A DNA stretch of 64,000 bases from Gemmatimonadota bacterium. GTDB taxonomy: Bacteria > Gemmatimonadota > Gemmatimonadetes > Palauibacterales > KS3-K002. This document shows positions 1 through 64,000 of this stretch, piece by piece (position 1 is the first letter of the stretch; every line of letters starts with the position of its first letter). The notes beneath the pieces were generated by a model. It had not been told where the DNA came from. It searched no databases and saw only the letters and a program-made list of their open reading frames with translations. The stretch is from the NCBI GenBank assembly GCA_020344015.1, contig CP070812.1, forward strand, positions 2,869,545-2,933,544, in the 5' to 3' direction. The translations under genes were made by a program, and so were the position numbers.

Positions 1-1319
1 ATGAAGCCGCGGACGAGGAGCGCCGAAGACACCAGCAGCACGAGAGCCAGCGACACTTCGACGACGACCAGCGCCTTTCTGAGGCGCACGCCCTTGGCCG
101 CCGTTCCGCCGCGACCACCCTCCTTCAGCGATTCCACCATGTTCGCTTTCGTGCTCTGGATCGCGGGAGCCAGGCCGACCAGGACGGCGCTCAGCATGGT
201 GACCAATGCGGTGAAGCCGAGGACGCGGGGATTGAGGCCGATCTCGTCGATGCGCGGGAACCAGCCGGGCATCACCGATAGCAGCCCGCGGATGCCGAAG
301 ACCGAGAGTCCTAGGCCGAGGATCGCGCCGGCGATCGACAGGATCAGCGCTTCCGCCAGGAACTGTCGAAGGATGCGAGCCCGGTCAGCGCCCAGTGCTG
401 TGCGCACCGCCACTTCGCGCTCACGTCCCGCCGCGTGCGTTAGCAACAGGTTGGCGACGTTGGCGCAGGCGATGAGGAGGAGGAAGAGGACCGCGATAGT
501 CGAGGTCAGGCTGCCCGTCCGAAAGCCCTCGTTGAACACGTCGCGGTGCAGCGTGATGAGCACGGCGCCTTTACCGGCGTTGGTGACCGGGTACTCGGCG
601 GCCAGCTGCCCGGCGATGCGCTCGGCCTCGAGCTGTGCCTGCTCCGGGGTGGCGCCCGGTCTCAACCGCGCTCGGACACCGATGTAGTGGCTGTTGCGGG
701 GCTCTTCGCCGGTTACGTAGAAGGGCACCCAGATCTCGGTGCCCGGTCTGAGGAACCAGAACTTGGGTGGCATGACGCCGACGATCGTGTGCGGCTCGCC
801 GTCCAATAGCACGACGCGGCCCAGCACGTCGGGGTCGCCGCCGAAACGACGCTGCGAGAGCCCATCGCTGATTATCGCCACATGGTGTCGGCCTTCGACC
901 TCCTCCTCCGCCGTGAACGCCCTGCCGCGCGCCGGCTGCACCCCCAGCATGCGGAAGAAGTTCGAGCTCACCTGGACGCCGCTCAGCCGCTCCGGCCGAT
1001 CCCCGTCCGACAGGTTGAAGCTCATGTAGCGGGTCGCCGCCACGTCCAGGGTGCGGCTCCGCTCGCGCAGGTCGGCGAAGTCGGGCACCGAGAAGGAGGC
1101 CCGGGTCCAGCCGCGCTCCCGATTCGTCGTGTAGACGGAATACAGCTCGTCGGAGTCGGGGTAGGGCAGCGGCCGCAGCATGAAGACGTCGACGGCGCTG
1201 AAGATCGTCGTGTTGGCGCCGATCCCGATGGCTAGCGAGAGCACGGCGATGGCGATGAGAGCGCCGCCGCGCCGCAGCGAGCGGATCGCGTACTTGATGT
1301 CCTGCCAAAATTCGTCCAT
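1..1319 (-). CDS. MacB-like ABC permease of the ADOP type, 3' end outside window
   Basis: Reading leftward from an ATG at 1319, the frame stays open to base 1 (about 439 codons), so the C-terminal half lies outside the window. The N-terminus (MDEFWQDIKYAIRSLRR, then a hydrophobic stretch and IGIGANTTIFSAVD) is the signature of acidobacterial-type duplicated orphan permeases. A periplasmic MacB_PCD-like domain follows, and then a second membrane segment ([13 protein letters not shown]) with the conserved REREVAVRTALGA loop. Such permeases have no ATPase fused or adjacent; their substrates are generally unknown, and export or envelope remodelling is inferred from MacB/FtsX. No ATPase gene is visible beside it. 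It is divergent from arfB, and I see no strong Shine-Dalgarno before the ATG. It is the first of three such genes here (others at 28459 and 32881). Confidence 0.88.
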   Translation of the reverse strand, partial: MDEFWQDIKYAIRSLRRGGALIAIAVLSLAIGIGANTTIFSAVDVFMLRPLPYPDSDELYSVYTTNRERGWTRASFSVPDFADLRERSRTLDVAATRYMSFNLSDGDRPERLSGVQVSSNFFRMLGVQPARGRAFTAEEEVEGRHHVAIISDGLSQRRFGGDPDVLGRVVLLDGEPHTIVGVMPPKFWFLRPGTEIWVPFYVTGEEPRNSHYIGVRARLRPGATPEQAQLEAERIAGQLAAEYPVTNAGKGAVLITLHRDVFNEGFRTGSLTSTIAVLFLLLIACANVANLLLTHAAGREREVAVRTALGADRARILRQFLAEALILSIAGAILGLGLSVFGIRGLLSVMPGWFPRIDEIGLNPRVLGFTALVTMLSAVLVGLAPAIQSTKANMVESLKEGGRGGTAAKGVRLRKALVVVEVSLALVLLVSSALLVRGF

Positions 1320-1477
1320 GACGTCACAGCTGTGGAGGGTGGTTCGGCCCCGCTATAGGAGATACTACGAATCGCCGGGCCCCGGGTTTCGCGGCTGTAG
1401 ATTGCCACTGGATGGCGGAAGTTCCCATCTTGGGAGCGGCATAGGTGGTCGCCCCGTACGTCGGATCGACTGGCCCG

Positions 1478-1891
1478 ATGAGCAGACGCAGCAAGGTTCC
1501 CGAAGACGAGATCTACTTTCGCGCGACCCGTTCGGGTGGCCCCGGGGGCCAGCATGTCAACCGCCGCGCCACCCGGGTCGAGGCGTGCTGGAACGTCCGG
1601 CTGAGCGCCGCACTGACCGATGAGGAGCGGGAGCGGGTCCTGAAGAAACTGGCGTCGCGGATCGACAAGGATGGCGTACTGCGGGTCGTCGCCGACGACG
1701 AGCGGAGCCAGCATCGCAACAAGCAGCTGGCAAAGCGGCGGCTGCGCGATCTGGTCGCCCGCGCCCTACGGGTACCCAAGCGCCGCAAGAAGACGCGTCC
1801 CCCGAAGTCTGCGGTGGAGAAACGGCTCGATACCAAGAGTCGGCGGGGCCAGGTCAAGAAGCTGCGAAAGCCTCCCGCCCCCGACGAGTGA
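1478..1891 (+). CDS. arfB: Peptidyl-tRNA hydrolase ArfB, ribosome-rescue factor
   Basis: A 137-residue protein with the class-I release-factor catalytic motif GGPGGQHVN (GGQ at residues 23-25) in the usual N-terminal place, an adjoining N-R-R-A-T-R-V-E segment, and a very basic C-terminal tail (KRRKKTR and KSRRGQVKKLRK). Short length, no codon-recognition domain and a basic tail that enters the empty mRNA channel are the hallmarks of ArfB/YaeJ, which hydrolyses peptidyl-tRNA on stalled ribosomes. The ATG at 1478 gives a family-like N-terminus (MSRRSKVPEDEI); an in-frame GTG at 1445 would add 11 unconvincing residues. It is a single gene, divergent from the permease and separated by 221 bases from the next gene. 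Confidence 0.9.
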   Translation: MSRRSKVPEDEIYFRATRSGGPGGQHVNRRATRVEACWNVRLSAALTDEERERVLKKLASRIDKDGVLRVVADDERSQHRNKQLAKRRLRDLVARALRVPKRRKKTRPPKSAVEKRLDTKSRRGQVKKLRKPPAPDE

Positions 1892-2112
1892 GGGCAGCGT
1901 TTCAGTGGCTAGCTCTCCCTGCTCGGCGCCCAGCCCCGCTGCCAGGGTCAGGGGGATCGTCCGATTCCGAGACCACTGTTCCCGAATACGAATACCTTGT
2001 TTGAGCTCGCCATCGCATTCCGGGGATTGACGATTCGTTGCCGTGCACCTCGTAGCTCCGCATCTTGAGGGCCGGCTAAGAACATCTCGACATCAAGCCA
2101 CCGGGGGCAGCT

Positions 2113-4023
2113 ATGCTGTGTTTCAACCGATTGATCGTGGAGATCCGTTATCGTTCCCTCGGGCAGGTGTTGCTGCTGTCTGGATTAGTGATGCCGGCTG
2201 CGGGAATCGCGTCGCTGGCGACTGCCCAGCAGCCCGAAATCTCTCAACCCCAGTACGAAGTCCGCCTCGAGAAGAGCGTCCTAGTCCACATGCGGGACGG
2301 CGTCCGCCTCTCGACCGACCTGTACTTCCCGATCGGCGCGCCGGAGCCCCTACCGGTGATCGCGATTAGGTTGCCGTACAACAAGAACGGATTCCAGGAC
2401 CCTCCGTCGCTGGCGCACGAGTTCGCCAAGCGCGGCTTTGTGGTGGCGATCCAGGACATGCGGGGCCGGTTCGAATCCGAGGGTCACTACATCGTGGGCC
2501 GTGCCAACCGGGACGATGGCTACGACTTCATCAGCTGGCTGGCAGAGCAACCCTGGTCGAACGGGAAGATAGGCACCTACGGCTGTTCCTATTTGGGCGA
2601 GAACCAGTTGCAAATTGCGGCTACCCGGCATCCTAACCACGCGGCGGCCATTCCTCAGGCAGCGGGCGGTGGCTACGACGGCACATACCGCACCTTCGCG
2701 TTCATGGATGGAGGAGCGATCGAGCTCGCCTCAGCGCTGGGCTGGTTCCACTCCGCCGGCAGCAAGACCTTCAATCGGCCGCCGCCGGAGTCATCCGACT
2801 CGGCGTACCGCGAGATGGTGCAGGACATGCAAACCCGGCCACCGCTCCCCCAGGTGGACCTCCAAGAATCGTTTTGGCAGCTCCCAATCATCGGGATCGT
2901 ACGCGGAAACGGCATCACATCCAGCGACTACGAGGATTTCGTCTCGCACATCCCAGGCGACCGGTATTGGAAGAGCCTGAACTACGTGGACGACGCCGAC
3001 CGGTTCGACGTGCCGGCACTGCATGTTAACTCGTGGTATGACGGCGCTGTGAATGAGACGCTAGCACTGTTCAATCTCATGAGCCGGAATGCGGTGTCGG
3101 CGCGCGGGCGCGACAACCAATTCGCCATCATCTCTCCCACGGCGCATTGCCTCTCGGAGAGCGCGAGGGAGCACACGGTAGTGGGTCGCCGAGACATGGG
3201 CGACGCGCGGTTCCCCTACTACCAGACCTACATTCGCTGGTTTGACTACTGGCTCAAGGGTATCGACAACGGCGTCACCGACATCCCCAAGTTGCAGTAC
3301 TATCTGATGGGCGCCGGCGAATGGCGTTCGGCCGACACCTGGCCGCTCCCGGGCACCGAGTTCATGAAGTTCTACCTTCATAGCGGCGGCCACGCGAACA
3401 CTAGGAACGGCGACGGCACGCTGAGCACGGAGCCGCCGAACGACGAGCCGGCCGACCGGTTCACCTACGATCCTGCCAACCCAGTTCCGTCGGTGGGCGG
3501 GCCCATCTGCTGTATTAGCGCCGACGACGCTCCGGCCGGCGCGATGAATCAATCCGAGGTCGAGTTGCGGAACGATGTCCTGGTCTACACATCGGCCCCA
3601 CTGGAAGAAGGGGTCGAGGTCACCGGCCCGCTGGAGGCGATCCTCTATGTCTCGTCCGATGCCAAGGACACCGACTTCACTGTGAAGCTGGTGGACGTCC
3701 AGCCCGACGGCACCGCCTACAACGTGCAGGAGGGAATCCTGCGCGCGCGGTTCCGAGAAGGCTTCGATCGGGTGGTGCTGATAGAGGAGGGGGAGGTCGA
3801 GCGACTGCGGATCGACCTGCACGCGACCGGAATCTGGTTCGGCCCCGGGCACCGCGTTCGCGTGGAGGTCTCGAGCAGCAACTTCCCGCGGTTCGACCGA
3901 AACATGAACACCGGGGGCAACAACTACGATGAGAGCGAGTGGGTCGTGGCCCATAATGCGGTGCACCACACGGTGGAGCGTCCGTCACACGTGATCTTGC
4001 CGCTGGTGAGGAGGGTGCGGTAA
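2113..4023 (+). CDS. Secreted CocE/NonD-family hydrolase (X-Pro dipeptidyl-peptidase S15 fold)
   Basis: A 636-residue alpha/beta hydrolase. Residues about 15-40 form a hydrophobic export signal ending near ATAQQ. The catalytic Ser lies in G-C-S-Y-L-G (Ser159), the acid in S-W-Y-D-G (Asp310) and the His in S-P-T-A-H (His345), the order and spacing of CocE/S15 enzymes. The C-terminal part (about 400-636) matches the jelly-roll domain of this family (LYVSSDAKDTDF, HRVRVEVSSSNFPRFDRN). Family members cleave acyl esters, amides or N-terminal X-Pro dipeptides; the substrate cannot be read here. The ATG at 2113 is the first that includes the full signal, but it sits in a long n-region, so a later start is possible. 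Not obviously in an operon. Confidence 0.9.
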   Translation: MLCFNRLIVEIRYRSLGQVLLLSGLVMPAAGIASLATAQQPEISQPQYEVRLEKSVLVHMRDGVRLSTDLYFPIGAPEPLPVIAIRLPYNKNGFQDPPSLAHEFAKRGFVVAIQDMRGRFESEGHYIVGRANRDDGYDFISWLAEQPWSNGKIGTYGCSYLGENQLQIAATRHPNHAAAIPQAAGGGYDGTYRTFAFMDGGAIELASALGWFHSAGSKTFNRPPPESSDSAYREMVQDMQTRPPLPQVDLQESFWQLPIIGIVRGNGITSSDYEDFVSHIPGDRYWKSLNYVDDADRFDVPALHVNSWYDGAVNETLALFNLMSRNAVSARGRDNQFAIISPTAHCLSESAREHTVVGRRDMGDARFPYYQTYIRWFDYWLKGIDNGVTDIPKLQYYLMGAGEWRSADTWPLPGTEFMKFYLHSGGHANTRNGDGTLSTEPPNDEPADRFTYDPANPVPSVGGPICCISADDAPAGAMNQSEVELRNDVLVYTSAPLEEGVEVTGPLEAILYVSSDAKDTDFTVKLVDVQPDGTAYNVQEGILRARFREGFDRVVLIEEGEVERLRIDLHATGIWFGPGHRVRVEVSSSNFPRFDRNMNTGGNNYDESEWVVAHNAVHHTVERPSHVILPLVRRVR

Positions 4024-4265
4024 GGCGTTCGGAGTAGACGGTTCCGCCCCGTTCATTGTCCTTCATCGAGCTTGGTGTCATCTTGTTGGCCGGCCCGGGA
4101 GGTGGCTGAGGAGGTGTGAGCAGTCCTGTCGCTCCAGGAGCCTCCAGCCGTGCCCAAGCAATCGAAAGCTGTTCCCGCCTCGCGCTGCCCGTCCGCTCGC
4201 GCGCCCGACGCGTTCTTGCGGGCCGTCCTCTCGTTTCCTGTCCATCCAGACCGAGGCTAGACGCC

Positions 4266-7200
4266 ATGAATGAGAACGTCGGAACCGCTAAGCCTTTGGC
4301 AGCCGCAGCCCTCACCGCTTTCTTCTTGCTCTTCTGCGGCGCCCCGGCCGCGGCGCAGATCGACGACTGGGGTACCATCGAATTCGAGACCACCGAGGTT
4401 ACCGATCCCGAATTGACCGTGTCACCGGATGGAGCGACGCTGGTCTTCACTATGCTGGGGCACCTGTTCCGGGTGTCCGTGGACGGCGGCGCGGCCGAGC
4501 AACTGACCTTCGGACCCTACTGGGACAGCGAGCCGGCGTTCTCACCGGACGGCCGCCGAGTGGCCTTCATCTCCGACCGGGACGGTAAGGAAGGCAGCGT
4601 GTTCGTGCTGGATCTGTCGAGCGCCCAGATCACGCAGGTCACGCGCGAGGAATGGGTGAGCCGCCCCACCTGGAGCCCGGACGGTGAGTCGATCGCCTAC
4701 CTGAGTCTGTCGGGGATACGGGAGGGTTGTCCCGACGATTCCGCCGTGGTGCGCCGCGTCGCGCTGGGCGGCGGAGAGTCCGAGACCCTCTACGCATCGC
4801 CGGGTTTGATCGGTTCGCTGTTCAACTTGCCGGACGGGAGACTCGCTTGGACGGTGCTCGTGGAGAGCCAGTTTCCGGCAGAGCCCAGGACGCGGATAGC
4901 GGTGCTGAACGGCGCGGGTCTGATCTCGTCCCTGGACACGCTTCGCGGGGAGTGGAATCAGGTCGTGCCCGATCCCATCGGAGAAGGTTTCTACGGCCTG
5001 CGCAGCGTCCACGTTCGAGACCTCGGTATCAGGCCGTTCGGGGATGCGGTCCTACTTCACGTCTCGCCGTCCAGGGGCGTCGATAATCTCTTCGCCTCGC
5101 TGCCCAGCCCCTACTGCCCCGCGAAGGATCCGCGGTTCGCCGTGTCGCCCGACGGTGGGGCCCTGTACGTCGGAGATTCCGGTCACCTCATCAAGATCAC
5201 GGTGTCCGACGAGGCCTCCGAGCACGTCGACTTCCACGCGATGGTTTCCATGGAAGTGCGCCTCCCCGTCGAGCCGCCCAGACATGAGCTGGCCGGACCC
5301 GGGAGCCTCGCGCAACCCCGCAGCATCACGGACCCGCGGCTCGCGCCGGATGGCCGCAGCATGGTGTTCGGCGCGCTCGGGTACCTGTGGGAGCAGCCCC
5401 TGGACGGTGGACCGGCGCAGCGCCTCCTCGGAGGCAGCGCGTTCCAGCGTAAACCGGCCTTCGCGCCTGACGGGAGTCGGCTTGCCTTTGTACAGAGCCA
5501 GTATGGCGTTCAGCAACTGCGGGTCCTGGACTTGGAGAGCCGAGAGGTGCGGACGCTCGACTCAGGTCCGTACTATGGGCGCCCCAGCTGGAGCCCAGAT
5601 GCCGGCAGACTTGTGGTCGGCAAGCGCGACGGCGGCCGCTTCCGCGTGCTCGCCGTGAACCTCAGCGACGGCAGCAAGGAAGTCCTCGCGGGTGGCTGGC
5701 GGGAGTACTGGCTGCCGCGCCCACACCTCTCGACCGACGGGCGATTCCTTTACTACTCCCGCGGTGCCGAGGATACCGGGACCCTCTTCCGCCTGCCGCT
5801 CGAAGGGACGCCGAATCCGCAACCTGTAACGCAGCCGCCGCGCCACGTTCAGGAAGGATTGATATGCCCGGACGAGCGGTGCGTCGTCTACCGGCGTAAC
5901 GAGGAGATCTGGGTGGCGCCGTTGGTCGCGGGGCAGGCCGATGGCAGTCAGGCGCGTCGGCTCAGTACGGAAGGTGGCGAGACATTCGCGCTGGTGCCGG
6001 ACGGGACGGCGGTAATCTACGCGGCCGGCAACCGTGTCTGGACACAGGCCCTGGACGGCGGCGAGCGAGAGGAGATTCCTCTCAACTTGAGGTTCGAGCG
6101 CCGCGAGCCCGCTCCGCTGCTGGTGCGTCGCGTACGAATCCTGGACTTCGCCTCGGGGCGTTTCGGCCCTGAGACGTCCATGTTCATCGAAGGAGGGCGC
6201 ATCGGATGGGTCGGCCCGGAGGATGAACACCAGCTACCCACCGGGACAACCGTGATGGATGTTGGCGGCCGGTTCGCGATTCCCGGCCTGTTCGATATGC
6301 ACGTGCACGTCGAGGCGGCCGGTGGCAGCTTCGACACCTATCAGGAAGCGTTCGTCGCTTACGGTGTCACGTCGGTGCGCGACATGGGTGAGCGGCTATC
6401 CTGGGTCCAGGCGCTGGCAGATCGCAGCGATGCGACGGCGGAAGCCGTGCCCCGGTACTTCTTCCCGGGAGAAGTCTTCGAGCCAGCTCATCCGGGGCAC
6501 CGGGGGTGGGGGCTTCTCTTGGACGGCACGGAAGATGTGCGATTCTACATGGAGCGCTGGAAGGAACGCGGCGTGCAGTTTGTCAAGACGCACCACGCTC
6601 CCGGCACTTGGCTCCTGGACCGGGCCGTGGCCGAGGAATCCCGGCGCCTGGGCCTGCCGCTGGCCGGCGATCCGGGGGCGGGCACCGAGATCGGGGAAAT
6701 CGCCCGTTACGTCTCGTGGGGCTATGCCTTCATCGAGCACACCATTCAAATGCCCACCCGGTTGCAGGCCGATGTCTTGGAGCTGATGGCGCGTGCCGGA
6801 ACGCGGTGGGTTCCGACGGTGGGGGTGATGGGGACTCCAAGGTCCCTGATGATCCGGGAGGATCCAAGGCGACTGGAAGACCCGAAGTTGAGGGCGTTCG
6901 TTCCAGGAGACGTCCTGCGGACAGACCTGACTTGGGCGAAATACTGGCCCTGGCGGACCCAGGTGGGTGTCATGCACGAGTTCCTCGCGAACATCCGCGA
7001 GGCGCACCGCAGAGGCGTGAAGCTCCAGCTGGGCTCGGACACGTATGGCGACGGACGTCCGGGTTCGTCGTTGGCTCTGGAAATGGAGCTTTTCGCCCAG
7101 GCCGGACTGGAACCTGTGGAAGTGATCCGCCTCGCCAGCGAGGGGGCGGCCGACGCCCTGGGCGTGGGCGACGAGCTCGGTTCTCTGGAACCGGGCAAGC

Positions 7201-7340
7201 TGGCCGACATCGTTCTGCTCGATAAGAATCCGTTAGAGGACATCAAGAACACCCAGGCGATCTGGCGGGTGATCAAAGGCGGCTGGGTGTTCGACCCGGA
7301 AGAGTTGCAGCCGCCGGCGCGGCCGGGGACTAGTCACTGA
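4266..7340 (+). CDS. Exported PD40 beta-propeller / amidohydrolase fusion
   Basis: A 1,024-residue protein. The ATG at 4266 begins a clean signal peptide (MNENVGTAKPLAAAALTAFF, cleavage near AAAQ); an upstream GTG at 4116 adds a basic, non-signal sequence and is rejected. Residues about 30-620 hold two sets of PD40/TolB-like blades (repeats of the S-P-D-G and W-S-P-D-G type). From about 640 a metal-dependent amidohydrolase domain follows: D-M-H-V-H (His679, His681), Lys774 in V-K-T-H-H, His825 in F-I-E-H and Asp925 in G-S-D-T-Y-G, then the usual exit strand ending L-A-D-I-V-L-L-D. This architecture is common in Gemmatimonadota and Acidobacteria; known relatives are peptidase or imidazolonepropionase-like. 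Here it probably acts in the periplasm on an unknown amide or cyclic substrate. Confidence 0.9.
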   Translation: MNENVGTAKPLAAAALTAFFLLFCGAPAAAQIDDWGTIEFETTEVTDPELTVSPDGATLVFTMLGHLFRVSVDGGAAEQLTFGPYWDSEPAFSPDGRRVAFISDRDGKEGSVFVLDLSSAQITQVTREEWVSRPTWSPDGESIAYLSLSGIREGCPDDSAVVRRVALGGGESETLYASPGLIGSLFNLPDGRLAWTVLVESQFPAEPRTRIAVLNGAGLISSLDTLRGEWNQVVPDPIGEGFYGLRSVHVRDLGIRPFGDAVLLHVSPSRGVDNLFASLPSPYCPAKDPRFAVSPDGGALYVGDSGHLIKITVSDEASEHVDFHAMVSMEVRLPVEPPRHELAGPGSLAQPRSITDPRLAPDGRSMVFGALGYLWEQPLDGGPAQRLLGGSAFQRKPAFAPDGSRLAFVQSQYGVQQLRVLDLESREVRTLDSGPYYGRPSWSPDAGRLVVGKRDGGRFRVLAVNLSDGSKEVLAGGWREYWLPRPHLSTDGRFLYYSRGAEDTGTLFRLPLEGTPNPQPVTQPPRHVQEGLICPDERCVVYRRNEEIWVAPLVAGQADGSQARRLSTEGGETFALVPDGTAVIYAAGNRVWTQALDGGEREEIPLNLRFERREPAPLLVRRVRILDFASGRFGPETSMFIEGGRIGWVGPEDEHQLPTGTTVMDVGGRFAIPGLFDMHVHVEAAGGSFDTYQEAFVAYGVTSVRDMGERLSWVQALADRSDATAEAVPRYFFPGEVFEPAHPGHRGWGLLLDGTEDVRFYMERWKERGVQFVKTHHAPGTWLLDRAVAEESRRLGLPLAGDPGAGTEIGEIARYVSWGYAFIEHTIQMPTRLQADVLELMARAGTRWVPTVGVMGTPRSLMIREDPRRLEDPKLRAFVPGDVLRTDLTWAKYWPWRTQVGVMHEFLANIREAHRRGVKLQLGSDTYGDGRPGSSLALEMELFAQAGLEPVEVIRLASEGAADALGVGDELGSLEPGKLADIVLLDKNPLEDIKNTQAIWRVIKGGWVFDPEELQPPARPGTSH

Positions 7341-7354
7341 CCTTCGAGGCGCTA

Positions 7355-7379
7355 CTCAGCGAGGGAACTGCACGCTGAG
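7355..7379 (+). other. Hairpin in the leader of the NtrC-kinase operon
   Basis: A perfect 7-bp inverted repeat (CTCAGCG ... CGCTGAG) with an 11-base loop lies between the amidohydrolase stop and the response-regulator start. It has no T-tract. It may attenuate read-through from the upstream gene or be incidental. Confidence 0.25.
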
Positions 7380-7389
7380 CGGCCACAAG

Positions 7390-8766
<1,377 letters not shown>

Positions 8767-8769
8767 TCT

Positions 8770-10485
8770 ATGCTCCGCCCTCCCTCGCTCCGCACCCGCT
8801 TTCTGCTGATCGTTCTGGTCGGCGCGGTGCTGCCGTTGGCGCTGATAGGGTTCTGGCTCACTCGAACGTCGCTGCGCTCGGGCGAAGAGCTGCTGAGCGC
8901 CCGGCTGGACGAGGCGCTGGAGAGCACCGCGCAGGGCGTTAGGCGCGCTTGGACCCGCAGGCGTTCCGACCTTCTGTCTCTGGGAGACCTTCCAGCCGTC
9001 CAGCGCCGCTTGGCGGCCGCGGCTGATGCCGGCTCCGCTCCTGCCGGGGCCGGGGACTTCACCGGCGATGAGACCGTACCCGAGGAACTCGCCGCCGACT
9101 TCGCGAGCCTCGGCAGTTGGGCCCAGCGCGTCGTCATACGGGATATTGCAGACCGCCCGGTTTGGACTCTGCAGGCGCCAGAGGCTGCCTACACAGCCAC
9201 GGAGCAATTCGGAACCCCCGCACTGAGTGTGCGTCTGGAGATCTACGATCTGCCGTCGGGACGACGGCTGGGCGCCCTGGAAGCGGATCTTCCCATGACG
9301 GCTCTACTGGACGAGCCACGCCTCGCGGCCTACGCGGCTGGAATGGTGATGGCGGCCTTCGATCCGGCCACGGGTGCGTCGCTGCTGCCCTTGCCGTTCG
9401 ATCCGGCGGTCCTCGCCGACGAGCGGTTCGTCTGGGGCGGTGACGATTGGCGCGCCGCGCGCAGCGAGCTCGAAGAGCCGGCGGTTACACTCGTGGTGGC
9501 GGCGCCCCTCGCGCCGCTGGCGGAACCGTTCGAGCGTGCGGCCCGGCAGGGGCTCTTGGCGCTGCTCGCCGTGGCACTCTTCTCGTTCGGGCTGGCTGCC
9601 TTACTCACCGGGCGCGTGACCCGCTCGCTCGGACGTCTGACGACGGCGGCCGAAGCTGTGGCCCGGGGCGAGTTGGAGCGCCGAGTCGAGGACGTTGGGG
9701 ACGACGAGGTCGGGCGAGTTGGACGTGCGTTTAACGCGATGACCGAGAGCCTCCGCCGGACGCTACGCGAGCTCGCCGACCGCCAGGCCCTGGCCGCCGT
9801 CGGCGAGTTCGCCGCTTCGCTCTCCCACGAAATCCGTAACGCACTCACGTCGATCCGCGTCGACCTGCAGCTGCTGGATGAGGAGACGCCCGAGGATGCC
9901 AGCGCCCCGGAGATCCGAAGCCGGGCGCTGCAAAAGGTCACGCATCTCAACCGCACGGTCAGCGACGCCCTCAGCCTCGCCCGCAGTGGGAGGGTTGGGC
10001 AGGATAACGTGGATCTCCACGCGACGCTGCAATCGGCCGCGCAGTCCGCGACCTCGGAGTTCGAGGAGCGCGGGGCGAAGCTGCAGTCGCCCAGCGCCGC
10101 TTCCAGACCAATCGAGGTCAGGGGTGATCGGGGTGCGCTGGAGCAACTGTTTCTCAACCTGCTACTAAACGCTGCTCAAGCGCTCGATGAGGGCGGCTCG
10201 GCGAGCGTGGAGGTGATCACCGACGACGAAAGCGCGCTCGTATCGATACATGACACGGGCCCGGGGATCCCCGAGGACTTGCAGGAGCGAATATTCGAGC
10301 CGTTCTTCTCGACCCGACCTGACGGGACCGGGCTGGGCCTGGCCATCGCGCGCCGTACGGCGCAGGCCCACGGCGGGCGTATCTCACTTCGCAGCTCGCC
10401 AGGCTCAGGAACCACGGTGGAGGTCCGCCTGCCGCTGCCTCGTCCTGGGGACAAGTCAAGCGTCGCCTCCGAGGGACAGGTGTAA
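8770..10485 (+). CDS. Membrane sensor histidine kinase paired with the upstream NtrC regulator
   Basis: A 571-residue kinase: TM helix at about 10-30, a periplasmic sensor of roughly 230 residues with no motif I recognise, TM helix at about 260-280, HAMP domain, then HisKA with phospho-acceptor His353 in S-L-S-H-E-I-R-N-A-L (many HisKA kinases read N-P-L there) and an ATPase domain (N-L-L-L-N-A-A-Q-A-L, D-T-G-P-G-I-P, G-T-G-L-G-L-A-I). It begins 3 bases after the regulator stop, so it is co-transcribed. The unusual sensor means the stimulus is unknown. Its stop codon falls inside a tandem 9-bp repeat that leads into the dyad region. Confidence 0.94.
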   Translation: MLRPPSLRTRFLLIVLVGAVLPLALIGFWLTRTSLRSGEELLSARLDEALESTAQGVRRAWTRRRSDLLSLGDLPAVQRRLAAAADAGSAPAGAGDFTGDETVPEELAADFASLGSWAQRVVIRDIADRPVWTLQAPEAAYTATEQFGTPALSVRLEIYDLPSGRRLGALEADLPMTALLDEPRLAAYAAGMVMAAFDPATGASLLPLPFDPAVLADERFVWGGDDWRAARSELEEPAVTLVVAAPLAPLAEPFERAARQGLLALLAVALFSFGLAALLTGRVTRSLGRLTTAAEAVARGELERRVEDVGDDEVGRVGRAFNAMTESLRRTLRELADRQALAAVGEFAASLSHEIRNALTSIRVDLQLLDEETPEDASAPEIRSRALQKVTHLNRTVSDALSLARSGRVGQDNVDLHATLQSAAQSATSEFEERGAKLQSPSAASRPIEVRGDRGALEQLFLNLLLNAAQALDEGGSASVEVITDDESALVSIHDTGPGIPEDLQERIFEPFFSTRPDGTGLGLAIARRTAQAHGGRISLRSSPGSGTTVEVRLPLPRPGDKSSVASEGQV

Positions 10486-10493
10486 CAGGTGTA
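10476..10493 (+). repeat. Tandem 9-bp direct repeat at the kinase 3' end
   Basis: ACAGGTGTA occurs twice back to back (10476-10484 and 10485-10493), spanning the kinase stop codon and touching the first of two dyads. It may be part of the regulatory region or simply recent slippage. Confidence 0.5.
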
Positions 10494-10526
10494 ACGGAAC
10501 GTTATAGCGGGTAGAACGGACCGTTC
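10492..10526 (+). promoter_or_regulatory. Paired 13-bp dyads, candidate enhancer for the NtrC-type regulator
   Basis: Two dyad-symmetric sites, TAACGGAACGTTA (10492-10504) and GAACGGACCGTTC (10514-10526), share the core AACGGA(A/C)CGTT at 10 of 11 positions. Their centres are 22 bp apart, two helical turns, so they lie on the same face of the DNA. They lie about 75-110 bp upstream of a sigma-54-type promoter, a normal distance for NtrC-class upstream activating sequences. Binding by the regulator at 7390 is inferred. Confidence 0.55.
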
Positions 10527-10602
10527 AGGCGGTGAGGCGCAAGCCTCGGCCTCCAGGGCTGCAACATCAAAGAACTACTCGGATTCTGCCGGTGAAGGCA
10601 CG

Positions 10603-10618
10603 TGGCACAGCACTTGGT
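10603..10618 (+). promoter_or_regulatory. Sigma-54 (-24/-12) promoter candidate for the PD40 lipoprotein
   Basis: TGGCACAGCACTTGGT matches the consensus TGGCACR-N4-TTGCW at 11 of 12 informative positions, with the -24 GG and -12 G correctly spaced; the only change is C to G in the -12 GC. It ends 54 bases before the ATG at 10672, giving a short leader that contains the Shine-Dalgarno. Confidence 0.6.
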
Positions 10619-10671
10619 ATACGGGCCAGCAGCTCGCGTTGTGCGCCCCACAGAGATCTTGGAGGTGGACC

Positions 10672-12522
10672 ATGAGCACGCGCACTGCAGCAATGCTAGC
10701 CTTCGCAATCCTCGTATTGATCTCGTGCCGCACAAGTTCGGGTCAGAGTACTGCTGAAGGCCGTACGTTCGAGAGCGCAACTGAATTGTCTGCGGCGAAT
10801 CCCCAAGACCCTTCGGTGGTGCTTCGGAGGATCTGGGCAGGCCCCAGCATAGACTCCTATTACCTAACGCCGTCGCCGGATGGCCGGCTGGTGTCGTTCG
10901 CCGATTGGAGCACGGGTGACCTCGTGATCCGCGAACTCGCCACTGGAGAAATCCGTCACGTGACGAACGAGGGTGACTGGGGCGAAAGAAGTGGGTTCGC
11001 CGAGTTCTCGGTCTTCTCGCCGGATGGACGTCAGATCGCCTACACCTGGTGTTGCGACCCAGGATATCAGCTTCGCGTGTCAAACGTCGATGGATCCGAA
11101 CTCCGGGTACTGTATGATTGGGACGGGGATTTGGGCTACATAGTGCCAGGGTCTTGGTCTGCGGACGGGAAGAACATACTGACTTCGTTTGTCCGCGACG
11201 CTGGGATCGAGTTGGTCCTCGTCTCGGTGGCTGACGGCTCCGCCCATGTTTTACGCAGGGACCTCCGGAGTCTGCCCGTGAAGGCCGGTTTCTCACCGGA
11301 CGGCCGCTACGCGGCCTACGACCAGCCGGCGGCGGAGGAAGGTATCGGGCAGCATGATGTTTTTTCGCTGGCCGTGGAGAGTGGCCGGGAGGTCAGGGTT
11401 GTAGGCGGGCCAGGTAACGACCTCTTCGTAGGCTGGGCGCCAGACGGTAGCCGGATCTACTTCCACAGCGATGCGTCCGGTGCGCCGTCAATCTGGGCCG
11501 TGCCAATGTCGGAGGGTGAAGCATCAGGAGCTCCGGAGCTGATAAAGCAGGACGTGGAGGGCTTGGAGCCGGTCGGCGTTGGCGGCGGCAAGTTCTTCTA
11601 TTCGATCGTTGTCGAAAGGCCTCAAGTGCACACTATGACGCTCGATATCCCGACGGGGCAGACCCTCGCCGCTGCAATGCCGGAGGCGGGTCCCTCAGAG
11701 GGGCGAAGCGGTCTTGGCGCTTGGTCGGCCGACGGGCGTTATCTTGCCTACGTGCACAGTCCTGCGACGATAGGGCCCACCCAGGCGAATCTGGTCATCC
11801 GTGCTGTCTCGGGTAACAACTTGCGGCAGCTGCCCATCCCCGAGCTGAGTCGCTTCCCGGACTGGCTGCAATGGGCTCCCGACGGCGAGAGCATACTGGT
11901 CAGCGGCGGAACTGGCGGGAAAGATGGGCGGACGCTACGGATCCCGCTCAAAAGCGGGGAGGCCGATCCACTTCTCGAGGTCCAGGTCCATCGCGGTTCG
12001 CTCTCTCGGGACGGAGAAGCGCTGTACACGGTTCTGGGAGCGACCTCTGCGAGAGGAGTCGTTTCGGTTGAGCTAGCGAGCGGCAACGAAACGGTTCTCT
12101 ACAAGAAGCGAGACTTCCCGGAGCAGCCTGTAGCAACGGACGATCCGGATGTGTTTGTCGCCGATCTTTCGCTCTCGCCGGACGGCCACACACTGGCCAT
12201 TGGCTTCAACGGCGGGATCGCGCTGATGCCGACAACAGGCGGTGAGTTGCGTTGGATCTATCGGGGAGAACTGGCTACAGCGACTTGGCGCGGTGGAATG
12301 CCCTGGACCCCGGACGGCCGGTACATACTCTTCGTCAGTGGCTTTTCTGAATTGTGGGCGCTCCCGGTCTCCGGCGGCGAGCCTCACAAGCTGTTCGAGA
12401 TGAGCAACCTGCGTGAGGTTCGCCTGCACCCCGACGGTCGCAGGCTGTCGTTCACCGGCGGTCAAAGTTGGGCCGAGCTCTGGGTCATGGAGAACGCCCC
12501 GGGGTCCGGCCCGCGTCGATGA
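10672..12522 (+). CDS. PD40/TolB-type beta-propeller lipoprotein
   Basis: A 616-residue protein. The ATG at 10672 has a good ribosome-binding site (TTGGAGG) and starts a lipoprotein signal (MSTRTAAMLAFAILVLIS then Cys at the lipobox L-I-S-C). The rest is a run of propeller blades with S-P-D-G, W-S-A-D-G, W-A-P-D-G and L-H-P-D-G motifs at regular intervals, as in TolB and the N-terminal parts of peptidase S9C proteins, but no catalytic domain follows. It is probably an envelope-anchored binding or scaffold protein. Position downstream of the dyads and sigma-54-type promoter suggests it is the main output of the adjacent two-component system. Confidence 0.85.
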   Translation: MSTRTAAMLAFAILVLISCRTSSGQSTAEGRTFESATELSAANPQDPSVVLRRIWAGPSIDSYYLTPSPDGRLVSFADWSTGDLVIRELATGEIRHVTNEGDWGERSGFAEFSVFSPDGRQIAYTWCCDPGYQLRVSNVDGSELRVLYDWDGDLGYIVPGSWSADGKNILTSFVRDAGIELVLVSVADGSAHVLRRDLRSLPVKAGFSPDGRYAAYDQPAAEEGIGQHDVFSLAVESGREVRVVGGPGNDLFVGWAPDGSRIYFHSDASGAPSIWAVPMSEGEASGAPELIKQDVEGLEPVGVGGGKFFYSIVVERPQVHTMTLDIPTGQTLAAAMPEAGPSEGRSGLGAWSADGRYLAYVHSPATIGPTQANLVIRAVSGNNLRQLPIPELSRFPDWLQWAPDGESILVSGGTGGKDGRTLRIPLKSGEADPLLEVQVHRGSLSRDGEALYTVLGATSARGVVSVELASGNETVLYKKRDFPEQPVATDDPDVFVADLSLSPDGHTLAIGFNGGIALMPTTGGELRWIYRGELATATWRGGMPWTPDGRYILFVSGFSELWALPVSGGEPHKLFEMSNLREVRLHPDGRRLSFTGGQSWAELWVMENAPGSGPRR

Positions 12523-12553
12523 CTGGGACCTGAGATCGAGAGCGAACCACGTC

Positions 12554-12596
12554 CACGCGGGCACCGGGGCGCGAGGCGCGCTGCGGTGCCCGCGTG
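12554..12596 (+). terminator. Strong GC hairpin after the PD40 lipoprotein
   Basis: A perfect 13-bp stem (CACGCGGGCACCG with CGGTGCCCGCGTG) encloses a 17-base loop that can itself fold (GCGC-GAG-GCGC). It lies 31 bases after the stop codon. There is no T-tract, so it would act as a pause, a Rho-assisted terminator or an mRNA 3' stabiliser. Confidence 0.5.
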
Positions 12597-12745
12597 CTGG
12601 CCGTTCTTCGGTACTTCGTCAAGCAGCTGGAGCCGTAGGGAAGAGATTGCCGCCCGGCGCTAGCTAGCCCCATCTTGGTAACACACCTCGTCAGCCCCTC
12701 GTGCGTCACTATCACTGCACCTCAGACAGCCTGAAGGAGCGACCC

Positions 12746-13996
12746 ATGCCGGTTCATGATGCGACACGCCGAGCCATCGCGGTTCTCGTTTCGTTCGTCC
12801 TCGTCTTCCCGACAACCGATCTGCTGGGGCAGGAAGCGCAGGTCGCCAGCGTCGTCACGGCATCGACGACACCGCAAACCGATGTGTACTACCCTGGACG
12901 CCCCGGCGACTGGGAAACGCGCCGGCCTGAGGAGGTGGGGATGGATGCGGCGCTACTGGAAGCCGCGATCCAGTTCGCCAAGGACAACGAGTCCACCGCC
13001 CCCCGCGATCTCGAGCTGAACCACTACATGACCTTCGGCGGCGGCGGCGAGCCGTACGGCGAGGCGATCGGACCCTTCAAGACGCGGGGTGACATGACGG
13101 GCATCATCGTCCGTCACGGTTACATCGTGGCGGAGTGGGGCGAGCCGTTCCGCGTGGACATGACATTCAGCGTCACCAAGAGCTTTCTCTCGACGACCGT
13201 CGGGCTCGCGTGGGATCGGGGGATGATCCGCGACATAAACGACAGGGTGCAGCTCTACGTGCCCACCGACCACTTCGATTCGGAGCACAATTCGAAGATC
13301 ACCTGGGACCATCTGCTGAGGCAGACGAGCGACTGGGAGGGCACGCTGTGGGATAAGCCGGACTGGGCCGACCGGCCGCCGCGCGACGTCGAGCCGAGCG
13401 AGTGGCTGACGCGTGAGCGGAACGAGCCCGGCACGGTTTACAAGTACAACGACGTGCGGGTGAACGTTCTGGCGCTGGCGGCGCTTCACGTGTGGCGACG
13501 ACCGTTGCCACAGGTGCTGAGAGAGTACGTGATGGATCCGATCGGCGCATCGAACACGTGGCGCTGGCACGGCTATGACAACTCGTGGGTCCTGATCGAC
13601 GGGCTCAAGGTGCAGTCTGTCTCGGGGGGCGGCCACTGGGGCGGTGGGATGTGGATCAGCGCCAGGGACCAGGCACGCTTCGGCCTGCTGACTCTGCGGC
13701 GTGGCCGCTGGGAGGACAAGGAGATCCTCTCGGAGGAATGGATCGAGATGGCGCTGACCCCTGGCTCGGCCAATCCCGGCTACGGGTTCATGAACTGGTT
13801 CCTGAATACCGACATGCGGCGGATACCCGGGGCGCCAGAGTCGGCGTTCTGCCACCTGGGCGCCGGCACCAACATGGTGTGCGCGATTCCCGAGCACGAC
13901 CTGGTAGTCGTGGCGCGCTGGATCAGCGGTCGGGCCGCGAACAGCTTCATCGGGCGGGTGGTGGAATCCGTCGTCACGGGGGCCAGCGGCGAGTGA
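12746..13996 (+). CDS. Exported serine hydrolase, class-C beta-lactamase fold
   Basis: A 416-residue protein starting at ATG 12746 after AAGGAGC; an in-frame GTG at 12701 is rejected. The N-terminus is a signal peptide ending near LLGQ. The nucleophile motif S-V-T-K (Ser142, Lys145) is followed by the Y-K-Y-N-D segment (232-236) and, near the C-terminus, C-H-L-G-A-G in place of the K-T-G triad. This pattern fits the broad serine beta-lactamase/esterase/DD-peptidase family and gives no indication of antibiotic hydrolysis. It probably cleaves an ester or a D-amino-acid peptide in the periplasm. Transcribed alone, with a strong hairpin between it and the upstream gene. Confidence 0.87.
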   Translation: MPVHDATRRAIAVLVSFVLVFPTTDLLGQEAQVASVVTASTTPQTDVYYPGRPGDWETRRPEEVGMDAALLEAAIQFAKDNESTAPRDLELNHYMTFGGGGEPYGEAIGPFKTRGDMTGIIVRHGYIVAEWGEPFRVDMTFSVTKSFLSTTVGLAWDRGMIRDINDRVQLYVPTDHFDSEHNSKITWDHLLRQTSDWEGTLWDKPDWADRPPRDVEPSEWLTRERNEPGTVYKYNDVRVNVLALAALHVWRRPLPQVLREYVMDPIGASNTWRWHGYDNSWVLIDGLKVQSVSGGGHWGGGMWISARDQARFGLLTLRRGRWEDKEILSEEWIEMALTPGSANPGYGFMNWFLNTDMRRIPGAPESAFCHLGAGTNMVCAIPEHDLVVVARWISGRAANSFIGRVVESVVTGASGE

Positions 13997-14067
13997 GGGT
14001 CATGTAGACGCAAACGTGTAGGAACGCGTCGATATTGATCTGCGCACCTCGACCTGCGTCTGGGTAC

Positions 14068-14298
14068 TTACGTTTGGGGGTCTGGAATTCTGTGGGCGTT
14101 TAAGATTGTTGGCTTAGTGGTGATTGCCCCCTCTTCGTAGAGTGGCAACAATTCGTCTCTCAGGTCTCTGCGCTGGTAAAAGCTTATCGCGGTGGCGCAG
14201 ATCCCCCAAATGCTTCCCAGCGTGAAAGCGCACCCTCCGCCTATTATCAGAGCCGTTTTGCCTAGTATCAGCAGTCCTTGGATCATATCGGAGTCCAT
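14068..14298 (-). CDS. Small membrane protein at the end of the respiratory operon
   Basis: A 76-residue protein starting at ATG 14298, 38 bases after the stop of the upstream tetraheme cytochrome gene. Residues about 6-40 contain one long or two short hydrophobic helices (G-L-L-I-L-G-K-T-A-L-I-I-G-G-G and F-T-L-G-S-I-W-G-I-C-A); the tail is charged (FYQRRDLRDELLPLYEEGAI). I do not recognise the family. Position suggests a small accessory subunit of the complex, as many respiratory enzymes have, but that is inferred from context only. The Shine-Dalgarno is weak (GAGAG). Confidence 0.55.
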   Translation of the reverse strand: MDSDMIQGLLILGKTALIIGGGCAFTLGSIWGICATAISFYQRRDLRDELLPLYEEGAITTKPTILNAHRIPDPQT

Positions 14299-14336
14299 TC
14301 TGACTCTCACAGTCTGATTGTTTCAGAAACTTCTCG

Positions 14337-15554
14337 TCAGTTACGCCGCGGCGCCTGTAAGAACGCTGCGATGTCCGCCATCTCCTCAGCGCTGAGGACT
14401 GGCCACTCGACTGCAAGGCTGTCTCCAGCCTCGGTGGACGCTACGTGATTCCACATAGCTGAGATGACCTGCGCCGGCGACATCATCCCCGTTCTCTCGG
14501 CCAGGTTGCTGGCCGCGCTCGCCCCCTGGCCGTCGAGCGAGTGGCAGGTGAGGCATCCGCTGCTGCCCAACAATCGCTGTCCTGCCCGGACGTCGCCGGA
14601 TTCCGCGAAGTAACGGACGGAGTGCAAGTAAGCCACGAGGTCGGCCATCTCTCCGGCCCCGAGCTGTGGGACTTGTATCCCGCGTGTCTGCATCTGGGCG
14701 GTCATGTTGGGCGCCTTATTCCACATGGCTGCGGCAAACTGGGTCAGGTCCCAACTGACCTCACGCCGAGCGAGATCCGGTGCCCCGCTCCCGCCGACGC
14801 CTCGAACGCTGTGGCAGCCTGCACAACCTCTTTCCGCGAATGTGACGCGACCCTCGTTGGCATTCCCCGGCAATACGTACAGAGGCCCGGCCAGTGACGG
14901 CGGCGAGATCGACTCGAGGTAGGCGATTAGGTCTGTGAGCTCCGAACCGGAGAAGGTCGGGCGCTCTATTCCCTTCTTCTCCATCATCGCCTGCATCCCG
15001 GGCCCGTGATTCCACATCGCTGCCGCGACCAGGATCGGTGAGCCGTACTGGCCGAGGTGGTCGAGGCTGGGTCCCGCCACGCCGCCGTGCACACCCACCT
15101 GGTGACACACTACGCACTTCTTTTCGTCGAACAGACGTTCTCCAGCTCCTGAATCGCCGGGCGGGTCGAAGTAGTCGAGGGTGAACAGAAACGCTACCAG
15201 GTCTCCCGCTTCGCGATCACTCAACCGCGGGCGCTCGATGCCCAGCTCTTGCATTCGCTCTTCCATGCCCGGGAGGTGGTTCCACATCGTGGCGGTTAAG
15301 TCGTAGAGCGATCGGCGCTCACCGCTGTGCCCCAGGTCCGGCCCGAGCTTGCCGCCCAACCCGTTCACCGAGTGACACTTGACGCAACCTTTCGACCCGA
15401 AGACTTGAGAGCCAGCCATGGGGTTCTGCGTCAGCCCCCAGCGTTCCTGGGCGTGGACCGGCTGCGAAGCCCACAGAATCAGTACAGCCACGGCCAGGCT
15501 CGGGGCTATGTCGGCTCTTCCGCACAGGCTGATTGACGGGTGCTTGCCGATCAT
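14337..15554 (-). CDS. Tetraheme class-I cytochrome c (four tandem mono-haem domains)
   Basis: A 405-residue exported protein starting at ATG 15554 behind a perfect GGAGG; an upstream in-frame start at 15590 would put 12 extra residues before the signal. After a signal peptide ending near PVHAQ, four domains of about 95 residues each carry one CxxCH (CVKCH, CVVCH, CAGCH, CLTCH). Each domain also has a conserved M-W-N-H/K-x-x segment followed by G-I-x-x-P and D-L-x-A-Y/F-L, the likely region of the distal Met ligand. It is the second of two such proteins in tandem (43 bases apart) and probably carries electrons between the NrfD-containing complex and a periplasmic partner. Confidence 0.9.
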   Translation of the reverse strand: MIGKHPSISLCGRADIAPSLAVAVLILWASQPVHAQERWGLTQNPMAGSQVFGSKGCVKCHSVNGLGGKLGPDLGHSGERRSLYDLTATMWNHLPGMEERMQELGIERPRLSDREAGDLVAFLFTLDYFDPPGDSGAGERLFDEKKCVVCHQVGVHGGVAGPSLDHLGQYGSPILVAAAMWNHGPGMQAMMEKKGIERPTFSGSELTDLIAYLESISPPSLAGPLYVLPGNANEGRVTFAERGCAGCHSVRGVGGSGAPDLARREVSWDLTQFAAAMWNKAPNMTAQMQTRGIQVPQLGAGEMADLVAYLHSVRYFAESGDVRAGQRLLGSSGCLTCHSLDGQGASAASNLAERTGMMSPAQVISAMWNHVASTEAGDSLAVEWPVLSAEEMADIAAFLQAPRRN

Positions 15555-15596
15555 GGTATTCCTCCAGGTCCAGCAGTCTGCGCCCAGCAAACCGTG

Positions 15597-16814
15597 TCAC
15601 TTTCCGGCAGCCATATCACTCAGGTATACAGCGAGGTCTCGCATTTCTGCCCCTTCGAAGCGTGGCCAGTCCGCCTGCTCGAGCTGAATGACAGCGTACA
15701 TGGCAGGTGCGTGATTCCACATCGCTGTAGCAAGCCTTATCGGCGCCAGTATGGCGTCCGACTGAGAAAGATCGGGCCCGATCGAAGCGCCACCGTCGAC
15801 TGCGTGACAGCTGGCGCAGCCTTTCTGTGCAAATACCACCTCACCTACGCGTGCGTCGCCTCCAGTATCGTAGAATCGCAAATAGTAGAGGAACGCGATG
15901 ACGTCCGCCATCTCTTTGCCCGCGAACCGGGGAAAGGCTATCCCGCGAGCCCGCATGGCCGTCGCCATCTGCGACGAGTGATTCCATAGCGTCCCGGCGA
16001 TCTCCGAGACACGGAGCTGCGAAGTCGCACTGCGGAGATCCGGTCCGAACCGCGTTCCGCCGCCGTTGGGTCCGTGGCAGCTTGAGCATCCTTTTCGCAA
16101 GTACAAACCGCGACCGGTATTGGGGTCAGGTGGCTGGAGGAAGATGACATCACGGCTCTGAAGGTTCGAAACCTCCCGGATGTAGGCTTGGATATCAGCC
16201 ATCTCGCGCCCCCTGAACGAGGGAATCGGCCCGCGCTCCGCAGCCTGCCGCGCCTGCATACCAGAGCCGTGGTTCCACATGCCGGTGGCCAGCATCAGCG
16301 GCGCTATGTATTGGGCGTACCCGTCGAGGGGCAGGGCGGTTCGGCCACCCTCACCGCCGACCGCATGACATTCAACACAGCGCATCTCGCGGAACCAGCG
16401 CTCGCCGAGGACCGGATCCCCCGGCTCGTCGAACAGCTTCACGTAATAGATGTAGCTGATGATGTCAGCGAGCTCTTCCTCGCTGAAGGTCGGCCACTGA
16501 AAACCTTTGACCTGCACGGTTTGAATCATCTGGGGCGTGTGGTTCCAGAACATGCCGGCGAGCTGCTGCAAGCTGCGGCCCGCACCGACCAGGGCGAAAT
16601 CGGGACCGAGCGTCCCGCCGTTCCCCCAGATGGCATGACAACGATCACAACCACGCGCGACGAAGATCCGGCGGCCGGCGATGGGATCTCCGGGGAACGA
16701 TTGGTCGGATTGGGCGTGCACTGTGCCCGCGCCCGACGCCCAGATACAGCATAGCACGGCGAGTACGGCGAACCTCAAGCTCCCTTGATTCGGTGTCTGT
16801 AGAGCGGTCAGCAT
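15597..16814 (-). CDS. Tetraheme class-I cytochrome c, paralogue of the following gene
   Basis: A 405-residue exported protein. The ATG at 16814 is preceded by GAGAGGA at good spacing; a GTG at 16832 is the alternative. The signal peptide ends near TVHAQ. Four CxxCH motifs (CDRCH, CVECH, CSSCH, CASCH) sit in four similar domains, each with an M-(F/W)-W-N-H or M-W-N-H motif and a G-F/I-x-x-P-x-F segment. It follows the NrfD gene by 24 bases on the same strand. The two paralogues together supply eight haems and look like a diverged duplication. Confidence 0.9.
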   Translation of the reverse strand: MLTALQTPNQGSLRFAVLAVLCCIWASGAGTVHAQSDQSFPGDPIAGRRIFVARGCDRCHAIWGNGGTLGPDFALVGAGRSLQQLAGMFWNHTPQMIQTVQVKGFQWPTFSEEELADIISYIYYVKLFDEPGDPVLGERWFREMRCVECHAVGGEGGRTALPLDGYAQYIAPLMLATGMWNHGSGMQARQAAERGPIPSFRGREMADIQAYIREVSNLQSRDVIFLQPPDPNTGRGLYLRKGCSSCHGPNGGGTRFGPDLRSATSQLRVSEIAGTLWNHSSQMATAMRARGIAFPRFAGKEMADVIAFLYYLRFYDTGGDARVGEVVFAQKGCASCHAVDGGASIGPDLSQSDAILAPIRLATAMWNHAPAMYAVIQLEQADWPRFEGAEMRDLAVYLSDMAAGK

Positions 16815-16838
16815 CGCATTTCCTCTCGGCACGGCAAG

Positions 16839-18185
16839 CTAGGCGCTTTCCGGCAAGTACTCAGCCACCCGGTCGGCGACCTCCCGCACAGAGTGTTCTC
16901 GTCCTTCCTTGATCTCCCAGATCGAGACAATCGGGACGAACTTGGTGGCAAGCATGTACAGTAGGGTGAAGCCCGAGAACGTGGCTGCCATGATCGACAG
17001 CTCGACCCATGAGGGTAGGTATTGACCGATCGACTCGATCTCCCAACGCGGGTTCACCGACGTCGGAACCACTATGTTGAACCGTTCGAGCCACATGCCG
17101 ATCATCACAGCAATTCCAGCGATCAGCGTGCCCCGGGGCGTCCTCATCGAGCGTCGCGACATAAGGGAGAGCGGTATGATGAAGCAGCCCAAAACCATCG
17201 TCCAAAAGGGTATGGCGAACGGCCCCGTCAGCTTTGCCCAAAAGGCGCGCATTTCCCCGGGCTCTCCGCCGTAGAATGCGGTCAGGTACTCAGCGAAGGT
17301 GAAGTAGAACCACAGCAAGCTGAATAAGAGGAGCAGGCGTCCCAGGTAATCGAAGTGGATGTCCTTGAAGTACTGTTGCAGGCCGAACGCTCGCCGCAGC
17401 ACCACCATGGCGACGAGGATGGCGGCGATACCGGAGTAGATGGCGCCCATAACGAAGTAGGGCCCGAATATGGTGCTGTGCCACATAGGTCGTAGCGTCA
17501 TAGCGAAGATCCAGCCGATCACGGTGTGGACAGAAACCGCGATCGGGATCACGATGATCGAGAGAACTCCGATAACCCTCTCGAGCCGTGCGCGCTGCGC
17601 CGGCGTATCGCGGTAGCCGGCAGCAAGGAAGCGGTAAAGGCGCGGCGCCTTAATACCCGAGTCGCGGATGATTGCGAGGTCGGGCAGCATGGGGACGTAG
17701 AGATAGATCGTACATGAGATGAAATAGAGGCCGATGCTCGTAACGTCCCAGAGCAACGGCGAACGCAGTTGTGCGTTAAAGATGACGTTCAGCACTCGGT
17801 CGGGGCGGCCCAGGTCGATGATCGGTTGGATGGCGCCGAAGCCGATGACCAGAACCGTTATCAATTCTGCGGAACGAGTGATCGAGCGCCGCCACTCCGC
17901 CTTGCTGACTCGGAGGATGGCGGAGATCAGCGTGCCGGCGTGGCTGATCCCGATAAAGAAGACGAAGCAGATGATGTAGATGCCCCAATAGCTGGGACGA
18001 TTGAGACCTGTACGACCGAGGCCGTAAGTGACTTGCAGGTAATAGGCGAACATTCCCCATAGCGTGACGGCCGCCAGCAAGCCCGCAACGATGTAAAAGC
18101 TGCGCGAGGTCTCGACTAACGGCCGCAGAAGGATCTGCTCGTCGTTCGACATGCGAGCCAGTTTCTCTCTTACGGCTTGTCGCAT
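16839..18185 (-). CDS. NrfD/ActC-like polytopic quinone-interacting membrane subunit
   Basis: A 448-residue integral membrane protein with about ten hydrophobic helices. The ATG at 18185 lies 2 bases after the stop of the ferredoxin gene; the longer open frame only overlaps that gene. The segment G-I-S-H-A-G-T-L-I-S-A-I-L with A-E-W-R-R-S-I-T-R-S-A-E, and S-V-H-T-V-I-G-W, resemble ActC of alternative complex III and QrcD more than the shorter PsrC/NrfD proteins. Such subunits exchange electrons with menaquinone or ubiquinone and may take part in proton translocation. Gene order (cytochrome, Mo-protein, ferredoxin, NrfD) supports one membrane complex. Confidence 0.92.
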   Translation of the reverse strand: MRQAVREKLARMSNDEQILLRPLVETSRSFYIVAGLLAAVTLWGMFAYYLQVTYGLGRTGLNRPSYWGIYIICFVFFIGISHAGTLISAILRVSKAEWRRSITRSAELITVLVIGFGAIQPIIDLGRPDRVLNVIFNAQLRSPLLWDVTSIGLYFISCTIYLYVPMLPDLAIIRDSGIKAPRLYRFLAAGYRDTPAQRARLERVIGVLSIIVIPIAVSVHTVIGWIFAMTLRPMWHSTIFGPYFVMGAIYSGIAAILVAMVVLRRAFGLQQYFKDIHFDYLGRLLLLFSLLWFYFTFAEYLTAFYGGEPGEMRAFWAKLTGPFAIPFWTMVLGCFIIPLSLMSRRSMRTPRGTLIAGIAVMIGMWLERFNIVVPTSVNPRWEIESIGQYLPSWVELSIMAATFSGFTLLYMLATKFVPIVSIWEIKEGREHSVREVADRVAEYLPESA

Positions 18186-18187
18186 TC

Positions 18188-18886
18188 TCAGTCCCTCGGC
18201 CGCAGATAATAAACCTTCGGTTGTGTTCCTAGGTCCTCCATCAGACGTAACACCCGCGGATCGTCTTTGAGGGTGTGTACCGCGTGACTCGGGTTGTCCA
18301 GATCGCCGAAGATGATGGCGTTGGTGGGGCAGACATCGACACAAGCGGGCTGATAGTCCTCCTCACGCAGTTCGCGCCCCTCGGCACGCGCATCTTCCCG
18401 GGCCTTTTGTAGTCGGTGGTGGCAGAACGTGCACTTCTCGATGACGCCGGCCGGCCGAACTGACACGTCGGGATTGAGGTGTTGGCGCTCGGCCTCCGAC
18501 CACTCCGGTCCATACCAATTGAAATACTTCACCATGTAGGGGCAGGCGTTGGCACAATAGCGGCAGCCGATGCAGCGCGCGTAGATCTGACCGACGATGC
18601 CTTCGTCATCGATGTAGGTCGCCTGGACCGGACAGACCCTGATGCAGGGTGGATTGTCACAGTGCATGCAAGGGCGAGGGTAGAAGTGCATCGTCGTATC
18701 TGGAAACTCCCCTTCCACGTGCGCCATAACCTTCATCCAGCTGCTGGCGCGCCCCATGTCCGCCTGCTCGACCGAGACTGCGGCGACGTTGTTCTCACTC
18801 TTACACGCCACCTCACATGCCGCACAGCCGGTGCAGCGGTCCAGGTCGATCACCATTCCCCAGCGTGCCATGTTCTGATCCGTCAC
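18188..18886 (-). CDS. Four-cluster 4Fe-4S ferredoxin subunit (PsrB/QrcC/ActB2-like)
   Basis: A 232-residue protein with four cysteine groups typical of the electron-wire subunit of complex iron-sulfur molybdoenzymes: C-T-G-C-A-A-C-E-V-A-C (Cys18, 21, 24, 28), C-M-H-C-D-N-P-P-C-I-R-V-C-P, C-I-G-C-R-Y-C-A-N-A-C-P and C-T-F-C-H-H with a late C-V-D-V-C-P-T-N-A. It overlaps the molybdopterin gene stop by four bases (ATGA), a sign of translational coupling, and it has no signal peptide of its own, so it is probably exported as a passenger of the Tat-targeted large subunit. It would link the Mo site or the cytochromes to the quinone site of the NrfD subunit. Confidence 0.93.
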   Translation of the reverse strand: MTDQNMARWGMVIDLDRCTGCAACEVACKSENNVAAVSVEQADMGRASSWMKVMAHVEGEFPDTTMHFYPRPCMHCDNPPCIRVCPVQATYIDDEGIVGQIYARCIGCRYCANACPYMVKYFNWYGPEWSEAERQHLNPDVSVRPAGVIEKCTFCHHRLQKAREDARAEGRELREEDYQPACVDVCPTNAIIFGDLDNPSHAVHTLKDDPRVLRLMEDLGTQPKVYYLRPRD

Positions 18887-21243
18887 GCCTGTTCGAGGCG
18901 TACAAAGGTGGAAGACCAGCTCGGCAATCCTGTAAGCGGGTCGTTCGTGCTATCGAGCAACCGGAGTGGATTCGCCGGCTCTCCGTCTGGCTGGCGCAGC
19001 CCGTAAGGCGCGCAGACGGTCTCCGGCGCTGTCCCTGGGAATACTTTGAGGCGGGCTCGATAACGGCCTCGTGGCGCGACTACCCAGACGAGCGTGTCAT
19101 CGCTGAGCCCCAGCGCGTGAGCCGTTTCTGGGGCCACTTCGACCCAGGGGTGCCAGAGGACATCGGGGAATATTCCCGGTTGCTCGGCGAGCCAGCGCTC
19201 GAGGCTCAGGGTACCCGAGGCGAGAGTGGACACGCGATAAGGTATGAGTCGCAAGCTGAACTCGGTTGAATCCGCCGCGGTCTGCGTCGCGACGTCGAGA
19301 TAGGGCCTGAGTTCCGATCCTTCCTCTGCAAGAGCGCTCAACAGCTTCGCCGGCATCAGCTCGATCCGGCCGCTGTCTGTTTGGGCTATTCGGTAGGGGT
19401 CGGTATGATCGTAGAAGAGATCCGTCCAGCCGCCGCGCTCGACCAATTCGTCCCAAAAAGCCTCGAAGTCGGTGTGTTCCGGCAGCCACCAGCCGCGCTC
19501 CTCCATCTGACGGTGGTGCTCACGCTCGAACTGACCACCCAACGTCATGCCGCGGCGGACGGCAAAGAGGCCCCGAGTCCTTTCCTTGAGCAGACCCTCG
19601 AAGCTTTCGTATGGCAGGCTCGCTGCCACGCTACCGCCCAACCTACGTGCGAGGTCAAGGACGACATCTCCTGTGTGCATCGCGCCCTCGTGCGGCTCGA
19701 CCAGTGGCCGGGCCAACCCCCAAACCGGATATGGGTAGGAGGTGGGCGTTGGCGCATCCTGCCAACGCTCGTACGGCAGCAAGTCAGGCAGAACCACGTC
19801 CGCATAGCGTGCGGTGTCATCGAGGAACGGCGAGAAGCTGACGACGAACGGGATCTTCTCGAGCGCCTCGTGCCACACCGAGGGGTCTGTCGACGAAGCA
19901 ATAGGATTGGCGTAATAGAGAAGCAGCGCTTCGATCGGGGCTTCGGCCCCTGCTACGGCCGCGGCGAAGCGAAGCGCCTCGCCGCCGCTGCCGAACACCG
20001 GCCGCTGGGTGCCTATCGGCCCGCGACCCACGCCGGCGCGTGCCGTCTCATCCAACACAGGCGATGTCAGCGGTCCGACTGGGGCGTCGTCCGCGAAGAG
20101 CACTCCGCCTGGGCGATTGACGCTTCCCATCAGCACGTTGATGCTATGGACGGCCAGGCCGGCTAGCAGCCCATTCGGGGCGAACGCGACGTCCGTTCCG
20201 CAAACGGCTACCGCCGGGCGGTTTGCCGCGACGGCCCTGGCCAGCGCCGTGATCCGCGCCACCGGTACGCCCGTGATCGCTGAGACCTCCTCGGTTCGGT
20301 AGTTGCGCATCACCAGCGATCGGTAGCCCTCCCTAGGCTGGCCCTGCGCATCGACGAAATCCTCGAAGCCGGCTACGTGCCGCGCCACGAAGTCGGCATC
20401 GATGAGCTCGTCCCTTATCAGCACATAGGCGATGCCGAGAGCGAGAACGGCGTGCGTTCCCGGCCGCACACCGACCCACTCGTGGGCGCGCGAGGCTGTG
20501 CGGGAGAATCGTGTGTCAATCTGGACGAAGCGCGGACCGCTCTCTTCTTCAGCATCGGGGTTTGCAAAGGCCACGAACGCCTGAAGCGGTGACCACCACG
20601 ACTCGAACAGGGGAGCACCAAATGAGAGCACGAGGCGGGCCCGGTCGAGATCGTAGCTGGGCCGACGATCGATCCCGTGCATCACCGCCATTACCGCCTC
20701 TGTGCCGTCCTCGTACTCATCGGCCACGTAGTTGGAGGATCCGAAGTTGTGCAAAAACTGACGCCAGAGATCCTGCATCGTGCCGGCGCTGTAACCCGCC
20801 AGGAGCGCCAGCCCCTCGGGTCGGCCCGCTGCCCTGAGACTCCCGAGCTGCTCGGCGATCCGCTCCAACGCTTGCTCGCGCGTGACCGTCTCCCACTGGC
20901 CGCTCCCGCGAGGACCGCTGCGTACTAGCGGCCCGGCAAGCCGTTCCGGATGGTAGAGCAATTGCACGCCGGCGACTCCGCGCGGACAGAGGCCGCCGCG
21001 GCTCAGCGGATGGAGGGGGTTGCCGTTGATCCTGATTAAGCGTCCGTCCACCAGGCGGCCGCGGATCCCGCAGCGCGACGGGCAAATCAGACAGGTAGAG
21101 TTGCGTCGCTCTTCGATTCCCGGCGCCCACCCCACGTCTAGGGACTCGTCCGACTCCCAAAAGACGTCCTGCGCCCCTTTCAGGGCTACCGTCGCTGCAG
21201 CGGCGCCCATCGTCCACAGGAACTCGCGCCGACTCGGGCTCAT
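18883..21243 (-). CDS. Tat-exported molybdopterin oxidoreductase large subunit (QrcB/ActB1-like)
   Basis: A 786-residue protein of the DMSO-reductase superfamily. The N-terminus S-R-R-E-F-L-W followed by a hydrophobic Ala-rich stretch is a twin-arginine signal. Cys51, Cys54, Cys58 and Cys86 (C-x2-C-x3-C-x27-C) form the FS0 4Fe-4S site. The pterin-binding core and the C-terminal molydopterin-dinucleotide domain (about 660-786) are present. At the usual metal-ligand region the sequence reads G-S-S-N-Y-V-A-D-E-Y-E-D-G (168-180): no Cys, Sec or Ser is evident, and Asp179 or Asp175 would be the nearest acidic ligand. It could therefore be an Asp-ligated enzyme, or a cofactor-less structural subunit as in QrcB and ActB. 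Substrate unknown. Start ATG 21243 lies 16 bases after the upstream cytochrome. Confidence 0.9.
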   Translation of the reverse strand: MSPSRREFLWTMGAAAATVALKGAQDVFWESDESLDVGWAPGIEERRNSTCLICPSRCGIRGRLVDGRLIRINGNPLHPLSRGGLCPRGVAGVQLLYHPERLAGPLVRSGPRGSGQWETVTREQALERIAEQLGSLRAAGRPEGLALLAGYSAGTMQDLWRQFLHNFGSSNYVADEYEDGTEAVMAVMHGIDRRPSYDLDRARLVLSFGAPLFESWWSPLQAFVAFANPDAEEESGPRFVQIDTRFSRTASRAHEWVGVRPGTHAVLALGIAYVLIRDELIDADFVARHVAGFEDFVDAQGQPREGYRSLVMRNYRTEEVSAITGVPVARITALARAVAANRPAVAVCGTDVAFAPNGLLAGLAVHSINVLMGSVNRPGGVLFADDAPVGPLTSPVLDETARAGVGRGPIGTQRPVFGSGGEALRFAAAVAGAEAPIEALLLYYANPIASSTDPSVWHEALEKIPFVVSFSPFLDDTARYADVVLPDLLPYERWQDAPTPTSYPYPVWGLARPLVEPHEGAMHTGDVVLDLARRLGGSVAASLPYESFEGLLKERTRGLFAVRRGMTLGGQFEREHHRQMEERGWWLPEHTDFEAFWDELVERGGWTDLFYDHTDPYRIAQTDSGRIELMPAKLLSALAEEGSELRPYLDVATQTAADSTEFSLRLIPYRVSTLASGTLSLERWLAEQPGIFPDVLWHPWVEVAPETAHALGLSDDTLVWVVAPRGRYRARLKVFPGTAPETVCAPYGLRQPDGEPANPLRLLDSTNDPLTGLPSWSSTFVRLEQA

Positions 21244-21259
21244 TCGTTCTCTCCTCGCA

Positions 21260-21826
21260 CTAGCGGTGGCACGCGTTGCAGTCGAGGGTTTGTCCCTGCT
21301 CGCGGTGGCAGTCCATACAAAAATCCATGTCGATCGTCACCAGCGGACGAGCAGGTGGGCGTACAGTTTGGGCAATCGCGCCGTGGCAGTTCTCACACTC
21401 CAGTTCGGCGATCCCGACATGGCGGCGGTGCGTGTAGAACACGTGCGGTTCGAGCCGGAACAGCTTCTTGAACGTTAGAGGGTCGCCTTCGGCGAGCAGT
21501 GTCGTGACCCGAGTTGCCTCGGCCGATGTGCCTTGCGCGGCCTGGTGGCACATCGTGCAGGTCTGCGCATCCGGTAGCCCGGCATGCGCTCCCTTCGTCA
21601 CGTGCACATGACAGAACTCACAATTGAGGCCGAGCTCCTCGGTATGCTTGCGATGGTTGAACGCGACCGGTTGCGGAACGGACGGTCTGGCCGTGACAAG
21701 CACCGTAATGACGATCCCCGCGACCAGGATCACGCCGAAGCTCCCGGAGACCCACCGCACGCGTACGAAACCGCCGCGATCAGCGGCAGTACCACCCATC
21801 CTGGCTATCTCGAGTTTGGTGTTCAC
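21260..21826 (-). CDS. Membrane-anchored pentaheme cytochrome c (ActA-like, c7/c3-type)
   Basis: A 188-residue protein starting at GTG 21826. One N-terminal helix (about 24-46) anchors it, then five CxxCH motifs follow (CEFCH, CTMCH, CENCH, CMDCH, CNACH) with extra histidines in F-N-H-R-K-H and Y-T-H-R-R-H for bis-His ligation. The pattern F-N-H-x-K-H ... C-x-x-C-H ... A-G-L/I-P ... C-x-x-C-H ... H-R-R-H-V ... M-D/E-x-C-M/L-D-C-H-R closely recalls ActA, the pentaheme subunit of alternative complex III. It is the first gene of a seven-gene minus-strand operon. The AAGGA ribosome-binding site, 8 bases before the GTG, lies inside the 3' arm of a perfect hairpin (21834-21866), suggesting translational control. 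An internal ATG (codon 10) is a less supported alternative. Confidence 0.9.
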   Translation of the reverse strand: MNTKLEIARMGGTAADRGGFVRVRWVSGSFGVILVAGIVITVLVTARPSVPQPVAFNHRKHTEELGLNCEFCHVHVTKGAHAGLPDAQTCTMCHQAAQGTSAEATRVTTLLAEGDPLTFKKLFRLEPHVFYTHRRHVGIAELECENCHGAIAQTVRPPARPLVTIDMDFCMDCHREQGQTLDCNACHR

Positions 21827-21833
21827 ACTCTCA

Positions 21834-21866
21834 GTCCTTCCCCTGAGCGTCGCTCAGGGGAAGGAC
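21834..21866 (-). promoter_or_regulatory. 15-bp perfect hairpin sequestering the RBS of the respiratory operon
   Basis: GTCCTTCCCCTGAGC and GCTCAGGGGAAGGAC are exact inverse complements separated by a 3-base loop. Read on the minus strand, the 3' arm contains GGGGAAGGA, the only plausible Shine-Dalgarno for the GTG start at 21826. There is no U-run on either side, so it is a poor classical terminator for the hexaheme gene upstream, although it lies 81 bases past that stop. Translational masking or an mRNA processing or stabilising stem between the two transcription units is the better reading. Confidence 0.6.
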
Positions 21867-21946
21867 CGCGCGGAATCTGAGACGGCGTGGCATGAAGGCG
21901 TTGCGGGAACGAACCGCGGCCAGGCACCAGCCGTCGCTGATGCTCG

Positions 21947-24346
21947 CTAAGGGCCCGGGTCCGGATAGTTGATCGCGTTGAATAGCGCCAGGTATAGATC
22001 CAAAATGTCGTTCACGTCCGTGACCAGGCTCCCCATCGCCGTGCCGGGCTGGCCGAACTTCACCTTGTGTTGCACCTCGTACGGCTTCGCACGCAGGAAG
22101 CTACCGACAGTGAAGCTGCCGTCGACCAGGAAAGCCGTTCCGTCAGCGCCGTGACATACGGCGCAGTTGGCCGCGTAGATCGCATCGCCGTTGGAAACGT
22201 TACCGCCCGCGCCGATGTTGGAGTAGGTGATCGAGCCCGTCGGGTAGGTGCCGGTTGTGGTGTAGTCGTAGAGGAGATCGGTATCGATCGCCTCCTCCTT
22301 CAGGAACCTCACCAGATCCCAGACCTGCTCCTCCGTCATGATTTCGCTCAGGTCCGGCATCTGGTCGCCGACCGTCGAATTCGTCGCCGGATCGTACGTG
22401 GAGAGGTCCGCGCTCACCGAGCGCCGGCCGGTGGATGTCCACAGCGCGTCGAAGAGTTCCTGTTGCGACATAGCTTCCGTCGCCGCCTTCAGGTCGAGCG
22501 AGGCCACATTAGGCCGCGTCGTGCTCGGCGCTCGTCCGATGTACGACGCCGCGTTGCCCAGCCGGTCCCACGCGTGGCACTGCTTGCAGCGGAAGAAGTT
22601 CGAGAAGTTGTTGAAGGTCGCCAGGTTGGGATCGCTCTGATCCCAGCCCGTCTCCGGAGTCCAGAACTTGTCGTACATCGTGCCGCCGTTGATGCCGTCC
22701 GCTGCCCCAAAGTTCGGATTCGGATAGTTGGACTCGTTCGTTAGTGCGGCGTACAGATCCAGAACGTCACTAACGTCGGTCACCAGGCTCCCCATCGCCG
22801 TGCCGGGCTGGCCGAACTTGACCTTGTGCTGCACCTCGTACGGCTTGGCTCGAAGGAAGCTGCCAACGCTGAAGCTGCCGTCCACGACGATGCCGGTACC
22901 GTCGGCGCCGTGGCAGGCGGCGCAGTTGGCGGCGTAGATCGCATCGCCGCTGGCCGCGTTACCGCCCGCGCCGATATTCGAGTAGGTGATCGAGCCGGTC
23001 GGGTACGTGCCGGTTGTGGTGTAGTCGTAGAGGAGATCGGTGTCGATCGCTTCCTCCTTCAGGAACTTCACCAGATCCCAGACCTGCTCCTCCGTCATGA
23101 TCTCACTAAGGTCCGGCATCTGATCGCCGACCGTGGAATTCGTCGCCGGATCGTACGTCGAGAGATCGGCGGTCACCGAACGCCGGCCCGTGGACGTCCA
23201 TAGGGCATCGAACAGCTCCTGTTCCGACATCGCCTCCGTCGCCGCCTTCAGGTTCAGAGAGGCCACGTTGGGCCGCGTCGTGCTCGGCGCTCGTCCGATG
23301 TACGACGCCGCGTTGCCCAGCCGGTCCCAGGCATGGCACTGCTTGCAGCGGAAGAAGTTCGGGAAGTCGTTGAAAGTCTGGAGGTTCGGATCGTTTTGGT
23401 TCCAGCCCGTCTCCGGAGTCCAGAACTTGTCGTACATCGTGCCGCCGTTGATGCCATCCGATGCCTCGAAGGCCGGATCCGGATAGTTGGTCTCGTTCGT
23501 CAGCGCAGCATAGAGGTCTAGTATGTTGTTGATATCGGTCACCAGGCTCCCCATGGCCGTGCCTGGCTGGCCGAACTTCACCTTGTGCTGCACCTCGTAC
23601 GGCTTCGCACGCAGGAAGCTTCCGATCGTGAATTCGCCATCCACCAGGAAGGCCCTCCCGTCAGCGCCGTGGCAGGCGGCGCAGTTATCGGCATAGATCT
23701 CATCGCCGTTGGTCGCGTTACCGCCCGCACCGATGTTCGAGTAGGTGATCGAGCCGGTCGGGTACGTGCCGGTCGTGGTGTAGTCGTAGAGGAGATCCGT
23801 GTCGTTCGCCTCTTCCTTCAGGAACTTCACCAGATCCCAGACCTGCGCCTCCGTCATGATATCACTCAGGTCCGGCATCTGGTCGCCGACCGTAGGGTTG
23901 CTGACCGGATCGTACGTCGACAGATCCGCGGTCACCAAACGCCGGTCGGCGGTGGGGCTCCACAGAGCGTCGAACAGCTCCTGCGGCGTCATGCCGGCCG
24001 TGGCCTGCTTCAGGTCGAGCGACGATACGTTCGGCCGCGTCGTCCTCGGCGCGCGGCCAATGTACGAAGCCGCGGTTCCCAGCCGGTCCCAGGCGTGGCA
24101 CTGCTTGCAGCGGAAAAAGTCAGCAAAGTCACTAAACGTCTGCAGGTTCGGATCGCTCTGGTTCCAGCCCGTCTCCGGAGTCCAGAACTTGTCGTACATC
24201 GTGCCGCCGTTGATCCCGTCGGCATTGGTGAACTCGGGTGGGTCTTCGGGCACACCGGTCGTCTCCTCGTCGTCGCATGCGGCCGTGGCGACCAGGGTGA
24301 GTGCAACGAACGCCAGGGCCAGGGTCCTGAAGCGGGACGAATCCAC
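21947..24346 (-). CDS. Hexaheme lipoprotein cytochrome made of three tandem di-haem repeats
   Basis: A 799-residue protein. The GTG at 24346 has a perfect AAGGAGG eight bases upstream and gives a compact lipoprotein signal (DSSRFRTLALAFVALTLVA then T-A-A-C); longer starts at ATG 24394 or 24430 put acidic residues before the signal and lie too near the predicted promoter. After D-D-E-E-T-T-G, three units of about 253 residues each begin D-G-I-N-G-G-T-M-Y-D-K-F-W and contain one CKQCH and one CA(A/V)CH, six haem sites in all. Each unit ends with a V-Q-H-K-V-K-F-G-Q-P-G-T-A-M-G segment, a likely Met ligand. An outer-surface or periplasm-facing electron conduit is plausible; no known family name can be given. 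Confidence 0.9.
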   Translation of the reverse strand: MDSSRFRTLALAFVALTLVATAACDDEETTGVPEDPPEFTNADGINGGTMYDKFWTPETGWNQSDPNLQTFSDFADFFRCKQCHAWDRLGTAASYIGRAPRTTRPNVSSLDLKQATAGMTPQELFDALWSPTADRRLVTADLSTYDPVSNPTVGDQMPDLSDIMTEAQVWDLVKFLKEEANDTDLLYDYTTTGTYPTGSITYSNIGAGGNATNGDEIYADNCAACHGADGRAFLVDGEFTIGSFLRAKPYEVQHKVKFGQPGTAMGSLVTDINNILDLYAALTNETNYPDPAFEASDGINGGTMYDKFWTPETGWNQNDPNLQTFNDFPNFFRCKQCHAWDRLGNAASYIGRAPSTTRPNVASLNLKAATEAMSEQELFDALWTSTGRRSVTADLSTYDPATNSTVGDQMPDLSEIMTEEQVWDLVKFLKEEAIDTDLLYDYTTTGTYPTGSITYSNIGAGGNAASGDAIYAANCAACHGADGTGIVVDGSFSVGSFLRAKPYEVQHKVKFGQPGTAMGSLVTDVSDVLDLYAALTNESNYPNPNFGAADGINGGTMYDKFWTPETGWDQSDPNLATFNNFSNFFRCKQCHAWDRLGNAASYIGRAPSTTRPNVASLDLKAATEAMSQQELFDALWTSTGRRSVSADLSTYDPATNSTVGDQMPDLSEIMTEEQVWDLVRFLKEEAIDTDLLYDYTTTGTYPTGSITYSNIGAGGNVSNGDAIYAANCAVCHGADGTAFLVDGSFTVGSFLRAKPYEVQHKVKFGQPGTAMGSLVTDVNDILDLYLALFNAINYPDPGP
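21950..24220 (-). repeat. Three in-frame tandem repeats of about 750-762 bp
   Basis: Units run from 24220, 23458 and 22699 down to 21950, with period 762 then 759 bases. The DNA itself is highly similar between units (for example the stretch encoding M-Y-D-K-F-W is the same in all three), pointing to fairly recent internal duplication or gene conversion. Confidence 0.9.
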
Positions 24347-24411
24347 GGCGTCCACCTCCTTGAGGTCAAGAGAACAGCGGTCGCGGCTGAACATGGCTCC
24401 TCCTTCCAGTG

Positions 24412-24427
24412 GGCGATCGATGTGCCA
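24412..24427 (-). promoter_or_regulatory. Sigma-54 promoter candidate for the hexaheme cytochrome
   Basis: On the minus strand the sequence TGGCACATCGATCGCC has a perfect -24 element (TGGCACA) and a -12 element TCGCC with the GC correctly spaced, 10 of 12 consensus positions. Predicted transcription start is near 24400, which leaves a leader of about 55 bases before the GTG at 24346 and argues against the longer open-frame starts. Confidence 0.55.
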
Positions 24428-24526
24428 CAAATCAGACGTCGGCTGAGCGACGTGGCTGGGGCCTGCTTATCCACTTTCTCTAAGAGGCAGATCTCATACC
24501 AGCCGCCCGAAACCATGAACTCATTG

Positions 24527-24545
24527 TCAGTAAGCAACTTACAGA
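24527..24545 (+). promoter_or_regulatory. Imperfect 19-bp dyad, candidate shared enhancer
   Basis: TCAGTAAGCAACTTACAGA has 8-base arms (one mismatch) around CAA; the core GTAAG-CAA-CTTAC is perfect. It lies about 100-118 bp upstream of the minus-strand sigma-54 candidate and about 133 bp upstream of the plus-strand one, suitable for an NtrC-type activator serving both divergent units. Only one copy is seen. Confidence 0.4.
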
Positions 24546-24575
24546 GACGGAGCCGTGCGGAGCCCTACCGAGATA

Positions 24576-24589
24576 GGGGCAAATGCCCC
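24576..24589 (+). promoter_or_regulatory. Small dyad GGGGCA-AA-TGCCCC in the divergent region
   Basis: Six-base perfect arms with a 2-base centre. It could be an operator or, if transcribed, a short hairpin. Its role is unknown. Confidence 0.3.
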
Positions 24590-24677
24590 GCCCAGCGTGG
24601 GGGATTTCACCCGTATTCTTAGGTGCGGGGGTGCAAAAGAGAATTATTATGGCTTATTGTTCATGTGGTTGCTTGGT

Positions 24678-24693
24678 CGGTACCGTTCTTGCC
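24678..24693 (+). promoter_or_regulatory. Weak sigma-54-like promoter upstream of the regulatory operon
   Basis: CGGTACCGTTCTTGCC keeps the -24 GG, the AC and the complete -12 TTGC at correct spacing but matches only 8 of 12 consensus positions. If real it would give autoregulation of the operon starting at 24771. Chance occurrence in GC-rich DNA is quite possible. Confidence 0.25.
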
Positions 24694-24770
24694 CGAATCT
24701 GCGGTGGGCAAAAGACCCACACGTCAGATTACGGCCTGGAACCCAGGCAATCGGGAAGGTTGGACCGAGA

Positions 24771-25145
24771 ATGGGGATGAAGATCGTTTTGGTGGACGAC
24801 GATCGCTTGGTCTTGCAGAGCGTATTGGCTGCACTCGAGGCGAGCGGGTACCAGGTGTGGGCGACCGAGTCAACGGAGGAGGCGGTGGAACTGACCCGGG
24901 AGATGGAGCCCGATGTGGTGGTGACCGACTACCGAATGCCGCTGATGGACGGGGTGTCGCTGCTCGAGCGTGTGAGAGAGCTGCCGGTGGTTCCGCTGAT
25001 GCTGGTTTACAGTGCGACGCCGCCGCCGAGAGAGCTGTTGTCTGAGCGAATGAGCGAGGTGAGCTGGGTAGCCAAGACGGCTGGGCACGGTGCGCTTCTC
25101 GGGAAGCTCACGGATCTGCTGGAGGGTGGCGTTGACGCGAGTTGA
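24771..25145 (+). CDS. Stand-alone response-regulator receiver
   Basis: A 124-residue single receiver domain: acidic cluster D-D-D at 9-11, phospho-acceptor Asp53 in V-V-T-D-Y-R-M-P, switch Ser in V-Y-S-A-T and conserved Lys in W-V-A-K-T. No output domain follows. The ATG at 24771 (or 24777) sits after GGGAAGG; the longer open frame from 24555 has no domain sense. It overlaps the kinase gene by 14 bases. It is probably a phosphate sink or intermediate in the phosphorelay of the two downstream genes. Confidence 0.85.
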   Translation: MGMKIVLVDDDRLVLQSVLAALEASGYQVWATESTEEAVELTREMEPDVVVTDYRMPLMDGVSLLERVRELPVVPLMLVYSATPPPRELLSERMSEVSWVAKTAGHGALLGKLTDLLEGGVDAS

Positions 25146-26988
25146 TTTCTGGCGGTCCCTCTGGCGGAACACGCCGCTGCGTGGCGGGTTGGGTCGCCGG
25201 ATCCTGCTGTGGTTTCTCGTGCTCTCGCTGGTACCGCTGCTTGTCTCGAATAGTGTTGGCTACGGAGTTAGTCGGCGGATCATTGAGAGCCAGCTAGAGC
25301 GCTACTTGCGGGCGCTGGCGGAGGTCCAAGCGCAGCAAGTAGCCACAGAGATCGAGCGCCACCAACTGTTCCTAAACGGGATTACGGTCAGCAGTCGTCC
25401 TCTCTTTCGGGCAATTCCCGCCGCGGCGGCAGCCGTGCAAGCTGGTCGGATACAGGAACCGCCGGTCACGACTCTCGGGGCGCATCTCGATCACGAACTC
25501 AAGGAGCTCAGGACGCTGACCGAGCTCTTCGTCCTTGACACGACAGGAACGGTGATTGCGGCGAGCGAGGGAAACCGGCTCGGGCAGGATTGGTCGCGCA
25601 GCAAGCTCTTTCGCAGAGGCCGAGCCGAGCACTTCTTCGAGGCGGATTGGGACGATCGGGGTGGGAGCGTGGTGCCTCTGTATCGGCTGGCGGTATCGAT
25701 CCGCGACGAGAGGGGTGAGGAAAAGGGCGTGCTGGGGGGCAGCGTGGGCTTCGAGGCATTGCAGTCGTTTCTGCGCCATCCGGAGCATCCGGTCATAGAC
25801 GTGCACGCCTTCATTGTCGATCATCTGGGCCTCCCGGTTTTCATCTCGCATCCCCACATCCCGGTTGACTATCGGCAGCCTTTCCCTTCGCCACTAATCG
25901 GCCAGCCGCCTGGCTCAGTGGCCCGCTACGTGAACTACGAGGGCGTCGATGTAGTCGGCACTTCCATGGCCGTATCCGGCGTTCCCTGGCTGTACATCTC
26001 GGAGGTTTCTGTGGCGAGTGCTCTCGGCCAACTACGTGGTCTCGCCCTACTGGCCGCTGGGCTGGAGAGCGTATTCGCCCTGCTACTGGTCGCAGTGGTG
26101 TGGATGGTAGCCCGGTCGATCGTAGCTCCGCTGCGGCGCCTGGTCGTAGCGGCGGAGCGCATTCGCGAGGGTGATCTGGATGTTGAAGTTGGGATCGAGC
26201 GAGACGATGAGCTGGGCGACCTCGGGCGGACCTTCAATCAGATGTCCAGCGAGCTTAGGTCGTCGGTGCTCGAGATCCAGGAGCTTCACGAGAAAGAGAT
26301 GCGACGGGCGGCACAGCTCGCGTCCGTCGGCGAGCTGGCCTCCGGGATAGCACACGAGATCAAAAACCCGCTCGTGGGTGTGGCGAGCGGGGTCGACTTG
26401 TTGTCAAGACGAGTCGGGGAGGATGCGAAATCGGTAGCCCTGCTGGACCAGATGCATTCGCAGATTCTACGTATCGAGTCGGCCATACAAGACTTGCTCA
26501 GCTATGCCAGTCCCAAAGAACCGCTACTTGCCTGGACCGACCCCAAGCAGCTCGTCGACAAGATTGTCGCCCTCGTGCGTTCACAGGCCGACGCGGCAGG
26601 AGTGCGTATCGAGGAGCAACACGCCGAGGCGCTACCAATGATCCGAGTCGATCCGGAGCTGCTAACCCAAGCTCTGGTCAACCTGGCCCTGAACGCCATC
26701 CAGGCCATGGAGCCAGGCGGGGTGCTTCGTATTTCCGTCGCGATGATTGACAGCGATGTGGGCATCTCGATCTCTGATACGGGAAAGGGGATCACGCCCG
26801 ACGAGATGGAGCGGATCTACAGACCGTTTTACACCACCAAGCACCAGGGCACAGGGCTCGGCCTGGCGATAACGCGGGCAATCGTTGAGCGCCACGGCGG
26901 CCATATCAGGGTCGAGAGCGATCTCGGCGAAGGTGCTACGTTCACGCTCGTCATTCCAGCGACGCCGCAGGAGGCGCTGGTACGATGA
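25132..26988 (+). CDS. CACHE-type sensor histidine kinase
   Basis: A 618-residue kinase. The likely start is TTG 25132, placed five bases after GGAGGG and overlapping the receiver gene stop; a longer frame from 25090 lacks a ribosome site. TM1 at about 20-42, an extracytoplasmic region of roughly 260 residues with double-CACHE character (small-molecule sensing), TM2 at about 300-330, HAMP, HisKA with phospho-acceptor His408 in G-I-A-H-E-I-K-N-P-L, and an ATPase domain (N-L-A-L-N-A-I-Q-A-M, D-T-G-K-G-I, G-T-G-L-G-L-A-I). Its stop overlaps the next ATG (ATGA), so kinase and NtrC regulator are translationally coupled. Confidence 0.92.
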   Translation: MTRVDFWRSLWRNTPLRGGLGRRILLWFLVLSLVPLLVSNSVGYGVSRRIIESQLERYLRALAEVQAQQVATEIERHQLFLNGITVSSRPLFRAIPAAAAAVQAGRIQEPPVTTLGAHLDHELKELRTLTELFVLDTTGTVIAASEGNRLGQDWSRSKLFRRGRAEHFFEADWDDRGGSVVPLYRLAVSIRDERGEEKGVLGGSVGFEALQSFLRHPEHPVIDVHAFIVDHLGLPVFISHPHIPVDYRQPFPSPLIGQPPGSVARYVNYEGVDVVGTSMAVSGVPWLYISEVSVASALGQLRGLALLAAGLESVFALLLVAVVWMVARSIVAPLRRLVVAAERIREGDLDVEVGIERDDELGDLGRTFNQMSSELRSSVLEIQELHEKEMRRAAQLASVGELASGIAHEIKNPLVGVASGVDLLSRRVGEDAKSVALLDQMHSQILRIESAIQDLLSYASPKEPLLAWTDPKQLVDKIVALVRSQADAAGVRIEEQHAEALPMIRVDPELLTQALVNLALNAIQAMEPGGVLRISVAMIDSDVGISISDTGKGITPDEMERIYRPFYTTKHQGTGLGLAITRAIVERHGGHIRVESDLGEGATFTLVIPATPQEALVR

Positions 26989-28379
26989 GCACTCGAGCTG
27001 TTATCGCCGTCGTCGACGACGAGGAGCTGTTTCGGACCTGGCTGAGCGAGCACCTCGGTGCGGCGGGATACACGGTAGTGGAGGCGGCGACGGGCAGCGA
27101 AGCATTGCGTCTCGTGGCAGAGGAGAGCCCGGGGCTGATGCTGCTCGATCTGCGGCTCCCCGATGCTGACGGCCTCGAGATGGTCACTCAGCTTCACGAA
27201 ATCGATCGTGACCTGGTCGTCGTGATCGTGACCGCATATGGAGAGGTGCAGACAGCGGTCAGGGCGGTGAAGGCGGGTGCCTACCATTTCCTCGAGAAGC
27301 CTATCGATCTCGACGATCTGCTGATCACTATAGAGAAAGGCTTGGAAACTCAGAGTCTCCGTCGGGAGATCGCGGTGCTGCGCGAACAGCACCGCTGGCA
27401 GTTTGCGAACGTCGAGTTTGTAGGCCGCTCGCTCGCCGTGCGTCAGCTCGCGGAGAAGCTGGAAAAGGTGGCCCGCACGGAGTCGGCCACGGTGCTGCTT
27501 CAGGGTGAAAGTGGGACCGGCAAGGATCTCGTCGCTCGCGCGATCCATGCCCACAGCAGCCGCAAGGATAAACCTTTCCTCGAGATCAACTGCACCACGC
27601 TGCCCGAACAACTCGTGGAAGCGGAACTGTTTGGCCACGAGCGAGGTGCTTTCACGGACGCGCGCGAGCGCAAGAAGGGCCTGGCTGAGCTTGCCGATGG
27701 AGGCACGCTGTTATTGGATGAGATCGGCGACATGCCGCTCGGCGCCCAGGCCAAGTTGTTGCGCTTCCTCGAGGACTCGAGGTTCAAGCGATTGGGCGGC
27801 ACGACCGATATCCCGGTCAACGTGCGGGTGATAGCCGCCACGAACCAGAACCTTGATAGGGCGATCGGGGAAGGGAAGTTCCGAAGCGACCTCTACTACC
27901 GGCTGAAAGTCGTCGACCTATTCATCCCTCCTCTGCGCGAAAGGTCTGAGGACTGTGCGCCGCTGGCGCTCTATTTCATTGAGCGTCTGGCTCGAGACCT
28001 CAAACGCGAGGCACCGACGATAACTCCGGAAGCGTTGGGCGTTCTGGAGGCCTATTCCTGGCCGGGGAACATCCGCGAGCTTCGCAACGTGCTCGAGCGG
28101 GCGCTCATCTTGGAAGACACGCAGGAGATTCGACCGGAGCACCTGCCGATAGAGATTCGCGGCTTTGCCCGTCCGGTCGACGGAGGGGACGACATCGTCC
28201 AACTCCCGGCGGATGGATTTCGCATGGAGGATGTCGAGCGTAGCGCTATCGAGCAGGCTCTCACGCGGACGGAGGGCAATGTGGCAGGTGCGGCGCGCCT
28301 CCTGGGACTCAGTCGCGATACTCTCCGCTATCGGATGAAGAAGTACGAGCTCGCCAACTCACACTGGCGCTCGAGATAG
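26985..28379 (+). CDS. NtrC-family response regulator with variant GAFTDA loop
   Basis: A 464-residue regulator: receiver with Asp55 in L-L-D-L-R-L-P, AAA+ domain with Walker A G-E-S-G-T-G-K, Walker B L-L-D-E-I-G-D and P-G-N-I-R-E-L, and a C-terminal Fis-type helix-turn-helix (N-V-A-G-A-A-R-L-L-G-L-S-R). The sigma-54-contact loop reads G-A-F-T-D-A (221-226) where GAFTGA is usual; variants of this kind occur in a minority of enhancer-binding proteins. Third gene of the operon divergent from the cytochromes, so it is the likely activator of the hexaheme promoter at 24412-24427. Confidence 0.93.
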   Translation: MSTRAVIAVVDDEELFRTWLSEHLGAAGYTVVEAATGSEALRLVAEESPGLMLLDLRLPDADGLEMVTQLHEIDRDLVVVIVTAYGEVQTAVRAVKAGAYHFLEKPIDLDDLLITIEKGLETQSLRREIAVLREQHRWQFANVEFVGRSLAVRQLAEKLEKVARTESATVLLQGESGTGKDLVARAIHAHSSRKDKPFLEINCTTLPEQLVEAELFGHERGAFTDARERKKGLAELADGGTLLLDEIGDMPLGAQAKLLRFLEDSRFKRLGGTTDIPVNVRVIAATNQNLDRAIGEGKFRSDLYYRLKVVDLFIPPLRERSEDCAPLALYFIERLARDLKREAPTITPEALGVLEAYSWPGNIRELRNVLERALILEDTQEIRPEHLPIEIRGFARPVDGGDDIVQLPADGFRMEDVERSAIEQALTRTEGNVAGAARLLGLSRDTLRYRMKKYELANSHWRSR

Positions 28380-28458
28380 CCGTGAACCAATCGCCTGACA
28401 ACCTTTTTCCCGTAGGGAAGGTCCAACCATTAGGCCACAGAACGCTTAGGGGGGCCCA

Positions 28459-30897
28459 ATGGATGACCTCGCCCACGATCTCCGCTTCGCACTCCGACAA
28501 CTAAGCCGACGCCCTGGATTCACGCTGTTGGTCGTGCTCACGCTCGCCGTGGGAATCGGCGCCAACGTGGCGATCTTCAGCGTGATGAAGGGGCTCATAC
28601 TGCGCTCGCTCCCCTACCCGGAGCCCGACCGGGTCGTAGCGATATGGGAGACCCCGCTGGACCGCAGGGCATACCAGCCGTTCACTTCTCCCGACTACTT
28701 CGACATGCGGGAACAGAACAGCTCCTTGAAGGAGATGGGAGTCTACCGGTTCGACTGGGTCAATCTGGCTGGAGAGGAAGGAGCGGCTCGAGTCTTTGGG
28801 GTGCGGTGCACGGCCAGCGTGTTGCGGGCGCTTGGCGTGCAGCCGAGCATGGGACGGCTGTTCAGCGACGATGAGGAGATCGATGGGAATCACCGGGTGG
28901 TGATCCTCAGCGATGCGTTATGGAGGCGCCAGCATGGTGCGGTCCCGGACATCATAGGGAAACGCATCACGGTGAACGGTGAGAGCTCCGCCGTGATCGG
29001 TGTCATGCCACCGGATTACGAATTTCCGAAGCCGTGGAGCTCGATGTCCGACGAGCCGGAGGTCTGGACGCCCCTGGTACTCGTGCGGGCCGACAGTCTG
29101 CGGGGCTGGCACACTTATGCCTCGCTCGGGCGGCTGGAGGACGGTGTCACGGTCGCGCAGGCGGAGGCCGATCTGCGGACGATCGCCGCCGGGCTCGCCG
29201 AGGCCTATCCCAATACGAACGCCCAGGTCCAGGTGTGGATCGACCCGCTGATGCGGCGGGCCTTGGGCGGCGTGCGCAGCTTTCTCGTGATGCTCCTGGG
29301 AATAGTCGGCCTCGTGCTGCTGATCGCGTGTGCGAACGTGGCCAGCATGCTGCTGGCGCGGGGCACGACGCGGACGAGCGAGCTGGCGATCCGAGCCTCG
29401 ATGGGCGCGGCGCGCCCGCGCCTGATCCGGCAACTGCTGACGGAAAGTATGGTGCTGTCGGCGATGGGCGGTGTGGCCGGCGTGCTCATCGCCTTGGGGA
29501 CGAAGGGGGCTATCAAGGACCTGATTCCTCCCAGCATACCCAGGGTCGACGGCATAGCGATCGACGGCTGGGTGCTGCTCTTCTCACTGTTTGTGACGCT
29601 AATAACCGGTTTGGTTTTCGGCCTGGCGCCGGCGCTGTTCGCGTCCCGCACCGACCTGGTAGGGGCTTTGAAGGAAGGGCGAGGGAGCCAGGCGGGCGGA
29701 CACACCCGAAACCGTTTGCTCGGGATGCTGGTAGCGGGCCAGCTCGCCATCGCCTGCGTTCTGGCGAACGGTGCCGCCCTCCTCATCGTCAGCTACCTAC
29801 AGGTGCTGGAGATTCCCCGGGGATTCGCTACCGAGCACGTGCTGATCGCCGGCATCCCGCTCAACGGGCCACGATACGAAGAGACCGAAGGGCGAGTCGC
29901 GTTCTGGAACCGATTGCTCGAGCGCATTCAAGGTCTGCCGGGAGTCGAGCACGCTGCGGCGACGAACAAGCTACCTCTGGTGGGAGGCAACAACGGCTGG
30001 GTACTCGTCGATGGAGAGACGTACGATCCGCAAGCGCGGCGGCCGCTGGTCGAGTACTCGTACGTCAGTCCCGATTACCTCGATGCTATGGGGATAGCCC
30101 TGTTATCCGGCAGAAAGCTCGAGGAGCGTGACGCGACGCTTACGGACGTCGCCACCGACCGTGTCGCACTTGTAAACCAGGCGTTCGTGGATCGCTACTG
30201 GCCCGGCGAGAGGGCGCTGGGCAGACGGGTTCGCCAGAATGGCGACCCGCCGGAGTGGATCGCTACCGTCGTCGGCGTGGTCGCCGATGTTCGGCAATGG
30301 GGACTCGAGTATCCGCCGCTTCCCGAGATGTATTTCCCGCACAGCGCCCAGCTTTGGTCGTACACGCGATTGGTCGTTCGAGCCTCGGGTGATCCGCAGG
30401 CGCTGGTACCGGCTCTGCGGCAGGCTGTTCGGGAGATAGACAGCCAGATACCGTTCTCCGGAGTCCGCACGATGGATGACGTGGTGATGAGCGCCAGCGA
30501 ACGCCGGCGCTTCTACACGTTGCTCGTCACCCTCTTCGCCGTCACGGCGCTCGTCCTAGTAGTCGCGGGGACCTACGGCGTGATGTCGTACTACGTGTCT
30601 CAGCGAACCCACGAGGTCGGTGTCCGGGTGGCGCTCGGGGCCGACAGTGGCAAGGTCCTCCGGCTGTTCTTGCGTCAAGGGCTGCGTTTGATCCTCCTCG
30701 GGCTGGCCATCGGTCTCGTCGGGTCCGTGCTCTCGGCAAGTCTGACTGCGAGCCTGGCATACGGCATCAGTCCCCTCAACCCCCTGTTCATGGGCGGCGG
30801 TGCGCTCATCATGACCTTGCTTGCACTCGCCGCGATCACAGTGCCCGTGTTCCGGGCGGTCCGGGTCGACCCCAATCATGCGCTGAGAGCGGAGTAG
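28459..30897 (+). CDS. MacB-like ABC permease, ADOP type
   Basis: An 812-residue permease starting M-D-D-L-A-H-D-L-R-F-A-L-R-Q-L with the G-I-G-A-N-V-A-I-F-S-V-M motif in its first helix. Two copies of the MacB_PCD plus FtsX module follow; each FtsX part has three helices and a conserved E-L-A-I-R-A-S-M-G-A or E-V-G-V-R-V-A-L-G-A loop. No ATPase is fused or adjacent. It ends in the family-typical P-V-F-R-A-V-R-V-D-P-N-H-A-L-R-A-E. It is separated by 79 bases from the NtrC gene and followed by a hairpin, so it is probably its own unit. Confidence 0.92.
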   Translation: MDDLAHDLRFALRQLSRRPGFTLLVVLTLAVGIGANVAIFSVMKGLILRSLPYPEPDRVVAIWETPLDRRAYQPFTSPDYFDMREQNSSLKEMGVYRFDWVNLAGEEGAARVFGVRCTASVLRALGVQPSMGRLFSDDEEIDGNHRVVILSDALWRRQHGAVPDIIGKRITVNGESSAVIGVMPPDYEFPKPWSSMSDEPEVWTPLVLVRADSLRGWHTYASLGRLEDGVTVAQAEADLRTIAAGLAEAYPNTNAQVQVWIDPLMRRALGGVRSFLVMLLGIVGLVLLIACANVASMLLARGTTRTSELAIRASMGAARPRLIRQLLTESMVLSAMGGVAGVLIALGTKGAIKDLIPPSIPRVDGIAIDGWVLLFSLFVTLITGLVFGLAPALFASRTDLVGALKEGRGSQAGGHTRNRLLGMLVAGQLAIACVLANGAALLIVSYLQVLEIPRGFATEHVLIAGIPLNGPRYEETEGRVAFWNRLLERIQGLPGVEHAAATNKLPLVGGNNGWVLVDGETYDPQARRPLVEYSYVSPDYLDAMGIALLSGRKLEERDATLTDVATDRVALVNQAFVDRYWPGERALGRRVRQNGDPPEWIATVVGVVADVRQWGLEYPPLPEMYFPHSAQLWSYTRLVVRASGDPQALVPALRQAVREIDSQIPFSGVRTMDDVVMSASERRRFYTLLVTLFAVTALVLVVAGTYGVMSYYVSQRTHEVGVRVALGADSGKVLRLFLRQGLRLILLGLAIGLVGSVLSASLTASLAYGISPLNPLFMGGGALIMTLLALAAITVPVFRAVRVDPNHALRAE

Positions 30898-30915
30898 CCC
30901 TGTTGGGTTTCCCCA

Positions 30916-30955
30916 CAAGCAAGAGGGGCACCGAATTGCGGCGCCCCTCTACTTG
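30916..30955. terminator. Bidirectional hairpin terminator between convergent genes
   Basis: A stem AGAGGGGC/GCCCCTCT (30922-30929 with 30943-30950) is extended by outer CAAG/CTTG pairing and encloses a nested CCG/CGG. It lies between the 3' end of the ADOP permease on the plus strand and the 27-residue peptide gene on the minus strand, so it can serve both. A short T-rich tail (TTGTTAT) follows on the plus strand. Confidence 0.55.
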
Positions 30956-30996
30956 TTATCATTCACGCCCCACCGGGCGGGGCGGAACATCCACCA

Positions 30997-31080
30997 TTAC
31001 TTCGGCTTTTCGTACGACCTCCACACATACACCACAGGCGGCACGAGGATGAAGCTTGCCACCACCAACGCGGTCAGCAT
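30997..31080 (-). CDS. 27-residue single-helix membrane peptide
   Basis: Below the usual gene-calling length, but well formed: ATG at 31080 with AGGGGGTG about nine bases upstream, 27 codons and TAA. The peptide begins MLTALVVASFILVPPVVYVW and ends RSYEKPK, i.e. one hydrophobic helix and a positive tail, the layout of small respiratory or transporter subunits (CydX, CcoQ and KdpF types). A terminator-like hairpin follows its stop. Family not recognised; the partner could be encoded elsewhere. The opposite-strand frame over the same bases has no domain sense. Confidence 0.5.
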   Translation of the reverse strand: MLTALVVASFILVPPVVYVWRSYEKPK

Positions 31081-31382
31081 CGCTCTTTCACCCCCTTTCT
31101 GCGGCGTAGCCCTTCTAGGCTGCGCCGGTACTTTCTCCTATCCGCGGGCTGTGGTCGGCTGTGAGCCGAGCGCAGCACCATTCTTTTGGGCCTTTGTGGC
31201 CTCTATTGGCAAACAGCGTGCCTCGGTGAGGACCGCGTGGAGACAGGTCTTGCGAACCTTCGGGGGGTAGGGAGGGGATTAATTGTCCCGCCGCGCTCGT
31301 AAGACGATCCCGATGATGCGCTAGGCAGGGCCGGCGCGCCGCACTCGCTTGCAGTCCAATACTCACTTAGCTTGGTGCCACC
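31081..31382. other. Divergent intergenic region with a structured stem at 31148-31176
   Basis: About 300 bases without a convincing gene between the 27-residue peptide (minus) and the symporter (plus). A stem TCGGCT-GTG-AGCCGA with an outer GCTG/CAGC pair lies at 31148-31176 and would be in the 5' leader of the peptide mRNA. I compared it by eye with common riboswitch cores and found no match. Both promoters should be here but I cannot assign -35/-10 boxes. Confidence 0.35.
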
Positions 31383-32624
31383 GTGCCGGTAAGACTGCAG
31401 GTCGCCATTGCGCTAGGCCTGGTGGTGGGCCTTCTGTTGGGCCTCGCCGCCGCCATCACCCAGAATCCGATCCTGGTCGGTTTCGCTGCAGCCGTCGAGC
31501 CGATCGGTGTCGCCTTCGTCGATCTGCTGAAGATGGTCGTCATCCCCCTGGTGGCGGCCGTCATCTTTGTGGGGGTGTCCTCGCTGGGCGACCTGCGGCG
31601 GCTGGGCCGAATGGGTGGGGTGGCGATGGGGTTCTTCGCGGTCACGAGTGTTGTGGGCGTTCTGTTGGGGATGGGTGTGATGCGTGCGCTTCTCCCACTG
31701 GCGAGCGACGCGGCGGCGCAGGCGATTACGGTGCAGACGGTCGAAGCGCCATCACTGCCGGGCCCAATCGACTTCCTGCTGAGTCTCATACCGAGCAATC
31801 CGTTCCAGGCCGCCGCCGAGGGCGCGCTGCTGCCGCTCATCGTGTTCGTCGTGTTGTTCGCTGCGGCCGCCGGAACGCTGCCCGAGGAGCAGCGAGATCG
31901 GCTGGTCGGGTTGGCCAAAGCGATAGCCGCGGCGCTCATCAAGCTGACCCACTGGATTCTGTGGATCGCACCCATCGGCATCTTCGCGCTGGCCGCGCCG
32001 GTCACCGCCCGTGCCGGCTGGGCGATGCTTCAGAGCCTCATCGCATTCGTCGTCGCCGTGCTGGTGGCACTGGCGATCTTCGTCGCAGCGGTGTACGTGC
32101 CGGCCGTTCGGTTCTTGGCACGCAGGTCGGTGGCGAAGTTTCTCAAGGGGTGTGTGAGCCCGCAGGTCATTGCGGCTGCGACCGTCTCGTCGCCGGCTAC
32201 GGTGCCGGCCATGCTCAAGGCGGCCGATGACGAACTGCGGGTATCGAGCACGGTGTCCGGCTTCGTCATTCCGCTAGGTGCCGGCCTGGGCCGCGCCGGC
32301 AGCGCTGTGTTCCAGGGCGCCGGCCTCGCCTTCCTCGCCTGGCTGTTCGGCGTCCCACTGGCGATCTCGGGGATCGGCGGCGCCGTCCTGGCGACGGTCA
32401 TCGTCTCCTTCACCGTACCGAGTATACCGGGCGGCAGCGTCTTGAGCCTCGCGCCGGCGTTGGGGACGGTGGGCATCCCGCTGGACGGACTGGCCGTTCT
32501 GCTGGGCGTGGACCGGATCCCCGACATGGCACGCACCGCGACGAACGTCACCGGTACGCTCACCGCGACGGCCCTCGTCGATCGCCTCGAGGGTGGGGCG
32601 AGCACGGCCTCGCAGGTCGCCTGA
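31383..32624 (+). CDS. Dicarboxylate/amino acid:cation symporter (DAACS family, GltP-like)
   Basis: A 413-residue polytopic protein starting at GTG 31383. It has eight or so membrane segments, the serine-rich re-entrant region around S-S-P-A-T-V-P-A-M-L, and the helix with T-V-P-S-I-P-G-G-S and N-V-T-G-T-L-T-A characteristic of sodium or proton-coupled glutamate/aspartate/dicarboxylate carriers. Length matches the family. It stands alone, between two ADOP permease genes. The exact substrate cannot be told; the final motif is D-M-A-R-T-A-T-N-V, where classical members have D-x-x-R-T-x-x-N-V. Confidence 0.9.
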   Translation: MPVRLQVAIALGLVVGLLLGLAAAITQNPILVGFAAAVEPIGVAFVDLLKMVVIPLVAAVIFVGVSSLGDLRRLGRMGGVAMGFFAVTSVVGVLLGMGVMRALLPLASDAAAQAITVQTVEAPSLPGPIDFLLSLIPSNPFQAAAEGALLPLIVFVVLFAAAAGTLPEEQRDRLVGLAKAIAAALIKLTHWILWIAPIGIFALAAPVTARAGWAMLQSLIAFVVAVLVALAIFVAAVYVPAVRFLARRSVAKFLKGCVSPQVIAAATVSSPATVPAMLKAADDELRVSSTVSGFVIPLGAGLGRAGSAVFQGAGLAFLAWLFGVPLAISGIGGAVLATVIVSFTVPSIPGGSVLSLAPALGTVGIPLDGLAVLLGVDRIPDMARTATNVTGTLTATALVDRLEGGASTASQVA

Positions 32625-32880
32625 CCGTCAATTCGAGGGCCACGTGGGTGTTCGGTTGCGGCGCGCCGCTGTCCGGAAGCGGAACGTCCTCCCCGCGGCC
32701 ACGGCCACCTCGTTGGAGGCTCGGTCGCGCATCTCGTTTCCGTCTCGACGTCCTAAGTCATTAATAAACTTGCAGTTGTGGAAACGGCCGCGGCGTGGCT
32801 CGCCGCTCCGAACCCGCGTGGGCGAGTCTGGCCCGCGATCTGCCTAGGTGATGGTCGAGGGCAATCAAGGAGGTGTCCCG

Positions 32881-35355
32881 ATGAGCGGCGTCTGGCACGA
32901 CCTGCGCTACGGTTTCCGGCAGCTACGGAAGAACCCCGGCTTTACGCTGGTTGCGGTCATCTCATTGGCGCTCGGGATCGGGGCCAACACGGCCATCTTC
33001 AGCGTGGTGAACGGAGTGCTGCTGCGGCCGCTGCCCTACGGCGAGCCGGATCGGGTCGTCCACATCCTGAGTTTGCAGCAGGGACAGCTGGTCCGCCGAC
33101 ACACCTATCTCGCCTATCCCGAGATCGAGTACATGCGGAACGAGAGCGCGAGCCTCTCGCAGATCTCCGCCTTCCGATCTTGGACCCCCATTCTGTATGG
33201 CAGCGGCGAGCCGACGCGCGTTGACGGCAGTTCGGTCTCCGCCGGCTTCTTCCGAATCCTGGGCATTCAGCCTGCGTTGGGTCGCTTCTTCCTGCCGGAG
33301 GAGGAAGAGCTCGGTCATGAGCCGGTGGTGGTACTGAGCTACGGCTTCTGGCAGAGCATGTTCGGTGGTGATCGAGGCATCCTCGGTAGTACGCTGGACC
33401 TGGATGGCGTCCGCTACACGGTCGTCGGGGTAGCTCCGGCGGAGTTCGAGGACCCGTTCCATGAACCTCTCCTCTGGCGATCACGCCCTCCGTATTGGGA
33501 TGCGACGCGGCTCGCCCGGTTCAACCACAGCTGGAGGGCGATCGGCAAGGTGGCCGAAGGGATCACGCTGGCGCAGGCCCAGGCGGATCTTGATCGTGTC
33601 TGGCTGAACATGGTGGCGGAGTTCCCCCAGGACCACACGGGGGAGGCCGTCCGGCTGATGAGTGCAAAGGAGTGGACGGTCGGCGCGGTACGGTCGGCGG
33701 TCCTCATCCTGCTGGGCGCTGTGGGCATGGTCCTGCTCATCGCCTGCGCCAACGTGGCGAACCTCTATCTGACAAGGACCGTGGTTCGGGGCCGCGAGGT
33801 AGCTCTGCGGGCCGCGCTGGGTGCGGGCAACGGCCGACTGATCCGACAGCTGCTCACCGAGGTCTGTCTGCTGTTCGTCGTAGGTGGGGCTGCGGGGCTC
33901 GCTCTGGCGTGGGTGGGGATGGATTCCGTGCTGGCTCTGGGGGGGGCCAACCTCCCCCGGATCTCGGGGATTCGAATCGACTGGGTGGTTCTTGGTTTCG
34001 CGCTAGGGATCTCGTTGCTCACCGGCATCATCTTCGGGCTGACCGCCGCGTACCAGGCCGTCAGGTCTAATCTCTCCGCCGCGCTTCAAGTCGGAAGTCG
34101 GAGCAGTACGGGCGACAGGGCCGGCCAGCGGCTGCGAAGTGGTCTCGTGGTAGCGGAGATCGCTCTGTCCCTAGTCCTGCTGGCCGGCGCGGGGCTTCTG
34201 TTGAAGAGCTTCTGGAACGTGAACCGGGTCGATCCCGGCTTCCGGGCTGAGAACGTCCTTACCCTGAACCTCGCTCCTCGGGCGGGAGATTACGCAGAGC
34301 ACGGAGAGGTTGCCCGCCTATACGAGGACATCTTGGAGCGGGTGGGCTCGCTTCCCGGCGTCGGCGTGGCCGGAGCCATCAACATACTGCCCATGACCCC
34401 AGGCCAGAACTGCGAGTTCGTTTGGCCGGATGATCGTCCGTTCCCCACGCGCGGCGACTTCGTGGGTTACGATGGCCCGACGTGCGCGGAGGTCCGTGTG
34501 GTCAGCTCCGACTACTTCCGGGCGATGGGTGTGAGCGTTGTTCGGGGCCGTGGCTTCACTCCTCAGGACGACGAGGCCGGTGCTGCCGTGGCGATCGTCA
34601 ACGAAGCGGCAGCAGGAGTGGGCTTCCCCGGTGAGGAATCGGCGTGGTTCCAGATGGGGAAGCGGGTCACGGTCTACGAGACCCGGGGCTGGCTGGCCAA
34701 CGTCTCGCGTGAGCTGGTAGGAGTTGTCAGCGACGTCCGACAGGTCGGCCTCGCCGCGCCGCCCGTCCCGGCCATTTATGTTCCCCACGCACAAGAGCTG
34801 GATCCGGAACGCAGGAGGAGCATGTACCTGGCCCTCCGGACAGAAAGAGACCCGGCGGATCTGGCCGAGTCCGTCCGGGCCGCCGTCTGGCAGGTGGACG
34901 AGAACATATCAATCAGCGCGGTCAGCTCCATGGAGGCGGTGGTCTCTCAGACGGTGGCCGGACCTCGCTTCCGGACGGTTCTGCTTCTGATATTCGGGGC
35001 CGTGGCGCTTCTACTTTCCGCGGTTGGGGTTGCAGGAGTCGTCGGCTACGCCGTGTCCCAGCGTGTCCCGGAGATCGGTCTCCGTGTCGCTCTCGGAGCG
35101 CAAAACAGAGACATCTACTCCTTGGTGATGGGCCAGGGTGTCCAGCTCACTGGGCTCGGCCTGCTCCTCGGCCTAATCGGCGGATTGGCGGCGACCAGGG
35201 TGCTGTCCGAGCTGCTCTACGAGCTGTCGTCCGATGACCCGGTCACTTTCTTCTTGGCGTCCCTCCTCATGGTCGCCATCGCCCTCGTGGCCGTCTGGAT
35301 ACCGGCCCGCAAGGCGCTGCGGGTGAATCCGGTGGAGGCTCTCAACGCGGAGTAA
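32881..35355 (+). CDS. MacB-like ABC permease, ADOP type
   Basis: An 824-residue permease. The ATG at 32881 follows a near-perfect AAGGAGGTG; a GTG at 32848 is rejected. N-terminal [22 protein letters not shown] then [10 protein letters not shown], two periplasmic MacB_PCD domains and two FtsX permease modules ([11 protein letters not shown] and [10 protein letters not shown] loops), ending [13 protein letters not shown]. It is closer in its N-terminus to canonical ADOP proteins than the copy at 28459. No ATPase is nearby. Confidence 0.93.
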
Positions 35356-35402
35356 GTGGCAGTAGGTAGGACGGCGAGTAGTATCGTCGGACCGCGCTAA
35401 TG

Positions 35403-35801
35403 TTAGTGAAGGCGAGCGGTGTATCCCGCCCCGAATCGCAACTCGTAATCGGTACCTGCGCCCTGAATGACGGCGACACTGTAATTACCCGCCGCCCGTA
35501 GATCTGGGACGCCGAGTGTCGCCACATCGGTCTCTCCGGTGGGGAAGGTGGCCGATCCCTGTGGAACGACGATGATTGCCGTGCGATCGTCCAAAGCCCT
35601 CACGTACAACTGATAACCGGCGACGGCCCGGATGTCGGAGACGGCGCCCGTGATCGTCAGCGCGACCGCCCGGTCGTCGGAGTTCGGTGCAGAGATGGAG
35701 AGCTGCAGTCGACCGGGCTGCGGTCCCGTGGTCTCTTCGCCACCGCAACCGGCCAACACGACGAGCAACGCCGCCAACCGGGTTAGACGCTGAGCCTTCA
35801 T
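35403..35801 (-). CDS. Small lipoprotein translated with the metalloprotease gene
   Basis: A 132-residue protein with a textbook lipoprotein signal (MKAQRLTRLAALLVVLAG then Cys) followed by a G-G-E-E-T-T-G-P linker and a predicted all-beta domain of about 95 residues. The start overlaps the upstream metalloprotease stop by four bases, so the two are coupled and may act together. No family recognised. It could be a binding partner, an anchor or a protective protein of the protease; this is inference. Confidence 0.7.
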   Translation of the reverse strand: MKAQRLTRLAALLVVLAGCGGEETTGPQPGRLQLSISAPNSDDRAVALTITGAVSDIRAVAGYQLYVRALDDRTAIIVVPQGSATFPTGETDVATLGVPDLRAAGNYSVAVIQGAGTDYELRFGAGYTARLH

Positions 35802-37969
35802 CGTTCGTCCCCCCTGGAGCGGGCGTTCTGGCTCAAAGGCGGCTGCGCCTGGCCGGCGTCGAGCCAGGCCAGGATGTCGCCGACATCGAGAAAGCCGTTG
35901 GCATTGGCTAGGTCGTCGAGGACCGTCGCCGCCGGACCGGGCAGAGGCACACCCTCGAACAGCGCACCCATCAACTGTTGCATCGTAACTCTCTCGGCCA
36001 GGCTGAGGGTGACGGACATGGTCTGCGGGCTGTTACTCGCCGTCGAGGAACCGATACTCACCGTCGCCGAGTGCACTCCGGGCTCGAGGCCGGCAATCGA
36101 CGGCGTCAGTGTGAGAGTCGTCGGCGCGGTCGTGTCATCAAGTTCCGCCGCGAGCCAACCGCCGGTTCCGGCGTAGCCGATGCCTTCCACTGCGAGGTCG
36201 GTGAGCGGGCTGCCACCGGTGTTGGCGATCTCGACGCTCTGAACCTGTGGGTCGCCGAGCCCCTGCATGGCGAGGAATAGGACCGGCGAGCCGGGAACGT
36301 CGATCGCCGGAGGCACGACGCTGAAGTCCGCCGTGACACTTTGATCATCCATCAGTCGAAGCGTGCACGTCGGGAAGGTTCCGGAGCAGGCGCCACCCCA
36401 ACCGTCGAACAGGTAGGTGAAGGCGGGGTCGCTGGCATCTGGATCCGCTCTCAGCGTCAGGTCGGTCGTGATCGGAAAGCTGGCATCGCACTGGTTCGCC
36501 GGCCCCAGGTCGGCCGGTCCGCAGACGATACCGGTCGGTTCACTGGTGACCGTGCCCCGGCCGTCACCGGCCACGGCGACGGTGATCGTCGGTTCGATCA
36601 GGCTACCGTAGGAGATCTCGACCTGGTACCCGTTCGCCGTCTCGGCGATCATATGGACTATGACCTGGTTGACCGCGTCGATGAACGCTTCGCCGGGCAG
36701 CCATTGCGCGCCGTCGTCGTTCGGATCGCCGAGCCCATCCTCATCGATGACTCGCGCGTCCTTGCTGCGGGCGGGTGCTACGTGGTGAAGCACCACGGCA
36801 CGCGCCGGGATGTTGTTGTCGTAGTCCTGCAGGCGGCGCGCCTCCACGGTGTAGAAACTGTCGGCGTCTATCGGGATGCGCGCCATCAAGTAGTCGGTGC
36901 CGGTAGCCGGGTCGTCGATGGGTGCCAGAGTGATACGCTGGCTGGTTCCTAGTGCCGGGGTGAAGATCCGATCTGCCGGGATCCAGCTCAGCTTGTCCTT
37001 GTGATAAGAGATCGTGTGTTGGCCGATGCAGTCGTATTCGACATCTCGCACCTGGCAGGTGCCGCCCGACGCGCTCATCACGTCCCAACGTGAATCGTAG
37101 GTTGCACCGTAGGGACCCGACGAGTGGGGAAGCCCAAATGCGTGCCCTATCTCGTGAGCCATGGTGGCCTGACGCCGGTAGCCCCACGGCGGCATCCACG
37201 TCACCGAGAACCAGCGGCTCCCTCCGTCGACGTTAAGCGTCCAACCGCCACCCCAGGCACAACAGCCGATCAAGTCGTTGTACATGAAGTTGATGCCGAT
37301 GAACGTGCTGAAATCGACGAACGGGTCGGCGGCGGCCGCGCAGTCCTGTGCCAGATCGCCGAGCCGGACTTCCGAACTGCCATCCCCGTCGAAGTCGCCG
37401 ACGTACTCCGACTTCGGCTTCGGCAGATCGTACCAGCCGAACGACTGACTGCCCTGAATGTTCACATTGTCGTAAGAGACGTCGCGCCAGTAGTGGTCCA
37501 GTTGCGGCTCCGTGCCGCCCATCAGCCCGTCGAACCAGGCGATCGTTTCCGGCTCGCCGGGTACCTCGGGGAACCGGCACGCCACGTTGGCGAAGGGTTG
37601 GGGGCCGAACAGCGGGGCGGCCTGTGGCTCCGCTCCGAGGCCGATCGACTGGACTCTCAACGGCCCACCGACCTGGAACCGTCGCAAAGTGATCCGGGAG
37701 CCGGTTACTGTCGCGCGTCGCCGGTTGAGCGCCGAGATGCCGCCTAGCTCGCGAAGCTGCGCCTCGTCAAGCTGGAGCTCGTGCGAAATACCGTCGTCTT
37801 CGATCAGATACGTGCGTAGGAGGGGCGCGCCGTCCGGCGGGTCGCCCCAGACGACGTGCAGAACACCGCTGACGGTTTCCTCCCCGGTCTGTATGACGAG
37901 GCCGCCGGCCAGCAGAAGGGCGAGCGGCACGGCGAGAGTCGCGACGGTCAGGTGACCTCTAGGAATCAT
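35798..37969 (-). CDS. Secreted M6-like zinc metalloprotease with C-terminal beta and dockerin-like modules
   Basis: A 723-residue protein with an N-terminal hydrophobic signal. Catalytic zinc motif A-H-E-I-G-H-A-F-G-L-P-H (His272, Glu273, His276, His282) and a D-V-M-S Met-turn downstream place it in the metzincin group, nearest immune-inhibitor-A/M6-type proteins. After the catalytic domain come an InlB B-repeat-like segment (F-D-G-W-G-G-A-C, about residues 480-555), a choice-of-anchor/Ig-like domain (L-F-L-A-M-Q-G-L-G-D-P-Q-V to about 660) and a short EF-hand or dockerin-like end (L-A-N-A-N-G-F-L-D-V-G-D-I-L-A-W-L). Probably extracellular. It is the first gene of a two-gene unit. Confidence 0.85.
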   Translation of the reverse strand: MIPRGHLTVATLAVPLALLLAGGLVIQTGEETVSGVLHVVWGDPPDGAPLLRTYLIEDDGISHELQLDEAQLRELGGISALNRRRATVTGSRITLRRFQVGGPLRVQSIGLGAEPQAAPLFGPQPFANVACRFPEVPGEPETIAWFDGLMGGTEPQLDHYWRDVSYDNVNIQGSQSFGWYDLPKPKSEYVGDFDGDGSSEVRLGDLAQDCAAAADPFVDFSTFIGINFMYNDLIGCCAWGGGWTLNVDGGSRWFSVTWMPPWGYRRQATMAHEIGHAFGLPHSSGPYGATYDSRWDVMSASGGTCQVRDVEYDCIGQHTISYHKDKLSWIPADRIFTPALGTSQRITLAPIDDPATGTDYLMARIPIDADSFYTVEARRLQDYDNNIPARAVVLHHVAPARSKDARVIDEDGLGDPNDDGAQWLPGEAFIDAVNQVIVHMIAETANGYQVEISYGSLIEPTITVAVAGDGRGTVTSEPTGIVCGPADLGPANQCDASFPITTDLTLRADPDASDPAFTYLFDGWGGACSGTFPTCTLRLMDDQSVTADFSVVPPAIDVPGSPVLFLAMQGLGDPQVQSVEIANTGGSPLTDLAVEGIGYAGTGGWLAAELDDTTAPTTLTLTPSIAGLEPGVHSATVSIGSSTASNSPQTMSVTLSLAERVTMQQLMGALFEGVPLPGPAATVLDDLANANGFLDVGDILAWLDAGQAQPPLSQNARSRGDER

Positions 37970-38298
37970 GCAATAGAGTGGGGATCTGGAGTCCAGGGGG
38001 GAAGCGCCTGACTACCGGCGAAGGCGACCCCCCGAGCAGGCCGCCTTGCTTAGTAACCCGTGGTTCAAGCACGGTTCCCAGAGGCCGGTGCCGTCCCCGC
38101 TTCATTTCGGCTGTACCGGGACGACGGTGCTTGCAGACGATAATGGAGGGACACAGCTTTCGTTTCAGCGATGGCCTCGACCACAACGGTGAGCACAGGG
38201 CGGTTACGATGTGTCGGCGAGGCGGAGGGCAATCTCCCTCAGATGATCGGCGATTTCCTCGAAGGACGTCGCCAGGCCCATTCCAGGGTCGCCTAGCC
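37970..38298. other. 329-base divergent intergenic region, no clear gene
   Basis: Lies between the metalloprotease (minus) and the DUF2459-like lipoprotein (plus). The only item of note is a possible 25-codon minus-strand reading frame (38204-38281) encoding an amphipathic helix (MGLATSFEEIADHLREIALR and five more residues) without a ribosome-binding site. I see no convincing RNA structure. Promoters for both neighbours should lie here. Confidence 0.35.
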
Positions 38299-38946
38299 AT
38301 GTGCGTTTGTCGGGGTAGATGGGCGGTGTTCGTGGGCGTGCTGCTTCATGGTTGCACCACGGCGATCGTTCCACCGGCAGCGCCGAACGAGCCGCGATCC
38401 GTGTTTCTTCTCGATCACGGCCGCCATGCGAGTCTCGTCCTACCGGGTCGTGACGGTGGGGTTGTGCGCTACGCCTACGGTGACTGGCGGTACTACGCAC
38501 AGCGCGAGATGGGTGTCTCGGAGGCTTCCGCTGCAGTGCTCTGGCCAACAAGGGCGGGGTTGGGGCGCCGCCAGTTACGGGGACCTTCGGCGGCGGCGTC
38601 CGTACGCCGGCAGCTGGGTGTCTGGGTCGAGGGCCTGTACGAGGTGATCGTCGACGCCGGACGGATCGAAGCCCTGCTCATTCGGCTGGATTCCGTCCAC
38701 GAGGCGAATCTCGAGACGCGAATCTACAACGCGGCTTACGATCTCGAGTTCGTGCATCATCCGAGCGTCTACTGGGCTCTACACAACTCGAACGAGGTTG
38801 TTGCAGTCTGGCTGAAAGAGCTGGGCTGCCGCGTCCGCAGACCGGTCATCTTCTCGAACTGGACTGTGGAGCCACCGCCGGGCGAGAACAATTCGCTGTT
38901 CGACATCGTAATCGTGCTATCGAAGAAAACGGAGAAACCAAGATGA
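38299..38946 (+). CDS. DUF2459-like lipoprotein
   Basis: A 215-residue protein; ATG at 38299 begins a short lipoprotein-type signal (MCVCRGRWAVFVGVLLHG then Cys). The segment F-L-L-D-H-G-R-H-A-S-L-V-L-P followed by Y-A-Y-G-D-W-R-Y-Y-A resembles the V-x-x-H-G-W-H-T-G-I-V-L and G-W-G-D-x-x-F-Y motifs of DUF2459, a family of unknown function related to permuted papain-like NlpC/P60 folds. A Cys nucleophile is not obvious. The stop overlaps the racemase ATG by four bases, so the pair is co-translated and a cell-wall or D-amino-acid role is a reasonable guess. Confidence 0.6.
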   Translation: MCVCRGRWAVFVGVLLHGCTTAIVPPAAPNEPRSVFLLDHGRHASLVLPGRDGGVVRYAYGDWRYYAQREMGVSEASAAVLWPTRAGLGRRQLRGPSAAASVRRQLGVWVEGLYEVIVDAGRIEALLIRLDSVHEANLETRIYNAAYDLEFVHHPSVYWALHNSNEVVAVWLKELGCRVRRPVIFSNWTVEPPPGENNSLFDIVIVLSKKTEKPR

Positions 38947-40142
38947 GAGAAGTCAGCCGTAGAGGGTTCGTGACCTTGGCGAGTGCGGCACCGCTGGCGC
39001 TCGCTGTTCCCGACCAGCTGCGTAGTGCGATCGCAGAGCCCGCGGCCGCGAGCGAAAGCTTCGACCCATGGGTCGAGATCAACCTCGCAAACCTCGCCTG
39101 GAACCTGTCGGAGATACGCAGGAGGGTGGACGACAGGCCGGTGATGGCCGTCATCAAGGCGAACGCATACGGGCATGGAGTGGTGGGGATCGCCAGGTTC
39201 CTAGAGGGTCAGAACGTCAGGCACTTCGCCGTCGGAAAGGTCATGGAGGCTGTCGCCCTACGCGAGAATGGCATAAGGGGCACCGTCCTGAACTTCGGCC
39301 CCTTCTCCCAGGAGGAGGCCGACCAGCTGGTGCGGCTCGACGTATCTCAGTCCGTCTACTCCCAGGCGGTCGAAACTCTGGCGCGGTCGGCGCGGTCTCA
39401 GGGGCGGCGGGCGAAAGTCCATATCAAAGTCGACACCGGCCTGGGGCGAGTCGGGGTGCCTTACTACGAAGCGCCGTCATATATAGAGCGGGTCGCCTCG
39501 ATGCCGGAGATCGCCATCGAAGGGATATTCACCACGCTGACCGAAGAGCCGGACTTCGACCCGATCCAACTCGATCGTCTGACACAGGTGTGCGATGCCG
39601 CCGAGGACAAGGGTATCTCGGTTGGGGTGCGTCATGCCGCCAGCAGCTTGGCGATCTCGAACTTCCCCGACGCCTTCCTCGACATGGTGAGGCCGGGGAA
39701 CGCCATCTACGGGTTGGAGCCGCTGGCCAACCTGGACCTGAAGCCGGTCATGTCGGTGAAGACCAGGGTGATCTATGTAAAACGACTGCGCCCCGGGGAC
39801 TCGGTCTCGTATCACAGGCTGTTCACGGCGGAGCGCGAAACGCTCGTCGCGACCCTACCACTGGGCTACTCCGATGGCTGTCCCCCCCGGGGAGTCGAAG
39901 AGGCCGAGGTCCTTATCAGAGGCCGGCGCTGGCCGCTCATCGCAGCGGTTACGGCGAACCACAGCACGGTCGACGTGACGGGCGCTGAGGAGATATCGAT
40001 AGGCGATGAGGTCGTTCTGTTCGGCAGGCAGGGCGGCGAGGAGCTGTCGATCGGCGAGGTCGCCGCGCGGGCCACAAGCTCGGTGTACAAGGTGGCCATT
40101 GGAATGAACCCATCCCTTCCCCGGGTTCACATCGAGTCGTAG
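38943..40142 (+). CDS. Tat-exported alanine (broad-specificity amino acid) racemase
   Basis: A 399-residue PLP enzyme of the fold-type III alanine racemase family. PLP lysine in V-I-K-A-N-A-Y-G-H-G (Lys72), the Tyr acid/base motif V-S-Y-H-R-L-F in the C-terminal half and the beta-barrel signature G-R-V-G-V all fit. The N-terminus S-R-R-G-F-V-T-L-A followed by an Ala/Leu stretch is a twin-arginine signal, so unlike the cytoplasmic cell-wall enzyme it should work in the periplasm, as broad-spectrum racemases do. The Tat route makes sense for a protein that binds its cofactor before export. Translationally coupled to the DUF2459-like gene. Confidence 0.9.
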   Translation: MREVSRRGFVTLASAAPLALAVPDQLRSAIAEPAAASESFDPWVEINLANLAWNLSEIRRRVDDRPVMAVIKANAYGHGVVGIARFLEGQNVRHFAVGKVMEAVALRENGIRGTVLNFGPFSQEEADQLVRLDVSQSVYSQAVETLARSARSQGRRAKVHIKVDTGLGRVGVPYYEAPSYIERVASMPEIAIEGIFTTLTEEPDFDPIQLDRLTQVCDAAEDKGISVGVRHAASSLAISNFPDAFLDMVRPGNAIYGLEPLANLDLKPVMSVKTRVIYVKRLRPGDSVSYHRLFTAERETLVATLPLGYSDGCPPRGVEEAEVLIRGRRWPLIAAVTANHSTVDVTGAEEISIGDEVVLFGRQGGEELSIGEVAARATSSVYKVAIGMNPSLPRVHIES

Positions 40143-40198
40143 GAGTCTCCTGGGCGCGCCAACGCGGCCGTGTTGCTGCGCGGCAGCCCGGGCGCCAC

Positions 40199-40294
40199 CT
40201 AGAGCTCTGGGCCGAGCCCGATCCCGAGCTCACCGACCAGGTCGAGGCGGCACGGCAGGCCCTGGCCCGGCTGGCGGGCCGCGAGGAGAGCTAG
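40199..40294 (+). pseudogene. Relic of the C-terminus of a TPR protein
   Basis: An in-frame stretch reads L-E-L-W-A-E-P-D-P-E-L-T-D-Q-V-E-A-A-R-Q and then ALARLAGREES and stop. It matches the pattern of the last residues of the intact TPR protein ending at 47026 (L-W-R-E-C-D-P-E-L-R-P-E-V then A-A-L-R-R-L-S-G). Upstream codons give no TPR sequence and there is no start, so it is a decayed gene end. Judged by eye. Confidence 0.45.
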
Positions 40295-40403
40295 CCGGCC
40301 CTTGGCGCCAGGGCTCAAGAAATAGTTCCCACCCTTAGAAAAAACTTCCCGGTCAGATTGGCTGCCCGTCCGCTAAGTCTCGTGGCGGCATTGCCTATCG
40401 GTA

Positions 40404-40419
40404 CGGCACGGAAGTGGCA
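40404..40419 (+). promoter_or_regulatory. Sigma-54-like promoter candidate
   Basis: CGGCACGGAAGTGGCA matches TGGCACG-N4-TTGCA at 10 of 12 informative positions with correctly spaced -24 GG and -12 GC. It ends 68 bases before the ATG at 40488. No activator-type dyad is evident within 150 bases upstream. Confidence 0.4.
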
Positions 40420-40487
40420 ACGTCTGGGCGGACGCCTGAGTTAGCCGACAGCGTTTCGACCTCGAACCGCGGACCGTGGAGGTTACG

Positions 40488-41147
40488 ATGCAGTTATCCC
40501 GCCTGACGCTGCTAGCCGCCTTCGTGCTTTCTGTGTCTGTCCCTGATGTGAGCTTCGGCCAGAATGGCAACGGGAACGTGACCGGGAACGGCGCGCCGAG
40601 TGGTCCCCACTACAACCTGAACATCATCGGCATGTCGAAGGACAAGGACGCCGACATGACCGGGAACAGCGGCCACCGCATCTTCGTGCGGCTGGGGACT
40701 CGCAAACCCGATGACCCGGTGCGAACTCGGATAAGCCTCCGCGAGGGCGAGACGTATCAGGTCGTCGATGCCAACGGAACCGATGGGGGCGCCATCTTCG
40801 AGCTGCCCGCCGGTTCGTACTACGTCTGGGCCCGCGCACTAGGAAGCCCGGGTGGCTCGGCAAAGATGACGACCTGCGCCGAGGACATCACCGGTCAAGT
40901 CGCGGAGGGTGATATCTGCTCGACCGGAAACGTCCTCGAAGTAGAGCGACGCAAGGGTCGAAGCCGCTTCAAGAACGTGACCGACGAACTCACGACGATC
41001 GAGCTGCCCGGCGGGAGCGCGGCGGCCGAGGCCTGCGGCGGTACCACCGTTAGCCTCTTCGCCGATTGCCTTGAGGGTTACTTCTGGGCCTACGACAACA
41101 ACGGCCTGCGCCTGCTTCAGGTGCGGTTCTATTACGAGGGACCGTAA
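40488..41147 (+). CDS. Secreted protein of unknown function (GPHYNLNIIG-type)
   Basis: A 219-residue protein with a signal peptide (MQLSRLTLLAAFVLSVSVPD, cleavage near SFGQ) after GGAGG; a GTG at 40476 is rejected. The mature start is Asn/Gly-rich, then comes P-H-Y-N-L-N-I-I-G-M and D-M-T-G-N-S-G-H-R-I-F-V, a pattern I have seen in uncharacterised secreted proteins of several phyla, followed by a beta-rich region and paired cysteines (C-A-E-D, I-C-S-T-G, A-C-G-G, D-C-L-E-G). No catalytic motif. Preceded by a sigma-54-like promoter candidate. Confidence 0.7.
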   Translation: MQLSRLTLLAAFVLSVSVPDVSFGQNGNGNVTGNGAPSGPHYNLNIIGMSKDKDADMTGNSGHRIFVRLGTRKPDDPVRTRISLREGETYQVVDANGTDGGAIFELPAGSYYVWARALGSPGGSAKMTTCAEDITGQVAEGDICSTGNVLEVERRKGRSRFKNVTDELTTIELPGGSAAAEACGGTTVSLFADCLEGYFWAYDNNGLRLLQVRFYYEGP

Positions 41148-41288
41148 ACTGCGAAGGCTGCGGGATTGACTGGGGTCGTTGACAACACCGGGACCGCGGC
41201 CTAGCGTGTTAGCGCTACAGCTCAGTACCGCTGCGCAGTTCTCCTCCCCGCCGGGAGTCCCTAAATCACGCATGCAGGAGGGAGTCCC

Positions 41289-42977
41289 ATGTCCTCACCG
41301 CTCTCACGTCGACGGACTATCTCTGTAGCCGTCATAGGCTTAGCCCTCGGCGCGGTCTGGCTCGGCTGCGGCCGCGACTCCGGCGAGCTCATGGCGCCTA
41401 CCGACGCCGCGCTCAGCCAGCGGCTGGCGATCCAGACGGCCATCGCCGTCCAGGACCGTCACACACCCGAGCTGATGAAGGTCCCGGGCGTCGTCGGAAC
41501 CGGCACCGCGCTGGGTGCCGACGGTCAACCCGTGGTGCGGGTCTTCACCGCGCGGCCGGGCATCGCCGAGCTCCCGGCCCGATTGGACGGCTTGCCGGTG
41601 GAGGTGAAGGTGACTGGCCTCGTGATGGCGCGGACCGACCCGACGAAGCGCGCCCCGCGGCCGGTGCCTACGGGGGTATCCACCGGCCATCCCAACATCA
41701 CGGCGGGCACCATCGGTGCGCGCGTGCAGGATGCGCTGGGCAACGTCTACGCACTCAGCAACAACCACGTGTATGCCGACCAGAACCGTGCCTGGCTGGG
41801 TGATCCGGTGTTGCAGCCGGGTCCCTTCGACGACGGCCAGTACCCGGGCGACGAGATCGGTGTGCTGGACAGCTACGTAACGATCGACTTCTCGTTCAGC
41901 GGCTACAATCTGATGGATGCCGCAATCGCCCTGTCGTCGACTGCTGACCTGGGCAACTCGACGCCGGCCGGCGGCTACGGCATACCCAACTCGACGATCT
42001 ACGGCGACGCGAACGGCGACGGCTACTTCGACAACACTGCCGACCTGTTAACCCTGTCGGTGCAGAAGTACGGCCGCACGACGAGGCTCACGCAGGGCAC
42101 GGTCACCGAGGTCAACGTCTTCGTCGAGGTCTGCTACGAGGCGATCTTCAACTTCTGCATCAAGTCGGCCTACATGTACGACCAGCTCGGCATCAGCCCC
42201 GGCACGTTCAGTGGCGGCGGCGACTCGGGCTCGCTGATCGTAACCGACGACGCGCAGAAGAACCCGGTGGGGCTGCTGTTCGCGGGGGGCAGCGATCGAA
42301 CCTTCGCCAACCGGATCGACCTGGTGCTGAAAGAGTTCGGCGTCTTTATCGACGGGGCCGCCGCGGGGCCGATCACGGACGTCGCGGTGACGAGCATCGA
42401 TGCGCCGAGCTCGGTGGACGCGGGCGATCTGGTTGACGTCAACGTCACGGTGCGCAATGTGGGTACCGAGGAGGTGGGCGGCTTCGATGTGACGCTCACG
42501 GATCTGACCGACGGCTCGCTGGCTCTAACGCAGGCTGTCGTTGGGCTGACCGCCGGCGCGGACACGACGTTGACCTATCAGTGGGACACCGCGGAGGAGG
42601 GTTACGGCGATCACCTGCTCGAGGCCAGACACGCGCTCACTGACGAGAACGGATCCAACGATGCTGCGACGACTACCGTCACGGTCAACGAGCCCACGGT
42701 GCCGACGCCGGCGCCGACCGTGCTCAGCTGCAATCCCGAGAGCGGCAGTCGCAAGCAGAAGCTCTCGGTCAGCATCGTCGGCGCTGACTTCCAGGACGGC
42801 GCCACCGTGAGCTTCGGGGCCGGCATCGCGGTACGCGGTGTCACCTTCGTGGGTCCGGACCAGCTGGATGCCAACCTGCGGATCGGGCCGCGGGCGGCGC
42901 TCGGTCCCCGCGCTGTGACCGTCACAAACCCGGACGGCCAGAGCGGCACGGGGACGGGCTGCTTCACCGTTAATTGA
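41289..42977 (+). CDS. Trypsin-fold serine protease with N-terminal domain, CARDB and IPT/TIG modules
   Basis: A 562-residue exported protein after a strong AGGAGGGAG site. After the signal, residues about 45-115 form a small domain (V-P-G-V-V-G-T-G ... L-P-V-E-V-K-V-T-G) also found alone in the next gene. Protease core: His160 in L-S-N-N-H-V, Asp210 in L-M-D-A-A-I-A and Ser313 in G-G-G-D-S-G-S, the pattern of NAL1-like/trypsin-fold enzymes. Residues about 365-460 are a CARDB adhesion-type domain (V-D-V-N-V-T-V-R-N-V-G) and about 475-562 an IPT/TIG domain (V-T-N-P-D-G-Q-S-G). Likely surface-attached or secreted; the N-terminal domain could be an inhibitory propeptide. Confidence 0.82.
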   Translation: MSSPLSRRRTISVAVIGLALGAVWLGCGRDSGELMAPTDAALSQRLAIQTAIAVQDRHTPELMKVPGVVGTGTALGADGQPVVRVFTARPGIAELPARLDGLPVEVKVTGLVMARTDPTKRAPRPVPTGVSTGHPNITAGTIGARVQDALGNVYALSNNHVYADQNRAWLGDPVLQPGPFDDGQYPGDEIGVLDSYVTIDFSFSGYNLMDAAIALSSTADLGNSTPAGGYGIPNSTIYGDANGDGYFDNTADLLTLSVQKYGRTTRLTQGTVTEVNVFVEVCYEAIFNFCIKSAYMYDQLGISPGTFSGGGDSGSLIVTDDAQKNPVGLLFAGGSDRTFANRIDLVLKEFGVFIDGAAAGPITDVAVTSIDAPSSVDAGDLVDVNVTVRNVGTEEVGGFDVTLTDLTDGSLALTQAVVGLTAGADTTLTYQWDTAEEGYGDHLLEARHALTDENGSNDAATTTVTVNEPTVPTPAPTVLSCNPESGSRKQKLSVSIVGADFQDGATVSFGAGIAVRGVTFVGPDQLDANLRIGPRAALGPRAVTVTNPDGQSGTGTGCFTVN

Positions 42978-43393
42978 TCGGGTCCGCCATTGATCAACTG
43001 GCGAGGGGGAGGGTGGGGCGCTCCCCCTCGCGCTCTACCGCACGGGGTCGATGGGCGCCCGCTGGCCTCGGGCTTCTTCTAATTGGCCTGCTGACCTTCG
43101 GCGCCGGGTGCGCAGGGCGCGAGGGCGAAACGGGGGCCGGCAGCGCGCAAGAGGAGGACGTGGAGACGATGAGCATCGAGGAGGTCCTGCGCGAGCGGAC
43201 GCCCGGCCTGATGGCCGTGCGCGGTGTGACGGGCACCGGGCTCGGCGAGTGCAAGGGCACGCCGTGTATTGTCGTGTTTGTGGCGACCGATTCGCTCGAC
43301 CTGGCGGAGGCCCTTCCCGATACGCTCGACGGGTATCCGGTGGACGTCAGGGTGTCTGGTGTGGTGCGGGCCCGACGCGACCCGCCGAACTGA
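42974..43393 (+). CDS. Lipoprotein consisting of the protease N-terminal domain alone
   Basis: Up to 139 residues. The start is uncertain: TTG 42974 overlaps the protease stop, and GTG 43013 gives a shorter lipoprotein signal (GLGLLLIGLLTFGAG then Cys). The C-terminal 75 residues (A-V-R-G-V-T-G-T-G-L-G ... L-D-G-Y-P-V-D-V-R-V-S-G-V-V-R-A-R) align along their length with residues about 60-125 of the upstream protease (K-V-P-G-V-V-G-T-G ... L-D-G-L-P-V-E-V-K-V-T-G-L-V-M-A-R). Two cysteines (C-K-G-T-P-C) may form a disulphide. A dedicated inhibitor or chaperone of the protease is plausible but inferred. Confidence 0.65.
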   Translation: MIGSAIDQLARGRVGRSPSRSTARGRWAPAGLGLLLIGLLTFGAGCAGREGETGAGSAQEEDVETMSIEEVLRERTPGLMAVRGVTGTGLGECKGTPCIVVFVATDSLDLAEALPDTLDGYPVDVRVSGVVRARRDPPN

Positions 43394-43421
43394 CGCGAAA
43401 CGGGGACGGCGGTCCGCATGA

Positions 43422-44402
43422 CTATCTGTGGAGCGGTGCGCCCGCCACGCCCACCTTCACTTCCCAGACGCGACCCGTGCGGGTCGATGTCGCGTAGATC
43501 GCCTGGCCATCGAATTCGCCATGTCCGAACGCCAGGCTTGCCACACCGGGCATGCCCTCGGCGATGAGCACCGTCTCTCGGGTTGCCGGATCGATACGCC
43601 AGATCTGGCCGGTGCCGTTGGCAGCGACGTAGAGACGCCCCAACTCGTCCATCGCCAGTCCATCATTAGCCGCCCCCTCGCCCAGTCGAGCGATGACCTC
43701 CGGGGGTCCCGCCGGCTGGCCGTCCTCCAGCGGCAGGGCCCAGACGCGGTCGTCGATGGTCAACGGCCGCAGGCTGCCGAAGATTTGGGCAACGTAGAGG
43801 GTCGAGCCGTCGGCCGAGAGCGCCAACCCGTTCGGGTGGCCGATGGCATCGGTGAACAAAGTCAGCCTCCCCTGCGGGTCGACCAGGAAGATCTCGTCGG
43901 TGGCGTCGTCGGAGACCAGGAAGGAGCCGTCGGTGCGCACGAGGACGAAGTTCGGATCGCCGATCCCACCGTCAACGACCCGCGTCTTCTCGCCCTCTGG
44001 AGTGATCCGCCAGACGATGCCGTCGTCGTTGGGGCCGTGATTGAACCTGTTGATCGGCCCGAAGTCGGCCATCAGGATGTCGCGTTCGCCGATCGGCGCG
44101 AGCCCGAGGTTCGAATAGAGCTCGGCGATCCGCGTCACCTCTCCAACTATACTCACGCGCCACAGCGCCCGGTTGCCGGCGACGTACAGGTCGCCCTCGC
44201 CGTTGAAGGCGATACCTTCACAGCGTTCGAACTTTCCGTCCACCAGGACCGTGGGCTCGACAGGAAAGGCGATGTGCTCGTCGGCTGCGGGATCCTGTGC
44301 CGGCAGTGTCCTAGTCTGTGCCAGCAGGGCGGCGAGGGTGTAGGTCGCGGCGAGTGTGGTTCGGCTGAGTCGCTCCCCGAGGGGCATCGTTTTCGTGCTC
44401 AT
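43422..44402 (-). CDS. Exported SMP-30/gluconolactonase-like beta-propeller
   Basis: A 326-residue protein with a signal peptide (cleavage near TLPAQ) after a GAGGTG site. It is made of six-bladed propeller repeats with SMP-30/NHL character: F-E-R-C-E-G-I-A-F near the start, H-P-N-G-L-A-L-S-A-D-G, N-D-G-L-A-M-D-E-L-G-R-L-Y-V-A and G-V-A-S-L-A-F-G, with Asp and Asn residues in the positions that bind calcium or zinc in lactonases. A lactonase-type activity is likely but not proven. Convergent with the preceding small lipoprotein gene. Confidence 0.82.
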   Translation of the reverse strand: MSTKTMPLGERLSRTTLAATYTLAALLAQTRTLPAQDPAADEHIAFPVEPTVLVDGKFERCEGIAFNGEGDLYVAGNRALWRVSIVGEVTRIAELYSNLGLAPIGERDILMADFGPINRFNHGPNDDGIVWRITPEGEKTRVVDGGIGDPNFVLVRTDGSFLVSDDATDEIFLVDPQGRLTLFTDAIGHPNGLALSADGSTLYVAQIFGSLRPLTIDDRVWALPLEDGQPAGPPEVIARLGEGAANDGLAMDELGRLYVAANGTGQIWRIDPATRETVLIAEGMPGVASLAFGHGEFDGQAIYATSTRTGRVWEVKVGVAGAPLHR

Positions 44403-44504
44403 AGCACCTCGTAATGTGGTAACCTCCCGTCCGCCGTCTGGCCGTACGATCCCCGCTAGTAGCCGGTTTCAGCGGACGCCTGTGAAACCTACGTGTTGCT
44501 GCAG

Positions 44505-44532
44505 GCTAGCCCAAGCAACATTTTCCCAGTGT
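44505..44532 (+). promoter_or_regulatory. Upstream element shared with the exported SurE gene
   Basis: The 28-base block beginning GCTAGCCCAAGCAACA aligns without gaps with 61124-61151 (GCTAGTTCAAGCAACA onwards), 22 of 28 identical, including an exact CAAGCAACA. Both lie 58-82 bases before the start of an envelope protein gene on the same strand. It could be a common promoter or operator. Confidence 0.35.
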
Positions 44533-44590
44533 ACAACGTCGCCGGGCCCGCTGCATCTGTCAGTCCGGCGCGTGATCAGCGGGAGGTGTC

Positions 44591-47026
44591 ATGTCCCGTT
44601 TCAGGCGGCTGATACTCGAACTCCACCGGCGCTCGCTCTGGCAGGTAATGCTGATCTACGTGGGCGGTGCGTGGGCCGGCTACGAGATCATCGACGCGAT
44701 CACCGATCGTCTGGCGCTCCCCGCCTGGCTCCCCGTACTTGCCATCATCCTCTTCGTACTCGGGCTGCCCTTCGTGCTGGCGACGGCGTTCGTGCGCGAG
44801 GAGCAGCCGCCCCCGGTTCGTGAAGCTCCTGAAGCGGGAGAAACCACTGTAGATGAGGAACTCAGGGCCGCGGCTCGCCGTGAAGCGGCAGGGCGTCGTC
44901 GCATCCTAACGTGGCGTAGCGCGGGTCTGGCCTTCGTCGGGGCCTGTGCGGTCTGGGGGATCGTCGCCGCCGGCTGGTTCGCCCTGCAGGGGCTGCGGGG
45001 CGACAACGAAGACGCAGCTCCAACGGTCTCGACCGCCCGGGTCGCGGTGCTCCCGTTCTCCGTGCGGGGTAGGGATGAGCTGGCCTACCTGAGCGAGGGG
45101 ATGGTCGACCTGTTGAGCACGGCGCTGGACGGCGCCGGCGAACTGCGGGCTGTTGACCCGTATGCCCTTCTGAAGCACCTGGCCCAGGAGCCCACGGAGC
45201 CCCTTGACCCGGAGGCTGGAGGAACCATCGCCCGCCACTTCGGTGCGGGGCTCTATGTGCTGGGCAGTGTGGTTGAAGCGGGCGGCCAGCTTCAGGTCAA
45301 CGCCTCTCTGTACGACGCGGACGGTGCGGTAAGGAACTCGGCACGCGAGATCGCGGGGGACGAGTCGCAGGTCTTCGATCTGGTCAACAACGTAGCTAGG
45401 CAGCTGCTGGCCGGGGGTGTCGGCGGTTCCGCGAGTCGGCTGACTCGTGTCGCCGCGGCGACGACCGAGTCGTGGCCTGCTCTGAAAGGTTTCCTAGAGG
45501 GTGAAAGCCTGCTGCGGGCCGGGCGGTTCGGCGAGGCGGTTACTGCGTTCCAGGGCGCCATCGAGGCCGACAGTACGTTCGCACTCGCCTGGTATCGACT
45601 GGGCCTCGCCGTCCTCTATTCGCCGGAACCGGTTGATGTAGTGTCCCTTGACGCGGCGGAGCAGGCGGTGCGCCACAGCGCACGCCTCGCGCCGCGTGAC
45701 CGTGACCGGCTCGCCGCTTTCTACGCGTTTCTACGCGGTGCAGCCGTCGAGGCAGAGAGCTTGGCTCAGAACATCCTCAGCGATTACCCCGAGGATATGG
45801 AGGCGTGGTACTACATAGCCGAGACCCGGTTCCACAACGGGGTGCAACTAGGTCGCCCGGTCGCGGAGGTCAGCGAGCCCTTCCGGCGCGCCCTCGAGTA
45901 CGACCCCGATCACATCATGTCGCTGCTTCACCTCTCGATTTCGGCCAGCGTCGAGGGGCGCTTCCAGGAGGCTGAGCAGCTGATCGAACGGATAGGAAAG
46001 ATCGAGGTTCTCGCGCCCGGGGGCTTCTACGGCGAGTTCAATCCTCCGGTCCTCGCGTTCGTCCGAGGGGGAAGAAGCATGGTGCTCGAGCTTCTTCCAG
46101 AGATGGAGAACTACGTACCATTCAGTCTATACTGGGTAGCCTTCAGAATCGCTCTCCTTCAAGATGGCCTGCCCGCAGCGATCGACGTGGCCGGTCTACT
46201 CACCGAGCCGTCGCGATCGGTGGGTGACCGGGAATTCGGCTACGATTTGCAGGCGATGTACGAGATGGCGCGCGGTCGCCGGCTGGCGGCGGGGGTACGA
46301 CTCGCCCAGAGTGAAGCGCTGGGTCCGGTGGTCCGCTTCTACTCGGGCCTCGAGATTCGCGCCGCGTTGTGGCTGAGCCCGTTCCTCGCCGTGCCGCGGG
46401 ACGAGCTGGAGGGGTTGAGGCAGGCGCTGGCCGACCTGGATTACGATACGGTCTGGGCCCCCATCTCTCGTGACTACTTCCTTGGACTGGTGAGCGCTCG
46501 CCTGGGCGAGCCTGCGGAGGCGATCGGCTATGCGACTCGGTTGGAGGCACGTGCCGAGCGACTTCTTGCTGACGAGGATTCTGCCCGGGCATCGGTCAAT
46601 CGAGACTTCGCCCTGACCGTCCGAGCGCAGGTCGCCGCTTTGGATGGGGACCCAGGTGAGGCTCTCATGCTGCTCGAGAGAACGCGTCCTGAAGGGCGAT
46701 CGAGGTTTCTCCCGTGGTCGCCGCTGTTCAGCGGAGCGCACGAGCGGTTTCTGCGGGCCGAAGTCCTGGAATCCCTCGGTCGCGATGAAGAGGCGATCAA
46801 GTGGTATGCTTCACTCGGCTTGATGCCCGCCGAGGTGTTCTTTCTTGCGCCGGCACATCTGCGTCGAGCCGAGATCTATGAACGCCTGGACCGGCCGGAA
46901 GAGGCTGCGATTCACTACAAACGGTTCATCGACCTCTGGCGCGAGTGCGACCCGGAGCTCCGACCCGAGGTCGCCCGCGCCGAAGCCGCGCTCCGGCGCC
47001 TGAGCGGCGAGCTGGCCGGGCCGTAG
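44591..47026 (+). CDS. Membrane-anchored TolB-domain and TPR protein
   Basis: An 811-residue protein after GGGAGGTG. Hydrophobic segments at about 18-40 and 45-68, and again at about 108-130, anchor it; a short charged cytoplasmic region lies between. Residues about 145-280 resemble the TolB/FlgO-like domain (R-V-A-V-L-P-F-S-V ... E-G-M-V-D-L-L-S-T-A-L) seen in kinase and adenylate-cyclase-associated proteins. From about 300 there are numerous TPR-like helical pairs (A-L-A-W-Y-R-L-G-L-A-V-L, E-A-V-T-A-F-Q-G-A-I), ending in E-A-A-I-H-Y-K-R-F-I-D-L-W. No kinase or DNA-binding domain is present here. A scaffold or signalling role is inferred. Confidence 0.8.
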   Translation: MSRFRRLILELHRRSLWQVMLIYVGGAWAGYEIIDAITDRLALPAWLPVLAIILFVLGLPFVLATAFVREEQPPPVREAPEAGETTVDEELRAAARREAAGRRRILTWRSAGLAFVGACAVWGIVAAGWFALQGLRGDNEDAAPTVSTARVAVLPFSVRGRDELAYLSEGMVDLLSTALDGAGELRAVDPYALLKHLAQEPTEPLDPEAGGTIARHFGAGLYVLGSVVEAGGQLQVNASLYDADGAVRNSAREIAGDESQVFDLVNNVARQLLAGGVGGSASRLTRVAAATTESWPALKGFLEGESLLRAGRFGEAVTAFQGAIEADSTFALAWYRLGLAVLYSPEPVDVVSLDAAEQAVRHSARLAPRDRDRLAAFYAFLRGAAVEAESLAQNILSDYPEDMEAWYYIAETRFHNGVQLGRPVAEVSEPFRRALEYDPDHIMSLLHLSISASVEGRFQEAEQLIERIGKIEVLAPGGFYGEFNPPVLAFVRGGRSMVLELLPEMENYVPFSLYWVAFRIALLQDGLPAAIDVAGLLTEPSRSVGDREFGYDLQAMYEMARGRRLAAGVRLAQSEALGPVVRFYSGLEIRAALWLSPFLAVPRDELEGLRQALADLDYDTVWAPISRDYFLGLVSARLGEPAEAIGYATRLEARAERLLADEDSARASVNRDFALTVRAQVAALDGDPGEALMLLERTRPEGRSRFLPWSPLFSGAHERFLRAEVLESLGRDEEAIKWYASLGLMPAEVFFLAPAHLRRAEIYERLDRPEEAAIHYKRFIDLWRECDPELRPEVARAEAALRRLSGELAGP

Positions 47027-47069
47027 CGTCGCTTGGGCGAGCGAGGGCCGCAACTGAAGGAATCGACCG

Positions 47070-47405
47070 ATGGTATTACTTCTGCTTTCGCGCGCTTTGT
47101 TCGACCGGATGCTGGCCTTGGGCGGCGCCGTGGTCATCGTGTACGAGTTCTTCACACTCGACGCTTCGCCATTCCACATCCCGACCATCGCCCTCGGGGC
47201 GCTGATGATCTACCTAGGGTTGTGGCGGCTGACCGGCCGGCTGATCTACAAGCGTGTGAACAAACCACTTCGCGCTGATGTCAATCATTTCATCTCGCTG
47301 GTGCGGCAGTTGAGTGCGCAGAAGGCGGGGGGCGACGCGAAACAGATCGCCGAGAGCGAAGTCGCCTTGCGCGAGATGCTCGATCGCATCATCTCGGCCG
47401 CATGA
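47070..47405 (+). CDS. Small membrane protein at the head of the corrinoid methyltransferase operon
   Basis: A 111-residue protein with two hydrophobic helices (about 12-28 and 38-55: L-A-L-G-G-A-V-V-I-V-Y-E-F-F and I-A-L-G-A-L-M-I-Y-L-G-L-W) and a basic to amphipathic helical tail. Its stop overlaps the start of the MttB-family gene by four bases, so they are translated together. Family unknown. A membrane tether or accessory for methyl transfer is possible, but it may equally be a housekeeping neighbour. Confidence 0.65.
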   Translation: MVLLLLSRALFDRMLALGGAVVIVYEFFTLDASPFHIPTIALGALMIYLGLWRLTGRLIYKRVNKPLRADVNHFISLVRQLSAQKAGGDAKQIAESEVALREMLDRIISAA

Positions 47406-48889
47406 CTCACGCACCGCTGGGCGGGGAAACGCCTCGTTCGCTGCCGTTGCGGTATCGCTTCGACGTCTTGTCGGGGGCGGAGCTCGATGACGTCCACGCC
47501 CGTACGACCGAGCTGCTCCACCGCATCGGTGTGGAGGTAGGGTCCCTTGAGGTTCTGGAGCGGCTGGCGGAGCACGGTGCTGAAGTCGACTCCGAGGAAC
47601 GACGGGTGCGGTTCGCACCGGAGATGGTCGAGTCGGCGGTCGCCCGCGCCCCGCGTCGCATAGCGCTCGCCGCGCGGGCGCCGGGCTGGGATCTGGAGAT
47701 CGACGGCGAAAGAGGCTTCTTGGGGCTCGATGGGTGCGGCGCCGAGTTCATCGACCCCGAGAGTGGCGCGCGCCGACCATCGACCAAGGCCGACGTCGCC
47801 ACGATTACGCGCTTGGCCGACGCGCTGCCACAGATCGCTTTCGTCTGGCAGCCGGTGGCGGCCCGTGACGTCTCTCCCGAGGTGCAGCCGCTGCACGAGC
47901 TGCACGCCCAGCTGGCTGTCACCGGCAAGCACATCCAGATGATGACCGCGACCTCGAAGGAGACCGCCGAGGGCGTGGTCGAGATCGCTCGACTGGCCGC
48001 CGGCGGAGAAGCGGCGCTGCGCGAACGGCCCATCGTCTCGAACTTCCAATGCAGCACCAGCCCGCTCGTCTACGACGGCGGCGCGGTCGAGGCGGCGCTC
48101 ATCTTCGGCGAGGCGGGTGTGCCGTGCGGCTTCGTCGTGATGCCCATCGCATGTGCGACGGGACCGGCCACCTGGGGCGGGACCCTCGTACAATCCAATG
48201 CCGAGGCTCTGGCCGGCATCGTGATCCTCGAGACCCTGGTGCCCGGAGCACCCACTTTCTACGGTTCTTGCGCCACCGTCATGGATCTGCGATCCGGCGC
48301 GGCGGCGTGTGGCGGTCCGGAGGACCTGTTGCTGCAGATGGCGTCGGCGCAGCTGGCGCGTCGCTACGAGCTGCCCTCGAGCATCGGCACGTTCGCCACC
48401 GGAGCGAAGACGCCCGACTGGCAGGCGGGGTTGGAGAACGGGCTGTCGGGTCTGGCCAGCGCGCTGGCAGGCACCGACATGTTGTGCGGCGCCGGTCTCT
48501 TGTACGGCGCCCGCGTCTGTTCCCTGGAGCAGGTGATGCTCGACGCCGAGATCTTCGAGCTCCTGTGCTATCTGCTCGGTGAGCGGGCCGACACTAAGGA
48601 AGACGTGCTGGACGTGCTGGAAGCGGCAGGCCCGGGCGGCGAGTTCTTGAGCCAGCGGCACACGCTGGACACCATGCGGCGACTGTGGTTGCCGCGCCTG
48701 TTCGACCGGAGCGAGTGGTCCGAGTGGGAGTCCGCCGGGTCGCCGGGCCCCCGGGAAGCGGCACGTGCACGGGTGAGCGAGATATTCGACGGCCACCGGG
48801 CAGAATACATGGACGAAGAAGTAGACGCAGAGATCCGCGCTGTCATCGAGCGTTACGAGGAGGAGGGAGGAGGCGGCCTTGATGGATGA
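47402..48889 (+). CDS. MttB-family corrinoid-dependent methyltransferase (non-pyrrolysine)
   Basis: A 495-residue protein of the trimethylamine:corrinoid methyltransferase family, recognisable from L-L-H-R-I-G-V-E-V-G near the N-terminus, G-F-L-G-L-D-G-C-G, the conserved substrate-barrel segments (M-M-T-A-T-S-K-E-T-A and G-P-A-T-W-G-G-T-L) and A-S-A-Q-L-A-R-R-Y near the end. There is no in-frame TAG, so it lacks pyrrolysine; such members (MtgB, MtpB, MtcB and others) demethylate quaternary amines such as glycine betaine, proline betaine or carnitine, not trimethylamine. The substrate here is unknown. It would transfer the methyl group to the corrinoid protein encoded immediately downstream. 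Confidence 0.9.
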   Translation: MTHAPLGGETPRSLPLRYRFDVLSGAELDDVHARTTELLHRIGVEVGSLEVLERLAEHGAEVDSEERRVRFAPEMVESAVARAPRRIALAARAPGWDLEIDGERGFLGLDGCGAEFIDPESGARRPSTKADVATITRLADALPQIAFVWQPVAARDVSPEVQPLHELHAQLAVTGKHIQMMTATSKETAEGVVEIARLAAGGEAALRERPIVSNFQCSTSPLVYDGGAVEAALIFGEAGVPCGFVVMPIACATGPATWGGTLVQSNAEALAGIVILETLVPGAPTFYGSCATVMDLRSGAAACGGPEDLLLQMASAQLARRYELPSSIGTFATGAKTPDWQAGLENGLSGLASALAGTDMLCGAGLLYGARVCSLEQVMLDAEIFELLCYLLGERADTKEDVLDVLEAAGPGGEFLSQRHTLDTMRRLWLPRLFDRSEWSEWESAGSPGPREAARARVSEIFDGHRAEYMDEEVDAEIRAVIERYEEEGGGGLDG

Positions 48890-49523
48890 GCTTCTCGCAG
48901 ATTTGCGGCAGGCGATCCTGACGCAGGACGAGAATGGCGCACTGGAAGTAACGCGGAGCCTGCTGGAGTCGGGTGAGAGCCCACGCGCCATCCTCGAATC
49001 GGGACTCGCCGAAGCGATGCTCGAGCTGGGGCGGCGCTGGAAGTGCGGCGAAGCATTCCTGCCCGAGGTCGTCGTCGCCGCCGACATCTTCGCGCGCTGC
49101 AGCGAGCTGGTCGAGCCGGCGCTGCTGGAGAGCCAGGAGGCTCGAGCACCTTCCTTCCGACTCGTACTGGCCACGGTGCAAGGAGACCTGCACGATCTCG
49201 GCAAGAACATCGTCGGCGCGATGGCCAAGACGGTGGGCTTCGACGTGCACGACCTGGGCAAGAACGTGCCCGTCGACCAGATCGTTGACGCCGCCCGGGA
49301 GCTGAAGCCCTGCATCGTCGGCCTGAGCGCGCTCCTCACCACGACGATGCCGCAGCAGAAGAACGCTGTCGCGGCTCTCGAGGACGCCGGCCTTCGACCC
49401 GAGGTCAAGGTGATCGTCGGCGGCGCGCCCGTCACCCAGGAGTGGGCTGACGAGATCGGCGCCGACGGTTACGCGCCGGACGCGGCGAGCGCGACCGAGC
49501 TCGCCCTCTTCCTGATCGACTGA
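48882..49523 (+). CDS. Corrinoid (cobalamin-binding) methyl-carrier protein
   Basis: A 213-residue two-domain protein: N-terminal four-helix cap (residues 1-85) and a B12-binding Rossmann domain with the D-x-H-x-x-G motif in G-D-L-H-D-L-G-K-N (His104 as lower cobalt ligand), then G-L-S-A-L-L-T-T-T-M and V-I-V-G-G-A-P-V, all typical of MtbC/MtgC-type carriers. ATG 48882 overlaps the methyltransferase stop by 8 bases; a TTG three bases earlier is less likely. It shuttles the methyl group between the MttB-family protein and an acceptor methyltransferase, which is not encoded nearby. Confidence 0.93.
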   Translation: MDELLADLRQAILTQDENGALEVTRSLLESGESPRAILESGLAEAMLELGRRWKCGEAFLPEVVVAADIFARCSELVEPALLESQEARAPSFRLVLATVQGDLHDLGKNIVGAMAKTVGFDVHDLGKNVPVDQIVDAARELKPCIVGLSALLTTTMPQQKNAVAALEDAGLRPEVKVIVGGAPVTQEWADEIGADGYAPDAASATELALFLID

Positions 49524-49529
49524 ACCGAC

Positions 49530-51269
49530 ATGGGGTCGCCGGAACTCCGGGTACGCTTCCAACCTTCGGGACAGGAGGCTCGGGTAGCGCCGGGGACGAC
49601 GCTGCTGGCCGCCGCCCATTGGGCGGGGACCACAGTTGACTCCACCTGTGGTGGCTACGGGACCTGTGGGCTCTGTCGGCTAAGAGTATTGGAGGGCGAC
49701 GTCCCCGCGTCGCCGGAGGATTCCCAGCACATCTCACGCGACGAGCTGGCCGACGGCTGGAGGTTGGCGTGCCGGGCTGAGCTCGAGGGCGACACCGTCT
49801 GCCAGGTGCCCGCTCCTGCTGAGCACCCCCGTTCCGTAGTGGAAGGTATCCAGCGTGCCATCGCCGTGGAGCCGCGGGTGAGGATCGAAGAGCTGGAGTC
49901 CGGGGGCGAGGGTGGCGACGCGAAGGCGATCGTCTGTGGTAGCTGGCAGATCGATGTCATTGCAAACGATCGCGTGCCGCAGCCTTTTGGCGTCGCTCTC
50001 GACCTCGGCACTTCGACGGTGGCGGGCGCCCTGGTCGATCTCGTCGACGGCACAATCGTCGCGGCCGCAAGCATCGTAAATGGCCAGGTCGCCGCCGGCG
50101 CCGACGTGATCAGCCGGGCCGCTTACGCCCGCTCGCGCCCCGGCGGCGCGCTCGAGCTTCAGGGCATGGCTGTCGACACGATGAACCAGCTGGTCGCCAG
50201 GTTGGGAGTCGCCGCCAGCGTTTTCCCCGGCAACGTCTACGAGTGCGTGGTGGCCGGAAACTCGATCATGCTTCACCTGCTGCTCGGCGTGGATCCGTAT
50301 CCGCTGTCCGTCGCGCCATTCGAGACTGTCTTCGATGAGCCACTCGACGTGGCGGCGGCCGATCTCCGCGTCGATACCGTGGCGAAAGATCGGCGCGGTC
50401 CTCAGCTCGCCATTCATCCGCAGGCGCGACTGCAGTCTTTCCCGATGATTGGCGCCTACGCCGGAGGCGACACGGTGGCGGGCCTCCACGCCACCGATAT
50501 AGTTCGGGGCGATCGACCGCGTCTGCTCATCGACCTCGGTACGAACACCGAGGTCGCCCTCGGCTACGACGGCAGGGTCGTCGTCGCTTCGGCGCCCGCC
50601 GGACCCGCCTTCGAGGGTGGGGGCGTCCGCTGCGGCATGGCCGCCGTCGAAGGAGCTGTCGCACGCGTGAAGCTCGGTCCGGCGATCGAGCTGGAGGTGA
50701 TCGGCGGCGGGGCTCCCAGAGGCCTCTGCGGTTCCGGTCTGGTCGACGCCGTCGCCGAGCTGCGCTGGGCCGGACTGCTCGACCGCAGCGGCCGCCTCGG
50801 CTCTGCTGAAGAGCTGACTGGTAACCCTCTGGCCGACCGCCTCGAGGAGATCGAGGGCGCGCGGGCCTTCCGGCTGGCCGAGGGCATCTACATCGGCCAG
50901 CGTGACATCCGCGAGCTACAATCCGCGATCGCTGCCGTGGCGGCAGCGGTCCGAATCGTCTTGGGCCACGAGAAGGTCGAGCCGCACGAGCTGGCCGACG
51001 TCTACCTCGCCGGCTCGTTCGGCGCGGCCCTCGATCCGCGAAGCGCCCGGAGCCTGGGGCTGGTGCCGCCGGTATCCGAGAACGCGGTGCGCGGAGTAGG
51101 CAACGCAGCCATCGAGGGGGCGAAGGCGGCGTTGCTCTCGTTCAGGGAGCGGGAGGTCGCTTTCCAGATACCGTTCCACACCGAGTACCTGGAGCTGTCC
51201 GGACACCCTGACTTCAACGACACCTTCATGGCCGCGATGACGTTCCCCGACCTGGAGGGGTTGGGGTGA
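49530..51269 (+). CDS. RACo-type reductive activator of corrinoid protein
   Basis: A 579-residue protein. N-terminal plant-type 2Fe-2S ferredoxin domain with Cys40, Cys46, Cys49 and Cys81 (C-x5-C-x2-C-x31-C). From about 155 onward is the ASKHA-fold DUF4445 domain: phosphate-1 loop A-L-D-L-G-T-S-T-V-A, then L-I-D-L-G-T-N-T-E and A-G-S-F-G-A-A-L-D. This is the RACo layout (2Fe-2S at the N-terminus), distinct from RamA, whose iron-sulfur domain is C-terminal. It reduces inactive Co(II) corrinoid to Co(I) using ATP. It begins 6 bases after the corrinoid protein gene, which fits that role. Confidence 0.92.
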   Translation: MGSPELRVRFQPSGQEARVAPGTTLLAAAHWAGTTVDSTCGGYGTCGLCRLRVLEGDVPASPEDSQHISRDELADGWRLACRAELEGDTVCQVPAPAEHPRSVVEGIQRAIAVEPRVRIEELESGGEGGDAKAIVCGSWQIDVIANDRVPQPFGVALDLGTSTVAGALVDLVDGTIVAAASIVNGQVAAGADVISRAAYARSRPGGALELQGMAVDTMNQLVARLGVAASVFPGNVYECVVAGNSIMLHLLLGVDPYPLSVAPFETVFDEPLDVAAADLRVDTVAKDRRGPQLAIHPQARLQSFPMIGAYAGGDTVAGLHATDIVRGDRPRLLIDLGTNTEVALGYDGRVVVASAPAGPAFEGGGVRCGMAAVEGAVARVKLGPAIELEVIGGGAPRGLCGSGLVDAVAELRWAGLLDRSGRLGSAEELTGNPLADRLEEIEGARAFRLAEGIYIGQRDIRELQSAIAAVAAAVRIVLGHEKVEPHELADVYLAGSFGAALDPRSARSLGLVPPVSENAVRGVGNAAIEGAKAALLSFREREVAFQIPFHTEYLELSGHPDFNDTFMAAMTFPDLEGLG

Positions 51270-51874
51270 CGCCGGATCCCCAGCCTTCGCCGGTCGCGCT
51301 CGTGGTCTGCGGCGCGCTGGCCGGGGACGTGCGCCGCATCCTCGCCGAGCGCGGCTGGCAGGCCGACCTGTACGGGGTCCCGGCGACCTACCACATGCGG
51401 CCGGCGAGCATCGTCGCCGCCGTCGATGAGCATCTCGAGCGGATCCGCAACCGCTACCGAAAGGTGATCGTCGTGTACGGCGATTGCGGCACCGCCGGCG
51501 AGCTCGATCGTGTGCTGGAACGCCATCGGGCGGAGCGGCTAGCAGGCGAGCACTGCTACGAGATCTTGTGCGGCCGCCGCTTCTCCAAGCTCGCCGAGCG
51601 GAGCCCGACGACCTACTTCCTCACCGACTTCCTGGTTCGGAACTGGGAGGAGGTCGTGGTCCGCGAGATGGGGCTAGGCCGCACCCCATCGCTAAAGGCG
51701 AAGCTTTTCGCCGGCTTCACCTCGGTGACCTACCTGCGCCAGGCCCCCGACGCAGATCTAAACCGGAAGGCCGAAGGCATCGCGGCGTATCTCGGCTTGC
51801 CCCTGGAGGTCGAGGAGGTCGGCACGGGCGAGCTCGAATCGCAGCTCGAGCGCCTGTTGAGCGAAGTTGAGTGA
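51266..51874 (+). CDS. DUF1638 protein of the corrinoid operon
   Basis: A 202-residue protein whose GTG overlaps the RACo stop (GTGA). It has the DUF1638 pattern: V-A-L-V-V-C-G-A-L-A near the start, V-I-V-V-Y-G-D-C-G-T-A-G in the middle, a conserved C-Y-E-I-L-C-G segment and T-Y-F-L-T-D-F-L. DUF1638 genes are repeatedly found beside corrinoid methyltransferases, but their biochemical role is not established. The conserved cysteines (17, about 73, 95 and 99) suggest metal or cofactor binding. Last gene of the operon, convergent with the kinase gene. Confidence 0.85.
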   Translation: MTPDPQPSPVALVVCGALAGDVRRILAERGWQADLYGVPATYHMRPASIVAAVDEHLERIRNRYRKVIVVYGDCGTAGELDRVLERHRAERLAGEHCYEILCGRRFSKLAERSPTTYFLTDFLVRNWEEVVVREMGLGRTPSLKAKLFAGFTSVTYLRQAPDADLNRKAEGIAAYLGLPLEVEEVGTGELESQLERLLSEVE

Positions 51875-51910
51875 TGGAATTACAGGATGGGAAACGGGTG
51901 CCTGTGCGCC

Positions 51911-54571
51911 CTAGTTCATCGGACGCCGCAATTCCTCGAACCAATTGAGCACGACGACTAAGCTCACCGATTCCGTTGCGGTCATCATGACGAACCGGTC
52001 GCCGTCGGGGTGGATGTCGTAGGAGGCACGGGTCATGAACGACCGGAACGGCCGCTCGAACAACGTCTCTGGGGTCCCGATGCTGAAGGCCGGCTCCGTT
52101 TCTACGGCAACCGAGATGAGTCTATCACCGCTGCGGTAAAACAGCTCGCGACCGTCGGACGACCAAACCGGTTCTCGGCCACCGCCGGAAGAGACCATCC
52201 GGCGCCCGCCCCCCTCGGGGAAGGGGGTAACGTAGACCTCATCCTGGCCCGACTCATCCGAGTTGTAGGCCAGCCAGCGCCCATTCGGTGAGAGGGCGAT
52301 CGATCGCTCATCAAAGGGCGTTCGGACAAGGGGTCGCGGGTTTTGCTCATCGTCCAGGGGGACTACGAGTATGTCCCGACCGGTCTCCTCACCTACCTCC
52401 CTGTAGACCAGCCAGCGACCGTCGGGTGATATGAGACCCTCCCATTGGTTGCCGTCGAGCGAGAGGAGCGGCTGCGCCTCTCCGCTGCCGTCCGCCGATT
52501 TCCAAAGCAGGTCGCGCCCCCGGGTTCCGGACCGCACCGAGGAGAACAGCACGCGTGTCCCGTCCCTTGACCACTGCGGGTAGTAGTTCACCCCATCGTA
52601 GGTCAGCCGCGTCAACCTTCGGGAACTCAACTCCAGAATCCAGATGTCTTGTGTGCCGGCCCGCTGAGTCGTCAGTGCGATTCGTCGGCCGTCTGGCGAG
52701 AAACGCGGGGTCAGCGGCACAAAGAGTTCTTCGAACAGGAGCTGCTCCACCCCCTGGCGGTCCACGAGCACGAGATTGCTGTGCGTGCCAGTGCCGGAGA
52801 TGTAGACCAAGGTTCCGTTATCGGAGATCGAGAACTCAGCCCCACCACCCACGCGCTTGACCGTCAGGTCATCCAGGATCGGGACGCGCGGTCCCGTAAC
52901 CTGGAGTCTTGACAGGTCGAACGGCACCGCTAGGAGATCGCCCTCGGCGGTGCTATAGAGCAGGTGCCCGGATTTCGCGTAGCGGGCGTGGGTCGCGCCC
53001 TCTAGCACTGGCTTGAGCTCGCCTGTCTCGAGCGAGAGCGCGGCAATGCTTGGGGGCTGAGCCTGCCTGGAGATTGTGACGAGGACGGCCTTCTTGCCCG
53101 GCAGTGCTTCCGGCCAGCGGTGGGCGATCGTATCCGAGGCGGCATCGATCTGGGTGATCGGTTCTGCCGCTCCCCCCGAGGCCGGGACCTTCCAAAGACC
53201 TGATTCCGGCTCCGGAGCGAAGACGATGATGTCATCGACGGTCCATGTTGCTCCAGAGCTAGATCTGCTTTCCGCGATCGTCAGCGGCGAGCCTCCCGCC
53301 AGTGCAACCTTCTTGAGCTTGGCCTCGGCGCCGAACCCTATCCAACGGCCATCCGGTGAAAAGAACGGGTCGCGAGCATCCTCCGTACCTGGCAACAGTC
53401 TGGCCTCGAGCTCGCCGATCTCTCGAGCGTACAGACAACGCCCATCCCGGCAATCGCCGACGTAGACGAAGCTGGCGCCGTCCGGGGAAACGGCGACCGA
53501 TGTTCCGGCGTGGGCCGCCGAAATCCCCTGGTCGGGGGGGAACGCCACGACGAAGCGGGCCAGCTGAGGCTCGGGCGTTGGCCGCAGCCACCCCCAGAGC
53601 GCGGCGATCACCGCCAGCGACGCGACCAGCCAAGCGCCCGCAATTCGCCAGTCGGTCACTGCCTGCCGCCGGCGCATCCGCAGCGCGGGCTCGCTAACGG
53701 TGCGTGCGGCTCGCTCCTCGGCGAGTGCCACGGCGGCGCTCGGGCTGGTCAGCGCTTCGGCGAACTGAGCGGCGCCGGCGAAGCGGTCGGCTGGAAGCTT
53801 CGCCAGTGCTTTCATCACCGCCAGGGCCACACCGTCCGGCACCGTGTCGCGGACCGCGCGCAGGTCGCGCGCCGGTTCCATCACCAACTTCGCCAGGATC
53901 GCCTGTACCGTAGGGCCGGTGTAGGGCGGCTCGCCCGCCAGCATCTCGTACAGCACGCTGGCCAGCGAGTAGACATCGCTCCGCGCATCGAGCGGCATGT
54001 CGCCCGTCGCCTGCTCCGGGCTCATGTACTGCGGCGTGCCCAGCGACAGTCCCGTCTCGGTCAGTCTTTCGCCGCCCGCCGCCCGCACCGCCAGCGCGAT
54101 ACCGAAATCGGCCACCATCGCCTCGCCCTCGTGCAGCAGGACGTTTTCGGGCTTGATGTCACGATGGACGATGCCCTGCCGGTGCGCGTAGTCGAGGGCC
54201 GAGGCGACCTGCCCGGTTATCTTCAGCGCTTCGTCCAGGGAGAGCTGCTTCTCGCGCTCGAGCTTATCGCGCAGCGACTCGCCCTCGACGTACGGCATTA
54301 CGTAATAGAGGAAGCCGTCGGCCTGGCCTGAGTCGTGGAGCGGCAGGATGTGGGGGTGACTGAGTTTCGCGGCGATCTTGATCTCGCGCAGGAACCGCTC
54401 GGCCCCGAGCACCGCCGCGAGCTCGGGGCGCAGAACCTTCACGGCGACCGAACGCTCGTGCTTGAGGTCCCGAGCGAGATAAACGGTGGCCATCCCGCCG
54501 CTACCGAGCTGGCGCTCGATAGAGTACCGATCGGCGAGGGCGGCCCCCAGGCGATCGGGCTCGTCGGTCAT
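51911..54571 (-). CDS. Ser/Thr protein kinase with extracytoplasmic PD40 propeller
   Basis: An 886-residue PknB-type protein starting at ATG 54571. Kinase domain at residues about 15-285: G-S-G-G-M-A-T-V-Y glycine loop, catalytic Lys in V-A-V-K-V-L, H-R-D-I-K-P-E-N, D-F-G-I-A and S-P-E-Q. A single membrane helix (about 330-350) is followed by some 530 residues of PD40/TolB blades (repeated S-P-D-G-R-W and W-S-R-D-G). This fusion is very frequent in Gemmatimonadota and Acidobacteria. The propeller probably senses or binds an envelope ligand. Divergent from the serine hydrolase gene at 54731. Longer open-frame starts add only low-complexity residues. Confidence 0.94.
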   Translation of the reverse strand: MTDEPDRLGAALADRYSIERQLGSGGMATVYLARDLKHERSVAVKVLRPELAAVLGAERFLREIKIAAKLSHPHILPLHDSGQADGFLYYVMPYVEGESLRDKLEREKQLSLDEALKITGQVASALDYAHRQGIVHRDIKPENVLLHEGEAMVADFGIALAVRAAGGERLTETGLSLGTPQYMSPEQATGDMPLDARSDVYSLASVLYEMLAGEPPYTGPTVQAILAKLVMEPARDLRAVRDTVPDGVALAVMKALAKLPADRFAGAAQFAEALTSPSAAVALAEERAARTVSEPALRMRRRQAVTDWRIAGAWLVASLAVIAALWGWLRPTPEPQLARFVVAFPPDQGISAAHAGTSVAVSPDGASFVYVGDCRDGRCLYAREIGELEARLLPGTEDARDPFFSPDGRWIGFGAEAKLKKVALAGGSPLTIAESRSSSGATWTVDDIIVFAPEPESGLWKVPASGGAAEPITQIDAASDTIAHRWPEALPGKKAVLVTISRQAQPPSIAALSLETGELKPVLEGATHARYAKSGHLLYSTAEGDLLAVPFDLSRLQVTGPRVPILDDLTVKRVGGGAEFSISDNGTLVYISGTGTHSNLVLVDRQGVEQLLFEELFVPLTPRFSPDGRRIALTTQRAGTQDIWILELSSRRLTRLTYDGVNYYPQWSRDGTRVLFSSVRSGTRGRDLLWKSADGSGEAQPLLSLDGNQWEGLISPDGRWLVYREVGEETGRDILVVPLDDEQNPRPLVRTPFDERSIALSPNGRWLAYNSDESGQDEVYVTPFPEGGGRRMVSSGGGREPVWSSDGRELFYRSGDRLISVAVETEPAFSIGTPETLFERPFRSFMTRASYDIHPDGDRFVMMTATESVSLVVVLNWFEELRRPMN

Positions 54572-54730
54572 GTGGTGTAAGATGGGGCGGTCTCTCTGGG
54601 GATGCGAGGACCAGCGCGTACAGAATGTCGGGTGCCCAATTGATGCTGGGCAGGCGCGGTCCCATTTTGTCGCTGGCAACGACTCCGAACGTCTCGATAT
54701 TCGGACAACGTCCCAGCGCGGAGGTCACCT

Positions 54731-56653
54731 GTGCTCATGCACCAGAGGTTCCCGTGGAGATCGGGCAGGCTCGCGTTCGCAGCCATGCTGCTGTCCCTGT
54801 TGGCGTGGTCGAGTGGAGTACAGGTCGAGGAGGGGCAACCGGAGGAAAGCACGCCGGCGAGAATAGAGGAATTGCAGGGGGCGATTCGCCGGGTGCTGGA
54901 GGAGACCAACACGCCGGGCGCGGGAATTGCCCTCGTCACCCGGGACTCAGTCATCTGGGTGGGGGGAGTCGGCCTGGCCCACGTTGAGGCGGAAACGCCC
55001 GTCACCGGCGAAACCCTCTTCCGGCAGGGTTCCATCTCCAAGAGCTTCGTCTCGCTGTCCGTGTTGCTATTGCAGGAGCGTGGTCGGCTGAGCCTCGACG
55101 ACAGGGTGAGCGAGCTCGCCCCCGAGATCGAGTTCGAGAATCGCTGGGAGGAGAGCGCCCCGCTTCGGCTAGTGCACCTGCTGGAGCACACGAGTGGGTT
55201 CGACGACATCCACCTGACAGAGTACGTAAGCGCCACGCCGACGATTACGCTTCGCGAAGCGCTCGACTACCATCCCGATTCGCGAACCTCGCGTTGGGAG
55301 CCGGGAACACACTTCTCCTACTCCAACTCCGGTCCGGCCTTCGCCGCATACGTAGTAGAGGAAGTTGCCGGGCAGCCCTTCGAGGACTTCGTGCAGGCGA
55401 ACCTGTTCGACCCGCTGGGGATGACGACTGCGAGCTTTTTCCTGACTGACGAGGTCGAGGAGAAGCTGGCCAAGGGATACGGGAGCGACGGGGTGACGGA
55501 GTTGCCGTACTGGCACATCGGCATGCGGCCGTCCGGAGCGGTCAACGCCTCGGCCCAAGACATGGCCGGCCTGCTGCAGTTCTTCTTGAACCGTGGCACG
55601 GTCGGTGACTCGACGCTTCTCAGCCCTGCCTCACTCGAGCGGATGGAGACACCAGGAACGACTCTCGCCGCCCGAGCGGGCATGCGGGCCGGCTATGGGC
55701 TGGGGAACTTCACGAGCGCGAGGGGCGGTTTCCTGTTCCATGGCCACGACGGCGGGATGAACGCGTACCTGGCCAGCTACGGCTATATGCCGGACGCAGG
55801 AGTCGGCTACGCGGTGATGATCAACAGAGCCAGCAGGGCGTTGAGCGACATACGGAAGCTCGTCCAGCGCTACCTGGTCAGAGACCTCGAGGCGCAGGTG
55901 CCTCCGGTTGCGGAGGCGACGGGGGAAGCAGTGGCGACGATCACCGGCTATTACGAGCCGCTTACACCGCGGGTTGAGCTATCGCGCTTCATCGAGCGTT
56001 TTACGGGGCTAGTGCAAGTCTATGTACGGGAGGGCCGTCCATGGATCCGGCCCGCCTTGGGGGGCGAAGGAGAGGAGCTGATTCCTGTGGCGGAGGGTCA
56101 ATTCAGAGGAGAGAACGATCCGGTCGCCACCGTCGCGTTCATCGCTGATGGTGATGGGCGGGTCATCGCACAGGGATTTGGCGACGCTCTTGTCGGGAAC
56201 TACGGCTCCATTCCGGTGCTGCGCCTCTGGCTCCGCTGGATCCTGTTGATTCTCTGCGTCGCCTTGATGGCGAGCTCCGTGGCTTTCGCTCTCGTCTGGG
56301 TACCGCGGAAATTGCTGGGCCGGTTGAGAGGCGCCCGGCACCTGAGCGTGCGTACTTTTCCATTGCTTGCGGTTCTTTCGCTGGTGGCAGGGTTCTTCGT
56401 CTTGATGCTCTCCATGGACGACCCGATAGTGAAGCTCGGTCGACCTACGGCGCTGTCGGTGGGATTCTTCCTGCTGACCCTGGTCTTCGCTGCTGCGACG
56501 CTTACCGGACTGGTGCAGGTTGTGCGGGCCCGCAAATGGGAGATCCACAGGGGCGTCTGGCTTCACGCGCTGCTCGTCTCGCTGGCGAACACCGCGGCAG
56601 TTCTCTACCTGAGTTACTGGGGCGTGATTGGGCTCCGTCCCTGGAGTTATTGA
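54731..56653 (+). CDS. Membrane-bound serine hydrolase (class-C beta-lactamase/esterase fold)
   Basis: A 640-residue protein; GTG 54731 has GGAGG six bases upstream, and ATG 54737 is the alternative. Signal peptide at about 15-35, then the catalytic S-I-S-K motif in F-R-Q-G-S-I-S-K-S-F-V, Y-S-N-S-G and H-G-H-D-G-G. The catalytic domain spans about 45-400. Residues about 400-490 form an extra beta domain, and the last 150 residues hold four to five hydrophobic helices, unusual for the simple family. Probably an envelope DD-peptidase or esterase; no evidence for beta-lactam hydrolysis. Divergent from the kinase gene, 159 bases apart. Confidence 0.87.
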   Translation: MLMHQRFPWRSGRLAFAAMLLSLLAWSSGVQVEEGQPEESTPARIEELQGAIRRVLEETNTPGAGIALVTRDSVIWVGGVGLAHVEAETPVTGETLFRQGSISKSFVSLSVLLLQERGRLSLDDRVSELAPEIEFENRWEESAPLRLVHLLEHTSGFDDIHLTEYVSATPTITLREALDYHPDSRTSRWEPGTHFSYSNSGPAFAAYVVEEVAGQPFEDFVQANLFDPLGMTTASFFLTDEVEEKLAKGYGSDGVTELPYWHIGMRPSGAVNASAQDMAGLLQFFLNRGTVGDSTLLSPASLERMETPGTTLAARAGMRAGYGLGNFTSARGGFLFHGHDGGMNAYLASYGYMPDAGVGYAVMINRASRALSDIRKLVQRYLVRDLEAQVPPVAEATGEAVATITGYYEPLTPRVELSRFIERFTGLVQVYVREGRPWIRPALGGEGEELIPVAEGQFRGENDPVATVAFIADGDGRVIAQGFGDALVGNYGSIPVLRLWLRWILLILCVALMASSVAFALVWVPRKLLGRLRGARHLSVRTFPLLAVLSLVAGFFVLMLSMDDPIVKLGRPTALSVGFFLLTLVFAAATLTGLVQVVRARKWEIHRGVWLHALLVSLANTAAVLYLSYWGVIGLRPWSY

Positions 56654-56738
56654 GGGGAAATAGGGTTGTCTGCAGGTCGACCCGGGCCCTAGATTGGCGC
56701 ACGCAGAGCTAACCACCTACGAGATCGGGGAAAGCGAA

Positions 56739-57329
56739 ATGGTACGAAATAGAGTATTGGCCCTAGCCGCAGTCCTCAGCGTGCTTGTGGCGAGTCCGGC
56801 GCTGGCACAGCGCGCCGGTGACATAATCGGAGGTGTTTCGGGTGGTGCCACCGTAGGCGATCTGTTCGGGGGCTCCGTCAACACCGACTCGAGATGGGGA
56901 GGGACGGCTGGACTGTTCGCCGGCTGGCGCACGTTCCGGAATTCGGTGGTCGCTCTCGAGGCTAACTGGGTGCAGAAGGGCGGTAAGGGGATTCGACTGG
57001 ACTACATAGAGATCCCGCTGCTGGTCGGTGGCGTCGTGCCGGCCTACGGTGGGGACCTGCGACTCAGAGGGTATATCGGAATAGACCTGGCCTTCAAGAT
57101 CGGCTGCGAATCCGAGGTCGCGCTTCTCGACTGTGACCGCGCCGAATCGACGGAGTGGTCGATGCCGTTCGGAGTGATGGCGGGCCGCTGGCTGGACAGC
57201 GGCCGCTTCATTGCGCTCGATGTCCGATATGCGCTGGGTCTCTCCGACGCCTTCGAGACATCGATCCCCTATAACCGGTCCTGGCAGTTCAGGTTGCTTA
57301 TCGGTGGCCCGCTGAGGGGCACGCGGTAG
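56739..57329 (+). CDS. Small outer-membrane beta-barrel protein
   Basis: A 196-residue protein starting at ATG 56739 with a signal peptide (MVRNRVLALAAVLSVLVASP, cleavage at ALAQ). The mature part alternates polar and aromatic/aliphatic residues (W-G-G-T-A-G-L-F-A-G-W-R, V-V-A-L-E-A-N-W-V-Q, L-D-Y-I-E-I-P-L-L) with D-Y-I-E-I-P as in PorT/OmpA-like barrels, ending in Q-F-R-L-L-I-G-G. About eight strands are likely. One disulphide is possible (Cys residues in I-G-C-E and L-L-D-C). Function unknown. A longer frame from 56694 is not needed. Confidence 0.8.
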   Translation: MVRNRVLALAAVLSVLVASPALAQRAGDIIGGVSGGATVGDLFGGSVNTDSRWGGTAGLFAGWRTFRNSVVALEANWVQKGGKGIRLDYIEIPLLVGGVVPAYGGDLRLRGYIGIDLAFKIGCESEVALLDCDRAESTEWSMPFGVMAGRWLDSGRFIALDVRYALGLSDAFETSIPYNRSWQFRLLIGGPLRGTR

Positions 57330-57348
57330 GGGAGCGCTGCCGGACCTG

Positions 57349-57372
57349 CCGGGACGCCTGGCTGGGTCCCGG
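57349..57372. terminator. Hairpin between convergent genes
   Basis: CCGGGAC and GTCCCGG pair perfectly around a 10-base loop, 20 bases after the beta-barrel stop and next to the end of the M20 relic. It can act in either direction. There is no T-tract. Confidence 0.4.
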
Positions 57373-57374
57373 GT

Positions 57375-57467
57375 TCAGTGACGTTCGAGATAATCGAGTA
57401 GCACCGCGACCATCACCCTCGCGCCGACGAAGATCGAGTCCTCATCCGCCACGAAGTCGGGAGCGGG
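57375..57467 (-). pseudogene. Duplicated C-terminal relic of an M20 peptidase
   Basis: Directly after the hydrolase stop codon and in the same frame come 30 codons that end in their own stop: P-A-P-D-F-V-A-D-E-D-S-I-F-V-G-A-R-V-M-V and then A-V-L-L-D-Y-L-E-R-H. They match the C-terminus of the intact M20 enzyme at 58813-60057 (P-D-F-V-A-D-E-E-S-I-F-V-G-A-K-V-M-A-A-L-L-L-D-Y-L-E-R-H split at the obvious positions). At DNA level 57371-57462 and 58809-58900 agree at about 82 of 92 positions. There is no start codon, so it is a truncated copy. Confidence 0.8.
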
Positions 57468-58595
57468 TCAGTGCTGCTGAGAGGTCCCGGCGAGGACGCC
57501 GTTGATCAATGCGCTGTGGAAGGCTTCCCGCTCCTCGATGTTCGGCATGTGCGACGAATTCTCGAAGAAGAAGATCTGTTTGGCTGGCGCCTGCAGCGCG
57601 GCCAGGTATTCCTGGACCAGCACGGCGGGGGTCTTGTAGTCGAACCTCCCGGCGAGGAAGTAGATGGGAATGTCGAACGCGGGCAACTGGTTGATAAGGT
57701 CCAGTGTGTACAGCCAAGTCTGGTCGGAGAGGAGCAGCGACGAGGCGTAGAGCGCCCGCCAGTTGTCGTCGTTGGCGATATTTGCCGGCGTGTACTCCGT
57801 GGCTGCCCTCAGGCTGTCGACCAGTGCGGGGTACTGCGACGTGTCGTGAAGGTCGCCGTAGCCGAATTCCTCGAGCCAGTAGAAGAGCGTGCCCATCTGA
57901 TCCCAGTCGACGGGATCCACTTGCATTCCCGATAGCGACTGGATCGCCTCTTGGTGGCCCAGCTCGCTTGCTTTGGCGAGAGCGGCTTCGTGCGCCACTC
58001 TGACACCCCGCTCGGCGTTGACCGCCTGCCCGATCCCTATGTAGGCATGAAGCAGCTCAGGGTGATCTCGGGCGGTGAAGGCGCCAAGTATCGATCCCCA
58101 TGAGATCCCCATCAGATACACTTTTTCCTGCCCGAAGCGTTCTCTCATCATCATAATGAGATCGTGCGTGTCCGAGAGCATCTGCTCAAGGGTGATCGAC
58201 CCAGGATCGATGCCGGCATAATACGACTTCCCGCAGCCTCGCTGGTCCCACGTCACCATCGTGAAATGCCGCTCCAGACCGCCCATCGAGTACTTGGCAT
58301 AAGGGATTCCGGGGCTTCCCGGTCCGCCGTGTAGAAAGATCAATATCGGATTGTCTACGTCATACCCCCGAATGAGGATCCACTGCTCAACACCCCCCAG
58401 CATCACCGGCTCCAATGAAGCGATCCCGTTCTCACTGAGGATTGGCGCGGTGTAGCTGCCGTCCCGCGCCGGGTTGTCGGGCCCACCATATACCGTCAGC
58501 CCGGTGGGTGAAGTTGCCTCTGAGCATCCGGCAAGAACGAAGAGAAATGGGATTACCCAGCCCGCGTGAGCGGCGGCGCGTCGCGTTCGATTCAT
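57468..58595 (-). CDS. Lipoprotein alpha/beta hydrolase (proline iminopeptidase-like)
   Basis: A 375-residue protein with a lipoprotein signal (L-F-V-L-A-G-C). Oxyanion motif F-L-H-G-G-P-G-S, the aromatic-binding D-Q-R-G-C-G-K-S, nucleophile in M-G-I-S-W-G-S, acid in A-G-R-F-D-Y-K-T-P and His in N-S-S-H-M-P: the complete set for the S33/proline-iminopeptidase branch. It probably trims N-terminal residues of small peptides at the cell envelope. It lies between the intact M20 gene and a truncated copy of the M20 3' end, so it may have arrived with, or been caught in, a duplication. Confidence 0.9.
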   Translation of the reverse strand: MNRTRRAAAHAGWVIPFLFVLAGCSEATSPTGLTVYGGPDNPARDGSYTAPILSENGIASLEPVMLGGVEQWILIRGYDVDNPILIFLHGGPGSPGIPYAKYSMGGLERHFTMVTWDQRGCGKSYYAGIDPGSITLEQMLSDTHDLIMMMRERFGQEKVYLMGISWGSILGAFTARDHPELLHAYIGIGQAVNAERGVRVAHEAALAKASELGHQEAIQSLSGMQVDPVDWDQMGTLFYWLEEFGYGDLHDTSQYPALVDSLRAATEYTPANIANDDNWRALYASSLLLSDQTWLYTLDLINQLPAFDIPIYFLAGRFDYKTPAVLVQEYLAALQAPAKQIFFFENSSHMPNIEEREAFHSALINGVLAGTSQQH

Positions 58596-58812
58596 CGGTG
58601 ACCTCCTCGAAACATCGGTCGTCCGGTGCGGCGAGGAAAAACGGCTGCGTTACGACGTGACAACGATGGTCAAGTAACATGCCCATCGTTCAAACGTGCA
58701 AAGACCGCTTTCGCACTGACCTCTCGGACTCTGCGGCCGTGTCTCATGGCAACGACGAACGTGTCGAGCCCGCACGACCGTCGAACGGGTCGAGATATCC
58801 GGTGTGTCGGGT

Positions 58813-60057
58813 TCAGTGGCGCTCGAGATAATCGAGGAGCAGCGCGGCCATCACCTTCGCACCGACGAAGATAGATTCCTCATCGGCCACGAAGTCGGGA
58901 CTGTGTGGCATGCCGGAGGTGCCGGCCGCGCTGTTCGAGACGCCGAGCCAGTACATCGCACCCGGGATGCGCTGCTGGTAGTAGGCGAAATCTTCGCCGA
59001 AGTACGGCGTTATCTCGTTGATCTCGAGCAGCCCCTCCGGGCCGACAACGGAGCGGATCGCTGCTAGGGTGCTTCGCACCAGTTCCGGATCGTTGACCAT
59101 GTCGGGGAGAACCTGCTCTTCGTAGTCAAGCTCGTGAGAGACGCCGTCCAGGCTGAGTGCGGCCAGCCGCTCTGCGATTCCTTCCTTGGCGCGGGCGCGC
59201 GCAGCGGGGCTCCCGGCTCTCACCATGCCCGAGATAACCCGGGTGCCGCGCTCCGGGTCCGCCGTCGGCCTGCCGATCATCGCCAGGACGTAGTCGGTGG
59301 GTGCGACGGCATCGCCCGTGCTCACCGCGCTGATCGCCCGGGCATAGTCTCGAGCGGCGTCACTCAGGTCGCCCGCACCGCGCAGCGTCACGGTGACTTG
59401 GTCGAGGCCGGGTAGCGCCGGCCCTTCCACGCTTCCGATCTGGCCAACTTCGAGTGGTGCGGAGTGGAACGCGAAGATCGCCTCAGGTGCGGGGTCCTCG
59501 AGTACCCCGTCCCCGATCATCGCGAGGGCGCCTTGAATGTTCTCCTCGGCGGGCTGAAAGATGAACTTCACCGTCCCGGGCAACTCGTCTCGGATGGCCG
59601 TGAGCGCCTCGGCGATACCCAGGGCAACGACCGTGTGTATGTCGTGTCCGCAGATGTGGCGGACTCCGGGCGTCTGGGAGGCGAAGGGTACGGGATCAGG
59701 TGCATTCGAGTAGACCGCGTCCACGTCGGCTCGGTAAGCTACTGTCAGACCAGGCTTTGCGCCCTTCAGAAGGCCCACGACCCCGTGCCCCCCAACACCC
59801 GTCTGCACCTCGAGACCCAGCGAGCGCAGCCGCTCCGCCACGACCCCGGCCGTCCGCTCCTCCTGGCCGGAGACTTCCGGATGTCTGTGGATGTCGCGGC
59901 GAACCTCTGTGAGACCCTCGCGCACTTTCTCCAGGTGGCGCTCGATCTGCTCCATCAGTGTCCCGCTCTGAGCGTATGCCGTTGTTACACTCCAGGTCGG
60001 TATCAAAAGTGTCAGAGTCAGAGCCCCGGCGTTGATCGTACGGTATGTGCAGCCCAT
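58813..60057 (-). CDS. Exported M20-family amidohydrolase/peptidase
   Basis: A 414-residue protein starting at ATG 60057 (GGAGA upstream) with a signal peptide ending near TAYAQ; a longer frame from 60093 is rejected. M20D signatures: D-I-H-R-H-P-E-V-S near the N-terminus, the metal-binding I-C-G-H-D-I-H-T, F-Q-P-A-E-E-N (catalytic and metal Glu) and the C-terminal H-S-P-D-F-V-A-D-E. These enzymes hydrolyse N-acyl-amino acids, hippurate, indole-acetyl conjugates or dipeptides. The dimerisation insert sits between the two catalytic halves as usual. Probably periplasmic and possibly acting with the neighbouring peptidase-like hydrolase. Confidence 0.9.
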   Translation of the reverse strand: MGCTYRTINAGALTLTLLIPTWSVTTAYAQSGTLMEQIERHLEKVREGLTEVRRDIHRHPEVSGQEERTAGVVAERLRSLGLEVQTGVGGHGVVGLLKGAKPGLTVAYRADVDAVYSNAPDPVPFASQTPGVRHICGHDIHTVVALGIAEALTAIRDELPGTVKFIFQPAEENIQGALAMIGDGVLEDPAPEAIFAFHSAPLEVGQIGSVEGPALPGLDQVTVTLRGAGDLSDAARDYARAISAVSTGDAVAPTDYVLAMIGRPTADPERGTRVISGMVRAGSPAARARAKEGIAERLAALSLDGVSHELDYEEQVLPDMVNDPELVRSTLAAIRSVVGPEGLLEINEITPYFGEDFAYYQQRIPGAMYWLGVSNSAAGTSGMPHSPDFVADEESIFVGAKVMAALLLDYLERH

Positions 60058-60542
60058 GGTGGTCGTCTCCAGATGCTGTATCGGTCTCGACACTACGACC
60101 GGCTGCGACCGACAGTTTCGCTCGCATTATGTTCCAGCGACGGCCGGGCCTGTACTGCACAAAAGGAACGCGTGTTTACTGTTCGTGAGGCGGCCTGCAC
60201 GAACGGTCCCACCACTCGCGTCGTGTGTACCGTGCAGGTCTTCTCCTTGCCTCCAACCTCAGTTGTTGCAGCGAGTTACGTCGCCGGCCCGGCCCCGCCT
60301 TTCGCCGGTCCGCGAGCGGTACGTGTGCACGCATTGCTGCGTCGAGAAACGTGTCGGACCCCTCGCAAATTTCTGCGATCGTAAAACGGCCAGGACCGTT
60401 AGCACGAGTGCGGGGTAGGTGTTAGGTGAGCGGCCCTCCTCGTGCTCACCGCCCACTTTCCCTCTCCACACATCTCCTTGCCGAACGGAATGGGCATTCG
60501 TCCTTTGCCGCGACAAGCACTGCCCGCCAGGAGAAGAAAAAG
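60058..60542. other. 485-base divergent intergenic region with a hairpin at 60181-60204
   Basis: No convincing gene on either strand. A stem of ten pairs with one bulged base (GTTCGTGAGG, loop CGG, CCTGCACGAAC) lies at 60181-60204. A further small dyad, AACGG-CCAGGA-CCGTT, is at 60385-60400; its half-sites resemble the 10492-10526 dyads but the spacing differs. Promoters for the M20 gene (minus) and the small lipoprotein (plus) should lie here. Confidence 0.4.
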
Positions 60543-61088
60543 ATGCTCCGCGCTGTGTCCCTCCTAGTAGCGATCGCCACCGCTCTCGCATGCTCGGCAC
60601 CGTCGTCCTCCATGCGACCATCTCCCTCGGCCCGCGTATCGGCGGACACGACCTGGCTCGATCACCCCACTCCCATGCTCACCATGGAAGCTCTCGAGCA
60701 GCTAGTGGAGCTGTGGGCCGAACGGAGGTATGCGGGCGCCTGTCTCCGCGGTGGGGTCACCGATCGAGATGGTGTCGGCAGAGTAGCCGAAGTCACGCAA
60801 GTGTCGCCGGCTGTCTATCCAAGTCGTTGCCCCGCAAGAGGATACATCGGCGTGGTCCTCTTCTTCGATGCCAAGCAGGCCCGGCTCGCCGAAGCGAACG
60901 AACTGACCTGCCGGATGCTTATCCAGCATCCCGAATGGGGTGTCGTCGGCGCCGTTAGCGGGCTTACCTACACGGTCCTCCGCGACCCCGAGGGTAACGT
61001 AGTCGGAGAGGGGCCGGCCCCGGTCGCCTGGTTCTGCGGCTGGATCCGCAACGGACCGACCGTTGTGACCGCGGCTTCGACCTCCTGA
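60543..61088 (+). CDS. Small lipoprotein of unknown function
   Basis: A 181-residue protein; ATG 60543 follows AGGAGAAG. Signal MLRAVSLLVAIATALA then Cys. The mature region has several cysteines (A-G-A-C-L-R-G, Y-P-S-R-C-P-A-R, L-T-C-R-M-L, W-F-C-G-W) and a mixed alpha/beta appearance; residues about 45-60 form a helix (M-E-A-L-E-Q-L-V-E-L-W-A-E-R-R). No family recognised. A longer frame begins at 60426 without signal character. It stands between the divergent M20 gene and the SurE-like gene on the same strand. Confidence 0.65.
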   Translation: MLRAVSLLVAIATALACSAPSSSMRPSPSARVSADTTWLDHPTPMLTMEALEQLVELWAERRYAGACLRGGVTDRDGVGRVAEVTQVSPAVYPSRCPARGYIGVVLFFDAKQARLAEANELTCRMLIQHPEWGVVGAVSGLTYTVLRDPEGNVVGEGPAPVAWFCGWIRNGPTVVTAASTS

Positions 61089-61123
61089 AGCTGTCACTGC
61101 CCTGGCGCGCAGTTCCCCTGTAA

Positions 61124-61151
61124 GCTAGTTCAAGCAACAGTTTGTCTGTGT
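61124..61151 (+). promoter_or_regulatory. Upstream element shared with the TPR protein gene
   Basis: Second copy of the 28-base block described at 44505-44532 (22 of 28 identical, exact CAAGCAACA), here 82 bases before the ATG at 61234. Promoter or operator role is inferred from position only. Confidence 0.35.
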
Positions 61152-61233
61152 CGTAGCACACTGACCATCGAGTACGCGTGTGTACAGATTGTATGGTCGT
61201 GGGCTTAGTACGTCTGCTAGAGGAGAGAAGGCG

Positions 61234-62202
61234 ATGAAGCTTGGTCGGTCGAAGTCGTGGCTGGGTCTCTGCTGGGCGGGACTGTTCGTATTTCTGTCGC
61301 AGCCGTGCTGTGTCGGTTGGCTCAGGGCACAGACGGCCAGCTCGGAGCAAGAGCGTCCTCTGAGAATCGTCATAACCAACGACGACGGCGTCGAAGAGCT
61401 GCAGGACCGCGTGGCTCCGCTGGCTCGGACCCTGGCGGGTTTCGCAGAGGTCTACGTCGTCATCCCGGCCCAGAATCGCAGCGGCACGACACATCACATG
61501 AGCCTCTCGATGGGCAAACGGTCTCTGGAATCGGAGCTGATCTGGTCGGGCCCGTTTGAAGAGGGCGGCAGGCGCGTCGAGGTGCACGTGGTCGACGGAT
61601 ACCCGGCAGACTGTGTGGCGCTGGCGCTGGGCGGCATCCTGAGGGACGATCCGCCGGACCTCGTCATCTCCGGGCCGAACGGCGGCCCCAACCTCGGCCC
61701 GGCGTGGTTCGGTTCCGGTACCATTGGCGCGGCGCGCATCGCGGCGATCATCGGCGTCCCGGCCATCGCCATCTCCGGATTGGACGATAGCGAGGAGGAA
61801 GCGGTGCAGGCGCTGGCCGACTGGGTCGCGCAGCTGGCTCGCAGCGAGCTCGCACTGGGGCTGGAGGCTGGGCAGTACCTGACGGTCGCCCTGCCGCAGA
61901 AGTTACCGTCGGAGATCAAGGGCATCCGCGTCGCGCCCCGCGCCTCAGGGTTGGGAGGCCGCTATTTCGAGAAGGCGCCGCCGCTCATCGGCGAGGGCGA
62001 AGAGGGTCCCAGACAGGTCTGGTTGCTTCAGGTGCCCGAGATGACCGAGCTGCCGCCCGGCGCGACCGACGTCCTCTACTATATCCAGGACTACATTGTC
62101 CTTACTCCCATGCGGGCCGACGAGCACGACTACGCGTTCATGGACGAGCTGCGAGGCAGGCTGGGCGAGCTACCGGCCTGGCCGCCGGAAGAGAGGCCCT
62201 AG
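61234..62202 (+). CDS. Exported SurE-like phosphatase/nucleotidase
   Basis: A 322-residue protein; ATG 61234 follows AGGAGAGAAGG and opens a signal peptide (about residues 10-32, cleavage near LRAQ). SurE core: I-V-I-T-N-D-D-G-V-E with the metal-binding Asp pair, the A-P-x-x-N/Q-x-S-G motif here as I-P-A-Q-N-R-S-G-T-T-H-H, and S-G-P-N-G-G-P-N-L-G with metal-binding Asn. Classical SurE is cytoplasmic and hydrolyses nucleoside 5'/3'-monophosphates; the added signal and about 60 extra residues place this one in the periplasm, perhaps for nucleotide or organophosphate salvage. A strong hairpin follows. Confidence 0.87.
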   Translation: MKLGRSKSWLGLCWAGLFVFLSQPCCVGWLRAQTASSEQERPLRIVITNDDGVEELQDRVAPLARTLAGFAEVYVVIPAQNRSGTTHHMSLSMGKRSLESELIWSGPFEEGGRRVEVHVVDGYPADCVALALGGILRDDPPDLVISGPNGGPNLGPAWFGSGTIGAARIAAIIGVPAIAISGLDDSEEEAVQALADWVAQLARSELALGLEAGQYLTVALPQKLPSEIKGIRVAPRASGLGGRYFEKAPPLIGEGEEGPRQVWLLQVPEMTELPPGATDVLYYIQDYIVLTPMRADEHDYAFMDELRGRLGELPAWPPEERP

Positions 62203-62228
62203 GCCGCATCGTCCCCGAAAACAGGGCT

Positions 62229-62257
62229 GACGGCGGAATCCCGAGGGTTCCGCCGTC
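62229..62257 (+). terminator. Hairpin terminator after the SurE-like gene
   Basis: GACGGCGGAA and TTCCGCCGTC pair perfectly, and CCC/GGG extends the stem inside a T bulge, leaving a 2-base loop. It lies 26 bases after the stop and is followed by a weak T-containing stretch (ATTTCC). Confidence 0.6.
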
Positions 62258-62407
62258 GCCATTTCCGCCCCCCCAACCCATGCCTCCGCTTGATTCCCGC
62301 TTGATGACGCCTCGCCATCGTAGGTCCAGCGAGTTCCGCTCGCTTCGGCCGTGACCTAGGAGGAAGCCGGCCGGAGAGGATGTACCAAGGGACGGAGGCG
62401 CCGCCCG

Positions 62408-64000
62408 ATGAAAGACCTACGAGACAGGTACTTCCGCTGGTTGGTCGAGCACCGGATAGAGGTGCTGGCGCTCAACGTTGCCCTGTTCCTTATCGTCGCC
62501 GTCGGCGCCGGTCGCGTGCCGATCGACTACACCATGGAGCAGTTCTTCCCCGGTTGGGGGCCCGAGCGGGAACGGTACGACCGCTACAAGCAGAGCTTCC
62601 ACAAAGAGGACGCGCAGATCTCTGTCTTCTGGAAGGACTCGCGGCCGCCTGGGGTCGCCCTCTATCGCGACCTGCAACAGGCGGCCCGCTACTTCGAGGA
62701 GGCCGGCCTTCTCGGCGTTCAGTGGGTCGGCAGCGTCGAGGTGGCAGAGGTCGTGGAGGAAGACGGCGAGAGCATCCTGCACGTGCATACGCTGATTGAA
62801 GAAGAACGGCTGAGCGACGCGTACGTCCGCCGGGTCCTGGCCGAGCACCGGGACGACGATCTCTATCGCGGCTACCTGTGGAATGCGGAGCAGACTGTGT
62901 TCGCGATCCACGGGACCCTCGATCCGCGCGACATGGAGGACGACCAGAGGCGGCGCGAGATCGACGAGACGCTGCAGAGCGAGTTGGAGGCGCTTGCCGG
63001 CGACAGAGCTGAGTTCGCGCTGAGCGGGGTTCCCATCACCCGCTCGCGCATCCCCAAGCTGCTCGATGAGGATCAACGCCTGTTCGTTGGGGCCGGCCTG
63101 CTCGTATTCCTCGCGGTCCTCTTCTTCTTCTTCCGTCACCTGGGTCAAGTTGTTTTGTGTCTGGCCTCCGTCGTGCCGGCCTACCTGAGCACGGTGGCGT
63201 TGATCGGTCTCGCCGGGAAGCCGGTCACGGTCTTGACCGGCTTCATCCCGATCATCGTCCTGGTGGTCGGGGGTAGTGACATCGTTCACCTGCTGTCGCG
63301 CTATCGGCAACTGCGAGCGCAGCAGACCGGTAACGCCGACGCGGTCGTGTCGGCCTTCTCCGAACTCGTGACGCCTTGCTTTTATACGTCTTTGACCACG
63401 GCGATCGGGTTCCTGAGCCTGGTGGGCACGCGGATCGGGATCGTGATGGACTTCGGCATTTTCACCGCCGTGGCGATTTTCCTGACCTACGGGTTCAGCA
63501 TGACGTTGCTCCCCGTGCTCTTGAGCTTCTATACGAGGAGGCGCTTCAACGATCGCGGACTGCAGGCCCCCTGGGCTCGCTGGATCGTCGATGGCGCCGC
63601 GGGGTTGGCGGTGCGGCCGGCGCGCAAAGTCCTCGTCGCCTTCGCTATCGTGGCGCTCATCGGTGCCGGTCTGGGCCTGTCGCTGCGCGTCGACTCCTAT
63701 CTGATCGATGATCTCAAGAAGAGCGCCGGGGTCAGGCGCGACTTGATCTGGGTCGAGGAAAACGGATTCGGGATCTATCAGGTCGTGCTGTTCCTAGGCC
63801 AGACGGACGAGCGGCCGCTTCATCATCCCGAGGCGCTCCGCTGGATGGAGGGGTTTCAGGAGTACGTGGCCAGCGAGCCCGCCGTCGTGAACTCGTTTGC
63901 GCTACCTGGTCTGCTCAGGCAGCTGCGGCGCGCGGCATTGGACGGTGATGGTGCGGACGAGGCGCTCCCCGCGACGGTCGAGGAGGCGGGCCAACTCATC
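62408..64000 (+). CDS. RND-superfamily (MMPL-type) transporter, truncated by window end
   Basis: The frame from ATG 62408 (GGAGGCG upstream) runs open to the window end, 531 codons. TM1 at about 15-35 is followed by a periplasmic domain of about 170 residues, then a cluster of helices with V-L-F-F-F-F-R-H-L, P-I-I-V-L-V-V-G-G-S-D-I-V-H-L and S-L-T-T-A-I-G-F-L-S-L, the G-x-x-x-D and sterol-sensing/SecDF-like motifs of the family, and a second N-terminal-like helix at about 415-435 that starts the repeated half. It probably uses the proton-motive force to export lipids or hydrophobic compounds; the substrate is unknown. A full protein would be about 780-850 residues. Confidence 0.88.
   Translation, partial: MKDLRDRYFRWLVEHRIEVLALNVALFLIVAVGAGRVPIDYTMEQFFPGWGPERERYDRYKQSFHKEDAQISVFWKDSRPPGVALYRDLQQAARYFEEAGLLGVQWVGSVEVAEVVEEDGESILHVHTLIEEERLSDAYVRRVLAEHRDDDLYRGYLWNAEQTVFAIHGTLDPRDMEDDQRRREIDETLQSELEALAGDRAEFALSGVPITRSRIPKLLDEDQRLFVGAGLLVFLAVLFFFFRHLGQVVLCLASVVPAYLSTVALIGLAGKPVTVLTGFIPIIVLVVGGSDIVHLLSRYRQLRAQQTGNADAVVSAFSELVTPCFYTSLTTAIGFLSLVGTRIGIVMDFGIFTAVAIFLTYGFSMTLLPVLLSFYTRRRFNDRGLQAPWARWIVDGAAGLAVRPARKVLVAFAIVALIGAGLGLSLRVDSYLIDDLKKSAGVRRDLIWVEENGFGIYQVVLFLGQTDERPLHHPEALRWMEGFQEYVASEPAVVNSFALPGLLRQLRRAALDGDGADEALPATVEEAGQLI

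Follow-up and report, generated by a model that had tools for sequence, protein, structure and literature searches.

The operon and its genes

The window, the stretch of 64,000 nucleotides of contig CP070812.1 that was analysed, lies in a genome of 4.8 Mb on a single contig. The closest named records are Gemmatimonadota MAGs, with NrfD matching CP070815.1 at 97%. Positions 14068–21826 hold seven minus-strand open reading frames, all present at the coordinates listed below. They overlap by 4 bp or are separated by gaps of 2–26 bp, extending to ∼42 bp with later starts, in keeping with the tight packing (overlaps, or gaps under 45 bases) described in an earlier note on this DNA. A recount of CxxCH motifs also returns its total of 5 + 4 + 4 = 13 haems for the pentaheme and two tetraheme cytochromes. 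Chance packing is excluded because the five-gene order recurs across phyla. The genes of the operon, and those that adjoin it, are as follows.

21260..21826, minus: pentaheme cytochrome c, anchored in the membrane by its N terminus, ActA/QrcA-like, core; 5 CxxCH; Cytochrome_C7 (Pfam)
18883..21243, minus: Mo/W-bisPGD-like large subunit, ActB1/QrcB-like, core; Pfam Molybdopterin/Molybdop_Fe4S4/Molydop_binding; twin-arginine start
18188..18886, minus: four-cluster ferredoxin, QrcC/ActB2-like, core; Fer4; 16 Cys, corresponding to four [4Fe-4S]
16839..18185, minus: NrfD/ActC-like predicted quinol-binding membrane subunit, core; PF03916 at 130 bits; 448 aa
15597..16814, minus: tetraheme class-I cytochrome A with Sec-type signal peptide, core; four CxxCH...WNHxPxM; Cytochrom_C (Pfam)
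14337..15554, minus: tetraheme class-I cytochrome B, lineage-specific second copy; repeat 4 without Met
14068..14298, minus: 76-aa membrane protein with a single helix, lineage-specific; without a match in Pfam or NCBIfam
21947..24430, minus: six-haem lipoprotein-like cytochrome, three dihaem repeats, upstream, not core; 827 aa, 6 CxxCH
24777..25145, plus: divergent receiver-domain protein; Response_reg
25090..26988, plus: divergent sensor kinase, dCache-HAMP-HisKA-HATPase by Pfam domains; beside the operon in Gemmatimonadota relatives
26985..28379, plus: divergent NtrC-type sigma-54 response regulator; beside the operon in several relatives

The likely start codon of NrfD is the ATG at 18185, rather than the start of the 501-aa ORF; the former is the first ATG past the stop codon of the FeS gene, and the latter falls within that gene. 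The six-haem gene, outside the range of the earlier note, lies 121 bp upstream on the same strand and has a lipobox-like N-terminus. It comprises three repeats of ∼759 bp that are 83–89% identical; its sole counterpart, in locus L056, has two repeats and four haems, so that repeat number differs between near relatives. The sensor kinase and NtrC-type regulator pair (24777–28379) flanks the operon, an arrangement common to several relatives. A scan for sigma-54 promoters gave no strong −24/−12 site 5′ of the operon, and weak matches (8–9/11) in the relatives.

A conserved core of five genes

How general is this operon? An NrfD alignment was scanned against ∼85,000 species genomes, giving at least 475 relatives, from which the best 80 loci were retrieved. 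The core gene set defined by these best 80 comprises the pentaheme cytochrome, the Mo-like subunit, the four-cluster FeS protein, NrfD and a tetraheme cytochrome. All 80 come from MAGs, and this best-scoring part of the family already covers at least 16 named phyla, plus Aminicenantes. The earlier note had staked its reading in advance on the tetraheme genes being conserved with the core, and among the best 80 of at least 475 relatives a tetraheme gene is present in the cluster at 48/48 loci having enough flanking sequence on both sides. In 27 of these informative loci the order is pentaheme–Mo–FeS–NrfD–tetraheme, in 7 two tetraheme genes follow NrfD, and 14 have other orders; at least two tetraheme genes occur in 12/48. 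The evolutionary distances of NrfD and the tetraheme protein are correlated over 58 loci (Mantel r 0.76, 0/2000 permutations), to which shared species history contributes.

The recurrence of all seven genes was thus upheld in part. The five-gene core recurs, with one tetraheme of the pair as part of the conserved unit, whereas the second copy and the 76-aa protein are each restricted to particular lineages. Together with the six-haem gene, these two are confined in their present form to close relatives: direct counterparts of tetraheme B are found in L036/L057, L037 and L056, and the 76-aa protein, for which Pfam and NCBIfam searches returned no match, is seen only in L036/L057 and L056. Among 298 genomes of the phylum Gemmatimonadota, 11 (including that of the window) have the large subunit, counted where identity was at least ∼40% along the greater part of the protein or of a fragment at a contig end.

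Relationship to alternative complex III and Qrc

Among the described systems nearest to the operon is alternative complex III (ACIII, ActABCDEF; structures PDB 6f0k, 6btm, 6lod and 8k9e). The best PDB matches of the pentaheme protein are to ActA of ACIII, and those of the FeS protein to the C-terminal part of ActB. The best solved relative of NrfD is ActC (6f0k_C, 228 bits; 276 bits by profile search), and the solved structures closest in sequence to the large subunit are ArrA and PsrA. Scores with the NCBIfam models all fall below cut-off (QrcA 80.8/180, QrcB 292/440, QrcC 310/400 and QrcD 34/570). The first four genes had been likened to both Qrc and ACIII; this is borne out for the first three, which are Qrc-like at the sub-threshold level, whereas NrfD is ActC-like and not QrcD-like.

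In the NrfD tree the operon family groups with ActC and a set of four-gene relatives, far from QrcD; its monophyly relative to ACIII is weak there (support 26), and in the FeS tree the family encloses both ActB2 and the four-gene set. The tree of concatenated NrfD and FeS sequences has a 100/100 branch dividing the family from ACIII. NrfD therefore stands outside the characterised clades, as the earlier note had anticipated, separated from ActC by this branch and remote from QrcD. With Qrc as outgroup the concatenated tree roots inside the operon family (93/95), on an outgroup branch of about nine changes per column that leaves the polarity unsettled.

ACIII and the present operon have in common a pentaheme ActA-like protein, a Mo-like B1, an FeS B2, an ActC-type NrfD and, as a further haem protein, a class-I cytochrome c. 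The differences are nevertheless consistent. B1 and B2 are fused in ActB but are separate genes here, and ActD and ActF are part of ACIII but not of the family loci. In place of the mono-haem ActE there is a tetraheme protein with four His/Met class-I haem domains. An ActD homologue is absent from the family loci and was found solely in the four-gene relatives; no separate ActF was seen in the family loci, where ActF-like matches are to the one NrfD of each locus (plus an extra NrfD in L133). The earlier note was thus right that these genes are missing, ActE being replaced by the tetraheme. The extra gene (L133:270-1661), from a Desulfobacterales MAG, is a second ActC-like NrfD upstream of a family operon, and scores 369 bits against that of the window.

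The genome of the window also holds a separate ACIII locus (L051) with ActA, fused ActB, ActC, ActD, ActE and ActF. In Gemmatimonadota there are in addition ActABCD-like clusters (L047–L049) that, like the present operon, have separate A, B1, B2 and C genes, with NrfD 44–48% identical to that of the window. They differ in that an ActD-like gene follows, and that His139, Asp253 and the CIGT motif are as in ACIII. Neither these three loci nor L051 has a tetraheme gene. The clusters L047, L048 and L049 may be intermediates between the operon family and ACIII.

With Qrc the operon shares the four-gene A-B-C-D order, QrcB and QrcC as best NCBIfam models, and an aspartate at the quinone site. It differs in having five haems rather than the six of QrcA, an NrfD that is not QrcD-like, and the extra tetraheme. 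With ArrAB and PsrABC it shares the large-subunit fold and FS0 site and an FeS subunit with four [4Fe-4S] clusters, but it has no conserved Mo ligand, has cytochrome subunits, and contains another type of NrfD. On this comparison of sequences, the five-gene operon is a marker of a broadly distributed, uncharacterised relative of ACIII, placed as its sister.

The predicted quinone site and proton path

The functional residues of ActC listed in PMC8076601 were traced through an alignment of 86 NrfD sequences. In ActC numbering Ser164 and Asp169 are kept in 86/86; the family also retains the Arg395 gate and the N-side half-channel of ACIII. His139 is replaced by Asp (86/86), Asp253 by Val/Ile (86/86) and Tyr323 by Thr (86/86), while Glu338 varies. 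ActC and the four-gene relatives retain His139 and Asp253. The Asp at the ActC-His139 position is common to the family and QrcD. In the numbering of the window ORF the predicted quinone-site residues are Asp 177, Ser 195 and Asp 200. The retention of ActC-type proton-path residues suggests that energy could be coupled without ActF.

The iron–sulphur and large subunits

The FeS subunit has 16 cysteines, sufficient for four [4Fe-4S] clusters, all of which are retained across 81 relatives apart from a single Ser at one position. In the ActB2 sequences compared, and in L047–L049, the second cysteine of the CIGC motif is Thr, giving the CIGT motif; in ACIII this motif belongs to the single [3Fe-4S] cluster, which is next to the quinone site.

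The large subunit begins with an RRxFLW twin-arginine sequence. An AlphaFold model based on 63 sequences (pLDDT 87.1, pTM 0.88) superseded an earlier nine-sequence model that was poor (pLDDT 64). The best fold match in the PDB is ArrA (6cz7, TM 0.80), with PsrA at 0.71, and the profile matches ArrA at 446 bits. The subunit has both the full DMSO-reductase fold and the FS0 [4Fe-4S] site, traits of the CISM Psr/Arr/Ttr enzymes; its FS0 cysteines are kept in 62/62, 62/62, 62/62 and 63/63 sequences. FS0 was dropped as a marker separating the family from ACIII, the fused ActB of the window genome also having four FS0 cysteines. At the position where PsrA and ArrA have the ligating Cys there is no conserved Cys, Ser or Asp among 63 sequences, and residues 172–184 are also variable. 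Asp179 had been considered as a Mo ligand; invariant in nine sequences, it is not so in 63 and was discarded. The Lys/Arg between FS0 and the pterin (residue 88) is kept in 38/63.

Cytochromes and neighbouring genes

Relatives of the pentaheme protein all have five CxxCH motifs (68/68). The tetraheme protein consists of four class-I domains, each with CxxCH...WNHxPxM, and in 89 sequences the Met is kept at all four positions; tetraheme B of the window has lost that of domain 4. The motif pair implies that these would be high-potential His/Met haems, suited to take electrons from menaquinol.

A third tetraheme gene, 64% identical to tetraheme B, lies ∼33–50 kb before the window (L054, G000:C1:2820000-2837000). 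It adjoins genes for a Rieske protein and cytochrome b, beyond which come genes for NrfD, FeS, cytochromes with 8, 21 and 9 haems, and another cytochrome b. Rieske/cytochrome b and NrfD complexes thus seem to draw on the same kind of tetraheme exit module. At G000:C1:4680470-4681010 (L170, L171) there are pieces of yet another tetraheme gene; they contain an in-frame TGA and are probably remnants of a decayed copy.

Recurrent neighbours of the operon are Rieske (15 loci) and cytochrome b (15) genes, multihaem cytochromes of the c554, c3/c7 and NapC types, and NtrC/kinase pairs; no oxidase genes are among the recurrent neighbour clusters identified. In L084, L087, L088, L091 and L104 the operon is followed, in conserved order, by genes for a cNMP-binding protein, a GltD-like FAD/FeS oxidoreductase, a split cytochrome b, a Rieske protein and a five-haem cytochrome. 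Two genes for haem-copper oxidase subunit I and one nos_propeller gene (NosZ-type) are present in the genome of the window, whose match to NrfA-type nitrite reductase is sub-threshold, with none above cut-off.

An MtrB/PioB porin cluster lies beside the operon in five loci. Within the Gemmatimonadota, MtrB/PioB genes occur in 4/11 operon-bearing genomes and in 21/287 others (Fisher p 0.009), and in three of those four they are on the same contig as the operon. The porin is associated with the operon in some members of the phylum but is not found in the window genome, and was rejected as a general partner.

DISCUSSION

From the observed gene content, conservation, residue patterns and trees we infer how the complex assembles, the direction of its electrons, which cofactors are occupied and what the acceptors may be. 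The product of the five core genes is probably a menaquinol:cytochrome c oxidoreductase, sister to ACIII, that is anchored in the membrane and faces the periplasm; the tetraheme cytochrome would be its exit and the Mo-like subunit a scaffold. The site of menaquinol binding and oxidation would be a pocket on the P side of NrfD, formed by Asp177, Ser195 and Asp200. The closest [4Fe-4S] cluster of the ferredoxin would take up the electrons, which would then run along the pentaheme wire and into the tetraheme class-I cytochrome, nine haems in all. This path is proposed on the basis of the His/Met haems, the ActC-type quinone and proton-path residues, and the geometry of ACIII, where FeS1 is ∼11 Å from haem I and ActE sits on ActA (PMC5928083). 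Replacing the mono-haem ActE, the tetraheme would form a putative exit to periplasmic acceptors, and these probably differ by lineage, being multihaem cytochromes and in some genomes porin–cytochrome conduits. The Mo-like subunit would hold the FS0 [4Fe-4S] cluster, most likely with no catalytic Mo. What the FeS branch towards the large subunit does in ACIII has been described as elusive (PMC5928083); here, to judge from the conserved FS0, that branch is predicted to be extended.

Could the operon instead encode a simple subtype of ACIII, having a four-haem ActE, having lost ActD and ActF, and still feeding oxygen reductases? The ActABC homology is in accord with this, and such a cluster has been called ACIII-like with a four-haem ActE (PMC9386147). 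Yet the ligand sets of the quinone site and FeS subunit differ consistently, the recurrent neighbours do not include oxidases, and with L051 in the same genome this would not be its sole ACIII-type complex, so that we regard the subtype as rather unlikely. A more far-reaching possibility places ACIII as a derived offshoot of an older, five-subunit and mostly anaerobic complex. The present family would then form a class of its own among quinol dehydrogenases, in which the wire branches: alongside the haems, five conserved Fe–S clusters would lead into a Mo-free large subunit that serves as a second exit or store. The idea comes from the Qrc-rooted tree, with its root inside the family, and from the nesting of ActB2 in the FeS tree; the outgroup branch is very long, however, and this reading is improbable.

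The direction of electron flow is not fixed by sequence, because Qrc uses a related module for quinone reduction and the Asp of QrcD is common to the family. The complex might operate the other way round, like Qrc, as a cytochrome c:menaquinone reductase, taking periplasmic or extracellular electrons to the quinone pool. Its first three subunits score best with QrcA–C among the NCBIfam models, and the multihaem and porin neighbours could equally deliver electrons inwards. Against this, NrfD is ActC-like, the tetraheme has His/Met class-I domains and not low-potential bis-His haems, and QrcD exists as a separate gene in some of the same genomes (L136 in G299, L137 in G306), making reversal quite unlikely. 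An active molybdoenzyme would require Mo-bisPGD without a protein ligand, as in arsenite oxidase, converting a small substrate while the haems provide a further route for electrons. Its best arguments are the complete ArrA-like fold, the invariant FS0 cysteines and the Tat-type start. They are countered by the variability at and around the position of the PsrA/ArrA Cys ligand, by the partial conservation of the Lys/Arg, and by the description of Qrc and ACIII, the nearest systems in gene content, as Mo-free (PMC6303296). Such an enzyme is improbable, and a molybdoenzyme reaction by the Mo-like subunit seems unlikely. The earlier note had offered a distinct molybdoenzyme or a quinol:cytochrome oxidoreductase: a distinct oxidoreductase related to ACIII and Qrc is what emerges, while the lack of a conserved Mo ligand casts doubt on the molybdoenzyme label. 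Even for the menaquinol oxidoreductase that we favour, with invariant FS0 cysteines yet no Mo ligand, a scaffold role leaves part of the large subunit unaccounted for.

Cluster 4 of the MBNT15 bacterium SHF-111, reported as ActABCD with an ActE-like protein of four haems and grouped with ACIII (PMC9386147), is very probably of the same kind, as compared by its description alone. It was described in one genome, with no cross-phylum comparison, and ActD was claimed there whereas we find none. A survey of NrfD complexes (PMC8076601) includes none with a tetraheme of the present kind, and no survey or biochemistry of the complex was found in the openly accessible literature searched.

If the proposal is correct, the complex would be a widespread addition to the short list of those that oxidise quinol, in lineages of sediment and groundwater that only metagenomes have revealed, where the routes from menaquinol to periplasmic and extracellular acceptors are largely uncharted. 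As a natural relative of ACIII with neither ActD nor ActF and with an altered quinone-site residue, it can be used to test if a single NrfD module is enough to couple energy, and its conserved Fe–S branch can test the purpose of the branch into the Mo-like subunit. The diagnostic gene set should also prevent misannotation of these operons as ACIII, Qrc or a molybdoenzyme.
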